A stretch of DNA of 64,000 nt. Origin: Pomphorhynchus laevis. Lineage: Eukaryota; Acanthocephala; Palaeacanthocephala; Echinorhynchida; Pomphorhynchidae. The position numbers were made by a program, and so were the translations under genes. The notes under the pieces are model-generated. The model saw only the letters and a program-made list of their open reading frames with translations, ran no database searches and had not been told where the DNA came from. Location: contig WNNJ02002600.1 in assembly GCA_012934845.2 (NCBI GenBank), forward strand, positions 1-64,000. Direction: 5' to 3'. How positions within the stretch are numbered: position 1 is the first letter of the stretch; every line of letters starts with the position of its first letter. Positions 1-64,000 of this stretch are shown one piece after another.

Positions 1-568
1 ATATTATAATATTATAATTTTATAATATTATAATATTATTAATAATATTAAATAATTAAATTTTAATAATAGTCATGCTTATACTTTAATGATTATGTTT
101 CAAAATGTTAGTACGTTTGAAATAAAGTCATTCGAAGCGTGACAATCATTTTAGTAACATTGTTTCATTTGTGATTCTACATTTCAAATCAAAATAACTG
201 TTTTAAAATTCAAAAACGATGCAATTATAAAATATTCATGGGATATTAATTAATACTCCATTAATGAAGATGAGGTAAAAGATAAATAATTGCAAATTCT
301 AAATAGGATGACAGTAAAAGAAGAAATATCATTTTTTTAATTCATTTTTTTAATTTATTTTAATCATTTAAATATTTTTCGATTTTCTGTTGATTCTATT
401 TTCAGTGTTTTCTATAAAAGTAATATACGAATTGGCTTTTTACGAATTTTTCTCTGTTGAATATAAAAAATATTCCGATGAATTTGAAACAAATAATAAA
501 TACATATCTAGAGATGGAATGAAATTTAAATAAAATTATAACATTAAACGTTTAAATTACACGTTTAA
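1..568. other. A+T-rich flank downstream of the APP-family gene
   Basis: Simple A+T-rich DNA lying 3' of the APP-like gene, which is transcribed leftwards. I see no open frame, repeat family or RNA gene here beyond short AATAT-type stretches at the very start. Confidence 0.5.
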
Positions 569-574
569 TTTATT
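569..574 (-). promoter_or_regulatory. Polyadenylation signal of the APP-family gene
   Basis: A canonical AATAAA on the minus strand, about 110 bp downstream of the TAA stop at 684-686. The position suits the 3' end of the APP-like transcript. No transcript data are available, so the actual cleavage site is inferred. Confidence 0.5.
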
Positions 575-683
575 TTGGTCTTAAAAATATTATAATTTTT
601 TGACCACAATTTAGAAAAGGAATGCGGTTTAATGATACAAATGTGAACAAACTGTTCTTAAAAAACTTGGTTAACCGACTTTT

Positions 684-1001
684 TTAGATTTTTTCACAGT
701 CAGTGATTCGTCGATAATTCGGATTTACTAGTCCACCAGCTGAAAACATCCTTCGGCTTTTATCCTTTAGTTGACGGCACAGTTTGTCCTTGCATTTACA
801 CAGATTCGTTTTAACTTCAATTTCGTTGTGTTTGCTTGATATACGAGAAGCACAACGATAGTAACAGATTAAGAGCAAGCTTATAACTAAACTAAACACA
901 GCAACCTCTAGAAATACTGGTAGATAAGACCATCCTATTATTGGAACCATTTGACTTCTATTTCCAACTACATAGCTGACGATTCTGTACACCTGATTAT
1001 T
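684..1001 (-). CDS. APP-family exon 8: membrane segment and cytoplasmic NPNY tail
   Basis: Last exon, residues 532-636. The acceptor is a good TATTTCAG and the phase is 0. It holds a hydrophobic segment beginning near GWSYLPVFLEVAVF and ending LICYYRC, followed by a basic, cysteine-bearing cytosolic tail. The tail carries NPNY near the C-terminus, the position where APP proteins carry the NPTY adaptor and endocytosis motif. The upstream tyrosine of YENPTY is absent (LVNPNY here), and the tail continues nine residues past the motif. An initiator inside this exon is not needed, because the frame is open upstream to the acceptor. Confidence 0.88.
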   Translation of the reverse strand, partial: NNQVYRIVSYVVGNRSQMVPIIGWSYLPVFLEVAVFSLVISLLLICYYRCASRISSKHNEIEVKTNLCKCKDKLCRQLKDKSRRMFSAGGLVNPNYRRITDCEKI

Positions 1002-4000
1002 CTGAAATAGGAACAAGACAGAACAAACATATAATCATAAGTTTTTCATTCGGAAAGTCTTATATTAATAAGACATATTAATATTTACTTATTTAATATT
1101 AATATTAAATATAATATTTTTATAATTTGTTTATACAACATGTACAGCATGTTGGACATCAATTAATTGGTCCGACAGTCACAAATGAAAGTCTCCATTT
1201 ATCTAGCAGCCAATATCGGCTTGTTAAAGAATCGCAGTTCGACTTTGGCAATCGCTAGCTTGCTGATGCCGATCGAGTGGGACGAGCTAGTATATCACTG
1301 TATTGCACTCTGAAGAGCGTCGCTTCTTTGTCGTAGCTATGATCGAATTTATTTGAGACGAATGTGTCATTAATCCATCTCAGATTATTGTTAATTTAAA
1401 TATAATTGATGATTAATACAAAACTGTACACTAATGAAATTATGCAAAAGTTCGTCTTGTTTTAAGTTAATGATCTAATAATAATGATGACAAATACATC
1501 TAATTAGTCACCTAAGATTAAAGACATCTACACCTTACGCTAATTACGGACCATATCAGCTGCTGATCAGCGCCTATACGATTCAATCTTGTTTATATTA
1601 GCTGAATATGATCAAACTAATCTGCTGCTGCTACTACTTTAAAGTTTAATTGAATTAAAAATCCTTAATTTTTTAACATTTCACAAAATTATTGAAATCG
1701 CTATAAGAATGTCCAAAATTCAATTTGATAACATTAATCGTTACATTGTAACCCACCAATACAGATTTAATTAACCTACCGATGTAGAAATTTTACAAAC
1801 CTAATCATTTATGATTTTAGATTAGATATATTTGTATCAGCGCTATTTGTATTATTGTAACGTTAATGAGTCATAACTTTGATATGACTCATTATAATGA
1901 GTCATAAAGTTTCGTAATTTTCGTTTTTAAAATTTCGTAATATTAAATGCAAGTGACACTATCGTAGAGCAAAATTGATTTCATAACTTACATTACTATT
2001 TGGATGATCTGATGAATTATAGGGTAAAATGCCTACATTTTCAAAAGATTGTAGAGTCCATTCAGCTTCGTAGTTAACTTCGCTAAAGCTGTCATTGAGA
2101 ATCGCTAAACATAAGCAGATTAAGGGTCACGTGGATAAACGAAAAATGTGTAAAATATATCTAAAGCAAAAATGCATCAACGATCATCGTAATATATTCA
2201 ATAAATAAACAAATAGTCGTCTAAATATTTCTCAAATATTTATTTCAATTTGACATAATCACTAAATTTCAATTTGATTATGATACAACTTTTTAATAGC
2301 CATTTATTGTAAGTTACAATGTACTTGTTGAATGCTAATAGAAGTATATTTCACTGTATTATTACGACTTTATAATTAAAAATTATTTTAATATATCTGA
2401 TATTTAATATCATATAATTTTAATAAAAAATTATGCGATTTATGTATTTTTTAAATCATCCATAAATAAAAATATTAAAAATAAATAACAATTTTATAAA
2501 AGCGTTAAACTCTTATAAGTTTTTATAAGTAATTCAATAATTTAATAAATAATTTTAAAATCAATTTTTGTCTCCTAACATTTTGATGTATCTATTATAA
2601 CAACTCGTTTAAACAACAGTGGCTGAAAATGGTAATAGTAAATAGTAAAATAGTTAGTCATAAAATAATGTTTCAGTCAACATTGTTTTGAAAATGATAA
2701 ATATGATAAATATAATTTATAAATCAACGCTCAAATTAGCCTGATTGATTGTGATCTAATAAATTTATTGTTAATTTAAATGCAATTCATTTACCGGCTG
2801 ATGTTGCCACACTATTCCACAATCTTGCATTATTGTTGATCATATTAGTGATAGTTTGGAATCTATCTTTTATCTGTTGCAGATGTTTCTTTAATTCAAG
2901 CGCTTCATTTGTTGATGACGGTATGTCCTTATTCAGAAAATTGAAAAGTAATATCGTCAGGGTGCGTTCTTTATGAAGCATTTGCAAAATATCAAGGAAC
3001 TTTATTGTCGAATCTTCTTCCTAAAAGTCAATTACACTTAAGTCAATTGAAACAATTTATATAATAAATCTTAACTATAAAAATATAATAACTATAATAT
3101 TTAATATTAATATTAAAATATTGATATTATTTAATATTAATTTAATTATTAATATAATACCCTATTTCAGTATTAATTCCACAAAAAAAATTTTAGAACA
3201 CACAAAAGTAATAAATTTTCAAAATATAAATACATACGATCTTAAGGAAAAATATACATATATATGTTATAATAACTATAAAGCCTATCTAACAAAAATT
3301 AAATCATCAAATAAATATAAATATATGGATAAAATTGAATTAATAGAATCCTTAAATATTTTGATAAATCAAAATTATTTAAAAGTAGGGGCATCTATAT
3401 TTAGACAAATAAAATGTGTTCTAATGGGTGGTAATAGTAGCCCAATTATAGCTGACTTGTTTTTAAGCTTTATAGAATATGAATTTGTTCATAACTGTGT
3501 AAAAACTAAATCTAAACAATATAAATATATGAAATATATGTTTCGATACATTGATGATATATGTGTATTTAACAATAAGTGAACAGATATATTCAGGTAG
3601 CCTCAATCTTAATAAAACCAATATTGATGATAATAAAGGGATATATCTAGATATGAACATTAAATTAGCATCAATTAAAACTACTATTAATTTATATCGT
3701 AAAGATGACATATTTAAATTTACAAGAAACATATTTTTGCATGAGCATTCATGCTTACCGTAGGGTTATCATGTAAAGTATCGTCAAGTCTCGTTTTAAC
3801 ACTATCAAATTTCAAAAGTTACTAAATAATCAAATTACTAAATAATCAAATTTCACCATAGGAAATGTGTTATTAGCATGTATTGTATTGCTGCTATGTT
3901 GGGTCGAGTAATATGGACCGAAACCTGATAACTTAGCAGTTCCTCCTGATGATCACTATTCCTTATTCTAATACATCGTCTGTTATTTGTTAGTCAATTT

Positions 4001-7000
4001 ATAAAAATTGATTTTTATTTTATGGATGGATATTAATAACCAATATGCATTGTATTAGAATTAGATACACTAAATAATCAAATTTTATCAAAGGAAATAC
4101 GTCGTTAGCGCGTATTTGACCCAGTTGCTATGTTGGGTCAGGAATAGAAGACAAAACCTGATAACATAGCAGTTCCTCCTGATGACCAATATTCCTAATT
4201 CGAATACATTGTATATTATTTATTATAAAAAATTGAATTTTATTTAGAATTTGAATAATAAATTTTATGGTTATATAAATATTAATTGTATAAAATTTTA
4301 TACAATTGTTTATTATTTATCTTGATTTTTATTTATGTATCGTATAAAATACGTAGACTCAGTTATCTGATCTGATTTGTTCTACTGATAAGTTATTGAT
4401 ATGTGAACTATGTTTTCCCAGTAAGGGGTAAACTGTATTGTGATACAACTAGTTTTCTGCTAATTTTTAGCAAGTTTATAAATATTTAAATTATATATTA
4501 TAATTATATTATATATTATAATAATATATTTATTTCAATATATATAAATATAAATTGTATAAAATTTTATATAATTATTATTTATCTTTATTTATCTTTA
4601 TCCAACACGCAACTTGATAATCAACCGACGGATGCTTGTCAGAATGACTTTCTCAACGAGGAAATACCCAGCACCCCTAAATCAATAACCGACTTATTTA
4701 ACGCAGTAATTCATTGGAGACCTAACCTAATAGAATTGCCACGTTGTTCCGCCAGTCACAAAATAGTCGAGATCCTGGCCAATTTATATTGGGAATCCTC
4801 AGAAGCCCATGCCGACACTCGGACACTACTACAGAAAACAACGGTCTTCTCTCACTGTATTTTGCAAAGAATACCATCCAGAAAAATCTTGCTGATTCGC
4901 AAGACTCTCGAGCGAAGATTAGTCAGTTGGCAAAATAAAGATTACGAAACTCTTTATAACGAAGCTTTGTATCTGCAAAGTAATTTCGGATCCCGCAAGC
5001 CTCTTCCACCGAGAAGCTGGGTTAAACGTTATCAAGGCCTAGTAACAAAGGGCCAAATAAGAGCCAGCTCGACTGTGCTAGAAGACACGATTGAAACAAA
5101 AGCCCTGCATCCACAACATATCATTGATGGCACTTCAGTAATATCAATGCTTCAAGACTTACACCCCGAGGCACATCAAGCTGATCCAGATACCCTCTTG
5201 ACTACCCCGTTCCCTGGATCCAAAGTACATCATCTCAGCCGGTTCTATGCTCTGGACGAAACACACATTATCAGATCGAGTAAAAAAACCAAAGGAAGCT
5301 CGGGTCCGTCCGGAATTGATGCTCGCTCATGGCTTCACATGCTGACAGATTTTGATTCGAATTCACTCAGCCTAGCCAAAGCACTTGCCAAATTCGCTAT
5401 CTTTGTCGCAACAGAACCACTCACTCCAGGAACTTTAGATGCTTTCACCGCTTGCCGTCTGGTTGCTTTAGAGAAAAAGTCAGGAGGAATCCGCCCCATA
5501 GGTATTTGCAATACTGTCAGACGCATTATAAGCCGGGCCATTCTAGATATTGTTCGCAATGACATTCAGGACGTTGCTGGGTCTGTTCAACTGGGGGCTT
5601 CTCAAAAAGGCGGTATCGAAGTCGCCATCAGCACACTTAGAGATGAGTTTAACCGTCACGACGACCACTGTATTTTGTCAATCGATGCTTCAAATGCTTT
5701 CAACCGAACAAACAGAGCGGTGGCATTACACAACATAGATTTCGTATGCCCGTCGCTTTCTCGGGCTCTTTGTAATGTCTACGCAAACCCTGCACAACTC
5801 ATTGTGGGAAGTCAAAGCTTATACTCCACCGAAGGTTTCACCCAGGGCGATCCTTTTGCGATGGCTGGCTTCGCCCTGACCTCTCTCCCTTTGATAAAAG
5901 CAATTCAACGCAAAGTTCCGTCGGTCTTCCAAAAATGGTATGCAGACGACGCCAACTTTATTGGGACCACTGACGTTTTGAAATAGGTATGAGAAGTGCT
6001 TCATACCGATGGACCAAAGTATGGCTATTTCGTAAACACACGTAAGTCTCACCTCCTATCACACCTTCATATTGATCAATCGAACCTCCCCGACCCCGAA
6101 ATAAAAACTTCCACCGATGGAATCATCATTCTCGGCAGTCCAGTCGGGTCCAACGATTTTGTAAATGCAGCAACCGCAAAACTTCTGTCTACATGGACCA
6201 CAATGCTGCAACGTCTCGATTATGTTGCCAAGGTAGATCCGCATGTCGCTTTTGGAGGATTAATCAACTCCGTCCAATTTAAGTGGACACATATAATGCG
6301 CACCTGCGACTGTTCCGCCACTATCTGGTTGGATCTGTCACACACCTTAACCACACAGCTTCTCCCAAACTTCGTGTCCTGGGACCTCGATGAAGACTGG
6401 AAGTCAATATTGTGCTCTCCTTTAAAATTTGGAGGTATTGGTATCGCGAACCCTGCAACCACAGCCACACTTGAACGCAAATCCTCAAACATGCTAATTT
6501 CAACCTATAATTCTGATTCAGGTGGCGATAGCCTAAGAGAGAGGCAGAAAACTATGCTTAGCGAAATCAAGACACTACGATCACTATCGCACCAAGAACG
6601 CCTCTCTAAAATTCCGATCTTAGCGATACCCGCAACCAGTAATCTGATCGCGCATGCTGCTCACAGTGGAGCTTCTTCGTGGTTAAGTGCGCTTCCGCTC
6701 AAGCATGAAAATTATCTCACGGCGTATTAAAATTATCTCAAGCATATCTCACGGCGTAGCTTGCGAACCTCAGCTAACCGAGGTTCCTGAAAATATTACT
6801 TTCGAACGAACAACAACAACCCGTGATCCAAGCGCGCGTCTTGACATAGTTTGTTCCGGGCTGCACGGTAGTCGATTTGAGCGAACATTTTTTGATGTTA
6901 ATGTATTTGCTGCACCTGCTCAATCGAACATATCAAGGAAGCCTGAGTCTGTTTTCGAATACAACGAGAGTCGCAAGAAAGCCAAATACAGTGAACGGAT

Positions 7001-10000
7001 TGCGCTAGTTGAACGAGGGTCTTTCATACATCTTATTTTCTCCACTTCGGGAGGAATGGGCATAGAAGCGGAAAGATTAATCAAAACCACGGCTTCAAAA
7101 CTGACGCATCGGTCAACGCGTTCTTATCATGATCTAGCCATAAAGATGAAACGAGACATCAGTTTTGAAATCGCACGATCAGTTTCCGCATGCTTACGCT
7201 CGCCACGTTCCAGCTGTTCCAAACCTATTAATCTTATGACAACCCACCACAGCGAGTTTTGCGCTGTGCTCGAAGACTAATTATGTCTTCTTCACTATGT
7301 CTGCGAATGCCGCGATCAAGTAGAAGACATCCAATCTTTCCTGACAATAAATCTCATTTATAGGCCCGTTTACGGGAACCTAATTTCTGTAAAATTTACT
7401 TTTCTTTTTCAATAAAGTTATTATTACATATTTTTAATTTATATATTTTTATTTTTTTAATTATTTCCAAAATATTGAATGATTTAATAATTTATAATCA
7501 TATAATTTTTTAATCATTTATCAAAAATAATAGATTTTAAGATCGATTATTTATTATCAATCAAATGTATAAACTTTAAACTTCGAATTATGAAAAACAA
7601 AATTAGGTTAGAATATGGATTGATATCCGTTATCAAGATAACCGCTATCAATATAACATTATCAAGATAACAATTATTAATATAACCCTTATCAACATAG
7701 CCGTTATTAAGATAACTGATACCAAGATAACCGTTATCAAGATAACCCTTATGAAGATAACAGTAATCAAGATAACCGTAATCAAGATAACTCTTATCAA
7801 GATAACCGTTATCAAGATAACCGTTATCAAGATATTCATTATAAGATAACCGTTATCAAGATAACCGTTATCAAGATAACCGTTATCAAGATAACCGTTA
7901 TCAAGATAACCGTTATCAAGATAACCGTTATCAAGATAACCGTTATCAAGATAACCGTTATCAAGATAACCGTTATCAAGATAACCGTTATCAAGCTAAC
8001 CGTTAACAAGCTAACCGTTAACAAGATAACCGTTATCAAGCTAACCGTTAACAAGATAACTGTTATCAAGATAACCATTATCAAGATAATCGTTATCAAA
8101 ATAATCGTTTTCAAGATAGACCTTATTAAGATAACCATTATTAAGATACTCGTTATCAAGATAAGTGCTATCAAGATAACCGTTATCAAGATGACCGTTA
8201 TCAAGATAACCGTTATCGAGATAACCGTTATCAAGATAACCGTTAACAAGATAACCGTTATCAAGATAACCGTTATCAAAATAACCGTCATCAAGATAAC
8301 CGTTATCACTGTAGCCATTATCATGGTATCAACATAATTGCCGCTATCAAGATAACCGTTATCAAAATAACCGTTATCAATATAACCGTTATCACTGTAG
8401 CCATTATCATGGTATCAACATAACTGCCGTTATCAAGATAACCGTTATCAAGACAAATGTTATCAAGATATACTTAATCAAGATAACCATTATCAAGAAA
8501 GCAGTGATCATAATCAGATGTGCTAACTGAAACGATATAGAAACCAATATTTATAATTTTAAAGATTTTTGAAAGAAAAACTTTTCTCCAATGAAAACAA
8601 TATTTAAATGTATGCTTACATCATTCCTTACTATATCCATTTCATGTGTAATATCGTTGTAAAGTGGGTCAATTGCACGCCTTAGAATTCTGCTAGCATG
8701 CATAATCAAAATTTGGCTATATTGACGGAGCAAATCGTCATCGTAGATATTATGTTGTACGGCATGATTGAGTGGTTTCACTTTTGAAGTGTAAAATTCG
8801 TTATCGTATTTTGAGGTAGCATCATTTGTATTACTATGATGCTTTAAACATTAGCGTTACGATTTAAAGTTACTTAATGTAATTACTAACCTGTAATCCA
8901 CTTGAAGTGAATTCAATTTCTCTGATCATTTTAATTATCTGTTCCTGTTCAGATTTTGTAAGTAAATTCATATCTGTATGAAGAAATTTGTAAAGCATTC
9001 TTTGAAGACGGTAATATTCTAATGAAATAAATCCGGACAGATATTCCGTGTCAACATCTTCCTCATTACTGAGTGCATCATCGAACGTCTCTCCATAATC
9101 CTCTTCATCGCTTCCATCTTCCTCATTGTTACCATGTTCAACGAAATGACCGGGATCACGATGACGCTTTGCAAATGATTGCCATTTATGTCTGTTAATT
9201 GCATCTTGAGACATCAGTATGTCTCCGATCATATCAGGTTGAGGAGGATTAACAAATTTATCATGCTCAATAGAATCATTGTATTCAATTGCTTCATCAT
9301 ATTGAATTAAATCTTAAATGCATGTAATCATTAATTTTCATTTAAATGCTTTCATTTAAATCTTATTATTTCATTTTTATAAACATCTTTGATTGCTTCT
9401 TTAAACATAAATAAGACTTAATTAAGACATTTTTAATAAAACAAAATACTTATGGACTTCTTTCCATATTCACAACTTAAGTGAAATTAATAAATACTAC
9501 GGTTTATCTGATTTCAGCACGCTACCTGCACAATTTCAATTTCATTTTGAATTGAAAAAATTAAGTCCTAAGTGTATAATACATAGAGAATTAGCTGGTT
9601 ACAATGTTTGCCTGATATCGATTTTTAAATTCCATATTCAAATTAAAGATATGCAACTACTTACTATATTAATACTATATTAATAATAATTTAATATTAA
9701 TGAAGAGTGTTATTAAGCCCACTATACCTCTCGGTTTGGAGCACAACAGAAAAAGAATAAAAAGGAAAATACATTAATTTCAATAATTTTGTGTGTTCTT
9801 CAATCGTAAGCGCAGCAAACCGTTTGACCATAATGTCATCATCATCTTCGACGATGCACTTTTGCACATCATCTTGAACGATGTCAAAGCATATAGCTAA
9901 CCTAACCTATCTACACAACTCAATGGAACGCCTACGAGATGTGGACAAACAAATATGTGAAGTAAGGATTCGCAGCTACGATCACAGTATCTACAAAGAC

Positions 10001-13000
10001 AATTCGGGCCTTTAAGATAGCAGGATAACTTAATTTTGCAGATCTTATTAGTAATAATATTAATAGTAATAATTAGAATATTAAATACTGAAATCACGTA
10101 TATAAACTATGCACGCATAAATACATATATTCTGTAGTAAAGATTGTTTTCCTAAAATCTGTCATGAATAAAAATTAAGATAAAATTGGTACTAGTCTGT
10201 TTTAATACTCGAATTGCACGTTTTGTACTATTTAAACCTGTTAACCTGTTTTGAAACATATTTTACAAGATGATATGCGTTCTATTAAGTAACAATTCAG
10301 ATCGAGTTATTCACTATTTATAGAATCACAGTAAAAACAAGAGAAATATACCTTTTGCATTTAATGGATTTGCATGGATTTTCATTGGTTCACAGCAAAC
10401 GAATTCGACACCGGTAAACAAGCTTATCTGACAGCTATCCAGCAGAGCATGTTCATGTAAGGTTAAGTTTTCACCACCACATTCATTCAATGCTAGCTTT
10501 AGCCATTCTTTATTAGATAGACATATATCACGATCATACAGATGCTTGAATTTGCATCCAACAGGGACTAATAGTGCTGGAACTCGTGCAGAATTCGAAG
10601 CGTCGTAATTTGACAAACATTCGAATACGTCTGCATTTACATCATTTGCATCAAATTTCGAATCACTTACTCTGTCGACTCTCAGCGCTCTTGTGATATT
10701 TTTATATGGAAAGAGCTGAAACGTGGACATTTTTAAAATGCACATTTACTATCCATCCGTACAAAGTATAATGTGATAAAAATATTTTATCTAGTGTTAT
10801 AAATATCGAATTTAATTGTTTTGATTAAATTATATAAAGCGCATTTAAGATGAACAGGATCGTTTTAAAAACAGTTTGATGTACGTTTTTATTAAAGACT
10901 GAATTTTTAACGTTCTTTTTTAAAAATATATTGTTTTGTCTATAAAACATCATACAGTAAAAACATATTTTACATTAAAAACATACGAATATAATTCGAA
11001 TCATGTTTGATTTTTTATTTAACCAACTTTTATTTAATCATTTTTACGTTCGCCTTTAAATTTAATAACCTACCATAAAGTGTAGGTAGGTAACCCCCTA
11101 CTGTAGGTTACCTACCTACAGTAGGGTAGGAAACTCGTATTTCCTACCATGCTTTAGGAAATGCGAGTTTGACACTATTTAATTCCTACCTCACTTCACA
11201 AACTACCGGGATCCTTTTGACTACCTATAAAGGTCGCATTTCAATCCCATTCCGACAAAAATCAGCGTCCTAACAAAAATGTTACACATTTCCAATCTAT
11301 CTGTCTTTTTCTGGTAGGTTATCTCGAAAAAATATTGAAGTTCTAGGTATAGGCTCCAGCTGAACATGGATAGTGCGAGTATTGCTTGCATTAACCCTTT
11401 TTAGTTCCGTTTCTGGAAGATATTTAAGAAGGAGAAGTTTGTCAGCTGGAAGGAGATGGGATCAGGTTGGATTGGTAACATGGTCCTTGAGAAAGGTTTG
11501 GAGAAGTCACTATCCCTATACAACTACTGAGCAACTCCCTCTCTCCAAACTATTCCTACCAGGGGCAAATTCAAGAGAAAAGATTTTTCCGTTACGGATA
11601 TTCTGAACTCTAGGTTTCTCTTCCAGAAAATCTTAAAACCAGTAGGCCACTCTACACTCGCTTATGTAAGTTTCTGACATATAGTCAGAGAAAAAAGGTC
11701 GCAATCATTATGCTATTAGCCACCCCTTCCGATATGACACGAATTAATGTTAGTCGTAGATTATTTTTAGCAAAACGCAAACCTGTCACTTGTCATCCAG
11801 ACCTGCAGCCCATTTCGATACACAACTATCTCATCTCCACTTACGAAAAAGCACTTGCGCCTAAAATCTACGACCATTTAAAAAGGCGAAATTTTATCCC
11901 ACCTGGTTTTCATGGGTTGTAAAAGGTCGCTCAGTCTATTCTGCTATCGGTGCAGTACATCCGTTTTGTCAATAAAATAGTCATCAGCTAGCTGTTACTG
12001 TCTTTCTTAATTTCCTACTGCATTTGACCACATATCCGTTCATTTTATTATCTTTGCTCTCATGTCATACTGGTTACCTACGATAATTGTTAACAGGGTG
12101 GAGATACATATGTACACTACGCGATTGACATAGATACACATCAGTTCTACCCAATTACAGGTGTGCCTCAAGGCTCCCTACTTTATCCTACCATATATCT
12201 TGCTGCCTCCATTGTTCTCTTTAAAGCTTTTAGACGGAATCAACATATTGTGGTTTACGCTGATGATACAATAGCCCTTTTTTCTGGACGCATGTGAAAA
12301 GATGCAGCCTCTAAAATAGGTTAATTCTTAACAGGATTAAAGGATAAGTTACCCCCTTAAAATTTTATTTTCAATCCTTCCAAATCGCATGTTGTAGCCT
12401 TTAATGGCGTTCCTGCTACAAAGAAAAATTTAAGAGACTAGTAATATCTTCTTGTATCCATTATGAAAAATCAACTCCTCCATGTCTCTACACATCTAGT
12501 AATATACCTAGGGATTATACTGTCGGATGCGACTTGAATAGATTTAAGAGTCTGCTGGAGAGAGCTAGGCGGGCTCTGAAACGGGCCCGACATATGTCGA
12601 TAAGTGGAAAGGCTCAAGTGCATCTCTGGTGTACCTGGGCAATCTTGGGACTTGTCTTATTTTCTAGAGAACGCTTCCTCGGGCAAAGACCAAAATTTCC
12701 TAAGATCCTCATGTCGAGATTACCAACCATCGTACGCTCCAATTGTGCTCTCATGTGTGTGAAATACCCTGGATGGCTAAATCAGAAAGTTGCGTGTTGG
12801 CGTCAACTCTGGGAACTGATCCTATATTGGCATCATAAAAGACGACGAAATAAATTTGAATATGACATAGAAATTTTTTACTCAGTTTGTGTACATAATT
12901 TTTAGTTAATGCATGCTTTGTTTATTAACAAAATCCTTATTTTTATATATTAATAAATCATTTTGCTATTTAAAGAATGAATATTTAAGTATAAATGACA

Positions 13001-16000
13001 TGACATGAAATAAATATGAATTGATATATTGAAGCTGTTCACTTGAACAAAAAATGTTGTCTCTGTTTAAAGTATTAATTTTTTATCAAATTTAATAATT
13101 ACGTTGTAGTTTAGAACAATTCAGTTAAAAGTTAAATTAAAAAAATATATTTTTTGATGTTGATCATAAATTTATAAATTATCTTTAATTATTGAAATTG
13201 TATGTGCATGTGGTATTTCTACTGCAGTTATTATGATATACGTATTTCGTATATCAAGGTGCACAATACGATTTATTTGTCGCTTTTTCATTTTTTGCTA
13301 AATGACTATATATTAATAAATATATAGTCAATAAATATATGTCAATAAATATTTATGTCAATAAATATTTATGTCAATAAATATATGTCAATAAATATTT
13401 ATGTCAATAAATATATGTCAATAAATATTTATGTCAATAAATACATGTCAATAAATATATGTCAATAAATATTTATGTCAATAAATATTTATGTCAATTA
13501 ATATATGTCAATTAATATATATCAATATACAACAAATATTTGTCAATAAATATAAATATTTATATTTTATAATACTCTTTAACTACAAAAATAACTACAA
13601 GATAAGTCAAGTCTAATAATTTCATATAAAGACAATTTTCATGAATTGTCTTACAATTTCACGAATTGTCTTCTTACAATTTTACGATTTTCATATCAAG
13701 TCAATTATTTATATTTTATTCTTATAATATTTATAAATACCGTTGGAAATGCATAAAATATTGTATGCTTACTCTGTGACATACGTCTATGACATCACCT
13801 ATTGAATTATAGCATGTTACATTGCTAAATAATAAATACGTTTTATTTATTTGTATCTGATCAGTATTTGTATCATACATTCCATTGAAATTGCATCTTG
13901 GAATGACGACCAAATTGCTCGGATTGGCATCGAATAATTTCAGATTAACCTTTTAATGATAAAATCATAAATTACTAAGAGAGTGAAAATTAAAATCAAT
14001 AGAATTAATAAAAACTTCTATAAATAAATTAGTAAAATATATTTTATAAATAAATGCAAGTATAAATATTATATATATTGATTTTTTACAAATGACAGTT
14101 AAATTATCGTATCGATAATTCGAGTCAATAATGTCGAAAAATTATAACAATTGCTATCTGTTAACTTCAATTATTTATGTAGTTTAGAATGTGGTATGGT
14201 TGACCGGTAGAAACTTCAAATACATTTATTAATTAACGAGAATGCGATGGTAATGAATGCATCATTGTAGCGAATTTTAGCTAATTGAGATAAATAAAGA
14301 AAATAAATTGTATTTTCCTTAAATAGTGCTTGGAATTAGTGGACATTAGTTCACATGGACAAACACCTAAAAGTGTTGTCTATTGTTTAAAGTATTAATT
14401 TATTATCAAATTTAATAATTATGTTGTAGTTTAGAAAAATTCAGTTAAAAGTTAAATTAAAAAAATATTATTATTTTTATTTTAAAGGTATTTTATGTTT
14501 GCTTCGATATCGTTATTTTATTATAAACTTGAGAGAAAGTGATTAATCATGAGCATTGATTAACCAATTTGTGGATACAGATATAAATATAAACTAAATT
14601 TAAATATAATATAAAACTTATTATAATATAAAACTTAAAATAAAATAATATAAAAATAAATAATAAATAATATAAAACTTAAAACTTATAATACAAAACT
14701 TATATTATAAACTTAATATAAATATAAATATATACAGATATAAATTTAAACTATTTAAACACGTTAATGGATTTAAACTATTAGAAATCGAAAATAGCAA
14801 GAATTGCTTTTAATAAAGGATTGGCTAATGTATTTAATAAAGGAGGATTGCTCACATCATTTTATAGCATAATGAACTAATAGAGTAGCAATACCTACGT
14901 TTACTTCTAGTGTTTCGCTAAAGAGGGATATCGCATAGTTGCAGTTTCAAAGTTTTTATATAATTACATAACGTGTGATTTATTGTGTTAAAAATGGCTA
15001 TCTTTTACACATCTGGGATTTTAGAAGTTCAAAAGGACCGTCATCACATATTTGAGATTAAAAAATGACCTCTTGATAGATTCTCTCCCCTACATTAAAA
15101 ATTGTTTCTTTTCTTATATTCGCAAATATATTAGCATAAATAGAATTATATAACTATATAAATATATATTATATAATTATATATATTTATATATTTATAT
15201 TTATATTATATAATTATATATTATATAATATTTAATATATAATATATAATAAATATAGATTTCTTATATTCGCAAATATATTAGTATAAATATATTATTA
15301 TAAATATTATTTACGCAATCATTTTTAGCCAAACGCGGAAGAACGACGATAACAGTAGCAAGTACCGTTTCGTCATCACAATGACTCATCAGTGCCAGAT
15401 CCCTCCCACTGCTGGTTACAGAGGAGGGCTGGTAGACGGCACACGAGTCATGTGTATGAAGTACCAGAAAGATTTCTGGTAACTTCACATTGAGTGCTAA
15501 ATCAGCACTACTGCTTCACCAAATAGGATCATTAGCAAAAGCATTGAGACCTGCGCTGGCATTTGCCAGTGCTTTTGCTAATGATCCTATTTGGTGAAGC
15601 AGTAGTGCTGATTTAGCACTCAATGTGAAGTTACCAGAAATCTTTCTGGTACTTCATACACATGACTCGTGTGCCGTCTGCCAGTCCTCCTCTGTATCCA
15701 GCAGTGGGAGGGATCTGGCACTGATGAGTCATTGTGATGACGAAACGGTACTTGCTACTGTTATCGTCGTTCTTCCGCGTCTGGCTAAAAATGATTGCGT
15801 ACATAATTCACGCGGAATGGTCTCACACTCTCTCTTGATAAATATTATTATAAATTAGTAATTAAAATTTTGAGACATACATGATCATATTACATTCATC
15901 CGAGTTCACATGCTGCGCCGACGACTCATGTCGTATAAAGTAATAATTCGATAAACACGCCCAGCTATATATTCGTTATTTACTGTATATTTATCAATTT

Positions 16001-18364
16001 ACTTTTACCGATCTAGAACCTTTAAAAATAAATTAATAATTTATTTTAATTTTGTGTCTTCGCCAGAATCAGCATGCATATAAAAATAATAAACTCTTAG
16101 CTTATTTTAAGAATAAATGTTTTATTGAGTTGTTTTACTTTATCATAATCAGATAAAATATGCTAATCAGAACTAATATAAATTTTTAGATTAATATATA
16201 TTTTAATATTTTTTTGGTGACGAAAATATATTTTATTTAAAATGTATTAATAAGATATTAATAAGATATATAATAAATATTAAAAATATTAAAAGTTAAT
16301 TTAATCCAAAAGATTTATTCGAAATATATTTTTATATTTATATTAATATATTATTTATTATATTTATTCCTGTATGTATTCGAAAGGTGCTGTATGATAT
16401 ATACCTGTCAAATCGCTTATTCCCTTTGCTTTTTTGTGGTAGAGTACAAATATCGTTTTATAGCAAAAGTTACCTTCCCAGGAGATTTATCAATAAAAAA
16501 TATTCGGATAACAATCAGATCAGCTAATTGAGTCTACGTATTTTATAATATTTACCAATTAAAAACTGTTAAAATAAAAATTAAATCATAAATAATTAAA
16601 TACAGTAATTGAATACAGTATTGAAGGGTATTTTTGAAAATATCAGCTCTATGAATAAGCTCAGCTAACTGAGTATATTATGTATTTTATAGTATTTATA
16701 AATTAAAAATAATGCTAAAAAATCTAAATAATTAAATAATAAATAAAAAATAATCATACATAATAAATAATTGATAACTTCCTTATCACCAATATTGGTT
16801 TTATTAATAATAAGACTACATGGATAAATCTGTCCACTTATACCATCAATATATCGGAACATATAGTTCAATTAACGATTCAAATTGTAACAAGTTTGAA
16901 TTTTCATTTATTATGTGTTCTCACACGACATATTTTAGTTTTTAAGCTTCCGCCCATTTATTTGTAAGATTCTATACTTCACTATTGCCGAATATTAATA
17001 TAGTATATAATATTTTTAATATTATTTAAATATTATTCAGTATTGTCATATTACTGAATATTATGTTTCTATTATATTTTAACGATATAAATTACAAATT
17101 ACTGGTCACAGAGTATTTATTAAATTTGTAGTCACTAAATTAGACAAAATAAATAATTAAAACTAGTCAAAAAATATTATCACTTTTTGCCCCCTAAATA
17201 ATCGGAGTACATTGACAAAAACTATTAATTTTAAAATTTATAATTTAATTATTCATTAAAATGTTTTAACACAATAAAGTACATAATATATTACCAGTCT
17301 ATAAAATGTAAAGCGAAATTTATTTAATTTAAAAAATTAAATTAAAATTAATTAAAATTAATTAAATTTTCAAAATTTAATTTTGATTTTTTATTAAATT
17401 TATTTTATTTATTTTAAATCAAAATGAATACTGGAAACAAGTTAGAAAAGTTATTATCTTGGATATTAATTGTTTTGTTGCCAATTTGACGATCATCTTT
17501 TACAAAAACGTCTTATAAATTTAATAATTTAAATTATTATTAAAAAGATTTTTGAAAGCATGTTTATTTATTTAAATACTAAAATTCCAAATAGTGAAGA
17601 ATATATTCTAACAAAAAACCTATCGTAATATTAAGTTTAATATTATATGGGCGTTCATCAAATGAAATACTAAGCAATTTTACATTCCGATTTAATTTTC
17701 CATAAATAATTGACAAATAATATTATTAATTATTATTGACAAATAATATAATAATATCATAAATTTAATAAATTTGTTATTAATATAACAAACTAGAATT
17801 ATTTAATTTATGTCCTGCTAATAAATCTTCAGCCCACATAGGTTTGCAATTTATTTAATACCGTAAAAATATTATATTATGAATTATATAAAAGTTGAAT
17901 TATAAATTTTATAATTTAATTATGATAAATTTAATTAATTAACAATTTAAATTTATATCACATTATAAATAGTTATAAAAATGATTTTTATAATAAAATA
18001 GTATAATTTTAAAATTATAATTTTATATAATTTTAAATAATTTTATTATAAAATTTTATTACACTTTAAATAATAAATAAATTACTATAAATATGAATAG
18101 TTATATATTCATATTCATGTTAATATAAATCCTATAAGGTATAGAACCTAAGGTATAGGTTCTATAAGGTATAGAATCTATAGGTATATAACCTATATAG
18201 CCTATAAAGTATATATAACCTATCAGGTATATTATAACATTCCAACAAGTTTGTTGTAAAGAAAATTTGTGATTTTATTTTTATATTTGACTTACTTTAT
18301 TGACTTGAAGTAACGTCATCAGGAAAAAGACGACGAATTCAAACGAAGAGATAGCGATTAACAT
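684..18364 (-). CDS. Amyloid precursor protein family gene (APP/APPL/APL-1-like), 8 exons
   Basis: Type I membrane protein of the APP family, a neuronal cell-surface and adhesion protein processed by secretases in other animals. Coding exons on the minus strand are 18364-18296, 13949-13773, 10715-10352, 9312-8891, 8841-8620, 3020-2795, 2104-1992 and 1001-684. They total 1911 nt (636 residues plus stop), and every junction is phase-consistent (0,0,1,0,0,1,0). Domain order is signal peptide 1-23, growth-factor-like domain about 42-115, copper-domain fold 136-190, acidic stretch about 265-293, helical E2 about 295-494, membrane segment about 555-579 and a cytosolic tail with NPNY at 624-627. Copper-domain cysteines at 136, 147, 161, 177, 189 and 190 have exactly the spacing of human APP. 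The length is close to human APP695 and worm APL-1. No Kunitz domain is visible. Sequence divergence is high. The exon 1 and exon 5 ends are the least certain parts. Confidence 0.9.
1002..1991 (-). other. APP-family intron 7
   Basis: 990-bp intron with donor GTAAGT and acceptor TTTCAG. About 1140-1350 is markedly less A+T-rich than its surroundings but holds no open frame I can support. The rest is A+T-rich filler. Confidence 0.6.
1992..2104 (-). CDS. APP-family exon 7: extracellular juxtamembrane stalk
   Basis: 113-nt exon, residues 494-531, entered in phase 1 from a GTTTAG acceptor and leaving in phase 0 at AAT|GTAAGT. It encodes the stalk between E2 and the membrane. Residues 501-509 read SEVNYEAEW, which resembles the SEVKMDAEF beta-secretase site of vertebrate APP, although the distance to the membrane is longer here. 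It carries one NSS glycosylation sequon. The resemblance may be chance, because invertebrate APPs generally do not conserve the A-beta region. Confidence 0.8.
2105..2794 (-). other. APP-family intron 6
   Basis: 690-bp, very A+T-rich intron, donor GTAAAT, acceptor GTTTAG. I see no gene or recognisable repeat inside it. Confidence 0.6.
2795..3020 (-). CDS. APP-family exon 6: second half of the E2 helical domain
   Basis: 226-nt exon, residues 419-493 plus one base, acceptor TTTTAG, donor GTAAAT. It encodes an amphipathic helical pair (FLDILQMLHKERTLTILLFN, then ELKKHLQQIKDRFQTITNMI) that lines up with the long E2 helices of APP around the human VLQTLKAYIRAEEKDR and VIHHLRYIDLRINGTL segments. 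E2 mediates heparan-sulphate binding and dimerisation in the family. Here the basic residues are fewer, so ligand binding cannot be assumed. Confidence 0.8.
3121..3782 (+). pseudogene. Penelope-like element reverse transcriptase fragment
   Basis: Open for 153 codons (3121-3582) and then continuing in another frame at 3551-3763, so it is frameshifted. Diagnostic reverse transcriptase motifs are MGGNSSPIIADLFLSFIEYE and MFRYIDDICV, with the catalytic RYIDD of Penelope-like elements, followed by the thumb-side FKFTRNIFLHEHSCLP. The same protein is encoded at 40370-41200 and, inverted, at 41700-42600. Against that copy the stretch carrying DFSTLYTN is deleted near 3240. A conserved Penelope tail repeat follows at once. 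Dead copy lying antisense in intron 5 of the APP-like gene. Confidence 0.85.
3821..4021 (+). repeat. Penelope tail repeat, copy 1
   Basis: Non-coding repeat found several times in the window just downstream of, or associated with, the Penelope-like elements. Conserved landmarks are ACTAAATAATCAAATTTCAC, GCTATGTTGGGTCGAG, GACCGAAACCTGATA, CAGTTCCTCCTGATGA, a TATTCC stretch and TTAGTCAATT..AAAATTGA. It sits directly in front of a second tail copy, as expected for tandem Penelope terminal repeats. Confidence 0.7.
4022..4400 (+). repeat. Penelope tail repeat, copy 2 (longer)
   Basis: Second tail copy in tandem with copy 1. It starts with GGATGGATATTAATAACC, contains a hairpin AAATACG..CGTATTT, the GTTGCTATG..CATAGCAG pairing and CTGATGACC, and ends near AAAATACGTAGACTCAGTTA, a terminal motif also seen at about 16515 (inverted), 41655, 55212 and 59845. 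The shared termini define the family's 3' end. Confidence 0.7.
4608..5986 (+). pseudogene. LINE reverse transcriptase domain (first segment)
   Basis: Open from before 4608 to a TAG at 5984, with a second in-frame stop (TGA) two codons later. Reverse transcriptase landmarks in order are GPSGIDARSW (finger), GGIRPIGICNTVRRIISRAI, QLGASQKGGIEVAI, ILSIDASNAFNR (motif A aspartate), EGFTQGDPFAMAGF (motif B) and KWYADDANF (motif C, catalytic YADD at about 5939). The upstream part resembles the N-terminal region of the same family. The frame stays the same after the two stops, so these are point lesions, not a frameshift. Confidence 0.85.
5996..6730 (+). pseudogene. LINE RT thumb and connection segment
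   Basis: Same frame as the preceding segment. It opens with DGPKYGYFVNTRKSHLL, equivalent to the GPxxGYxxNxxKT block that follows YADD in this family, and continues through ILGSPVGS and KFGGIGIANP. It ends at a stop created in a local 27-bp duplication around 6700-6760, where CTCAAGCATGAAAATT..CTCACGGCGTA is repeated imperfectly. Confidence 0.75.
6748..7280 (+). pseudogene. LINE C-terminal nuclease-like domain
   Basis: Frame-shifted relative to the RT segment by the local duplication. It shows the family-typical pattern ARLDIVCSG, FERTFFDVNVFAAP, RIALVERGSFIHLIFSTSGG and MGIEAERL. The spaced acidic residues (LDI..FFDV) are the ones that would form a PD-(D/E)XK-like centre. That role is an inference from the domain's place and pattern. 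The zinc-binding segment expected just before it seems shortened. Confidence 0.65.
7620..8500. repeat. 15-bp minisatellite, near-palindromic unit AAGATAACCGTTATC
   Basis: About 0.9 kb of tandem 15-bp units, most regular at 7845-8080, with higher-order blocks such as CACTGTAGCCATTATCATGG at about 8308 and 8392. Within each unit GATAAC and GTTATC are inverted around one base, so every unit can fold. Because 15 is divisible by 3, all frames stay open and spell ITVIL repeats, which are not real proteins. It lies in intron 5 of the APP-like gene. Confidence 0.95.
8620..8841 (-). CDS. APP-family exon 5: first part of E2
   Basis: 222-nt, phase 0 to phase 0, residues 345-418. The acceptor is TTTAAAG and the donor GAT|GTAAGC. 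A second possible donor, ATA|GTAAGG 12 nt upstream, is also phase 0 and would remove four residues. The segment SQILIMHASRILRRAIDPLY lines up with the E2 helix RQLIAVHEQRVQAMLNERKR of human APP. It has no cysteine and is mostly helical. Confidence 0.75.
8842..8890 (-). other. 49-nt APP-family intron 4
   Basis: Minimal intron with donor GTTAGT and acceptor TTTAAAG. Both flanking exons are in phase 0 and the frame has stops if it is retained. Introns this short coexist with introns of several kb in the same gene. Confidence 0.7.
8891..9312 (-). CDS. APP-family exon 4: acidic region and start of E2
   Basis: 422-nt exon, residues 204-344. It is entered in phase 1 (exon 3's last G plus AT gives aspartate) from a TTTAAG acceptor and left at CAG|GTTAGT. 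It contains the acidic linker (NNEEDGSDEEDYGETFDD) that separates E1 from E2 throughout the family, preceded by an Asp/Glu-rich lead-in and followed by the first E2-like helix with YYRLQRMLYKFLHT. Confidence 0.82.
9700..9894 (-). other. Open acidic segment inside APP intron 3, possible alternative exon
   Basis: On the minus strand, directly after a GGTTAG acceptor-like site, a frame stays open for about 65 codons and includes the run VEDDDDIMVKR and then FAALTIEEHTKLLKL. An acidic segment between the copper domain and E2 is what an APP gene would be expected to carry. The phase into it (1) fits exon 3, but I find no good donor that returns phase 1 to exon 4 (only a weak A|GTGGGC). It is therefore left out of the main model. 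Confidence 0.35.
9897..10097 (-). pseudogene. Cysteine-rich remnant, probably a LINE tail
   Basis: Short frame with CRYCDRSCESLLHIFVCPHL, a CxxC..H..C arrangement like the zinc-binding segment that follows the reverse transcriptase in several LINE families. No RT accompanies it. It is too short to assign to a family and could be chance. Confidence 0.35.
10352..10715 (-). CDS. APP-family exon 3: end of growth-factor-like domain plus copper-domain fold
   Basis: 364 nt, residues 83-203 plus one base, acceptor TTTCAG, donor G|GTATAT. It begins LFPYKNITRAL, aligning with VYPELQITNVV at the start of human exon 3. The following domain has PALLVPVGCKFKHL and ends SLFTGVEFVCC, the E1 signature of APP. 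All six cysteines keep human spacing (11, 14, 16, 12, 1). The human copper ligands are replaced: the HLHWH stretch reads NKEWLK and DYGML reads EHALL. Copper binding is therefore doubtful. A donor-like AGA|GTAAGT lies inside, but the open frame and alignment continue through it. Confidence 0.93.
11080..11160. repeat. Clustered inverted GTAGGTA/TACCTAC repeats
   Basis: Nested direct and inverted copies of GTAGGTAACC and GGTTACCTACC, followed by TTTCCTACC..GGTAGGAAA. Only about 80 bp. It abuts the LINE remnant and may mark its broken edge. Confidence 0.6.
11155..12905 (+). mobile_element. Decayed, 5'-truncated copy of the jockey/I-like LINE family
   Basis: Closely related to ORF2 of the intact copy at 31560-35489. 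It begins in the region equivalent to 33645 there. Recognisable pieces are PISIHNYLISTYEKALAPKI (11710-11922), QFYPITGVPQGSL and VVYADDTIALFSG (about 12150-12290), and a C-terminal piece at 12534-12905. Several stops and frameshifts make it a pseudogene. It lies antisense in intron 2 of the APP-like gene. Confidence 0.85.
13316..13560. repeat. Tandem array of ATGTCAATAAATATTT-type units
   Basis: About a dozen 14-16 bp units alternating ATATATGTCAATAA and ATTTATGTCAATAA, decaying toward 13560. It lies in intron 2 of the APP-like gene. Confidence 0.9.
13773..13949 (-). CDS. APP-family exon 2: growth-factor-like domain
   Basis: 177 nt, phase 0 to 0, residues 24-82. The acceptor is CATTAAAAG and the donor AGA|GTAAGC. 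It starts with valine, and the first cysteine is at the 19th codon, exactly as in human exon 2. VTCYNSIGDVIDVCHR aligns with KTCIGTKEGILQYCQE, and the exon ends at the same point as human exon 2. NKT and NVT sequons are present. With exon 3 the domain keeps four of the usual six cysteines, and the third disulphide pair appears to be missing. Confidence 0.88.
15362..15442 (-). ncRNA. Hammerhead ribozyme, left arm of the fold-back
   Basis: Mirror copy of the right-arm ribozyme. The core CTGATGA, stem II GTCAT/ATGAC with a four-base loop, GAAAC and the stem III pair GTGCCGT/ACGGTAC are intact. Stem I reads TACCAG against CTGGCA, with one A-C mismatch. It is likely weaker than, but the same as, the right-arm ribozyme. 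Confidence 0.8.
15671..15751 (+). ncRNA. Hammerhead ribozyme, right arm of the fold-back
   Basis: All conserved parts are present in the right order for the type III arrangement. Stem III 5' strand GTGCCGT (15671-15677) is followed by cleavage triplet GTC (cut expected after 15678). Stem I is TGCCAG/CTGGCA (15679-15684 with 15715-15720), extended by CC/GG pairs. Core CTGATGA is at 15721-15727, stem II GTCAT-TGTG-ATGAC at 15728-15741, GAAA at 15742-15745, and the stem III 3' strand ACGGTAC ends at 15751 with seven pairs including one G-U. This is a complete self-cleaving motif by sequence. Activity is inferred. Confidence 0.9.
16500..16920 (-). pseudogene. Penelope-like element fragment with terminal motif
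   Basis: On the minus strand, 16770-16871 reads MFRYIDG, then QIYPCSLIINKTNIGDKE, matching the motif C and following segment of the Penelope RT at 40790-40930. Inverted copies of the family's terminal motif TACGTAGACTCA.. lie at about 16515 and 16665. Short, dead fragment. Confidence 0.7.
18125..18240. repeat. Cluster of palindromic CCTATAAGGTATAGAACC repeats
   Basis: Six or so degenerate copies of an 18-20 bp unit whose halves (CCTATA and TATAGG) are inverted. Located just downstream of the APP-like first coding exon, inside intron 1. Confidence 0.75.
18296..18364 (-). CDS. APP-family exon 1: start codon and signal peptide
   Basis: 69 nt, 23 codons, from ATG to AAA|GTAAGT, phase 0. It encodes a hydrophobic leader (MLIAISSFEFVVFFLMTLL) followed by QVNK, joining directly to the valine that opens exon 2. 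The human gene has the same layout, with a signal-peptide exon in phase 0 followed by a valine. No in-frame ATG lies further upstream. Chosen by phase, hydrophobicity and donor. It is the least conserved exon, so an alternative first exon cannot be excluded. Confidence 0.75.
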
Positions 18365-18381
18365 TATAGAAGAATGCTCAT
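18364..18381 (-). promoter_or_regulatory. Short upstream ORF overlapping the APP-family start
   Basis: An upstream ATG 17 nt before the main ATG opens a five-codon frame whose TAA overlaps the main start (TAATG). If transcribed, it would be positioned to lower or couple initiation at the main ATG. Confidence 0.4.
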
Positions 18382-18643
18382 AGTAGATGAATGTAGGTAA
18401 CAGCTGTTCTTCTATCGACGATTTATGAAATTCTAAAATAGTTTCGTTAACGTTTAATAGTTTTTAAAGTTCTTAAAGCTTCTGCTTTTAATAATTATTA
18501 TCACTTATATATAATGGATAAATTTGGTAGAAATTGCTTATATCGAAAGAATAACAGGAAGCAGCACAAATATCAGAACATAATGTTTTTCTGTGAGCAT
18601 AGGCTGTTTAGGAGATTAATAACTGCAAAACATAAATCCAAAA

Positions 18644-18786
18644 TCAAGCATTGTTATTTTTGTGTGTGGTTAGCATAAACACACTTGGCGGATGGTCTCT
18701 TGATTGCAGAAATGTCGTACTGTTGTATCCGTCATAATTCAAAAACTTAAGAACAACATCATAGACAGGGAAAATGTTTAAAGATC
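18644..18786 (-). CDS. Candidate terminal exon of an unrecognised gene upstream of the APP-family gene
   Basis: After a TCTAAAAG acceptor-like site the minus strand is open for 47 codons in phase 1 to a TGA, reading SLNIFPVYDVVLKFLNYDGY and ending near TTHKNNNA. Composition and residue mix look coding and unlike the surrounding A+T-rich DNA. I do not recognise a family. It lies only about 260 bp upstream of the APP-like start codon, on the same strand. Confidence 0.35.
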
Positions 18787-19192
18787 CTTTTAGATAGCAC
18801 TCATAATAATAATAAATTAAAAACCCTGATTCCAAGTAAAAATATCCTTAAATGCCAAAAGAAAATGATGTTATCTTCCTTTAGGGATAATCTTTTATGA
18901 AATTGATTAGCAACGTTAGGACTTGACGGTGAATATATTTTCCAATGTTATTTGAAAATAATTATCTGTTACTTGAAATAAATAATAACTAAATTATATA
19001 ACATATTAAAAATTTATAGCTTTCATAAAGAATCAAACATCAATGAAATTATCCGCAAAAGGGCATATTTTTCTCTAAACATAATTTTAAATTAGTTCAA
19101 TTTAAATATAAGTGTAAACATTTTTTGCAGCTTTGAAATGTTCTTTAATTGATTTTTATTTCCTGCATTTTTCGATACGTATACACAGACGC

Positions 19193-19297
19193 TCAGCAAT
19201 GAATTGACACGCTGCCTATGCATTCATCATTGATGAATTTTTTCACGAAATTGCGAGATCTTAGATAATATCGGTCAATTAAAAATTTCTTGAAATT
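19193..19297 (-). CDS. Candidate exon, unrecognised gene
   Basis: Minus-strand block after GCTATAG, open in phase 0 for 34 codons to a TGA (NFKKFLIDRYYLRSRNFVKK, then a short cysteine-ended tail). The block at 22076-22137 ends in phase 0, so the two could be spliced together. No family recognised. Confidence 0.3.
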   Translation of the reverse strand, partial: NFKKFLIDRYYLRSRNFVKKFINDECIGSVSIHC

Positions 19298-19639
19298 CTA
19301 TAGCATTTTTTATTTCAGAGTTCAATATTTTTCTTACATTCACCTTTCTTAAAAAGTTAGGTGATAATATATTTCTTGTAATTAAGTTAATCAAGTTATC
19401 GTTAAGAAACATTTCTTAATTACATAATTCAAAAATATTTTTACCGATGATTAATTGTTTTAATTTAAATTAATATTAAAATTAGTATATGTGAATTAAA
19501 GCTCAATTGAATGTTGAAACGAATATTAAATTGATTAGAAACAAACATATTTACATTCCCGAAGCTAAAGCTAATAGTAAATGTAAAGCAGAGAAAACTA
19601 CATCTTCATGATAATTTTGATATTAAATAAATTGACAAA

Positions 19640-20490
19640 CTTATAAGAAATATAAACTATATAAAGTTAATTATACTTATTTGAAATAAAGATTTTTGTC
19701 CATTGTAATAATTTTATGATGTAATGTGATCAATTCTAAGTAAAATATGTTGGCGATTATTTTATCGTAAAATATAAATTAGTTTATCCAAATATTTATT
19801 ATCATCATTTATGAAATAAATATTAAGTAAAAAATAAATATTAAGTAAAAAAATATTAAGAAATATTTACAAGTATTATAAGAAATATAAACTATATAAA
19901 GTTAATTATACTTTTTTGAAATAAAGATTTTTGTAATGTAATCAATTCTAAGTTAAACATGTCTATTTGTTAGCGATTGTTTCATCGTAAAATATAAATT
20001 TTATTATTGTGATTTTATTAAATTTTATTATTTAATCCTATCAGCATCACTGTATACTACAATTAGCGTGGGTGGACCTCATCAGCAGTGAGTGTAGGCG
20101 GTAACTAATATTCTCAATTGGAATCCACCACACACCGATTTTTTTTATTTCGTTCTAGGACGAAATGTTCAATGGACAGTAAACCGTAAGCTGTCTTTTT
20201 ACTATTGTGATTATATTGCATACACGAGCCGCTATTTTTCATTGGTCGATTTGGTATTATCCTCGTGCGGTGCTTTTAATCCCATCAGCATCACTATACA
20301 CTACAATCAGCGTGGGTGGACCTCATCAGCAGTGAGCCCACGCCTACATTTCGTGTTTGAACATTTTTGAAACAAAAATTATCCAAATATTTATTATCAT
20401 AATTTATGAAATAAATATTAAGTAAAAGATAAATATTAAGTAGAAAAAAAATATTAAGAAATATTTACAAGTATTATAAGAAATATTTTA
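19640..20490. repeat. Tandem duplication of a 234-bp unit, second copy interrupted
   Basis: A unit with TATAAGAAATATAAACTATA..TTTTTGTAATGTAATC..ATTATCATCATTTATGAAAT occurs at about 19643-19876 and again from 19877. The second copy is split by an insertion (about 20000-20380) and resumes at TTATCCAAATATTTATTATC. Confidence 0.75.
20030..20345. mobile_element. Small element with two 58-bp direct repeats
   Basis: ATCAGCATCACTATACACTA..GCGTGGGTGGACCTCATCAG..CAGTGAG occurs at about 20036-20094 and again at 20279-20336, enclosing 185 bp of less A+T-rich DNA with a CGAAATGTT segment. No coding capacity. The arrangement resembles a small non-autonomous element with terminal direct repeats, inserted into the surrounding tandem duplication. 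Confidence 0.6.
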
Positions 20491-21089
20491 TACTTACGTA
20501 AATAAAAATAAATATTTATAAATATTTATTAAAAACGTGATAAATTAAGTAAATAATCAACTTTAAATGATAAATTAAATACAGAGTAAGTTTAAAATAA
20601 CACAATAAACGAGATCGAAGTTATTTGAGAATGAAATTAAACAAAATAAGACTAAATTCGATTTAAATAAGATCAAAACATTCAATAAAATCCTAGTTCC
20701 ATACATAGAATATTTGTGCATTTTACTATGTAAAATGCACAAATGTTATTTATTTACTTAATATTTAATGTTCAAACATGAATAAAATATAAATATGAAA
20801 TATAAAATTAAAATTTTACTTATAAGTAAAATGAATAAAATACCGTATATTATTTTATAAATGATGACAATAGATATTCAGACATAAATATTTATATTTT
20901 GCGATAAAAATATAAATTTGTATTTTGATTGATATTATATCAACAAAGTCATTAAAACCATTTGTTTTATTCCAAAAAATGAACGAAACGGTAATATTAC
21001 GTCACTTTCAATGCTCACGAGAAGCAGCGTAGTTGCAACGATGCTGTGACCTATATAAACAGAAACTCACCCGCTCTGTTAGTTTTGTT

Positions 21090-21145
21090 GATGTACCTGA
21101 TAATGACGGGAGTACCCGTCCAAACGTCGTAACGTTTTTGAAATA
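21090..21145 (+). ncRNA. Degenerate hammerhead-like motif
   Basis: CCTGATAAT, then a six-bp stem GACGGG-AGTA-CCCGTC, then CAAACGTCGT. The layout matches a hammerhead core (CTGATGA, stem II, GAAAC followed by GTC), but the core differs at G8 and at the first base of GAAA, so it should be inactive. AATAAA and ATCGGATTCCACTCC follow. Probably a relic of a Penelope-related element. Confidence 0.5.
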
Positions 21146-22075
21146 AAAATCGGATTCCACTCCTTTAAATCTTTTATTATGATTGGGAATTCTTCTACGT
21201 ACAACATGATATTATATCAGAATCAACAGAAGATAGTAAAACAAAAATTGTAAACCTAGACGCTACTTTACACTTAGTCTGTTTGATGTGTTCAGTAAAA
21301 CATAGTCAACTAGTTAAAGTAATCCTAAATTAATTTGTTAAATTCATACCAATCGGGTGACTAATTCAATTGTAAGACAATCAATCATGGAAAAAAACAA
21401 AAAATATTAGTTATTAATACTAATTTAATTATTTATTTTTATAAATATAAAAATATATTTATTATATTAATAATAAATATATTAAATATTATCAATATCT
21501 CTACATGATTGTTTTTCTTACAATTGTGCTCCCACTTGAATTGATCACCGAATTTTCTTAGTTTATATTTTTGTAATAAAATATATTTTAGTAATTTTTG
21601 TTATTAATACAATTAATACAATTAAGTCGACATAAGAATTAAAGAATTCATAAATTTAAAGTCAATAAATCGTCGTAATTTTTATTACTATTTTCGTAAT
21701 TATTTATTATTTATATTTTATATAAATAATTAAATAATATTATATTTTATATTTTATTTATTATTACTATTTTATTACTATTTATTAGTAACGTTTATTA
21801 CATTTTATTACTAATTTTTAGTTACTATTTTCGCACACTTGTATACACCTATTTTATAATATGTGCTATTAAATGGTTCCAATAATATTATATTAATATA
21901 ATTATGTACTTATTAAATTATTTATATTAATTTAATATCATTAAATATTATTATTTAATATTATTAAATTAATAATATTAATTACGGCAGCTACACATTT
22001 TATTAGAATTCCAATTTCAGATTTCCTTTTGTAAATATGTCTAAAAATTTTAAACAGAAAATGTAAAAATCTTAC

Positions 22076-22137
22076 AAAGTTTGGGCAAGTGATTCGTCTT
22101 TCAATTATTTTGATTAATTGAGGATAATTCTTTATAG
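22076..22137 (-). CDS. Candidate internal exon, unrecognised gene
   Basis: 62-nt block bounded by a good acceptor (GTGTTTAG) and donor (TTT|GTAAGA), open in phase 1 to 0 and reading IKNYPQLIKIIERRITCPNF. The flanks are strongly A+T-rich. No family recognised. Exon skipping or chance cannot be excluded from 20 codons. Confidence 0.35.
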
Positions 22138-22199
22138 CTAAACACAAATATACGTTTATATTAAATTTATAATATAAAATAATATAATATTAAAAATAT

Positions 22200-23340
22200 A
22201 GAAATATTTTTGTTTTAAATTATATTTAATTTATATTTTATAATATCATACGTATTAATGGAATATAATATTAATATATTATTTTTATATAATAAAGAAG
22301 ATGGCAACGACATTATGCGAGCTTTATTCAGGAAAATCATATCAAAAAAAAACAAAAAATTCAAACCAATCAATTTATCTCTAGCTGGTTACCTAAACTT
22401 CAAAGTAAAGAAGAAAAACAAATGTCATAAATAAAGTCAATATAATATATTTATAATATAATATATTAAATTTGAATATAATATATTAGATTTTAATATC
22501 AAGGGGGTGCTATATAGTGCAGGTTTACCATAAAAATGTTTTTTGTAAATTTTCCCTGCAAATTTAGTAAAATTTTCCAAACAGATGTATATTTGTAGAC
22601 ATCATGTTAAGTTATGTCGATAGCAGTAGACGAAATTTAAACGAATTCGTTTATTGATTTTATAACCCGATAGTTTCATAACGATTTAACAAAAAAATAT
22701 CCTATCAAATTTTAAATAATTTAAATATATCGAAATTATTATTAAATTACAAATTAATTAAAATGCACACAGAATTTTCATCATATTTTACATAATTAAG
22801 TGCTAAATTAAATATTTTTATATTTTTATAGTTAAAATTTAAGCTATATAGTTTAACTTTAACTCTTTAGTCATATAATTAAAACTATATAATATTAATA
22901 TTTTTAATATATAAAAATATATTAATATATAAATATAAAAATATATATTAGTATATATCAAAAAATATATTTTTAATATTAATATTTTTATATTTGTTTA
23001 TGTAAAAATATAAATGTTCATTTAACATTAAATAAAACTTGAAACTTATTTTTTTATCTGTTTCGCTTTTGTGGGCTTGTAAGCACACAGTCTGTGTGCA
23101 TTTGCCACATTAAAAAAACTTTCAAACTTATATTAGACACCGTAAAATAATGTCACCATAAAATTGTGTTTAAACGTGTCCAACAAAGAAATAATTTATA
23201 AAGATTTTATATAAAATTGTAGCCATCGAAAAATTCTAGTGCTTGATTTCTTTAACTAAATATATTATCGATATTTAACAGATAAAAATAAATATTTTTT
23301 TATTTAAATAGCAAATAAAGAGTAAATAAACAATAAATAA
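22200..23340. other. A+T-rich region without a supported gene
   Basis: Low-complexity A+T-rich DNA with small palindromes. I see no gene in it. Confidence 0.5.
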
Positions 23341-23352
23341 ATATATCACAAT

Positions 23353-23530
23353 GTTTTCGCGCACCGCGTTCTAAACTCAATGCACCGGTACATTCGGTCA
23401 TAGACATTGAGTTGCAAATCGCACAGTGATCATTATTTTCTTTTAAACATATTGTGAATACGAAGTATGTTGATTCCCATTTGCGGGAACTTCAAATGTA
23501 AATTTATTGAAATAAAAAAAATTATAAAAA
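23353..23530 (+). pseudogene. 3' end fragment of the nuclease-domain LINE family
   Basis: Reads FAHRVLNSMHRYIRS and a stop at 23401, matching the extreme C-terminus of the LINE at 4600-7425 (FEIARSVSACLRSPRSS there). It is followed by a similar 3' hairpin, CCCATTTGCGGGAAC, and AATAAA. Only the last 180 bp survive. Confidence 0.55.
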
Positions 23531-23628
23531 ACATTTAATAGAGAGTAGAGTTCACTCGTTATTTATTAGTTCACTGTATATTAGTTTACTCTTTATTTAT
23601 TATAATTTCATTTTATTTATTAATGATC

Positions 23629-23850
23629 TCTACTGAGTTAACTCTCAGTAGATAAGAGTTCACTAAAGTGGACTCTTATCTAGTGCAATTTCAAGTAATT
23701 CTAAAATAAATTCAATATCATTAATATATATTATGCTATTTTATAGCTAAAATAAATTTTACTTTAAATATTTAAGCAACGATCAAATTAAAAAAAGTTA
23801 TTCTAATGTTGTTGACCTTTATGGATAACCGCAATATTTAAATATTGCGG
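23629..23850. repeat. Run of short hairpins
   Basis: CTACTGAG/CTCAGTAG (23630-23651), GATAAGAGTTCAC/GTGGACTCTTATC (23651-23680) and a 28-bp perfect palindrome centred at 23839 (TAACCGCAATATTT and its complement). No gene is attached to them. Confidence 0.8.
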
Positions 23851-25145
23851 TTAATAAATATTCATCATATTTAATGTAATTCAAATAATTTATAATTTGT
23901 ATAAAATTATAAATTATAATACCTTTAATATTGTTATTAAAAGTAATAATATCTTGTTAATATTATTAATATTATCTTGTAAAATATATAAATAATATTA
24001 ATATTATCTTGTTAATATTATTTTGTTATTATCTTGTTATTGCGTTGTATCTTTTTTGAAGAAATAAATTACAACAAAAATGTGTGAAAGAATGATTGAT
24101 TAACAACAATCAGTATTTAAGAGAAACTATTTTAAAATTACTTTAACAATGCAGTGTACAGTAGTTTTACTTTATTTATTTTATTATTCATTTTTTGATA
24201 AAAAATGAATAATTAAAATATCATTAAAATTTATTGATAAATTTTTAAAAATAGAAGGAAAATAAAAGAAAACCATTATGACAAATTGTCATACTTCAGC
24301 AATATTAAAGTAAATTGATTTTACGAGAAAGAAAATTTTGCCAGATTTGAAAAAAATAGTTTTTAAATCAATATATTGCAGTATATATTTCGGCAAATAT
24401 TATAGTCAAGTTAAATTACTAAATTAAAAGTTAAATTATTGTCTGCTAAATATTACATAAAGTAATACATTTTTATTTCGATACAGTAACAAGACAACCG
24501 CACTGTAAAAGAGGAAATATGTGATATCTGCCTAATATCTGACATTTGACAGTCTTTCCATACACGTTATGTAAAATTATACTGCTTTCTTTAGCATGAA
24601 AATTATATGTTTGTATTGTCTAGCAGAATAAATCTAATGTAAGCTATGAACTAAATTTGTTCATAGAAACAGTTAATATGCAAAAAATTTATATGGCAGT
24701 AAATTGAAGGAAAATATCTACGCGATTAAATTTCGACTTTTGCGGTGAATTTTATTATATTTTAAATTGTTTTACTGACGAATAGCAATGAACAGAGCTG
24801 CATTGTGTTGAGCACCTTGTAAATGTTTTCTTATCAAGCTGACAATGTATTCGCACTAATTTCTTCGAATTAGTTCAATTTCGACTTTTCAAGCATTACG
24901 ACGACTTGTTAATCGAAAATACTGCAATTTGCTTACTTTCCCAATCACCTATATCGCTTCATGATCATTGCTAATGAATAATATGAAACGTTATTAAATT
25001 ATTACACTAATTAATTTAATATGTCCTTAAATTAATTTAATATTTTTGTTATTCTTTATTTTTTTATTATAGACGAAAAATTCTCAAAATATATAAATCA
25101 ACAGAATATAATTAAAAATACATTTTAACTATTTAATTAAAATTT

Positions 25146-25600
25146 TTATGGATAAAAACAATATGCTTTGCATTAGAATAAGGTACACGAAATAATCAAA
25201 AGACATAAGAAGAAATACGTCATTAGAACGATTTTGGTCCCGATTCTTTTCTGGGTCGAGGAATAGGGACCGAAACCTGATAGCATAGCAGTTTCTTATG
25301 ATGATTTCTATTCCTTATTTTGATACATCGTGTATTATTTATTAGTCAATTCATGAAAATTGACTTTTATTTTAAATTTCAATTTAAAATTTTAACTTGG
25401 TCTTAATTATTTCAATTTTATTTAGCATTATATCTAAATCATCACATTGTCTTTATAAGAAATACGTCATACAATCATGTATTTTATCCACTACTATGCT
25501 GCGTCGATAAATAGAATCGGAAACCAGGTATCATGACAGTTCCTCCTGATGATCAGTTTATTCGAATACATTGTATATATTAATATTATTAATATATTAA
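25146..25600 (+). repeat. Penelope tail repeats, two tandem copies
   Basis: Copy at 25146-25400 with GTACACGAAATAATCAAAAG, GGGTCGAGGAATAGGGACCG, AAACCTGATAGCATAGCAG, CTATTCC and the GTCAATTCATGAAAATTGAC hairpin. A shorter copy at 25445-25590 carries GAAACCAGGTATCATGACAG and CCTCCTGATGATC. No reverse transcriptase adjoins them, so they stand as solo tails. Confidence 0.7.
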
Positions 25601-27215
25601 TATTATATATTAATCATTTCGTCGTATGTTATAAAAATTCGTTTAAAAGATTTGAATATTTATTTATAAGAATTTACAAAATACGTGGTTTTGGTTAAAC
25701 GCTTTGATTTATTAATAATTATTATTATTAATATTATTTATAATAATATTAATTTGAGAATTATTTATCAATTAATTAAATAAGGTCAAAACTTATTTTG
25801 ACCTTAGAACCACTGAGAGTGGTTCTAAAACAGTTTGCATGGGTGCACTGGTCCTCGCTTGCATTTTCGAATTTGCAACATGGCATTTTTCATATAAATT
25901 TCAAGTCATTATTGGATAAAACGTTTTAACAATCTTTAAGTAGAAATGCCAATAAGCTATTACATAAATGAAAAGCAAAATGAGTGGTTTCATTTAATAA
26001 CTAAGTAATAGTTTCATTTAATGAAAAGCAAAAGGAGTGTCATGTCTAAACATTCTTATAACATTTTATCGGGGTTTTTAATCCTAACTCTCGTTTCATA
26101 CTTTCGGTTCTAACTCGGACTATTATGAAAACAAAATGCTACTTTTCATGCGTTCATGTTCCATGCGTGTTAGTTTCATACACGCGTCTCGTGAACTACT
26201 GATAATAATGATGGTTTTACAAGTTTCAGATTATAGATGATTTAATTTGTCTTTGCTAAGAACATATTTAAAATGGCTATCCTTTTTTAAATGACACATG
26301 ATGAATTTGTTTTCAAGGAAGAGAACAAATCTTAGATTGAAAAATTCTACTAATAAATAAAAAATCTCGACTTATTCGTAAGATGATGTGAGCTATTTGA
26401 GCCTGGGTGGTTCTCCAAGACCTAAACTGTTGATTCTCTACAACCCGTGTATTTTCAGTCGGTGGAATATGTTAAATCAATGATCTATAGTAAATTTGGA
26501 AACATAATTAAAATACACATTCACTCATGTACAAAACGAACCTACTAGTTATTTGAAAAATTATTCAAACAACAAAGATCAACTGATGATTCTTTTGAAT
26601 TTTTTTCTTACAAAATAATTTTTCTGATGAATCTTTTAAAATTATTTCTTACAAAATCTAAGTTCTGATCTGATAATATATGAAATATTAAACTTTGGGA
26701 TTCACTAATATTGTCTGCTTTACTAGGCGACTGTCAGTGAGGAGATGAAGTATCTATGAAAATAAGCAGGTCTCTTTTGAAAATGTCTTCTAAGAGTACG
26801 TAGTAATATACCGCAGTGCTCTTATCTTGCACTTTAAGTTGAAAAATCAACCGATATTACAAACAAGGCGCTACTCATAGCATTTATTTCATGAACGAAA
26901 GTCTAATTACAACTCAGTACCTTTTCAAAAGATTCTAGTCTAACTACAAACGATGAAGATGAATTTAACATCCCGAAATTACCTTGATAAATAAGTTATT
27001 ATGAGAATCATGTGTAGATATTTGCAATTGTAAAGCTTATTATAGTAATGTAGGAGTCTACTATATAAAACTAGGTATTGTATATTTTATAAAGGAACAA
27101 AACGACATTGTTATTATAACTAGTTGATACTTTTATTAAATCCCGGATTGTAAGAACGTTGGTAGATTACTTCACATCATATCAAGTTTGTCAAAACTGT
27201 GAACTTTATTAAATC
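25600..27215. other. A+T-rich region without a supported gene
   Basis: Contains two adjoining hairpins (25781-25806 and 25804-25828) and a slightly less A+T-rich part at 26370-26480, where a minus-strand frame is open for about 36 codons (RSWRTTQAQIAHIILRI). I cannot support a gene from it. Confidence 0.4.
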
Positions 27216-27219
27216 ATAA

Positions 27220-30200
27220 TAATGATTTTCTTAACGAAAATAATACAGGAAAATAGAAATAAAACAAAAATAGAAAGAAAAGCCGCCAGAAATCATCGTC
27301 TACTGGAAAAACTTGTCCACTTATTCAATCATATTCATGGCCTCAGGTTTAGTGGGATCTGAGCCCTCTAACCAATCCAACACGCCGCCCTTCGACTTAA
27401 CCATCCGGGGTCTTTAACCTTCCCCCAAAGAGTCCAATCAAGGCGGACTATGCTGGGTAAGCGAGAGATGAAGAGCTTAAGAAACCTTAGCCTTTGCTCT
27501 GGAGGACGTCCTCTTGAGAAGAAGACTAATCCCGAGATAGCACCAGTGCCCCAGAGGCGCACCTGAGTTTCCCCTTTCAATAACAGATGCTGGGCCCGTT
27601 TCAGGGCCCACCTAGCTTTCTTCAGGATACATATAAGTCTATCCAGGTCGGCTTTCGCAGACCAGTTCACCGTAACGGTAAACCCCAGCTATTTTACTCA
27701 ACTCGTGAAGACAGGGAGGAGTTGATTAGTTAAAATAAAGGAGAGAGCAGAGAGTGCTAATCTCTTAAGTTTTTGCTTTGTTGCAGGGATGCAATGGAAG
27801 ACAACTACCTGCGATTTGGCGTAGTTTAAAATAAGATTGGACTTGGGTAACTGGTTTCTTAATCTTAAAAAATAATCGGCTTACGTCCGAGACTACGTCT
27901 TTGCACCTGCGTCCAGAGAACAGGGCTGTGGTATCATCAGCGTAAACCACTAGACGTTGTTCGCGTTTAAATATTTTAAAGAGCTCAATGGAAGCAGCAA
28001 GATATAAGATTGGAGAAAGAGTTGATTCTTGATGCACACCCGTAATAGGGTAGAACTAACGCCTATCAGGATTGTCTTCATAATACAAACGCTTAGTGTA
28101 CAGCAGTATCTCCACCCTGTGAACAATTCTCGCAGGCAACCCAAGGAACTTGAGAGAAGAGATAATAAAAAGAATGGAGATGCGGTCAAATGCAGCAGAA
28201 AAGTCAAGGAAAACAGCCACAGCAAGTTGATGACTATTCTTCTAACAAAACTGATGCACTGTACCTACATCCGAATGGACCGAGCGACCTTTGACGAACC
28301 TATGAAAATCTGGTGGGATTAAGTTTCGCCTACTTAGATAATCGCGGATTTTACGCGCAAGCGATTTCTCATAGATCGACACGAGGGAATTCTAAATGGA
28401 AATAGACCGCAGGTCTTTAGGACAAGATACCGGATTTTTCTTTGGAATAAAAACACGTATACTAATGTTGATGCTGGCCACATCGGAAGGGTGGCTAAAA
28501 GCATTGTGACGGCCACTTCTCTTCTTTGTTCGGCTGTCAAAAGCTGACAGACACGAGAAGAGAGTGAAGCGACGGATTTGGAGGTGCCCGGAATAAGAAT
28601 ATCTGAGACAAATAGATCTCTATTCCTAAAGTCTCCCCGAGGCGGGATTGGTTGAGGTGATTGAGGGTCTCCATAATTATGTAGGGATGGTGACTTCTCC
28701 AAAACCTTATCGAGATCTATTTTTCCAATCCAGCCCAATGCTCTATCCTTCCAACAGACAAACTTCTCCTTGAATATCTTCCAGAAGGAAGATTGGGCTG
28801 GATTAAGAGAATCAATGCTTGCCCTATCCTTACCCAGAAAGCCGCCTAAAAGAAAGCCACTCTGATAGGATCAAAGTAGAATCTCCTTCGAAACAGCGTA
28901 TTCTCTTCTATCCGCCAACGAATCAAGTCATGAGAGGTGAACAAATGCTGTCGTGACTGCTCCGTACAGTAAGGTTTCAACAACCACCTCTCATGGAACA
29001 GTAATAAGTCGAGGAGTAAATTTGTTGATGTGCAATGAAAGGTGGGGGACGGTGGTTTGTGAATAAGGTAACCGTTCCTGGCTCTGCGGAGTGCTGCATT
29101 AATCCAACGACCAGTTCTGTCGTTGAAGTCACCAAATACCATGTCATAGCCGCTATCAATAATCCTATCCAGGAGGTCACGGTTCTTGTGAATCTCACCT
29201 GGACGGATGTAGACATTGGCTAGACTGAGGCGTTTACCGTTCTTACAAAGTGGAACCACTAAACAAGAAAGGGCTGGACAAGAATAGTTTAGTAGAAGGG
29301 ACGAACTTATGGTGCATTTAACTAGGGTTACAAGACCGTGAGATGAAGAGAAGTGAGGGGGCTAAGTACAGAGTATAGAGGGAACAAATGTGCTTAGGGA
29401 TGAATTGAGTAATGTCCTGGGGGATGCGGATAGACCGCGTCTCCTGAAGGACTATAAAATCTGCTTCTCTACAAGATCGAAGTCTAAGGGCAGATGCTCC
29501 TCCCTAATTCCACTAAAGAATATTCAGTGAAAAAGGCTCACGATTACTCTGCATTGTGTTAGGCTAGCTTGGTGGGATTGCCTCATCCCTAGACAGAGCT
29601 ATGGCAGAAAAGTTGCCCTTCTCGCCACCAACTCCGTACTGGGCAAGCACTTGCCCACGGGCAGTGTCTTCATTTCCCTGGAAGGCCTTAACGTCTTTTT
29701 CCTTTAGGAATTTGCCAATTTTGAGGGGGGTTGGGCGTGAGCGGAGACCCCCATCTTTTTAGTTTCAGCCACGACTTGCTGTCTAGGAATCTCAGGAGCG
29801 TAATACATTACCGAAAGTAGATTGGCGACCAAACTCTCCATCTGCTTAAGAGTGGATTGTTTGTTAGCATCGATGATTATGAGAAGATCTTTGTCCGACA
29901 TCCTGAAGGCGGATGCAGAAAAACTTGAGTCGTCTCTTTTGACTTTAACCGAAGAGGAAAATTTGTTACGATATTGTTTAAAGAAGGAACATTCACGGGA
30001 CCATGCAAGATGGTCCCCGCCACAGTTTGAACACAAGTGGGCGCAACGCACTTATCCCCGTTGACTAAGCTTTGACATAATTGAAGGCTGCAGATTCCAC
30101 ATGACTTGGTACTGGAATAGCTAGATCCCGGATGCCCCCATTTATGACATATTGCAATGGAGAAGATAAGATCATCGGCATTTGACAGAGAGAATCTTAA

Positions 30201-30840
30201 ATTATACCCTAGGAACGGGTTAAACGATGTTTTCGCTAGAGTCTCCGCAATCTCTAAAGGAGCTGAACAAAACGCCACAGGCAGGGGAAATCCATTTTTC
30301 CCCTTTACCGATCTGAAATTAGTTACTTTAAAAAGTACAGTGAGTGCATCAATATCATTATTCTCCAGGTGTGGAGGTAAATTGTTTATTTTAACGGACG
30401 CTAATATAGGTTTTCGTTGTTATGAACCTAGATGGTTCAAATTTGAATTGAAGAAGAGTTCGTATTATTTCGCTAAATCATTGGTCACGAGGAATGCCTT
30501 GATTTCAGTTTCATGAAATTTGACTGTATTAAAAAGAATCCGATTATTATAGTTGTTAACAAAAGGTCTTAAAAGCACGTTAAACATGTTATGCCTTTCT
30601 AATAGCTTAGAAAGCTTGATTACCAACAAGTTCTTAAGTTTGAGGATTGGGGTGGAACCCCCACACCCGGCATATTATCGGATAACAAATCACTTACTTG
30701 AGTGTCGTAATTTCCAGAAGAAATCGTTAGATTACCTTTATAATCAATCATTTTGCTTGATGTTTGGAAATTGATTGAAGCACCGACGTCCTTTTCAAAA
30801 CACTGCACATTTTTTCTGACAACTTGCTTTATTATATCAC
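27220..30840 (-). mobile_element. Near full-length but decayed LINE, jockey/I-like family
   Basis: Minus-strand copy of the same family as 31560-35489, lying head to head with it. ORF1 pieces are at 29704-30278 (a zinc-knuckle stretch CSNCGGDHLAWSREC) and 30620-30808. The apurinic endonuclease is at 28846-29259 (GDFNDRTGRWINAALRRARN), a middle segment at 28334-28738, RT with VVYADDTTALFSGRR at 27765-28037 and the C-terminus at 27368-27670. The 3' end matches the family's AAGAAAATC..TTAT end near 27222. Multiple frameshifts and stops make it inactive. Confidence 0.85.
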
Positions 30841-30844
30841 AATA

Positions 30845-31555
30845 AGTTGAATTGCGTACATTGAAACATACTGCATAAATACAAAGTAAGCCTCAATTCA
30901 TGCGTCTATTGAGGTAGCCGTGAAAATGCACAAAGTATTAATGTATGTGTCTATTGAGGTAGCCGTCAAAATGCACAAAGTATTCAAGTAGCCTCTCAAA
31001 ATTCATACAATTCATGAATTTATTGACAAAATTTTTATTTAAAATTTCACTAAATAGGTGACTTCCGACCGGCGCTCAATTTGTTCGAGAGTTCAGAGAA
31101 ATTTCCTAAGGTGTTTTGTAAAGCGAAGAGTATATATTTGTGAAACATTTTCTTATTTACATTGTGCAAATAAGACCGGATTAGGACAAATTTGCTATAG
31201 CTGTAAAATATTCTAGTATAACATCATAAAGTTTAAACATAACGAAACAACAGCTTTATTCACTAATCTTGAATTAATTTAAATATTTTAATAGAGTTAC
31301 AATTATATATAAGTAATAAACCGCATTTTTTGAGATCCATTATTGAAGTATTGAAAAGATTGAATTATAAATAAAAAATCGAACGAAATCACAATGCTAT
31401 TTTTATTTTAAATCAAAAGCTTTCGGGAAGTTTCCCTTCTTTAGTAGTATCACTTTTTAAAATTGCAATTTGCACTCACACAGCAATTTAATAACAATTT
31501 CCATAAGATAGCATTTTCGGAAGAATTATGATCAGATAAAAATAAGTAAAATTAA
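30845..31555. other. Spacer between the two head-to-head LINE copies
   Basis: Contains a 59-bp direct repeat (GTCTATTGAGGTAGCCGT..AAATGCACAAAGTATT at about 30903 and 30948) and otherwise A+T-rich DNA. No gene seen. Confidence 0.5.
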
Positions 31556-31607
31556 AAAAGGTGATATATGTGTTGCTCATTAAGCATTTTGTCAGCAGTT
31601 TTCAAAA

Positions 31608-32870
31608 ATGTGTAGCGCTACCGGAGGATCAAAGAAAGTAAACAGCTCAAGCAAAATGAATGAAAAAACGTCTGATTTTGGGAAAAAAGATGATATTTCT
31701 AAGATTGGTGGGGTAAGTTCGAACAATGAGACTGCAAAAAAGGTTAGTAATGATTTATTTGATAGTTTTGTTAATGGGAAACTTCTCTCTCCTATACCTA
31801 AAGAAAGGAATCTGTTAATCATTACATCCTTGACTCCCACAAAAACTGAGGATTTATTTAAGAAGTTTTTGAGAGGTTTTGTAGACAAATACAATAATCG
31901 TATACTGTTCAATAGAGTTCGCACTTATGAGAACACTCTCAAAGTGTCATTTATCTCTTCCGGTATGTTGGAAGAATATAAGACCTATTTTAGTGAGAAT
32001 CTCTTAAAGATTGGGCGACTCGAATCGAAAGAAATTTTCTCTTCCGTAAAGATCAACAATTTTCCAGATGCTCTTGAAGATGAGGATTTGGAACTTCTAA
32101 AAAAGAAATTTAATCTCTCTTCTGCAAGAAGAATTCATAGTAATAGTGGAAGAATTATTCCAATTGCTTTCGCAAATACTACTTCCGAAAATGCCTTGAC
32201 GCTAAGTAATTCTAAATCCAACCCTTTCCTTGGTTACAATCTTTCCTTTGAAATTCTGGTTGAAGACAATATGATATATCCCCACTGTAACGTCTGCCAC
32301 CAATGGGGTCACTGGCAGTCCTCCTGCAGTGGAACCAAGGTCTGCGGAATATGTGGTGACGATGATTGCCAGGCCTTGTTGAATTCTTCCCGGTGCGAAC
32401 ACTCGGCCTTCTGCATAAACTGCGGGGGCCCTCATCCATCTTTTTCACGCAAATGTAGGATTTTCAGAGAATACCGAGATTTATTTAAACCGAAAACTTT
32501 TCAACAGAAATCATTTTCTGCTGCGGCGATTCCTGACAGGATGATGTCAGATGGCGAAATAATTAAAACAATTCAAAGCACAATGGCCAAGGAATTAACA
32601 GAAATAAGGGAGCAACTTTTGCAGCAATCCCTATATTTTTCTTCCTTCTTTAATAGCTGTATAGGATCTACAACGACTTCGACCTCTACACCTGTATCGA
32701 AGAAGAGATCATCCTCTGTCAAGGTGGTTGCACCTGTCAAGGTGGGGAAGATGATGAGAGGGATGCTCACTTCCAGGGAAAATGAAGATACTATTCCCTC
32801 CGGGGAAGTGCCGGTCCAAAGGATGTCTAGTGGTGTTGGGGGAAACCCCTCCACTTCTAGTACGTCCTGA
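31608..32870 (+). CDS. LINE ORF1, nucleic-acid-binding protein with zinc knuckles
   Basis: 420 residues from ATG. A low-complexity Ser/Lys-rich N-terminus is followed by a region equivalent to the RNA-binding domain of jockey/I-type ORF1 proteins. A C-terminal half carries cysteine clusters: CNVCHQWGHWQSSC (CX2CX4HX4C), CGICGDDDC and CINCGGPHPSFSRKC (CX2CX3HX6C). Three successive knuckles are typical of ORF1 in the jockey and I groups, where the protein packages the retrotransposon RNA. The frame ends 35 nt before ORF2's ATG. Confidence 0.85.
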   Translation: MCSATGGSKKVNSSSKMNEKTSDFGKKDDISKIGGVSSNNETAKKVSNDLFDSFVNGKLLSPIPKERNLLIITSLTPTKTEDLFKKFLRGFVDKYNNRILFNRVRTYENTLKVSFISSGMLEEYKTYFSENLLKIGRLESKEIFSSVKINNFPDALEDEDLELLKKKFNLSSARRIHSNSGRIIPIAFANTTSENALTLSNSKSNPFLGYNLSFEILVEDNMIYPHCNVCHQWGHWQSSCSGTKVCGICGDDDCQALLNSSRCEHSAFCINCGGPHPSFSRKCRIFREYRDLFKPKTFQQKSFSAAAIPDRMMSDGEIIKTIQSTMAKELTEIREQLLQQSLYFSSFFNSCIGSTTTSTSTPVSKKRSSSVKVVAPVKVGKMMRGMLTSRENEDTIPSGEVPVQRMSSGVGGNPSTSSTS

Positions 32871-32905
32871 GGGCGTGGTAATCCCGGGTGAACCGATTAA
32901 ACACA

Positions 32906-35359
32906 ATGTCTGGTAACGGTGACCCTTTTTCGCTGAACATCGTTCAGTGGAATTCGGGAGGAGCTTCTGCCCTTAGACTTCTCTCAGGCCGAGATGCTGA
33001 TGTTATAGTCCTTCAGGAGACGCGGTCTATCCGTCGACCCGAGGACATTACTCGATTTATCCCTAAGCACATCTGTTCAGACTTTACTCCTTATATAACC
33101 CCGCCTCACTCCTCTTCATCTCAAGGACTCTTGACCCTAGTTAAATGCTCCTTAAGATCGTCCCTCCTATTAAATTATTCTTGTCCAGCCCTGTCTTGTT
33201 TGGTAGTTTCACTCTGTAAGAACGGTAAACGCTTCAGTCTGGCCAATGTCTATATTCGTCCAGGGGAGATTCACAAGAATCGGGACATCCTGGATAATAT
33301 CCTTGACAGCGGCTACGACATGATACTAGGCGATTTCAACGACAGAACTGGTCGTTGGATTAATGCTGCACACCGCAGAGCCAGGAACCGGTACTTCATT
33401 CACAAACCACCATCCCCTACCTTTCATTGCTCAACAACAAACTCACTCCTCGACCTTCTACTGATTCATGAGAGGTGGCTGCTTAAGCCCTTCTGTACTG
33501 AACAGTCGCGTCAACATCTGACCACCTCTCATGACCTTATTCGTTGGCGGATTGAGGAGGATACGCTGCTTCGCCGGAGATTCTGCTTTGATCCAATCAG
33601 AGTGGCAGTCTTCCAGGCAGCTATCAGCCGCTTCCCCCGAATAGGGAATGAGAGTCTGACCGAATTTAATACCTACCTCTCTTCGCAAGCTACCGGGATT
33701 TTATCAATTACCTATAAAGGTAGAATTTATTGCCCCACTCCGACAAAACTCAAGACCCTTGCACACCTGCTTCATTCACCCAATCTCTCTGCTTCTGCGC
33801 GTCAGGTTCTCTCGAAAGAATACTGGAGCACTAGATATAGGTTCCAGCTGGGTAAGGATAGGGCTAGCATTGCTTCCCTTAATCCAGCCCGGTCTTCCTT
33901 CTGGAAGATATTCAAGAAAGAGAAGTCTGTCTCTTGGAAGGAGAGAGCTTCTGGTTGGATAGGCAGTATCGGTCTGGATAAAGTTTTGGAAGAGTCACTA
34001 GCCCTACATAATTATGGAGCCACGCAATCACCGCAACCAATCCCGCCTTGGGGAGACTTCAGGAGTAGGGATGTCTCAGTTCCTGAGATTCTCAACGCCT
34101 GGGGGCCTCTTCCGGGCACCTCCAAAACCATCGCTCCACTCTCTTCTCGGGTCTGTCAGCTTCTGACTGCCGATCAAAGGAGAGAAGTGGCCGTCACCAT
34201 GCTTTTAGCATCACCTTCTGATGTAGCAGGCATCAATATTAGTAAGAGAATTTTTATCCATAAGAGAAATCCTGTTCGCTCTCCAAAAGACCTGCGGCCC
34301 ATCTCGATACAAAATTCCCTCGTTTCGATCTACGAAAAAGCGCTTGCGCGTAGAATCCGCGACCATTTAACTAGGCATCACTTAATCCCACCTGGTTTTC
34401 ATGGGTTCGTTAAAGGGCGCTCGGTACATTCTGCAGTATGTGAGGTGCAGCAGTTCTGTCGGGAGAACCGTCATCAATTAGTTGTGGCTGTTTTCTTAGA
34501 CTTTTCGGCTGCATTTGACCGTATCTCCATTCCCTTCGTTATCTCTTCTCTTAGGTCCTTAGGGTTGCCTGCGAGAATTGTTAACAGGGTGGAGATACTG
34601 CTGTATACCAAGCGGTTCTACTATGAAGACGACCCTGATGCGCGTCAGTTCTACCCCATTACAGGAGTGCCTCAAGGCTCCCCACTTTCTCCTATCTTAT
34701 ATCTTGCTGCCTCCATACAACTTTTCAAAATTTTCAAACGTGAAAAACGTCTTGTGGTATATGCTGATGATACCACAGCCCTATTCACTGGACGTAGGTG
34801 CAAAGACGTAGTCTCCGACATCAGCCAATTCTTTTTAAGATTAAATGACCAGCTTCCCCAGTCCAATCTTATTGTAAACTCCGCCAAATCGCAGGTGGTA
34901 GTTTTTCATGGCGCCCCTGCGACGAGGAAAAAGCTTAAGAGATTAGCAATCTCTGCCTTATCCTCCATTATGCCCAACGACCAAATCCCCTCCTTCACTA
35001 GTCGAGTAAGATACCTTGGGTTCACTGTGACCGTGAACTGGTCGGCCAAGTCTGACCTGGATAGACTTAAACGTATCCTGAAGAGAGCTAGATGGGCCCT
35101 GAAACGGGCCCAACATCTGTCATTAAAGGAGGTAACTCAGGTGCGCCTTTGGGGCACCTGGGCTATTTCGGGGTTAGTCTTCTTCTCGAGAGGACGTCCC
35201 CCTGAGCAAAGACTAATGTTCTTGAAGCTACTCGTGTCCCGCTTACCTGACATCGTCCGTCGCGAGTGGATCCTTCGGGGGGTGGCAGACCCCGGGTGGT
35301 TCACTCGTAAGGCGGCGTGCTGGATCGGTTCTAGGGATCAGATTCCCCTAGAGCTATAA
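32906..35359 (+). CDS. LINE ORF2, endonuclease and reverse transcriptase
   Basis: 817 residues from ATG. The apurinic-type endonuclease at the N-terminus has IVQWNSGG, VIVLQETRS, NVYIRPG, GDFNDRTGRW and TTSHDLIRW (the S-H catalytic pair). RT landmarks are RPISIQNSLVSIYEKAL, VAVFLDFSAAFDRI (motif A), GVPQGSPLSPILYLAAS (motif B) and VVYADDTTALF (motif C, YADD at residues 619-622). There is no RNase H domain. The enzyme nicks target DNA and primes reverse transcription of the element RNA. The copy looks complete. Only residue-level comparison could show subtle inactivating changes. Confidence 0.92.
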   Translation: MSGNGDPFSLNIVQWNSGGASALRLLSGRDADVIVLQETRSIRRPEDITRFIPKHICSDFTPYITPPHSSSSQGLLTLVKCSLRSSLLLNYSCPALSCLVVSLCKNGKRFSLANVYIRPGEIHKNRDILDNILDSGYDMILGDFNDRTGRWINAAHRRARNRYFIHKPPSPTFHCSTTNSLLDLLLIHERWLLKPFCTEQSRQHLTTSHDLIRWRIEEDTLLRRRFCFDPIRVAVFQAAISRFPRIGNESLTEFNTYLSSQATGILSITYKGRIYCPTPTKLKTLAHLLHSPNLSASARQVLSKEYWSTRYRFQLGKDRASIASLNPARSSFWKIFKKEKSVSWKERASGWIGSIGLDKVLEESLALHNYGATQSPQPIPPWGDFRSRDVSVPEILNAWGPLPGTSKTIAPLSSRVCQLLTADQRREVAVTMLLASPSDVAGINISKRIFIHKRNPVRSPKDLRPISIQNSLVSIYEKALARRIRDHLTRHHLIPPGFHGFVKGRSVHSAVCEVQQFCRENRHQLVVAVFLDFSAAFDRISIPFVISSLRSLGLPARIVNRVEILLYTKRFYYEDDPDARQFYPITGVPQGSPLSPILYLAASIQLFKIFKREKRLVVYADDTTALFTGRRCKDVVSDISQFFLRLNDQLPQSNLIVNSAKSQVVVFHGAPATRKKLKRLAISALSSIMPNDQIPSFTSRVRYLGFTVTVNWSAKSDLDRLKRILKRARWALKRAQHLSLKEVTQVRLWGTWAISGLVFFSRGRPPEQRLMFLKLLVSRLPDIVRREWILRGVADPGWFTRKAACWIGSRDQIPLEL

Positions 35360-35489
35360 ACATGGAGGAGACCTGAAGAAGTTAGTGAAGTTATGTTACT
35401 TTGACTACTTTTCTTTTCTGTAATTTTTCTTCCTTATTGTCTCCCCCATCGGGGAATGTTTATTTAGTATTAAGAAAATCTTTATCTTT

Positions 35490-35985
35490 ATCTTTATTTT
35501 GTCAGCCGTCGTTCTTTATATCCAAAACTGTTATCTCTTTTTCATTCGTATTCATTAATCCACTTTCGAGGATTACTGTTTTCATGATGTGATCTGGATT
35601 TTCACATGTGTCTTACTGCACCATCATTCTCCGTTCTGTTTTTACTTTTATCGTATCTTCTATTGTTTTGTCTTATGTTTATTGCCCTTCCAGTTTTCGC
35701 CGATGTACTGCTCTCTATAAGATTAACAAGTACATGCATATATATTCCCTTCCGAATATATTCGGTATGGAATATATATTCCCTTTAGCTCGTCCTTCAA
35801 AAGTAAGCGTTTTAGCATAGGAGGATGAGTACTAGTAGCATGAACAATTGATCGTGTGCCCTCGAACTTAAAATATACGACGTTTACCATTTGTTTCCAG
35901 ATTTATTAATGAGCATAGCATCAAGACAATACATTTTACCATTATTGACAATGATGGTAAACATTGGTAGGCGAGAATTTTAATT
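35490..35985. other. Pyrimidine-rich region after the LINE
   Basis: The plus strand is rich in T and C. The repeat ATATATATTCCCTT occurs twice (about 35737 and 35773) around ATATATTCGG. It might be an older LINE 3' region. No protein is supported. Confidence 0.4.
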
Positions 35986-36480
35986 CGGAATAAATGTTTA
36001 GCTCGCGAATAAACGTTTCTAGCTCCTTAGAGCCAGAACCGTTTATTCGCGAGCTAAACATTCGATTATTCGCGAGCCAAACACCTGCCCTAGGACACCA
36101 TTACAAGGACAGGTGTGACAACAAATTATATTTTATATATTTGTACACTTGAAAGTGTCCCTGTAAAACAGCATTTCTATTAAATGGAATTTAGTGTATG
36201 ATGAACAGAACTTATACTATATATAGGATGACTAGGCATACGTAGCGACTTTGAATATTGCGAGAATAATTCGGTTCTATTTCTTGATCTGATGAGGATA
36301 TATAGAATGCTGCCTTGTGTTTATGCCTGTTCATGAGAAAAACATAGTTATCTATTTACGAGTACACCATTGTGTGTCCCAGGGCAGGTGTAACAACAAA
36401 TTATATTTTATATATTTGTACACTTTAAAGTGTCCCTGTAAAACAGCATTTCTATTAAAAGGAATTTAGTGCCTGATGCA
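35985..36480. repeat. Inverted repeat plus 105-bp direct repeats
   Basis: ATGTTTAGCTCGCGAATAAACG and its complement lie at about 35995-36016 and 36041-36062. AGGTGTRACAACAAATTATA..AAAACAGCATTTCTATTA occurs at about 36092-36184 and 36373-36463. No coding capacity. Its composition differs from the A+T-rich background, so it is probably a non-autonomous element. Confidence 0.65.
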
Positions 36481-36739
36481 TGGTTAAACCGCAATACGCA
36501 CTGTCATGCACAGAGCTTATGCTAAATTTCCTCTGATGATTCATATTAAGGGTAGTTCTGTTTTTCGAGCTTTAAACACTGCTTAAGCGTGCGTTAAACA
36601 GTGTTTAAACAGTTTAGGAATGATTTAAGCGTGCGTTAAACAGTTTGGGAATGATGCTACAAACCTTCACGTGGTCATTCCTGTAAGTAGTCACTAGACG
36701 AAACTAATTGTAGAAATCAAATCATCAACAACAACGATA

Positions 36740-37545
36740 AATTACTGGCATGGCGACATCCCATCGACATCGTCTACATCGACCGTTACCATATCTCAAT
36801 CTAAACATGCTAACAAGCTCTTCTAACATCCGTATCCTACAGTTAAACATCGAAGGTTTAACTGCTGCAAAAACAGAGATATTACTTCACCTGCTGTCTC
36901 GACACAACATATCGGTAATCGCCCTTCAGGAGACGCACAGCAGATGAAATGAAGATTTGATCATTCCAGGATACAGACTCATTACAGCCCATCACATCAA
37001 ATTTCATGGTGAGGCAGTACTCGTTCGCTAAGATATAAAAGCTGATGCTATCACAGACTCTAATGATCAAGACTCAACACATTGGCTCGCCGTTCGAGTA
37101 GACGACACAACTATAATTTGTGTTTATAAGACCCCGCTGCACTCTTCGACAAAATTCCCTTATTCCCCCATCCTTCGATATATTGCGGGGACTTTAACAG
37201 TCATCATACTAGCTGGGATACTCATCCAAAGACTGTAACGGTGAGCTTGTTATGCAGTGGGCATCTCTATTGGATTTGGCTCTAATATACGACAATAAAC
37301 AGCCGAAATCATTCCATTCTGCAATCTGGAACACGTACACAAACCCAGACCTGTGCTTCACTAGCAATAGTTCAAATAATAGACATTGGGTGACTCCCGA
37401 ACGCACGGTACTAGGACCATTTCCACGTTCACAACACCGGCCAATTATCTTACACTACTCTGCTGCGATAGCGCTATTTACATCTCTTCCACTGCTTCGC
37501 TGGAACTTTCGGAGAGCCAGTATAATTAACCACTATAATTAATAA
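36740..37545 (+). pseudogene. Endonuclease fragment of a third LINE family
   Basis: Reads IRILQLNIEGLTAAKTEILL and VIALQETHS at 36820-36945. A stop follows, then a frameshifted continuation with HWLAVRVDDTTIICVYK. A further piece at 37252-37542 reads MQWASLLDLALIYDN, ending around RSQHRPIIL, the SxH catalytic block. Two or more stops and a frameshift, and no RT. The protein is distinct from ORF2 of the intact LINE and from the RTE element. Confidence 0.75.
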
Positions 37546-37549
37546 ATGC

Positions 37550-39415
37550 CAACGAAAAGCCGCTTTTTAAGTTCTGCCTTGGAATGTATAAAAATGTATA
37601 AAAAGTAAAATATTTATTTAGTGTAAATTGATAAATTTACAATAATAATATTTATAGGTTATTCAGATAAATAGGTTCAAAGCGAAATAAACATGTTTTT
37701 TAATGATCACGAAATAAAATGGTCATATCATTTACATAGTAGATTTATTTCATAAAATGTTTATCGGGAATGCATTTTTAAGTTAAACAATTCATGACAT
37801 GCAAGACGTAACTCGCAGTATTCAAATTTGTTGTGTTTTTGAGTGTTTCGCATAACTGTATATTACTGATCGAATTCTCGTTCATCAGTATTTAATTATT
37901 TTTGATCAATTTTCATTAATAGACTAATTTTCGTAATATGGCTTAAATTCAAATTTAGCTAAACCCGGTTAACCATGTTTCAGTTAACAATTTTAGATAA
38001 CCTATTGTATATCGTAGGGTCTTAAATGTATCCTAAAAATTGGTCTACACAACAATATACTCTCTAATTTGAAATTAATAATGGAACGCATCAATTCTAG
38101 AACTGTTTTGTAAATTTTTAATAATTTTTTAATTATAATTTCTTTTAACAAATAGTAACTTTAATATTAATTAGATTTTACATACATTAATGAAAATAAT
38201 AGTTTTATAAATCTAAATAACATCGATATTATTGTTTTTAACATATTAACTTAAAATTCTTCCAGATAACTTATTTTATTTCCATTTTTCTTGCTACACT
38301 CGCTTGTACTCTGTAATATGTTTTCAAATTAAGTTTAATTTACAACTTTGATATATTATTTATAATTACAAAGTAGTTAAAGCTTTTCAGATGATCGTAG
38401 TAATTTATTATAAACAATGATTGATTTTATACTTAAGTGAGTACAAATAGAGATTAATTATCTACTCTATATATACTCATGCTTTTTATATTATGTAGTA
38501 TTACTGGTGAAATGCAAAAGTACAGTTTTATTATCTAATCTATATAAATTAATTTGTTTAAGAAAAACTTAAACATGAGTATAAATGAATTAAAAAAATT
38601 TAATTTAAATTAATTATTTAAATTAAATTATTTAAATTTTAATTATTAGTACTTATTTAAGCATGAATCTTTTTACTTAGAAAGTAAAAAGATTCAAAGT
38701 AAACTTTTAATTAAAAGGTTTACTTATAATTAGATTATGGAAGAAAATTAATTGCACCTTATACTATTGAATAATTATAGCAAGCATTCTTTACTAAATG
38801 TTATAAACTGTACTTACGAATCACTAGTAAATAAATAACCAAACCAACTTTGTTAATTGCTTCGATTATTATAATATTATATATTAAACCAAGTTGAATA
38901 CCTTAAGCTGATCACTTCCTATTGTGATCAATTTTGACATTGTGCTAATGGAAAAAAGACTTGTAATAGTAGATATTTTGGGTTATACTTGTACAATAAT
39001 TTTACAAGATTACTAGTATAGATTCCATCACAAAGACATGTGCCGTTTCTTTTTAAAATGTAATATTTTTGGTAAGCAGCGTAAAGAAAATGCTACTGTT
39101 TTATTGAGTAAACACTAAATGTAGCACACTATTAACTTTTTAATAAATGAAATTATATCTCTGTAATGTGATATTTCTATTTAATTTATATTAATAAAAA
39201 AATATTTTTCATAATGTAAAATAAATATAAATTTACTAAATAAATGCAATTCAATAAATATTAAATTTAAAAATTAAATAAGTAAAGAAATATATTACAA
39301 GGATATAGGTGGCTAAAAATACCAAAAGTAATGAAATAATATAATCAGATTAAAGTAAATTCATAAAATCAGGTATATGCTGTTACCGCCATTAGAATAG
39401 AACATTTGTAATGAT
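37550..39415. other. A+T-rich region without a supported gene
   Basis: Contains adjoining hairpins at 38664-38696 (15-bp arms) and 38697-38725. No open frame of note. Confidence 0.5.
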
Positions 39416-39419
39416 TTAC

Positions 39420-41220
39420 TATCATTAGAAAGAAATTTGTAATTATAATAAAAAAATTGAAATCGATGATATTAGAAACATAATAGAAACAGATTGTATT
39501 TGCAGAAGTCTTTATTTCGATAAAATAAATGAACATATACGCACTCATAATCTAGAATTAATTGAAAATGGTTAATTAATGAAAATGCTATCAAAAGGGT
39601 AAATATTATAACTTAATATTAAGTTATTAATATAAATTAAGTTATTTATAATTAAGTTATTAATATTTACTTATTAATATAACTTAATAAGTAAATATTA
39701 TTTAATATTTATTAAATATTAATAAAAATAAAATTTACAATTAGATATATAATGACTTAAATGCTTACTTTGGTAAGCTGATTAATAGTGAAAGGTTAAA
39801 TACATCAAAGATTAAAATTTGGAAAGATTATATATTTAATAAAATTAGAGAGAAAATGAAAATAACAAGCAATTATAAAAGAAAAGATCAAATAATTAAA
39901 GATATGTATACAGAACTGACTAAATTAAAGGATAACTATATAATAATAACTATTGATAAAGCTAGTAATAACTTTGTCTTCATATGCAAAAAGCTTTATT
40001 ATGATATACCGATGAAGGAAGTTAATTTTAATGATTCAGATGTAAACGCAACATATGAACGTAGTGATTTAAATAGAGAAACAATTATTACGAGTCATTG
40101 ATCTATAATGGATAAAAAGAGTATAAAAATTGAATCAGATAATAAAGCTATACCTATATTATATTGGTATCCGATATACATAAAAATTACAAAATATATA
40201 TACTTAAATAAAAAATTACTTAAAATCCAATAAAGCCTAGGTTCATATTTAGTGCTTTTAAATGTACATTAAAAACAACTTTCTGTTAATATGAATAAAA
40301 TACTTAAAGTAATTAAAGCACACTTCAAAAAATATTGCAAGGTAATCGAAATTAATACTGGTATAAAACACTATTTCGGTATTAATTATACAAAAGAATT
40401 TTTAGAACAGACAAAAGGAATAAATTTTCTACAAAATACGTACGATTTTAGTACGCTTTATACAAATGTAGATTTATCAGATTAAAGATGCAATAGAATA
40501 ATTAATAATTAATTTATATGTTATAATAACTATAACGCATATCTAACAAAAATTAAACCATCAATTAAATATAAATTTATGGATTAAATTGAATTATTAG
40601 AATCCTTAAATATTTTAATAAATAAAGTTATTCAAAAGGTGTTCCAAATGAGACGTAATAACAATTGAAGGTAATTGTAGCCCAATTATAGCTGACTTAT
40701 TTTAAGAAGTTATTTTATAAAACTCATATTTTATAAAATATGAATTTGTTCATAATTGTGTAAAAACTAAATCTAGACAATATAAATATATGAAATGTAT
40801 GTTTCGATACATTGATGATATATGTGTATCTAACTCTAACAATTTTTATTCAATAAGTGAGCACATTTATCCAGAAAGCCTTATTCTTAACAAAACCAAT
40901 ATTAATGATAAAGAAGGTGTATATCTAGATATGAACATTAAATTAACATTAACTAAAACTACATTTAATTTATATCGTAAAGATAACATATTTTAATTTA
41001 CAAGAAACATATTTTTGCATGAGCATTCATGCATACCATATAATATAAAATATAATACATTAAATAATGAAATTTTAAGAATTGCAACAATATGTAATGA
41101 TATTGGCTTTCTTCAAAATCATTTAAATAATTTAATAGATGCATATTTTAAACTAGGTTACTATAAAAATAACATCAAGCAGAAAATAGTAAAATATACA
41201 TAAATCAACACAATAATATA
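39420..41220 (+). mobile_element. Penelope-like element, plus strand, decayed
   Basis: N-terminal region with KLKDNYIIITIDKASNNFVF and ICKKLYYD (39856-40101), then TYDFSTLYTNVDLSD (40291-40485), the Penelope-type RT core. A frameshifted finger/palm region at 40500-40760, MFRYIDDICVSN at 40790-40996 and the thumb-side block FLHEHSCIPYNIKYNTLNNE at 41015-41203 follow. A poly-stop background breaks it into four frames. Beyond the RT the sequence runs straight into the tail repeat. No GIY-YIG nuclease domain is visible. Confidence 0.85.
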
Positions 41221-41254
41221 AAGAATAAATTTAAACTCTTAAGTGGCAAATTTT

Positions 41255-41690
41255 TATGGATGGATAATAAATAATATACTTTGTATTAGAATAGAATATT
41301 AGATTATCAGATTTCATCAGAAGAAATACGTCCTTAGCACGTATTTGGCCCCCTGCTATGTGGAGCGATGAATAGAAGCCGAAATCTAATAGCATATCAG
41401 TTCCTTATGATGGCCTTTTATCCTAATTATGGTACAACGTGTGTTATTTATTAGTCAATTCATAAAAATTGACTTTTATTTCAATTTCAATTTTTATTTT
41501 AACTTGATATAAGTTATATATAAAATCTTATAACAATTATTTATAATTATTTATTATCTAAATATTAAATTTTGAATTTTTGATTTAGCATTATTATAAT
41601 TTGTATTTATTTATTTTTATTTGTTTAATTAATTTTTTAATTGTATAATTATATTAAAAGCGTAGACTCTGTTAGCTGATTTGATTAATA
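41255..41690 (+). repeat. Penelope tail repeat downstream of the plus-strand copy
   Basis: Starts TATGGATGGATAATAAATAA. It carries AAATACGTCCTTAGCACGTA, CTGCTATG..CATATCAG, GCCGAAATCTAATAGC and the GTCAATTCATAAAAATTGAC hairpin, and ends with AGACTCTGTTAGCTGATTTG. It directly follows the RT, which fixes this repeat as the 3' end of the element. Confidence 0.75.
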
Positions 41691-41802
41691 ATAAAATTAT
41701 AATTAATATTTATATTAAATATTAAGGCTACCTGGATAAATTTATTCTATTATAGAATAAAAATTATTAGAGTTAAATGCACATATGCCATCAATATATC
41801 GA

Positions 41803-42429
41803 GTTGTCTGGACAGCATGCTTTATGTCGTAATGCGACCTGATAGCAAAAGCTATTATGTAGCCAGCTAAAATACAAGTTAGTCGAAGAGGTCCGGAAAT
41901 ATCTCACTAAAATGAAATTCAACCGACTACCAACAAGACGATTTCAATGCATCATTTCAATCTGATGGAGGACCACCATGTTTATCGTCAATATAGTGCA
42001 TGCTGAGGGACGAAACAAGGATGATACAGGGACGTCCGCTGATGAGTCCTGCTCTGTGGAGATGCCTGGACAGCATGCTTTATGTCGTAATGCGACCTGA
42101 TAGCTGAAGCTATTATGTAGCCAGCTAAAATACAAGTTAATCGAAGAGGTCCGGAAATATCTCACTAAAATGAAATTCAACCGACTGCCAACAAGACGAT
42201 TTCAATACATCATTTCAATCTGATGGAGGACCACCATGTTTATCGTCAATATAGTGCATGCTGAGGGACGAAACAAGGATGATACAGGGACGTCCGCTGA
42301 TGAGTCCTGCTCTGTGGAGATGCCTGGACAGCATGCTTTATGTCGTAATGCGACCTGATAGCTGAAGCTATCATGTAGCCAGCTAAAATACAAGTTAGTC
42401 GAAGAGGTCCGGAAATATCTCACTAAAAA
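41803..42429. mobile_element. Retrozyme-like insertion: 2.4 tandem units of 258 bp
   Basis: Units start at GGACAGCATGC (41810, 42068, 42326), exactly 258 bp apart and almost identical. The array ends after 0.4 of a unit. CATCAATATATCGA stands on both sides (41789-41802 and 42430-42443), a 14-bp target duplication in the Penelope RT coding sequence. Each full unit carries GGGACGAAAC, 22 nt later CTGATGAGTCC, and the self-complementary GGACGTCC. Apparent 77-codon frames in the units are by-products of the repeat. No coding function is supported. Confidence 0.85.
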
Positions 42430-42689
42430 CATCAATATATCGAATTATATATGCAATTTAGATTTATCTTTTACACTGTTATGAACCAATTCGTATTCTA
42501 TCTAACTTAAAAATAAGTCACTTATAATTGGGCTACTATTACCTCCCATTAGAATACCCTTAATTTGACTAACTATAGATGTCCTAACTTTTAAATAATT
42601 TTGATTTATCAAAATATCTAAGGCTTCTGTTAAATTAATAGTATCCGTAAATTTATTTACTTTTATATCAATATTTTTTGAATTAGTTT

Positions 42690-43060
42690 TATTTACCTAA
42701 TGAGTTTTATTTACCTAAGCCCAAGCTTCTCTCGGCTCAGGTTAAAACGTAAAAAATAAATATGCAAATAAATGAAGAAAGGTAGTATTGTGTGTCTTAT
42801 TAACAGAAAGGGGATTTTATATACATTTACAGGCACTACATATGAACCTAGGCTTATGTACCTGAAACAGAAATGCAGCCAATGCAGAAAGGAACATAGG
42901 ATTATGGACATAGGCTTATTAACCTTGGGCATACTTATGAACTAAGGGCTAAAACATGATAAAAAGCAGTTCCTTCTGATGACCTCTAATCCTTATTCTG
43001 ATACATCGTTTATTATTTATTAGTCAATTCATAAAAATTGACTTTATTTTAAATTGAAAT
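42690..43060 (+). repeat. Foreign stretch ending in a Penelope tail repeat
   Basis: Starts around CCTAATGAGTTTTATTTACC, a short duplication of its own left edge. It holds unassigned DNA with repeated ACATAGGCTTAT and CCTAGGCTTATG. From about 42955 it shows the plus-strand tail signature AAACATGATAAAAAGCAGTT, CCTTCTGATGACC and the GTCAATTCATAAAAATTGAC hairpin. It interrupts the minus-strand Penelope copy. Confidence 0.6.
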
Positions 43061-43889
43061 TTTAAATTTTAACTCAATATGAATTATATGAAATCAATTA
43101 TAAAATTATAAATATAATTATAATCATTTATAATTATTTTATTATTTATTATTTAACAATTTTAATTTTATTTATTATTTAGTTTAATTGATAAATAATT
43201 GAATATACGTATTCTTAAATATAACTTTATTTTTAATATCTGATTCAATCTTTATACTCTTTATATCCGTTATAGAAAAATGAATTGTAAAAATTGTTTC
43301 TAAACTTAAATCTTCACGATCATATGTTGCGTTTACATTTATATAATTATTGTTTACTCTTCCATCAGTATATCATAATAAAGCTTTTTGCATATGAAGA
43401 CAAAGTTATTACTAGCTTTATCAATAGTTGTTATTATATAGTTATCCTTTAATTTAGTAAGTTCTTTATACATATCTTTATTAATTTTATCTTTCCTTTT
43501 GTAATTGTTTGTTATTTTCATTTTATTTTTAATTTTATCAAATATATAATCTTTCCAAATGTTTATCTTAGATATATTCGAGCTTTCACTATTAATCAGC
43601 TTACTAAAGTAATCATTTAAGTTATTATATAACGAATTGTAAATTTTATTTTTGTCGTTGTTATTATTTAATCTATATTTATACCCTTTTGATAGCAGCT
43701 TTCTTAATTCACAATTTTCAATTAATTCTAGATTATGAGTGCGTATATGTTCATTTATTTTATCGAAATTAAGACTTCTGCAAATACAATCTGTTTCTAT
43801 TATGCTTCTAATATCATCATTACATATTGATTTCAATTCTTTATTATAATTAAAAATTTTCCGTCCTAATAGTGGTATCAACTTATACC

Positions 43890-44520
43890 TTATTTTAGGA
43901 ATATATTTACTTAAATCTGATCATATATTTTCTTTATTTTTATAATTATTTAAAAGTCCTTCTATATTTATGTTGTAAAAACATTTGTTAAAATTTTATG
44001 GTTAGTCTATATTTTTCTTGTTATTATAAGCATTTGCTTCCGATTATAGTACTTTATATTAAAATAACTGTATATTATACAACTTGATTTAATCTTTGAT
44101 TTATTGAACAAATGATATTTTTAGAAAAACTTCTTATATTTACATAAAGATCTTTTAGCTTAATTCCATGGGCACATGGAATTAAGCGTTTTAATCCAAA
44201 CATTTTATTTTTCTAATAGTTTTTGATTTAATATTGATATGTTTTCTTCGATAATATGTTCTAAAATAAATAATTTACAGTATCCTATATCATGTCCTAT
44301 TAATCTCATATGTTTATGAAATATAGTTTGACTATTATGCTGTGTATTATATATGTGTTACCTAAACCTAGTTTTTAAAGTTTGATACGTTCCTTCTACA
44401 TATTACAGTCCACATAGCATTTCTGACACTTAAGTTTATGAAGTTAATTCATAGAATAAAACACATTTTAAAAATAAGTGATGTTGATCCATTTTTTATT
44501 TTGAATTTTGTTGCCAGATT
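43890..44520. other. A+T-rich region with a 13-bp-arm hairpin
   Basis: Possibly the outer part of the minus-strand Penelope copy. The hairpin GCTTAATTCCATG/CATGGAATTAAGC is at 44158-44187. No open frame. Confidence 0.45.
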
Positions 44521-44720
44521 AAAATAAACTAATTTAATTTTATATTTTGCTAGCTGTTGCCACCAGCATCATCAGAAACAAATTGTATGAAATTTTAAAC
44601 AAATCTAAAACACAATTTGCTCTGAAAATTTTTTCAAGATGAAAGCTTGCGAAATATAAAATCAGCTTGCGAAATATAAAAATAAATTAGCATTTTATTT
44701 TAATCTAAAATTCCAAATTG
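44520..44720. repeat. Inverted pair element A with CTGATGA-type core
   Basis: Minus-strand CTGATGATGCTG..CAGCTAGCAAAAT at 44544-44575, with a GCTG/CAGC stem, and an inverted partner of its outer part (GCGAAATATAAAA..AAATTAG) at about 44650-44710. It resembles the terminal hammerhead-type motif of Penelope elements, with GAAA changed to CAAA. Confidence 0.5.
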
Positions 44721-44721
44721 G

Positions 44722-44749
44722 AAACACATTTATCTAGATAAATGTGTTT
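44722..44749. repeat. 28-bp perfect palindrome
   Basis: AAACACATTTATCT followed immediately by its exact complement, with no loop. It stands alone in A+T-rich DNA. Confidence 0.9.
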
Positions 44750-44951
44750 AGATTTATTAATTCTGTAGCGTAAACGTTTTTACAAAGAACTCTTTCGTTC
44801 AATGCTTATTGTATTATAGCTATATATGAGGATTTTTTAAGTTTTTAAATTTATCAAGTAATTTTATAGCTAATTATTTGGTTGTGCTGATAGTTTAAAA
44901 ATTAGTGTAGAAAACCATTTTGCCGCACAAAAAACAGAAAGTTCATATTAA

Positions 44952-45170
44952 GCTTTCGGTAATCGTCTGTTACCATCATCAGAAAATCTAGAAAAAAAAA
45001 CATAAAAGTTAAATATAATGACAATATGTATTGGTAATTAGTGAAATTACTTTGGGACTCGTTAGAACACTTAAGGTGTTTGGAGTTTCAAAATAATTTC
45101 ATGTTTTCAAACTTTTATGTTTATTTTATTCTAGATTTTCTGATGATGGTAACATACGATTACCGAAAGC
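44952..45170. repeat. Inverted pair element B with hammerhead-like cores in both arms
   Basis: Arms at about 44952-45010 (minus) and 45112-45171 (plus) are inverted copies. Each reads CTGATGAT, a GGTAA/TTACC stem with a seven-base loop, then GAAAGC. That is CTGATGA, stem II and GAAA in the correct order with one extra T, at 44952-44982 and 45140-45170. The spacer is about 100 bp. Stems I and III cannot be assigned with confidence. Confidence 0.6.
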
Positions 45171-45264
45171 TAATTATTTATTAATTTTATAGTTAGTATT
45201 ACTATATTAATATAATAATATTATATTATAATATAATATTATATTATAATGTATTATATTTTTT

Positions 45265-45470
45265 ATTACATAGTTTTATTGAAATAAAGAACATAATTTT
45301 TCTTTATTTAAAAAATTAAATATTTTGATAGCTCTTGATATTATCAGGATCACAATAACAATCTTGTAATCCTAATATTGTAATCCTGATGATATCAAGA
45401 GCTATCAAAATATTTAATTTTTTAAAAAGAAATTATTTTCTTCTTTGTTTCAATAAAACTATATAATAAA
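45265..45470. repeat. Inverted pair element C, about 86-bp arms
   Basis: Arms about 45265-45350 and 45383-45470 share AGTTTTATTGAAAYAAAGAA..AAATATTTTGATAGCTCTTG ATAT..ATCAGGAT in inverted orientation, with a 32-bp spacer. The inner end again carries CTGATGAT, a GATA/TATC stem and AAAA. A hairpin MITE or a Penelope-derived fold-back. Confidence 0.75.
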
Positions 45471-45887
45471 AAATTAATTGAATTTTCAATACGTTATATT
45501 TTTTAGTTTAAGAAATTGTTATAAATCAGGCCGTACAAGCGAAATCGAATTAAAATATTAGTAAGTATTACTATTACAAAAATATATTAAATATTACTTG
45601 TATTTCTAGTAAGTGATCAGTACAAAGAATCGAAGTTAGTATTACCATACTAATAAGACTCAAAATTACAATTGATAGCATTGAAATTTCCGTAAAATAA
45701 AAATAAACGTTACACGAAACGTTAGCGATTCAAACCTTTTCAACGAAAATAAAGAATCCTTCTAAATAGCTACTTCAGTTGTTGAAGAAGAATCCTTTTA
45801 ATAGTACCTTAGCATTTTGGTTTAGAAATTCTCGTTTTGGTATTTTCCGACAAAGAATTCACTGTAGAGCATCCTAAGCCTACCTAC

Positions 45888-46071
45888 TTATAATTATAGG
45901 CAATATTTTTGCCATATAGATGAGAGCGAGAAAGTAGACTATATTTAAATGCTATTTCGATGGGTAAAGGTTGTTTGGATAAGAAGTTTATTTGTGCGTG
46001 GAAAATTAAAGCTATTATCTGATCTTCACTTGATTGAATTGACAAATGTAAATAATGCGAAAGAATCGATT
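45888..46071 (-). CDS. Candidate exon of an unrecognised gene (second block)
   Basis: 184 nt, acceptor TTCTTTCGCAG, phase 1 in, donor AA|GTAGGT, phase 2 out. It is open for 60 codons and reads SILSHYLHLSIQSSEDQIIA, LIFHAQINFL and SLLSRSHLYGKN. Joined to the block at 46209-46265 it continues a helix-rich protein. Residue composition is convincingly coding, but I do not recognise the family. If the exon is read through, it ends at a TAG just after the donor. Confidence 0.45.
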
Positions 46072-46208
46072 CTGCGAAAGAATTCATCATTAAATGGTTA
46101 AACGAAATGGAAATAGTTTATTTACATTGTATTTAGTAAAGATTATCATACAAATGCTGATGATTTTCCCTCTTATGATGTTTATTTAATAGTAATATGC
46201 GGATTCAC

Positions 46209-46265
46209 TGAATTCGGGAAAGACAATTTTAAATAAATTCACAAATTTATCCACTTCAGGCAAAA
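46209..46265 (-). CDS. Candidate exon of an unrecognised gene (first block)
   Basis: 57 nt between a TTATTAG acceptor and an A|GTGAAT donor, phase 1 in and phase 1 out, so it fits the next block exactly. It reads LPEVDKFVNLFKIVFPEF. Short, but the matched phases and amphipathic pattern support a real exon pair. Confidence 0.4.
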
Positions 46266-46391
46266 CTAATAAACACTTATGTATAATTGAAATATCAATA
46301 AGTTAATCTACATGTTCAGTAAAGCTGACCAAAAACATTGAGAGCTCATATTATCATGAGTTCTCAATACGAGTTCTCAATACGAGTTCTC

Positions 46392-46408
46392 AATATATTA
46401 TATATATA

Positions 46409-46458
<50 letters not shown>

Positions 46459-46460
46459 TA
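46392..46460. repeat. (TA)n microsatellite
   Basis: About 60 bp of alternating TA, preceded by three GAGTTCTCAATAC copies at 46356-46391. The IYIYIY frame across it is not a protein. Confidence 0.95.
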
Positions 46461-46469
46461 TATATCAAT

Positions 46470-48070
46470 ACATTAATATATTACCAAAATGGTTATATTT
46501 ATCATAATAATATTACCAAAATCGTTCAGCTATTATTAAAATAATAAAACTGTTTCCACTCAGCGATAAAAACTGTGCTTAATAAAATGAGCACAAATTA
46601 TGGCCACATGTTTTATTGCCGCAACCAAAACACATATTGTACCAATCTTCATATCAAGAGTATATAAATGTATATTAATTTATATTAACTTAAATTGTTT
46701 TTAGTTTATAATATAATCAATTATTTATTATATAATCAATAATTTTCCTTAAATACCTTTAATATAGGTATAAGAAATATTACCTTAAATATAAATAAGG
46801 TATACATAAGGTAATCAATATCTTAAAAATAATTAAATTATTTTATAATTTATTAATTACATTGTAAAGTATAATACTTTATGTTAATTTTTTTTAAATA
46901 ATGTCGATGATATTATCATCATACCATCGATAAACTGTCTACGTCATGTATGTCATGACGTGAAGTCCTGTTATAAATCAATTGTTGACTTATCAACAAT
47001 CGATAAGTTAACCATGATAAGTTACTGCTTTACCTAAAGCAGTAACTAAATATCCTTAAAACGACATTGAAAGCCGTTATTATGAGATATTTACAAATGA
47101 TTTATAATATTTTTAAATAAATATAAATTATTAAATAATCAAATTTATTTATATTGAATAAATTATTAATATATAATTATTAAAAAAATTATATAAAAGA
47201 TTATATATAAATAGATAATGTATTATTTAAAAGAAATGAAAGACATTTGAAAAATGTCTTCAAGTAAACCCGAAACTTCAAAGTTCAGGTTTTTAATTCT
47301 TAATTTTAAAATAATAAAAAATTATGAAATTATATTATTATAAATTATAATATTATAAAATATTATGAAATCATAATATTAACACTATATTTTAATTATA
47401 ACACTAAACGTTCAATTTTACAAATTTATAGTTCCATTTGAATTAAACTATAAATTTTATATTCTCAAATTAGTTAATTTAGTGAGTGAATTTGATTTTT
47501 AAAATTTAAATAAAGAGCGCAATTTCATTGAAAAATAATAATAAATTATTTTTATTATTTAAATAATAAAAAATGTTCTGTAAAATTATACATTTAATAA
47601 ATATGTGTGTAAATATAAATAAAAATATATGAATAAATAAAAATAAATATATGTGTTTTTATAATAAAAAAAGTTTTTGAATTTAAAGCTTTGATTGAAA
47701 ACATTAAAACATTCATTATTGTTATTCGAATCTAAAATCTAGCCTCAATCAAATCACTAGGACAATGTTTCTTCATTGTAAACCTTCTTAATACTTAAGA
47801 TAACATTAGATAGTGTAAAATATACTAAATATTTTGATTCTTTAAGCTTATTGTGAGCTCAATAAAATTTAACACAGTAGCTCGTGAAAAAAAGACAACT
47901 TTTCCCTTTTCCCTAAAGCAGTTTATGCTTTAGATGTTGTTTTGGTTTAGTCTTTGACTTTTGGATCTTTTTAGACCAAAAAGATTTGGTCTAAAAACTT
48001 TTTTGAACCCCAAAAAAAATCGAAACATTTGCACACATTCTGACGGCCAACACTTCATGTTTCTTCTTCC
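46470..48070. other. A+T-rich region with several hairpins
   Basis: Hairpins at 46981-47000, 47020-47047 (13-bp arms), 47240-47260 and 47968-47997 (13-bp arms). A 30-codon minus-strand frame near 46567-46659 (MKIGTICVLVAAIKH) could be a leader exon but is not supported further. Confidence 0.4.
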
Positions 48071-48081
48071 TTACCCTAACC

Positions 48082-48500
48082 CAGTGTTTCTCAAACTGTG
48101 CTCCCCAGACATTTGTTAGGTGCACCCTGAACATTTCTTTATATTTTAGAAATTAGAAATTTTGCTAATATTAATTTGTTTTAGAATTGCTATCTAATGT
48201 TAAAAATTTATATAGTTTGAACTTATGATTCTATGTAACAATAAAATTATTTACTCTATTTCACGAATTTATATTCTTACGCATAATGCATTTATTTTTT
48301 GTTCAAATTTTTGCTTTAATATTCCATATAATGTTTTAATCTAATAATTTTTTTAGGAAATCTAGAGATTATCAAAGTTCTACAAAAAAGTCTGATGATA
48401 TTCCATTAATCAGCTCTCGAGCTTTCTTATTTTCTGGTGCGTTAGAAAAACACTGAAATCTTACAAGTGCGCCTTGACACCCAAACGTTTGAGAAACACT
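48082..48500. mobile_element. hAT-like MITE
   Basis: Terminal inverted repeats AGTGTTTCTCAAAC (left, 48083-48096) and GTTTGAGAAACACT (right, 48487-48500). The flanking 8-bp copies CCCTAACC (48074-48081) and CCCTCACC (48501-48508) match at seven positions. The CAGTG-type end and 8-bp duplication are typical of hAT elements. The 419-bp interior has no transposase. Confidence 0.7.
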
Positions 48501-48639
48501 CCCTCACCAAGAAAATAATTCCAGGCGGTTCCATTTTGCTGTTGTCGCTTTCATTTTTGTTTTGAATAAAACTTTCATAAACGTCATTATTGAGATAAAA
48601 TGTACTATTTTGTTTCAAATATTTCTAAATAATTAAAAA

Positions 48640-51600
48640 AATGAAAAATGTGAAGCACTTTCGGAGCTTCAAAGGATCTCATGGAAGCGCAATTACAAGC
48701 AAACTTAACGGAATTGCAGGTTAGTGAATTCATTTTCCATAAAACATATTCTATGGAGGAACTTCCTCCACTCAAAAACTCGGTTAACATAATTGTCATA
48801 ACACAATCTGTTGCAATGGATACGAAGAACCATTTCAACTGCTTCCTGAGAAGTTATATAGAAAAATTTCCGAAGAACATAATTCTTTTTAATTTTGCCA
48901 AGAGAGTTGGCACTAGCTAACATGTGTCTTTCGTGTCTGAAGACCTGGCGAAAGACTACATCAAATTCGGTCAACGACAACTGAAATATTCAGCTATAAT
49001 AAGTTTTAAGCCTATACAGGCAACAATTAAGATCGCCAATATACTTTAATCCTTAGATGAAAAAGATATTCGTGAACTCCAAGCCGAATTCCAGCTGTCC
49101 AACTTACGATTTATTAAAACGAAAAATAACTCACCTCTACCGATCGCTTTTGCGAACACTAACTTGGACAATGCCTGTCTTCTTGCTAATTCCAACCCCT
49201 TCCTGGGTTGGAATTTGCAATTCATTCTCATTAGCAAGGACGAATATACATATCCACACTGTATCACACTGATAGTGAACCAGTGCCACAGCCTGGGGGC
49301 ACTGGGTTTCGTCTTGCACAAATAAAGGATGCTGTGGGATCTGCGCCTCACAGGACCAAGATCATCCTATCTCATGCAGCATTGCTCCATGTTGCCTAAA
49401 TTGCAAACAACAGCACCCGGCGTGGTCTCGAAAGTGCTCCAAATTTAAGGAGTACCAAAAAAGGCACGTAACTGCTGCAACGATATGTTCCAAGACTACC
49501 ATTCATAGCTATAACGGGACCGCCAGTGACACTGGGCTGGCCATTAAAGATGTCATGGGAATTATAGATACTAAAATCTCGGAACAAATGGCGTCCATAA
49601 TGAAGCTTCTAAAGAAATTATCTGACGTCATCCTTAAGCCAAACATTGAAGCAACATCCGAAACCAAAAAATCAAACAGGCGTGCCTCATCTACAAAAAC
49701 GGCACCCTTCAAACTTCCAAGACAAAATGCGGGTAATAAAGCGGCATCGCTGTCAGTAACACCAAAGAAACTGGTGTGTATGAATTCATTATGGGCAGTC
49801 GCTACACAGAAAAATGAAGAAAATACCCGTTTCAAATGCTTTCTCCTGTTGGAACAAAAGGTGGAAAGAACGACCTTTCCGCCTCTGATTCCGACTAGTC
49901 GAAAGGCATTCCACTCCAGCTAAACTAACACAATGGTAAGTAATCAAGAGTCTTTTTCACTGAATATCCTTCAGTGGAATTCGGAAGGTGCTTCCGCCCC
50001 CTTTTATCTGGTAGAGATGCAGATGTTATAGTCCTTCATGAGACGCGGTCTATCCGTATCCCTCAGGACATTACTTGATTTATCCCCAAACACATATGTA
50101 TCCACTATTTTCCGTACATAATTCCACCTCACTCATCTCAATCTCAAGGTCTTTTAACCCTAGTGAAGAGCTCCTTAAGATCATTCCTCTTGCTAAACTA
50201 TTCTTGTCCAGCCGTCTTGTTTTGCTATATCACTCTGTAAAAACGGTAAACGCATTAGTATAGCCAATATCTATATTAGGTCAGGAGAGATTCACAATAA
50301 CCGTGACCTCCTCGATCGTATATTGGGTAGCGGTTATGACATGTTACTTGGTGACTTCAACGACAGAAGTGGCCGTTGGATCAATGCAGCATTCCGCAGA
50401 GCAAGGAACGACTATCTTATTCACAAACCACCTTCCCCTACCTTTCATTGCTCAACAACAAATTCTCTCCTAGACATATTACTGCTACACAAGATGTGGT
50501 TGCTAAAACCAATCTGAACAGAGTAGTCGCGTCAACATCAGATCACCTCTCATGACCTAATTCGTTGGCGGATAGAGGAGGATACGTTGCTTAGGAAAAG
50601 ATTCCACTTTGATCCTATCAGAGTGGCCTTCTTTCAGGCAGCTATCCAACTCTTTCCCCGAATTGGTAATGAGAGTCCAACCGAATTTAATACCTACCTC
50701 TCCTCACAAGCTACCGCGCTTTTATCGACTACCTATCAAGGTCGCATTTACAATCCCACTCCAACAAAGATCAAAATCCTGCCCAAAATGCTTCGCCTTC
50801 CCAATCTCTCTGTTGCCTCCAGACAAGCCCTCTCGAATGAATACTGGAGCACTAGATATAGGTTTCAGCTGAGTAAGGATAGGGCAAGCATTGCTCACCT
50901 TAACCCTTCTCAGTCTTCCTTCTGGAAGATATCCAAGAAGGGGAAGTTTGTCTGTTGGAAGGATAGAGCATTGGGCTAGATTGGTAGTATAGGCCCAGAC
51001 AGAGTATTGGAAGAGTCACTATCCTTACATAACTATGGAGCCACTCAATCTCCCAAACCAATCCCGTCTTAGGGTGGCTTCAAAAGCAGGGACTTATCTT
51101 TTACATATATTCTAAATATCTGGGGTCCACTTCCGGGCATCTCCAAATTCGTCGCTCCACTATCTTCTCGGGTCTGTCAGCTTTTGACAGCCGATCAAAG
51201 AAGAGAAGTGGCCGTCACAATGCTTTTAGCGTCACCATCCGATATAGTCGGCATCAATATTAGTCGTAGAATTTTTTACCCAAACGTAGTTCGGTCTCTT
51301 GTCCTAAAGACCTGCGGACTATTTCCATTTAGAATTCCCTCGTGTCGATCTATGAGAAATCGCTTGCGCGTAAAATCCGCGATCATCTAAGTAGGCGAAA
51401 CTTAATCCCATCAGGTTTCCATAGGTTCATCAAAGGTCGCTCGGTCCATTCAGCAGTAGGTGAACTGCATCAGTTCTATCGGGAGAATAGCCATCAACTT
51501 GCTGTGGCTGTTTTCCTTGACTTTTCTGCTGCATTTGACCGCATCTCCATACCTTTTATTATCTCTTCTCTCAGGTCCCTCGGGTTGCCTGCGAGAATTG

Positions 51601-52255
51601 TTAACAGGGTGGAGATACTGCTGTACACCAAGCGATTGTATTATGAAGATGACCCTCATGCGCGTCAGTTCTACCCTATTACGGGTGTGCCTCAAGGCTC
51701 CCCACTTTCTCCTATCGTATATCTTGCTGCATCCATTGTGCTATTGCAGGTGGTCGTCTTTTATGGTACTCCTGGATTACACCGTTACGTTGAATTGGTC
51801 TGCGAAAGCTGACCTGGATAGACTTAAACGTATCCTGGAGGGAGCTAGGTGGGTCCTAAAACGGGCTCAGCATCTGTCATTAAATGGGAAAACCCAAATG
51901 CGCCTCTAGAGTACTTGGTCTATCTCGGGATTAGTCTTCTTTTCGAGAGGACGTCCCCCTGAGCAAAGACTAAGGTTTCTCAAGCTCCTCATCTCGAGAT
52001 TACCGAGCATAGTATGTCTCGATTGGATTCTTCGGGGGGGGTGAAAGACCCTGGATGGTTCGGTCAGAGATCAGCGTGTTGGATTGGCTGGAGGGCTAAG
52101 ATGCCGCTGGACCTAAGGACGTAGAATTGGAGAAGACGACTGACTGGAACGACCAGATTGTTTTTCACGTAAATTCTTTTTTTTCGGCATTTTTCTTTTT
52201 TAATTTTTTTTATCGGTTATATAGTGTTTTAAGAAAATCTTTATTATTATTAAAT
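48640..52255 (+). mobile_element. Decayed LINE copy, jockey/I-like family, diverged ORF1
   Basis: ORF1 remnants lie at 48681-49923, with weaker similarity to the intact copy's ORF1 than ORF2 shows. ORF2 begins near 49933 (SFSLNILQWNSEGAS, then frameshifted). The endonuclease piece is at 50323-50517 (GDFNDRSGRWINAAFRRARN), further pieces at 50587-50979 and 51184-51390, and RT at 51342-51812 (FLDFSAAFDRI, GVPQGSPLSPI). A deletion after SPIVYLAASIV removes the YADD block. The 3' end at about 52235 reads AAGAAAATCTTTATTATTAT. Confidence 0.85.
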
Positions 52256-52859
52256 ATTTATAAAAATTTAAAACGTAGGCGAACATTTTAAACAGCTTTT
52301 AGTATAATGGGCTTCGAAAGGGTTATGGTTGATTCGGTCACTTTGTTGAAATGGAAGAAGGCAGCTGATTTTGATTTTTAGAAAACGTTTTATCTCGTCT
52401 CGTTTATTAATTAAGATTTTATTTTTGCTGAATAAAATGATTAACATTTAATATTTAAATGACGTCAACCTGGATTGGAACTTATCAAATGTTTTTAAGG
52501 CGAGTATGCCGACTACTATATTATTATGGTTCGTGGTGTGACCTATCAATTCACCCTTTATTAGAAACCTTTAACTTATATAAAAATATCATGACATTTT
52601 GATATAATATAACATATTTTGACATAACCAATAGTTGTATCAATAATACAAATACTATTATTTGTATATCATCTTTCGGCTTAAAACAGTAAGAATTTTA
52701 TGTATGTATTTTTATTCTAAATAAATACATACAGTAGAATATGCAGCAAGAAATAAAATGCGTAAAAAACTGAAAATATAAATATAGGAGAACAAGAGTC
52801 ATAAAAATATACAGTCATTATATTGTTATAATAACATGTAATAATTATATTTAAGATCC

Positions 52860-53640
52860 TTCTAGATCCCAAGCCCTTTTTTGTCTTCAATTTTGTTCTC
52901 GATATACCTTAAGTTATTTGTCGATTGGCATTAGAATAAAATGCGTACTTTGCTATGATGATCGTATGATTCTGTTAAAATCAATCTTCTTCGCAAATAT
53001 TTTTAAACACCCTCTTCGTTTTTGTGTATCTAACCCGTTCAGTGTTAATATTAATAAGTTCCTGGTTGTAAAATTTCGGTAGGCTGGATGCTTCCGTCCC
53101 AGTGATCATCTTAATTATCAAACGGAAAACTTGGAGTTCTGCAAAAGTAATGGGTGGGTTATCAGGGAGTTTTGCTTACTTCAACGTAGTCGTTTACTAA
53201 ACACAGATTCCAAATAGCAATAGGAACGTCATGTCCGAAACAGGGTCATTTAAAGGTGATCTTTATTTACCAGTATTATAATCTGACCGTAAATCTTTCA
53301 ACTTTCATCAAATTAGACAAATGACTTTGGGCATTTGCCTATTATATACTCGAAGCATTAAATCTCGAGCACACTCGAGCTTTTCTTTGAAAAACAGGGC
53401 TTTTTAACTTACTCCCGTATATACTCAACTGCACAGGAGATCTTCAACTACAACATTGCGATCGTTGGTTTGGAGATCATCAGTACATGTGTATCACGAT
53501 AAATGTTGTAATTAAAGCATTCCGTTGCACAAAATATCCAGCCTTAGCGTAAGCATTCTGTGTAAGGAGAATCGTGACTCACTGCTACACGTATTCGCTT
53601 GTATTTTTTTTATCAAGACTGTCTCCTCTATCTCAGATTG
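52860..53640 (-). other. Region of balanced composition with open segments, unassigned
   Basis: Stands out from the A+T-rich surroundings. On the minus strand, frames of 30-64 codons stay open. About 52983-53170 reads LPDNPPITFAELQVFRLIIK, then MITGTEASSLPKFYNQELIN. Near 53520-53640 a frame has IEETVLIKKIQANTCSSESR. The pieces do not join into one frame and I recognise no family. It could be a decayed element or exons of an unknown gene. Confidence 0.3.
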
Positions 53641-54201
53641 ATGGAATGAATAAATTTTAAGATTGACATTGTTGAACTCTCACTTTTGTAATACTTATTT
53701 GATACGCCCAATGCTGATAAGCAATGTGATAAATAACGATTTTCTCTTTATAATTAAGAGAGATTAATAAATTACTAATTAATAATTATGGTTTAATTAA
53801 TTATTTAACTATAACTAATTATTATATAAAATATTATAATTCATATTATTTATTACACATAATAATACAATTAGCTGCACTAATATAAATTTCAACGAAA
53901 TTAAAAACCAAACTCTTTAAGACAAGTTTCTTACTGTTATTTTCGATAGTGAACATATCAAATTATAGTTTAGCATGGCTATATATAAAAGAATCTTAAT
54001 AGTTTATAAGAAGGTCGCAAAGTCTATCTAAGAACAAGTTAATGTGAAAATAATCTGTGTGGCTATTACGAATAATCAAGAGTCAATAGGAAATTATACA
54101 TTTCAACACATTTGACATTATAAAACTTTCCCATTCCGAATTTCTCAGCTAAATACCTTCATAGATTATTATAAAACATGCTTTTTAATCTACCTTGTTG
54201 A

Positions 54202-54305
54202 TTAAATGGCTCTGTTGTACTTTCCACTGTAAAGATTATCATCACCAACAAGACTAATACGAACGTAATACCACAATTTGGAAGTCACGTTGTCACATGG
54301 GTAAG
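54202..54305 (-). CDS. Candidate second exon downstream of the 55.6-kb start exon
   Basis: After ACAAAAG the minus strand is open in phase 1 for 33 codons to TAA (YPCDNVTSKLWYYVRISLVG). The phase matches the exon ending at 55529. An alternative frame over the same DNA is hydrophobic (GITFVLVLLVMIIFTVE) with a donor CAAG|GTAGAT, so the reading is ambiguous. Confidence 0.3.
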
Positions 54306-55149
54306 CTTTTGTATCAGGAAAATGTTTGATTTTAGATTATTATTCTGTTGTGTTGCCCTTGATTTCTATTAATACTTGTAAATATCGACGTGAACTGAAC
54401 TGCTTGATGATAAACACGTTTATTTTTCTCTACAGCCGAATCTAGTTGATAATTATACGCATCAGAGATATTTTTCCACATAGGGTATCGTATACGAAAT
54501 ACGATAGAAATTCGAAAACGATAGCTACAACCTATTTTCGGATATATTTAACTCTATTCCCTTGGTTGTTACAACAAAGTTTAATTCAATCTATAACTTT
54601 AATATACGATTGTTAGATATAAAATACGATCAAAAATATATCTTAAATTTTATTTATAAATTTTATCGTTATATAAATATAACGATAAATTTTTTTATTA
54701 AATATTTAATATTATTAAATCTATATATTAATATATTAATATTTAAATATTATTAAATCTTATAATTTATTATAGGATTTATTATTTATAGTTATTTATA
54801 TTTATTTTTAAATACAATATATTAACTATTGTAAAATAGTTAAAATACTATTGTATTTTTAAAATACTATTTAAATAGTATTTGATTATTTACAAACGAG
54901 GGGTAGGGTTAAAAATAAAAATAAAATATAACTTTATGTACGCAACATTTTACATTTTTGCATGGATGCTTATTTATAAATATTAGCAATTAAAATGTAT
55001 TGTAGTTAAATATATAATAGTGTTTTACTAAATACAATTAAATTATTGTAGTATATATTTTAATATAAAATAAATATTTACGATGTTATATAACATGTCA
55101 TACATGATTATGTAACATAATTGATTTTTTATTTTTTATTTAAACTTTA

Positions 55150-55270
55150 TATTAATATAAATTGTATAAAATCTAATAATTATTTATTATTTATAATTAT
55201 TTTTAATTTGTTTATAGTATAAAATACGTAAACTCCGTTAGCTGATATGATTAATATAACATATATTTTA
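55150..55270 (+). repeat. Penelope tail fragment
   Basis: Only the last part of the tail remains: TATAAATTGTATAAAATC, AT-rich filler, then AAAATACGTAAACTCCGTTA and GCTGATATGATTAATA, the shared terminal motif. Confidence 0.55.
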
Positions 55271-55528
55271 GTAAACATCAAACTGAATTATGTTATACCA
55301 ATTCATTCACGAATTAATAATTCAGCGCATATGAATAATAAATAAAAAACGTTTTGAAATGACAAAAACAATTTAAAAATAATAAATACCGCGTTTATTT
55401 CGACATAATCAAATTGGAAATTGCTAATAAATGTCTACAACTGAATGATATTAAGATTGTCATGTAGTCTTTGTGATAAGCTCTTAAATTATTCTACTTT
55501 AGATATCGAGATTGCAAACATTACTCAC

Positions 55529-55691
55529 CTTTGTGCCATGTAACAAAAATGGCAATTATCAGATAAAGTGAGGTAATAATTTCTGCATTTTTTGAATGGG
55601 AAAGTCGTAGCACGTTAAGTACATTAAATTTTAATGCACCTGTTGCATCGCTGCTTTCATTGTAAATTGCTACCTTTACGTTCGCAGACAT
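55529..55691 (-). CDS. Candidate first exon of a membrane protein gene
   Basis: ATG at 55689-55691 opens 54 codons to a strong donor G|GTGAGT (phase 1). It reads MSANVKVAIYNESSDATG, then a basic stretch and the hydrophobic segment EIITSLYLIIAIFVTW. Coding-like composition in A+T-rich flanks. It cannot be the APP-like gene's missing 5' exon because phase 1 does not fit exon 2. Family not recognised. Confidence 0.45.
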
Positions 55692-55699
55692 TAGTTATA

Positions 55700-58600
55700 T
55701 TTTACTGGTATTTTTGCGCTCTAGGATACAATCAAATATACAATTTACATAGATAGGTCTAGACATATATTTCAAATTTTGGAAAACATTAAAGATGTGA
55801 ATTGTAACGAGTGCAACAGAGTTTAATTGGAATAACTAAATTATAATAATTTAAAAAGTGTAATGACGAAATTTTAAATAGATAATATTGATTTAAAAAT
55901 GATATTTTGGTTAATCCCTATTAAATATCTAATTATAATTAATTAATAAACATTGAAAAATCTATTTATTTAGAAAGTGAATAAAGATAAAAGATAAAGA
56001 GTAATGGTTGCATCTGTAATTTAATATTACGAATGGAATATTAAATTGGTAGTTCATGTATTATATTTTATATAGCATTCTAAACTAATCTATATAATAT
56101 GAATGTGATACAGAAAAATATTAGCTAATAGCCAAATATACTAGTTTGGTTCAGTTAAAGTTTGTTTTAAATAATTACAATATATAATATTGTTGCAATA
56201 TCAATTCATTTAATATATTATTATAATATATTAAAAGTTTGTTTTAAAATACCACAATATACAATACTAATGTTATAATATCAATTTATTTAATACATTA
56301 TAATATATTAAAAGTTTGTTTTAAATTACCACAATATACAATACTAATGTTATAATATCAATTTATTTAATACATTATAATATATTAAAAGTTTGTTTTA
56401 AATTATCACAATATAAAATAATATTATTATAATATAAATTTATTTTATATATCATAGTAGATTAATAATAAAATTTTAAATCGATAATATTGATTAATAC
56501 AAATCGATTAAGATCATATTTTAAATCGATAGTTACGATATTAAAAACAGATTTTTTAATAATAATCTAAATTAGATACTTGGCAAGGTATCTAATTTCT
56601 CATTGCTCCATTGATTACTAACTAATCCAGATTGAATAAAAAATGTATTAAAATTAACAATAATTATAAATATGGTAGTAGCACATTATTTAATTGGATA
56701 CTTGACAAAATATTTAATTATTTATTTCGGTCGATATATAAGTATTTGTTTATATTTATATCAAATATTTAATTATTTATTATAAAATAAATAATATTTA
56801 ATTATTTATTATTTATAAATTATTTATAAGTTAAAAATATAGTGGATATAAATGTCATTAAGTTTTTTAAATATACGAATTAACTCAATAAATATAGCCA
56901 AACATATAATTGACTAAAACGAATAAATAGATAATTGATAATACAAATATTACCATGTAAATATTTGTATGTATTTATCAATAAAAATAATTAATGGATT
57001 ATCACTAATTATTATCATTAATCGTTATTATATAACGATAAAAGTTAATCTAGATATGAATATATGGGCAAACTATATAAACACAAATGAAAAATATTCA
57101 AAAGAATTTTTAAAAGTTATTTAATATTAGAAATATACTCAAATACAAATATTTATAATCATTTCTAGTTATAAATATGTACCTGAATATAATCGAAATA
57201 TTTGAGTCCTGGATATGTAAATATTTGAGTCTTGGATATGTACTACAGAACCCGGTTATATCGAAGAACTACATATCGATAATATTGATTAATTGGAATA
57301 ATTAACAAAGAACTTTTAATATCTTTTTGAAAATAAATTTCAAATAATAATAGCTTATAATATATTTTATAATAGATTTTATGAGCATCTAATTAAAAAG
57401 CAGATACGTGTTTATACAAAAAAGAAATAAAATATCAATGAAGATATGAAACCAAAAAGAAGATGATGCATTTGATAACTACTCCTTAATATTTAATAAA
57501 TATGATGAAAAGATGAAGAATTGTAAATTTCAAATATGATGACAGTAACAGTCCAAATATCATTTTTAATGTATAAAATAAAAAATATTTTTTTCTGGCT
57601 GCATATAAATCAGCATGCAAGAATATATATCTGTAATGAATGCTTTTAATCTAATTTATAAAATATTCAAAAAATAGTTTTTTAAATGACGTCAAAATCG
57701 GATACGTCGTGTCCACATTTTTATCCAAGTTCTCCTAAAAGGAAGTAAATGTAAAGAAATAAATCAGTTGCATATAAGGAATACGCAGATGGTGAATAAT
57801 TCGCTTACTAATCGGTTTACATAAAAATGTTTGAAACGTTTACTAATCCGTTTAAGATTATGATCCGCTAAAATACTCCGCTTTTGATTGTTTAGTAAAT
57901 TTCAGATTATTTTCTTCCGGTCGAATAAATTTCAGATAAATTGTAAAATTATTAATAAAAGTTAGTAAAGTTAAATAGTTACATCAATAATGTAGATAAT
58001 TATGATTCGCGTAGGATTACTTTCGAAGTAAATTTAATCATTTCTTGGCTTTTCCCAAAAATCAAAAAAATAAATCTTTATTAGTGAATTTTCACTAATG
58101 CAAAATGTTTTGTCGAAGTGGCCAATTGCACTTACGGAAATTTACTTATATTTACTAACTTTTTGATTACCGGGGATATAGTTAAGTAATTTGACGTAAG
58201 TCTTTTAAATAAAAAAATAACTAAAGATATTTTGCTTTTTTATATTCCCGTGGATATAGTCAAGCAATGAAAAATAATAAATTACTATAAGAATAAATTA
58301 TATAGCAAAAGTTAAAGATTAAAGTTACCGAACCGATTCGTCAATCTTTATTATCTTTTAAGAGTACCTTACAAAATGATTTGTTGAATACAATGAGTTT
58401 CATCGTTAAAATCGATGATTTAAAGTTAAAATAAAATAAACACATTTTTAACTTCATTCAAAAAGCATGCATTTTAACGTTTGATACCAATCAAAAATTA
58501 AATTATCCATTCATTAATTCAAATAATTTAACGTTGTTATCAGTTTTTAAAATGGAAAATGACTGATTGTAATTGATATTTTTTCTACAAATTTATAATT

Positions 58601-59080
58601 GACATTCACAAATTATAATGATTTTGTAATTTAATAATTAATAATATTTAATTATTATTATCATTGGTATTTAGTAATTAGTAATCAAAAGATTTCTCAT
58701 ATGATATTCTTTACAATACTTCTTAATATAAGATGATATTCAATATTATTAGATTCAGGTAAAATTGTGTCTCTCATCAAACTGTAATTACATAAACTAA
58801 TAATATTCGTTCTGAATATGTCAATGATTTATTATTCAATGTGCCTCAAAGCACACCTGATTATATTTTTGCATTTTAATATTGAATATTTAGCGTGGTT
58901 TGAGCTACAAAATAATTTTTTATTTCTCAGTTCTTTAGGAAATAAAAAATTAAACTAAATAAACATTGAGCTTTTTTGCTTTGTTAAGGATATTCACTGC
59001 AATCGAGGCTTATTAGGCTTCGAACCTAATAACATTCTACATTTTTTGATATATTAGCATAAGTATTAGTAGTCATTGCT
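55700..59080. other. A+T-rich region, no supported gene
   Basis: Contains a 77-bp tandem array (56157-56465) and several hairpins (about 56569-56598 and 58080-58099). No protein-coding block is convincing. Confidence 0.45.
56157..56465. repeat. 77-bp tandem repeat, four units
   Basis: Units begin AAAGTTTGTTTTAAA at 56157, 56234, 56311 and 56388, a constant 77-bp period. The middle units are nearly identical and the outer ones diverged. Confidence 0.9.
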
Positions 59081-59085
59081 TTTCA

Positions 59086-59118
59086 ATACGCAGCCCGGAT
59101 ACTTTCCGGGCTGCGTAT
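59086..59118. repeat. G+C-rich hairpin with 13-bp perfect arms
   Basis: ATACGCAGCCCGG, loop ATACTTT, CCGGGCTGCGTAT. It is unusually G+C-rich for this window and would be a very stable stem-loop as RNA. Function unknown. Confidence 0.85.
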
Positions 59119-59164
59119 ATGTATTTTGCAATAAAAATTAAGTGAACTATTGTTCACTTATTCA

Positions 59165-59300
59165 ACAATGAACAAGTGAACATGACAGTTCCACCTGATG
59201 ACCTCTATTCCTTATTCTGACTCATCTTATGTTATTTATTAGTCAATTCATAAAAATTGACTTTTATTTTAAATTTCAATCTTAAATCTTAACTTGATAT
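59165..59300 (+). repeat. Penelope tail fragment
   Basis: AACATGACAGTTCCACCTGA, TGACCTCTATTCC and GTCAATTCATAAAAATTGAC. The 3' half of the tail only. Confidence 0.65.
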
Positions 59301-59464
59301 AAATATAAATTGTATAAAATCTTTAGGATTTTATAAGGATTTATAAAATTCCTAAAGATTTTATTAAGATTTTATTAAAGATTTAAATTCTTCCTAAAGA
59401 TTTTAGGATTTTTTTATTATTATTTTACAATAAAGAAAACAACAAAATATTATTAAATTTTTTA

Positions 59465-59900
59465 AGCGAAATTTTTGTATGAATGGATAATAAACAATAT
59501 GCTTTATATTAGAATAACGTACACTAAATAATCAAATTTCACCAGACGAAATACGTCAATAACATGTATTTGACCCGGCTGCTATGTTGTGTCGAGGAAT
59601 ATAAGCCGAAACATGATAGCACAGCGTTTCCTTCTGAAGATCTTTAATCCTTATTCTGATAAATTGTCCGTTATTTATTTGTCAATTCATAAAAATTAAC
59701 TTATATTTTATATCTCAATTTTAAATTTATTTTTATATAAATATAAATTGTATAAAATCTAATACAATTATTTATTATTTATAATTATTTATCTTTTTTA
59801 ATTATTTATTAGTAAATTTTTATTTAACATTATTTTTTATTCATAAAAAATATAAAATACAGACTCAGTAACTCATCTGATTTGGCTGACATCATTAATT
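59465..59900 (+). repeat. Penelope tail repeat, near complete
   Basis: Carries ATGAATGGATAATAAACAAT, GTACACTAAATAATCAAATT, GAAATACGTCAATAACATGT, GGCTGCTATGTTGTGTCGAG, GCCGAAACATGATAGCACAG and the terminal AAAATACAGACTCAGTAAC. A solo tail without an RT. Confidence 0.7.
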
Positions 59901-60164
59901 TTCTATTAGGCATAACTTGATATTTTGCTCAAATATAATGATTCAGTAAAATATTTGCAAAATACAATATTGTATCTTATTGTATTTTACAATATCGTTT
60001 CTTGTATTAGTTTAATTACCACGCTTCAATATTACATACAAATATATTGATTTGTAATATGAAAGAGACAGTTGAATAGGCATTTTATAAATGCATATAA
60101 AATATCAATACTGTTAACTTACTAGTAATATTTTCTACCAATGATATATTCAATAAATATACAA

Positions 60165-60835
60165 TAAATATCTATTATCGTGCATTTCTCAATTGGAAAA
60201 ATTAATGAATTTAGCGATATAAGAATTTATAAACGACCGAAATCATTTCTGAATATTTACTTTTATTGATAATATCCCTTCTAAAAATACGTTAAGGTCT
60301 TTAAAAAACACACATACGTTTAAATATTACATATAATATTGATAATATTAATATTATTAATAATATTAATATTAATATTATTAATATTATATTAATATTA
60401 TAATAAATATTATATTATATAATATTCAATAAATATCTAATATGTAACTAATATCTAATATCTAATAAATAATATCTAACTTGTCCCTTGATATTATTGT
60501 ACATCTCACAATTTTAAAAATTAATGAATTCAGCGATATAAGGATTTTTAAACGACCGACATCATTTCTGAATATTTACTTTTATTGATAATGTCCATTC
60601 TTAAAATACGAAAAGGTCTTTTAAAAATACATACGTTTAAATATTACATATAATATTAATAATATTAATATAATATTAATATTATATTATATTAATATTA
60701 TAATAAATTTTATAATATTAATATTATAATAAAGATTATATTATATTCAATAAAGATCTAATATGTAACTAATATCTAATAAATTATATCTAACTTGCCT
60801 CTTGATATTATCGTACATCTCTCAATTTTAAAAAT
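60165..60835. repeat. About 320-bp tandem repeat, two and a bit units
   Basis: TTAATGAATTYAGCGATATA..CGACCGAMATCATTTCTGAA..ACATACGTTTAAATATTACA starts at about 60203 and 60522, and a third unit starts at about 60790 but is cut by the RTE element after CTCTCAATTTTAAAAATTGA. Confidence 0.8.
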
Positions 60836-61190
60836 TGAGAAAAAAGGAGTGTCCTGTAGATATACAGGGTAGCTGCGATTTAAGCAAGCTTTGGCTTGAC
60901 GAATAAGCAGTCGCGGACAGCTAGCAGTAGCGTTATCGCGATGGCGACGTATAGTGTGGCAGCCTTACGTCTATAAAATCCATCCATCCATTGGGGGCTT
61001 AACGCTATGATATGGCGAGTCGATCCCGCCATTAAATAAGGATCTGCCACTTGTTACCGGACAAGTTACACTATTGGATTAGTACCGGTTAGGCCCACCG
61101 CTTATAACTGTGGTTGACGATAGGCTCTGCGACAAGCCAGTCACAAAAACAAATAAGTCGTTATCAAAGAAAAATGGAACACACCTAAAA

Positions 61191-62744
61191 ATGCAAACAC
61201 GAAACATAGATAAGGCGTCCACTAAATTCGACGCGGTAAGACGAGGCCCGGTTTTACTGATAAATACGCGAGGGTTCCCGACGCATGGACGACGCCGGGA
61301 TTTAAGTAATCCAGTCCAGTGTTATAAAAACACAAATAAAGCTCACGAAAAGATGCGCGTAGCATCTCTAAACATTGGCACACTTACTAGTAGGACCGAA
61401 GAACTAGCGATGATGCTGCGAAGAAGGAAAATCGACGTATGTACATTACAAGAGACGAAATGGAGTGGTGCAAAAGCCTATGACTTGGAGCGCGAACGCG
61501 GCAATAACGGTTACAAACTTTTTTACAACGGTAACACTCGAACACGAAATGGGGTTGGTATAGCTATCTCCGAGCAGTTCCGTGATGCTGTAAAGGAGGT
61601 GAATCGTTACGACGACCGGCTAATGAAGATATCCATCGTTACCATGGAGCGAACAATTCACATTTTCTCTGCTTATGCACCACAGACAGGACAAAGCGAA
61701 TCAGCGAAAGATACATTTTGGGAGATGCTGGACAGCAACACACGCAAAATTCCCGCTGAAGATTATCTAATAATCGCAGGAGATCTCAACGGTCATGTTG
61801 GCCAACGGGCCGAAGGAAATCAGTGCCATGGTGGAAATGGATACGGTCAGAGAAACAAAGATGGCGAGCGCATTGTCGACTTCTCAGACTCCCACGACCT
61901 CATCATCACCAATACATGGTTCATAAAGCGGCCCACACAGCTTCCAACATACTACAGTGGAGTAAACAAATCGCAGATTGACTTCATTCTTGTACGGCGC
62001 AAACAAATGTCCACTGTACATGACGTAAAGGTCATACCTTATGAGACAACAGCAGCACAGCATCGTCCCGTAATCGCAGTTTTGAATATTAAACCACCCA
62101 AACAACATCAGGAAAAGCGTACCGGCCCATCACGCATCAAGTGGTGGCGATTCCACGAGAAGGAGTCTGAAATGATACATCGCATACAATTGCCTGACGT
62201 AACAGACGTCGAGAACACATGGAACAGAGTCAAAGATATTATCCACATCGCCGCCAAAAAGACAATTGGATCCACCAAGCCCGGAAGACGCTACATCAAT
62301 TTTGATACTTGGCTTTGGACAGATGAGGTGAAAATGAGGGTGCGTGAAAAGAAGCGACAATATCACGTATTCCTCGATGATAAGACCCATGTAAATTGGC
62401 AGAAGTATCACGAAGCCAAGCGTAAAGCGAAGAAAGCCGTGGCGTCCGCACGAGCCATTCATTATGAGGAAGTGTACAAGAAGCTGGATACTCGAGACGG
62501 CGAACGCGACCTTTTCCGACTTCTCAAGCTCCGCCACAAACAAACTCAGGACATCGAAAAGTTCCACTGCGTTAATGATAAAAACGGCGAACAAATCGTA
62601 GGTCGACCAGAAGTTTTAGAAAGATGGCGTGAGTATTTTGAGGAAGTATGTACTGAAGGGTTCACTCACCCCCAATCTCACAAGCCCAAACAGTACTCGG
62701 TCCATTACTCCCAATTAGCACGGAGGAAGTTGATGAAGCGTTAA
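61191..62744 (+). CDS. RTE endonuclease half (frameshifted)
   Basis: Starts at the first in-frame ATG. The frame is open upstream to about 61110 without one. Endonuclease blocks are RVASLNIGTLTSR, VCTLQETKWSG, IFSAYAPQTG, IIAGDLNGHVG, QIDFILVRRK and AQHRPVIAVL. A basic linker follows, with SARAIHYEEVYKKLDTRDGE. After ERWREYFEEVCTEGFTHP the frame runs into junk and stops at 62744, because the run of five C at 62669-62673 is one base short. Confidence 0.88.
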   Translation: MQTRNIDKASTKFDAVRRGPVLLINTRGFPTHGRRRDLSNPVQCYKNTNKAHEKMRVASLNIGTLTSRTEELAMMLRRRKIDVCTLQETKWSGAKAYDLERERGNNGYKLFYNGNTRTRNGVGIAISEQFRDAVKEVNRYDDRLMKISIVTMERTIHIFSAYAPQTGQSESAKDTFWEMLDSNTRKIPAEDYLIIAGDLNGHVGQRAEGNQCHGGNGYGQRNKDGERIVDFSDSHDLIITNTWFIKRPTQLPTYYSGVNKSQIDFILVRRKQMSTVHDVKVIPYETTAAQHRPVIAVLNIKPPKQHQEKRTGPSRIKWWRFHEKESEMIHRIQLPDVTDVENTWNRVKDIIHIAAKKTIGSTKPGRRYINFDTWLWTDEVKMRVREKKRQYHVFLDDKTHVNWQKYHEAKRKAKKAVASARAIHYEEVYKKLDTRDGERDLFRLLKLRHKQTQDIEKFHCVNDKNGEQIVGRPEVLERWREYFEEVCTEGFTHPQSHKPKQYSVHYSQLARRKLMKR

Positions 62745-64000
62745 AGAGGACAAAGAAGGGAAAAACAGCAGGCCCAGATGACATCTCAGCCGAGCTATGG
62801 AAATCCAAGTGCTGGAACCCAGCACCTTGGTTAGCGAAACTCTTTAACAAAATCATCGAAGAACACACAACACCGACTGATTGGCAATATAGCACCACGG
62901 TACCAATTTGGAAAAAGAAAGGAAATCCAGCTGAATGTTCAAACTACCGCCCTATCAGATTGCTATCTCATACTATGAAGGTATTCGAGCGAATTCTTGA
63001 CCAGCGTATACGCAAAATCGCAAATTGTACAATCAATCAGGCTGGTTTCGTCAAGGGATGTGGCACCATCGACGCCATACATGCCGCGCGGCTGCTGATC
63101 GAAAAATATCGGGAAAAAGACACACCTCTTCACATAGCATTCCTCGACTTAGAGAAAGCTTTCGATCGCGTTCCACATGAGCTTATCTGGCATGCGCTAC
63201 GCCAACATCAAATCCCAGAGCATCTGGTTGAGTGGGTCAAGCTGCTCTACATCGGCCCAAGAAGCAGAGTACGATGCACAGCTGGAGTATCAAAATTATT
63301 TCGTATTTCCGTCGGCGTCCACCAAGGAAGCGTGCTTTCGCCACTTCTGTTTATTCTGGTCATGGATACCTTAACGAGCGGCATTCAGCGTCAAGCACCT
63401 TATACCCTACTATATGCGGACGACGTCTTTCTAGCTTCCGTCAATAAGACCGACCTCACGCAGTTAGTCAAGCTTTGGAATGACAGATTAGCACAACATG
63501 GCCTGCGGCTAAACACTAGGAAGACTGAGTACTTGACGACCAATACAAACGATACGGGCACGATCAATATCAACGGAACAGACCTTCCACGGACCGAAAA
63601 TTTTAAATATCTAGGATCGGTGCTCTCAGCTGATGGCGAATTGAACAACGAAATAACTGCCAGAATCAATGCTACATGGATGAAGTGGCGTGCTACAACT
63701 GGCATAATGTGCGACCGCAAAATGAAGGATAGCATAAAGTCAAAGATATATCAAAGCGTTATTCGTCCCATTGCTCTTTATGGAGCAGAATGCTGGCCTA
63801 TCACAAAGATAGCGGAACGTCGTCTCGCTGTCATGGAGACGAAGATGCTTCGATGGACAAGCGGTTTTAGTCTCCTAAATCGGGTTCGCAATGATGATAT
63901 TTACCGACGATACGGTGTGATGCCTATCCGTGAGAAAATGCTAGAAGCCCGTCTCCGCTGGTTTGGCCACACTCTACGGGCACATGACGGTTCCATCGCA
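62672..64000 (+). pseudogene. RTE reverse transcriptase half (partial, window edge)
   Basis: Continues the protein in the next frame, open to the window edge. It reads PISTEEVDEAL, GPDDISAELWK, VPIWKKKGNP, CSNYRPIRLLS, IAFLDLEKAFDRVP (motif A), VGVHQGSVLSPLLFILVMD (motif B), TLLYADDVFLAS (motif C, YADD at 63413), NFKYLGSVLSADGE and RPIALYGAECWP. Apart from the indel at 62669-62673 no lesion is seen, so the copy is young. Confidence 0.88.

Follow-up and report, generated by a model that had tools for sequence, protein, structure and literature searches.

A probable high-copy type III hammerhead retrozyme of Pomphorhynchus laevis with the insertion signature of Penelope-type elements

Retrozymes of animals have been described with type I hammerhead ribozymes, and Penelope-like elements (PLEs) are named as their likely mobilisers, a candidacy that rests on the co-existence of the two, on tandem copies and on shared hammerheads (PMC7229834, PMC7761336). 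The word 'inverted' does not occur in the main text of one of these reports (PMC7229834). The pseudo-LTRs of PLEs lie head-to-head, with a 31-bp tail on one of them and duplications of 8–10 bp, and self-priming has been argued for them (PMC3846280). The PLE protein PAc cuts and extends both strands and begins inside the RNA, the tail corresponding to the stretch between two start sites (PMC11167929). In the same study, no reads started or ended at the hammerhead cut site, and insertion in vitro by hammerhead mutants was unchanged (PMC11167929).

To characterize a ribozyme-bearing palindrome of the acanthocephalan Pomphorhynchus laevis, we analysed a window of 64,000 nucleotides (contig WNNJ02002600.1, positions 1 to 64,000, forward strand) and searched the assembly of 249 Mb in 3,242 contigs. 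The palindrome is one copy of a high-copy non-coding repeat and not a one-off fold-back element. This family has in common with PLEs the head-to-head repeats, the tail on one of them (30–40 bp in PLEs), the flanking duplications (8–10 bp in PLEs), the tandem copies and the hammerhead, but its hammerhead is of type III whereas that of PLEs is a minimal type I (PMC3846280, PMC11167929). It further departs from PLEs in that it encodes no protein and gave no detected similarity when compared with PLE flanks. Metazoan non-LTR retrozymes are described with a type I hammerhead, whereas the topology here is type III, with helix III open (PMC7229834, PMC7761336). Plant LTR retrozymes likewise combine a type III hammerhead with a non-autonomous retroelement, but they have LTRs, a PBS, a PPT, units of ~700 bp and 4-bp duplications, in contrast to units of ~300 bp and longer duplications here (PMC4918200, PMC7761336). 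Atypical type III hammerheads are described in HDV-like RNAs from termite and toad and in some insect genomes, and the present one resembles them in its long helix I with an internal loop and in its extra hairpin; the genomic motifs of termites are described as isolated, whereas thousands of copies here reside in a mobile repeat (PMC7936874). Searches of the open-licence PMC literature turned up no animal retrozyme described as both high-copy and equipped with a type III hammerhead, which is a weak negative because only open-licence papers were covered. We consider it probable that the family is such a retrozyme, inserted by PLE-type machinery that primes on both cut strands. The family thereby bears on which enzyme moves animal retrozymes and on how such animal elements move.

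The window element is flanked by two exact copies of a 14-bp target-site duplication, ATATTATTATAAAT, at 15292–15305 and 15842–15855. Its left arm (15306–15546, minus strand), delimited by the inverted repeat and by end class, is an inverted retrozyme segment whose outer end, of type P as defined below, stops in a hairpin loop. The right arm (15547–15841, plus strand), delimited by family match and end class, is a sense retrozyme segment with a 3′ tail and an outer end of type D. Specifically, the inverted repeat pairs 15306–15546 with 15567–15807, 241 nt each and 98% complementary, across a spacer of 20 nt; the first-pass annotation had recognised the inverted arms and put their length slightly short, at 232 bp. 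The arms differ from each other at 6 sites, the right one being identical to another family copy from which the left has 6 differences. The hairpin of the right arm (15773–15817, plus strand) pairs TTCCGCGT (15773–15780) with ACGCGGAA (15810–15817), and is assigned by the positions, folding, end distances and pairing across copies.

Each arm contains a predicted hammerhead. In the right arm (15671–15751, plus strand), stem III pairs 15671–15677 with 15745–15751 through seven pairs, one of them G-U, followed by GTC (15676–15678), stem I (15679–15720), CTGATGA (15721–15727), stem II (15728–15741) and GAAA (15742–15745), with the predicted cut after 15678. The left ribozyme, its mirror image, runs on the minus strand from 15442 to 15362; its stem I contains a single A-C mismatch, and its predicted cut lies between 15435 and 15434. 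Unconstrained folding of 15665–15755 returned the right hammerhead at −36.0 kcal/mol (z −2.83; 1 of 200 shuffles as good), and that of 15358–15448 on the minus strand returned the left one at −33.7 kcal/mol (z −2.60; 1 of 200). These folds bear out the earlier description of a complete hammerhead in each inverted arm (stem III, GTC, stem I, CTGATGA, stem II, GAAA), with a single stem I mismatch on the left. In both arms the open helix is III, with I and II closed, which is the type III topology. An Rfam search, proposed at the outset for the type III covariance model, gave no match at the gathering score within the window; in a relaxed search RF00008 (type III) matched both arms weakly, each at 19.1 bits and E 0.28, where the gathering score is 48.5. 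The curated model alone is therefore insufficient to establish the hammerhead; the long stem I of the window ribozyme is absent from it. Relaxed matches to miRNA families (best mir-569, 42.4 bits, gathering 110) coincide with the long palindrome and were discounted as not real.

To survey the family, we searched the genome for a 26-nt ribozyme core with up to 3 mismatches. This gave 2,855 matches (1,503 forward, 1,352 reverse), and the reversed pattern gave 0 genome-wide, so the core matches are not due to chance. A DNA search with the retrozyme unit gave 235 matches from 40 scored candidates. The 100 exact core matches listed were grouped by eye into 63 places, of which 60 were fetched with their flanks (L006–L065; C383, C388 and C390 were left out), while L001–L005 were taken from the unit search; a search for further copies and their ends had been suggested in the first-pass annotation. 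L018 and L025, neither of them head-to-head, have near-identical flanks and are probably one insertion counted twice. Copies occur singly, in tandem or as mirror-image pairs; the tandem copies have periods near 245, 305, 311 and 322 bp and reach 11 units in a row. As in metazoan retrozymes, small non-coding repeats (units of ~245–322 bp) with a hammerhead thus stand in tandem. The RNA of a 323-nt unit is strongly self-paired (folding z −7.4; 0 of 100 shuffles as good). All three core motifs are intact in 57 of 77 distinct units, a proportion favoured by picking loci through exact core matches. Across the family 92.4% of alignment cells in the ribozyme helices pair, and covariation is no higher than in shuffles; this alignment holds 72 of the 77 distinct units, five of odd length being omitted (L035, one of L042, one of L044 and two of L057), together with a 73rd row (L001:1898–1978) that has wrong coordinates and is mostly gaps. 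The exact core has 0 matches in viral contigs. At L010:88–1054, inverted retrozyme pieces recur every ~494 bp, perhaps as a young satellite array.

The orientation of neighbouring segments is strongly one-sided. A head-to-head junction, in which a minus segment meets a plus segment with their 5′ ends facing, is present in 33 of the 60 fetched loci, and a tail-to-tail junction in 0 of 60 (sign-test p 2e-10), counting segments of at least 40 nt, with nested ones dropped and a 25-nt overlap to a 40-nt gap allowed. Either arm of a mirror-image insert may contain several units, and junction positions vary between loci. The first-pass annotation had taken the window unit for a fold-back element whose layout was peculiar to it; rather, its arms are read as the 5′-facing halves of one retroelement insertion, an arrangement with variable junctions and possible tandem units on either side that recurs in more than half of the fetched loci. 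The first-pass annotation was also aware of no described element with a head-to-head ribozyme layout; the layout is known in kind, because head-to-head repeats are described in PLEs (PMC3846280) and hammerheads in PLE terminal repeats (PMC7936874). Given the number of loci and the duplications that flank whole units, an artefact of assembly, named at first as what might undo the finding, is unlikely.

Such duplications, scored as exact repeats, reach at least 10 bp in 18 of 66 elements and at least 11 bp in 14 of 66, whereas comparing flanks from different loci gave 2.4% and 0.8%, respectively; some of them (L032, L049, L063) are found well away from the segment edges and could be due to chance. 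An exact duplication of at least 9 bp is absent from 43 of the 66 elements, which counts against PLE-type insertion. A 12-bp repeat flanks the insert of L065 (minus, minus, plus), which interrupts the frame of another retroelement in its GIY-YIG part; L086 has the uninterrupted form of that frame. The family thus displays the insertion signature of PLEs, namely head-to-head repeats, a tail at one end and a short target-site duplication. By eye, host DNA adjoining the insert is palindromic over a short stretch in the left flanks of L047, L042 (1466–2183) and L058, which would fit extension of the cut target strand on itself ahead of joining.

The two outer ends of an insert differ in a regular way. 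Among 38 end-typed head-to-head junctions (35 in the 60 loci and three in L001–L003), 31 combine one end that has the stretch of the hairpin 3′ strand (D) with one that does not (P), where 19 would be random (p 5e-5); the remainder are six P/P (L009, two in L010, L031, L042, L052) and one D/D (L028). A plain length threshold for the tail asymmetry gave 21 of 24 (p 0.00055), and the arms differ in length by a median of ~41 nt (range 4 to 180). The family hairpin consists of TTCCGCGT or TTTCGCGT paired with ACGCGGAA, and insert ends fall in its loop or ~20 nt past it. Both hairpin strands could be located, with at most 3 mismatches apiece, in 76 distinct units; all eight pairs form in 39 of these, seven in 23, six in 12 and five in 2, and the loop measures 26–29 nt in 63. 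The 47 P ends are located a median of 20 nt beyond the hairpin 5′ strand (quartiles 11.5 and 25), and the 39 D ends a median of 21 nt beyond its 3′ strand (quartiles 12.5 and 29); the stem was absent from three segments. Both distances are widely spread, which counts against the reading that we favour. Of three sequences folded, the window copy and one from another subfamily form the hairpin, while the third ends at its P end and cannot show it.

At the 5′ side, 15 of 89 core-bearing segments (L006–L065) start exactly at the first base after GTC, where a uniform spread predicts 0.3 (p about 5e-21); the next most frequent start position has 5 segments. This position is the one at which a cut after 15678 had been predicted from the window alone. 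The pile-up indicates that the family hammerhead probably acts in vivo, and is genomic evidence for its action before reverse transcription. The other 74 segments start elsewhere, which fits the favoured reading less well, as do the PAc mutants cited above. Seven of the 15 cut-site starters have no inverted partner by the segment criterion (L008, L011, L012, L042 at 1466–2183, L049, L054 and L059), although by eye a short inverted stub can be seen in L054 and L059. L012 is an array of two units and L042 one of three, both starting at the cut site, and thus partly cut oligomers seem to serve as templates.

We further compared the arms of individual inserts. In L027 they belong to different subfamilies, with 17 differences in 104 nt and copies elsewhere at 5 and 3 differences, and two templates are shown for this locus by sequence comparison. 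In L060, whose flanking repeat measures at least 29 bp (~52 bp by eye), the 3′ part of the left arm belongs to one subfamily and the right units to another, so that two templates are likely for that part. Mixed-subfamily junctions number 2 of the 27 in which both arms are classifiable, and the strict two-template test was passed by 1 of 28 arm pairs; taken overall, the sequence evidence for two templates is thin. In 5 of the 28 pairs (L031, L036, L039, L042, L051), each arm has the other as its nearest relative among the fetched copies; this and the single pass of the strict test count against a general two-template rule. Arms that come from different RNAs at one or more loci bear on the origin of the inverted repeats of PLEs.

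The same genome contains PLEs with hammerheads of their own. A GIY-YIG search of the genome gave 75 matches, including degenerate PLE copies unlike the PLE of L086. A small hammerhead-like motif lies ~0.4 kb downstream of the GIY-YIG frame in L071 and L074, on the same strand, and ~1 kb downstream in L069; in L073 and L077, our reading of the sequence places a reverse-transcriptase-like stretch upstream of the frame on the same strand. The PLE-linked hammerhead motif has 1,397 genome matches, with 0 in the control. Among the 100 exact matches listed there are 11 opposite-strand neighbours within 2.5 kb, all head-to-head (p 0.001), and 0 tail-to-tail. Six of these 11 pairs, selected for close spacing, were fetched, and exactly one arm carries the tail motif in 6 of 6. 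The best exact repeat is 12–14 bp at the element ends in four, where its position is +83 to +88 on the side that lacks the tail and +121 to +126 on the tailed side, 34–40 nt apart; L088 and L092 have no clear end repeat. A hairpin of TCTTCTTC with GAAGAAGA was read by eye, and folding of L089 pairs both strands within a larger structure. A non-coding retrozyme and a PLE-linked hammerhead repeat of one genome therefore have the head-to-head orientation, the single tail and the length of the duplication in common. Against PLE-type insertion, comparison of the retrozyme with six PLE flanks gave no similarity (best z 2.4, below the best shuffle). Neither a reverse transcriptase with a GIY-YIG nuclease nor homology places the retrozyme among coding PLEs, its units being too short to code. 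The motifs near GIY-YIG frames take the forms CTGATGA..GAAA and CTGAAGA..GAAA (L071, L074, L069; L073, L075), which suggests that the genome has at least two hammerhead-bearing PLE families.

Many invertebrate PLEs have a permuted, N-terminal GIY-YIG domain. The L086 PLE is of this kind, with a 908-codon open frame (L086:810–3533) in which GIY-YIG (29.2 bits) lies on the N-terminal side of the reverse transcriptase, and its 3′ end has 7,030 genome matches. It was considered as the driver of the retrozyme and dropped, since no opposite-strand neighbour lies within 4 kb among the 100 3′ ends listed, and attention therefore moved to the hammerhead-bearing PLEs. These 100 include same-strand neighbours ~3.5 kb apart. 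Around L086-type PLEs in the fetched loci, four head-to-head and three tail-to-tail arrangements occur within 300 nt, too few to use. Broken copies of this type lie in the window at 39318–41271, 43232–44414 and 3163–3793.

An insertion signature of PLEs without detected PLE sequence makes mobilisation in trans by a PLE the simplest account, in which the PLE step and the priming on both strands are inferred. The PLE-linked hammerhead loci, which share the head-to-head orientation, single tail and duplications with the retrozyme, are counted in its favour. The hammerhead would cut retrozyme transcripts, and both target strands would be cut, a few bases apart, by a Penelope-type enzyme, for which the hammerhead-bearing PLEs of this genome are the most likely source. 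Both target 3′ ends would then prime reverse transcription inside the RNA, one in the hairpin loop (P) and the other ~20 nt beyond the hairpin (D). Each cDNA could reach the cut 5′ end, stop short of it or continue into an uncut neighbouring unit, and joining of the two cDNAs would yield a mirror-image insert with one ribozyme per arm, at least some inserts being made from two RNAs. It is conceivable, though we put it forward tentatively, that PLE-type integration in general uses a dimeric complex that primes on paired strands with two templates, at two fixed points of one RNA hairpin, the loop and a point ~20 nt beyond.

Alternatively, a LINE could move the retrozyme, the head-to-head form then arising by twin priming from the RNA 3′ end and an internal site. 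Twin priming also yields 5′-facing inversions with flanking duplications, and LINEs with endonuclease and reverse transcriptase are present in the window; both outer ends, however, are internal to the repeat unit even in tandem arrays (L029) and alternate between two places, and the PLE-linked loci of the same genome show the identical pairing of ends, which makes this origin unlikely. A single cDNA or antisense RNA that folds on itself and is copied, as proposed for the inverted repeats of PLEs (PMC3846280), would suit the short spacer of the window element, the palindromes at some junctions such as that of L027 and the five pairs with mutually closest arms within the fetched sample. We regard such snap-back copying as rather improbable given the different-subfamily arms of L027 and of the 3′ part of L060 and the regular D/P difference between outer ends. 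Long arms, a short spacer and a flanking duplication are also what a fold-back or terminal-inverted-repeat DNA element, or an inverted duplication at the DNA level, would leave in the window. Such an origin is largely contradicted and most improbable: fixed mirror-image outer ends were not found, the ends differing at most typed junctions; junctions vary; single and tandem copies are common; and 5′ ends accumulate at an RNA cut site.

Finally, we examined the surroundings of the element and of the fetched loci. The first-pass annotation placed the element in an intron of a host gene, a placement that is at most putative; the nearest coding evidence in the window is an APP copper-binding exon at 10326–10745 (minus strand), 4.6 kb away. 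Genome searches with APP_N and APP_E2 gave no match and are uninformative, as among the control genomes APP_N matched in none and APP_E2 in one, below the cut-off. At 32888–35359 (plus strand) the window has a LINE-like open frame of 823 codons that matches endonuclease and reverse transcriptase. Additionally, the GIY-YIG locus L066 (contig C1660) holds a UvrC-like bacterial frame (UvrC_RNaseH_dom, GIY-YIG), and this contig probably derives from a symbiont or contaminant.
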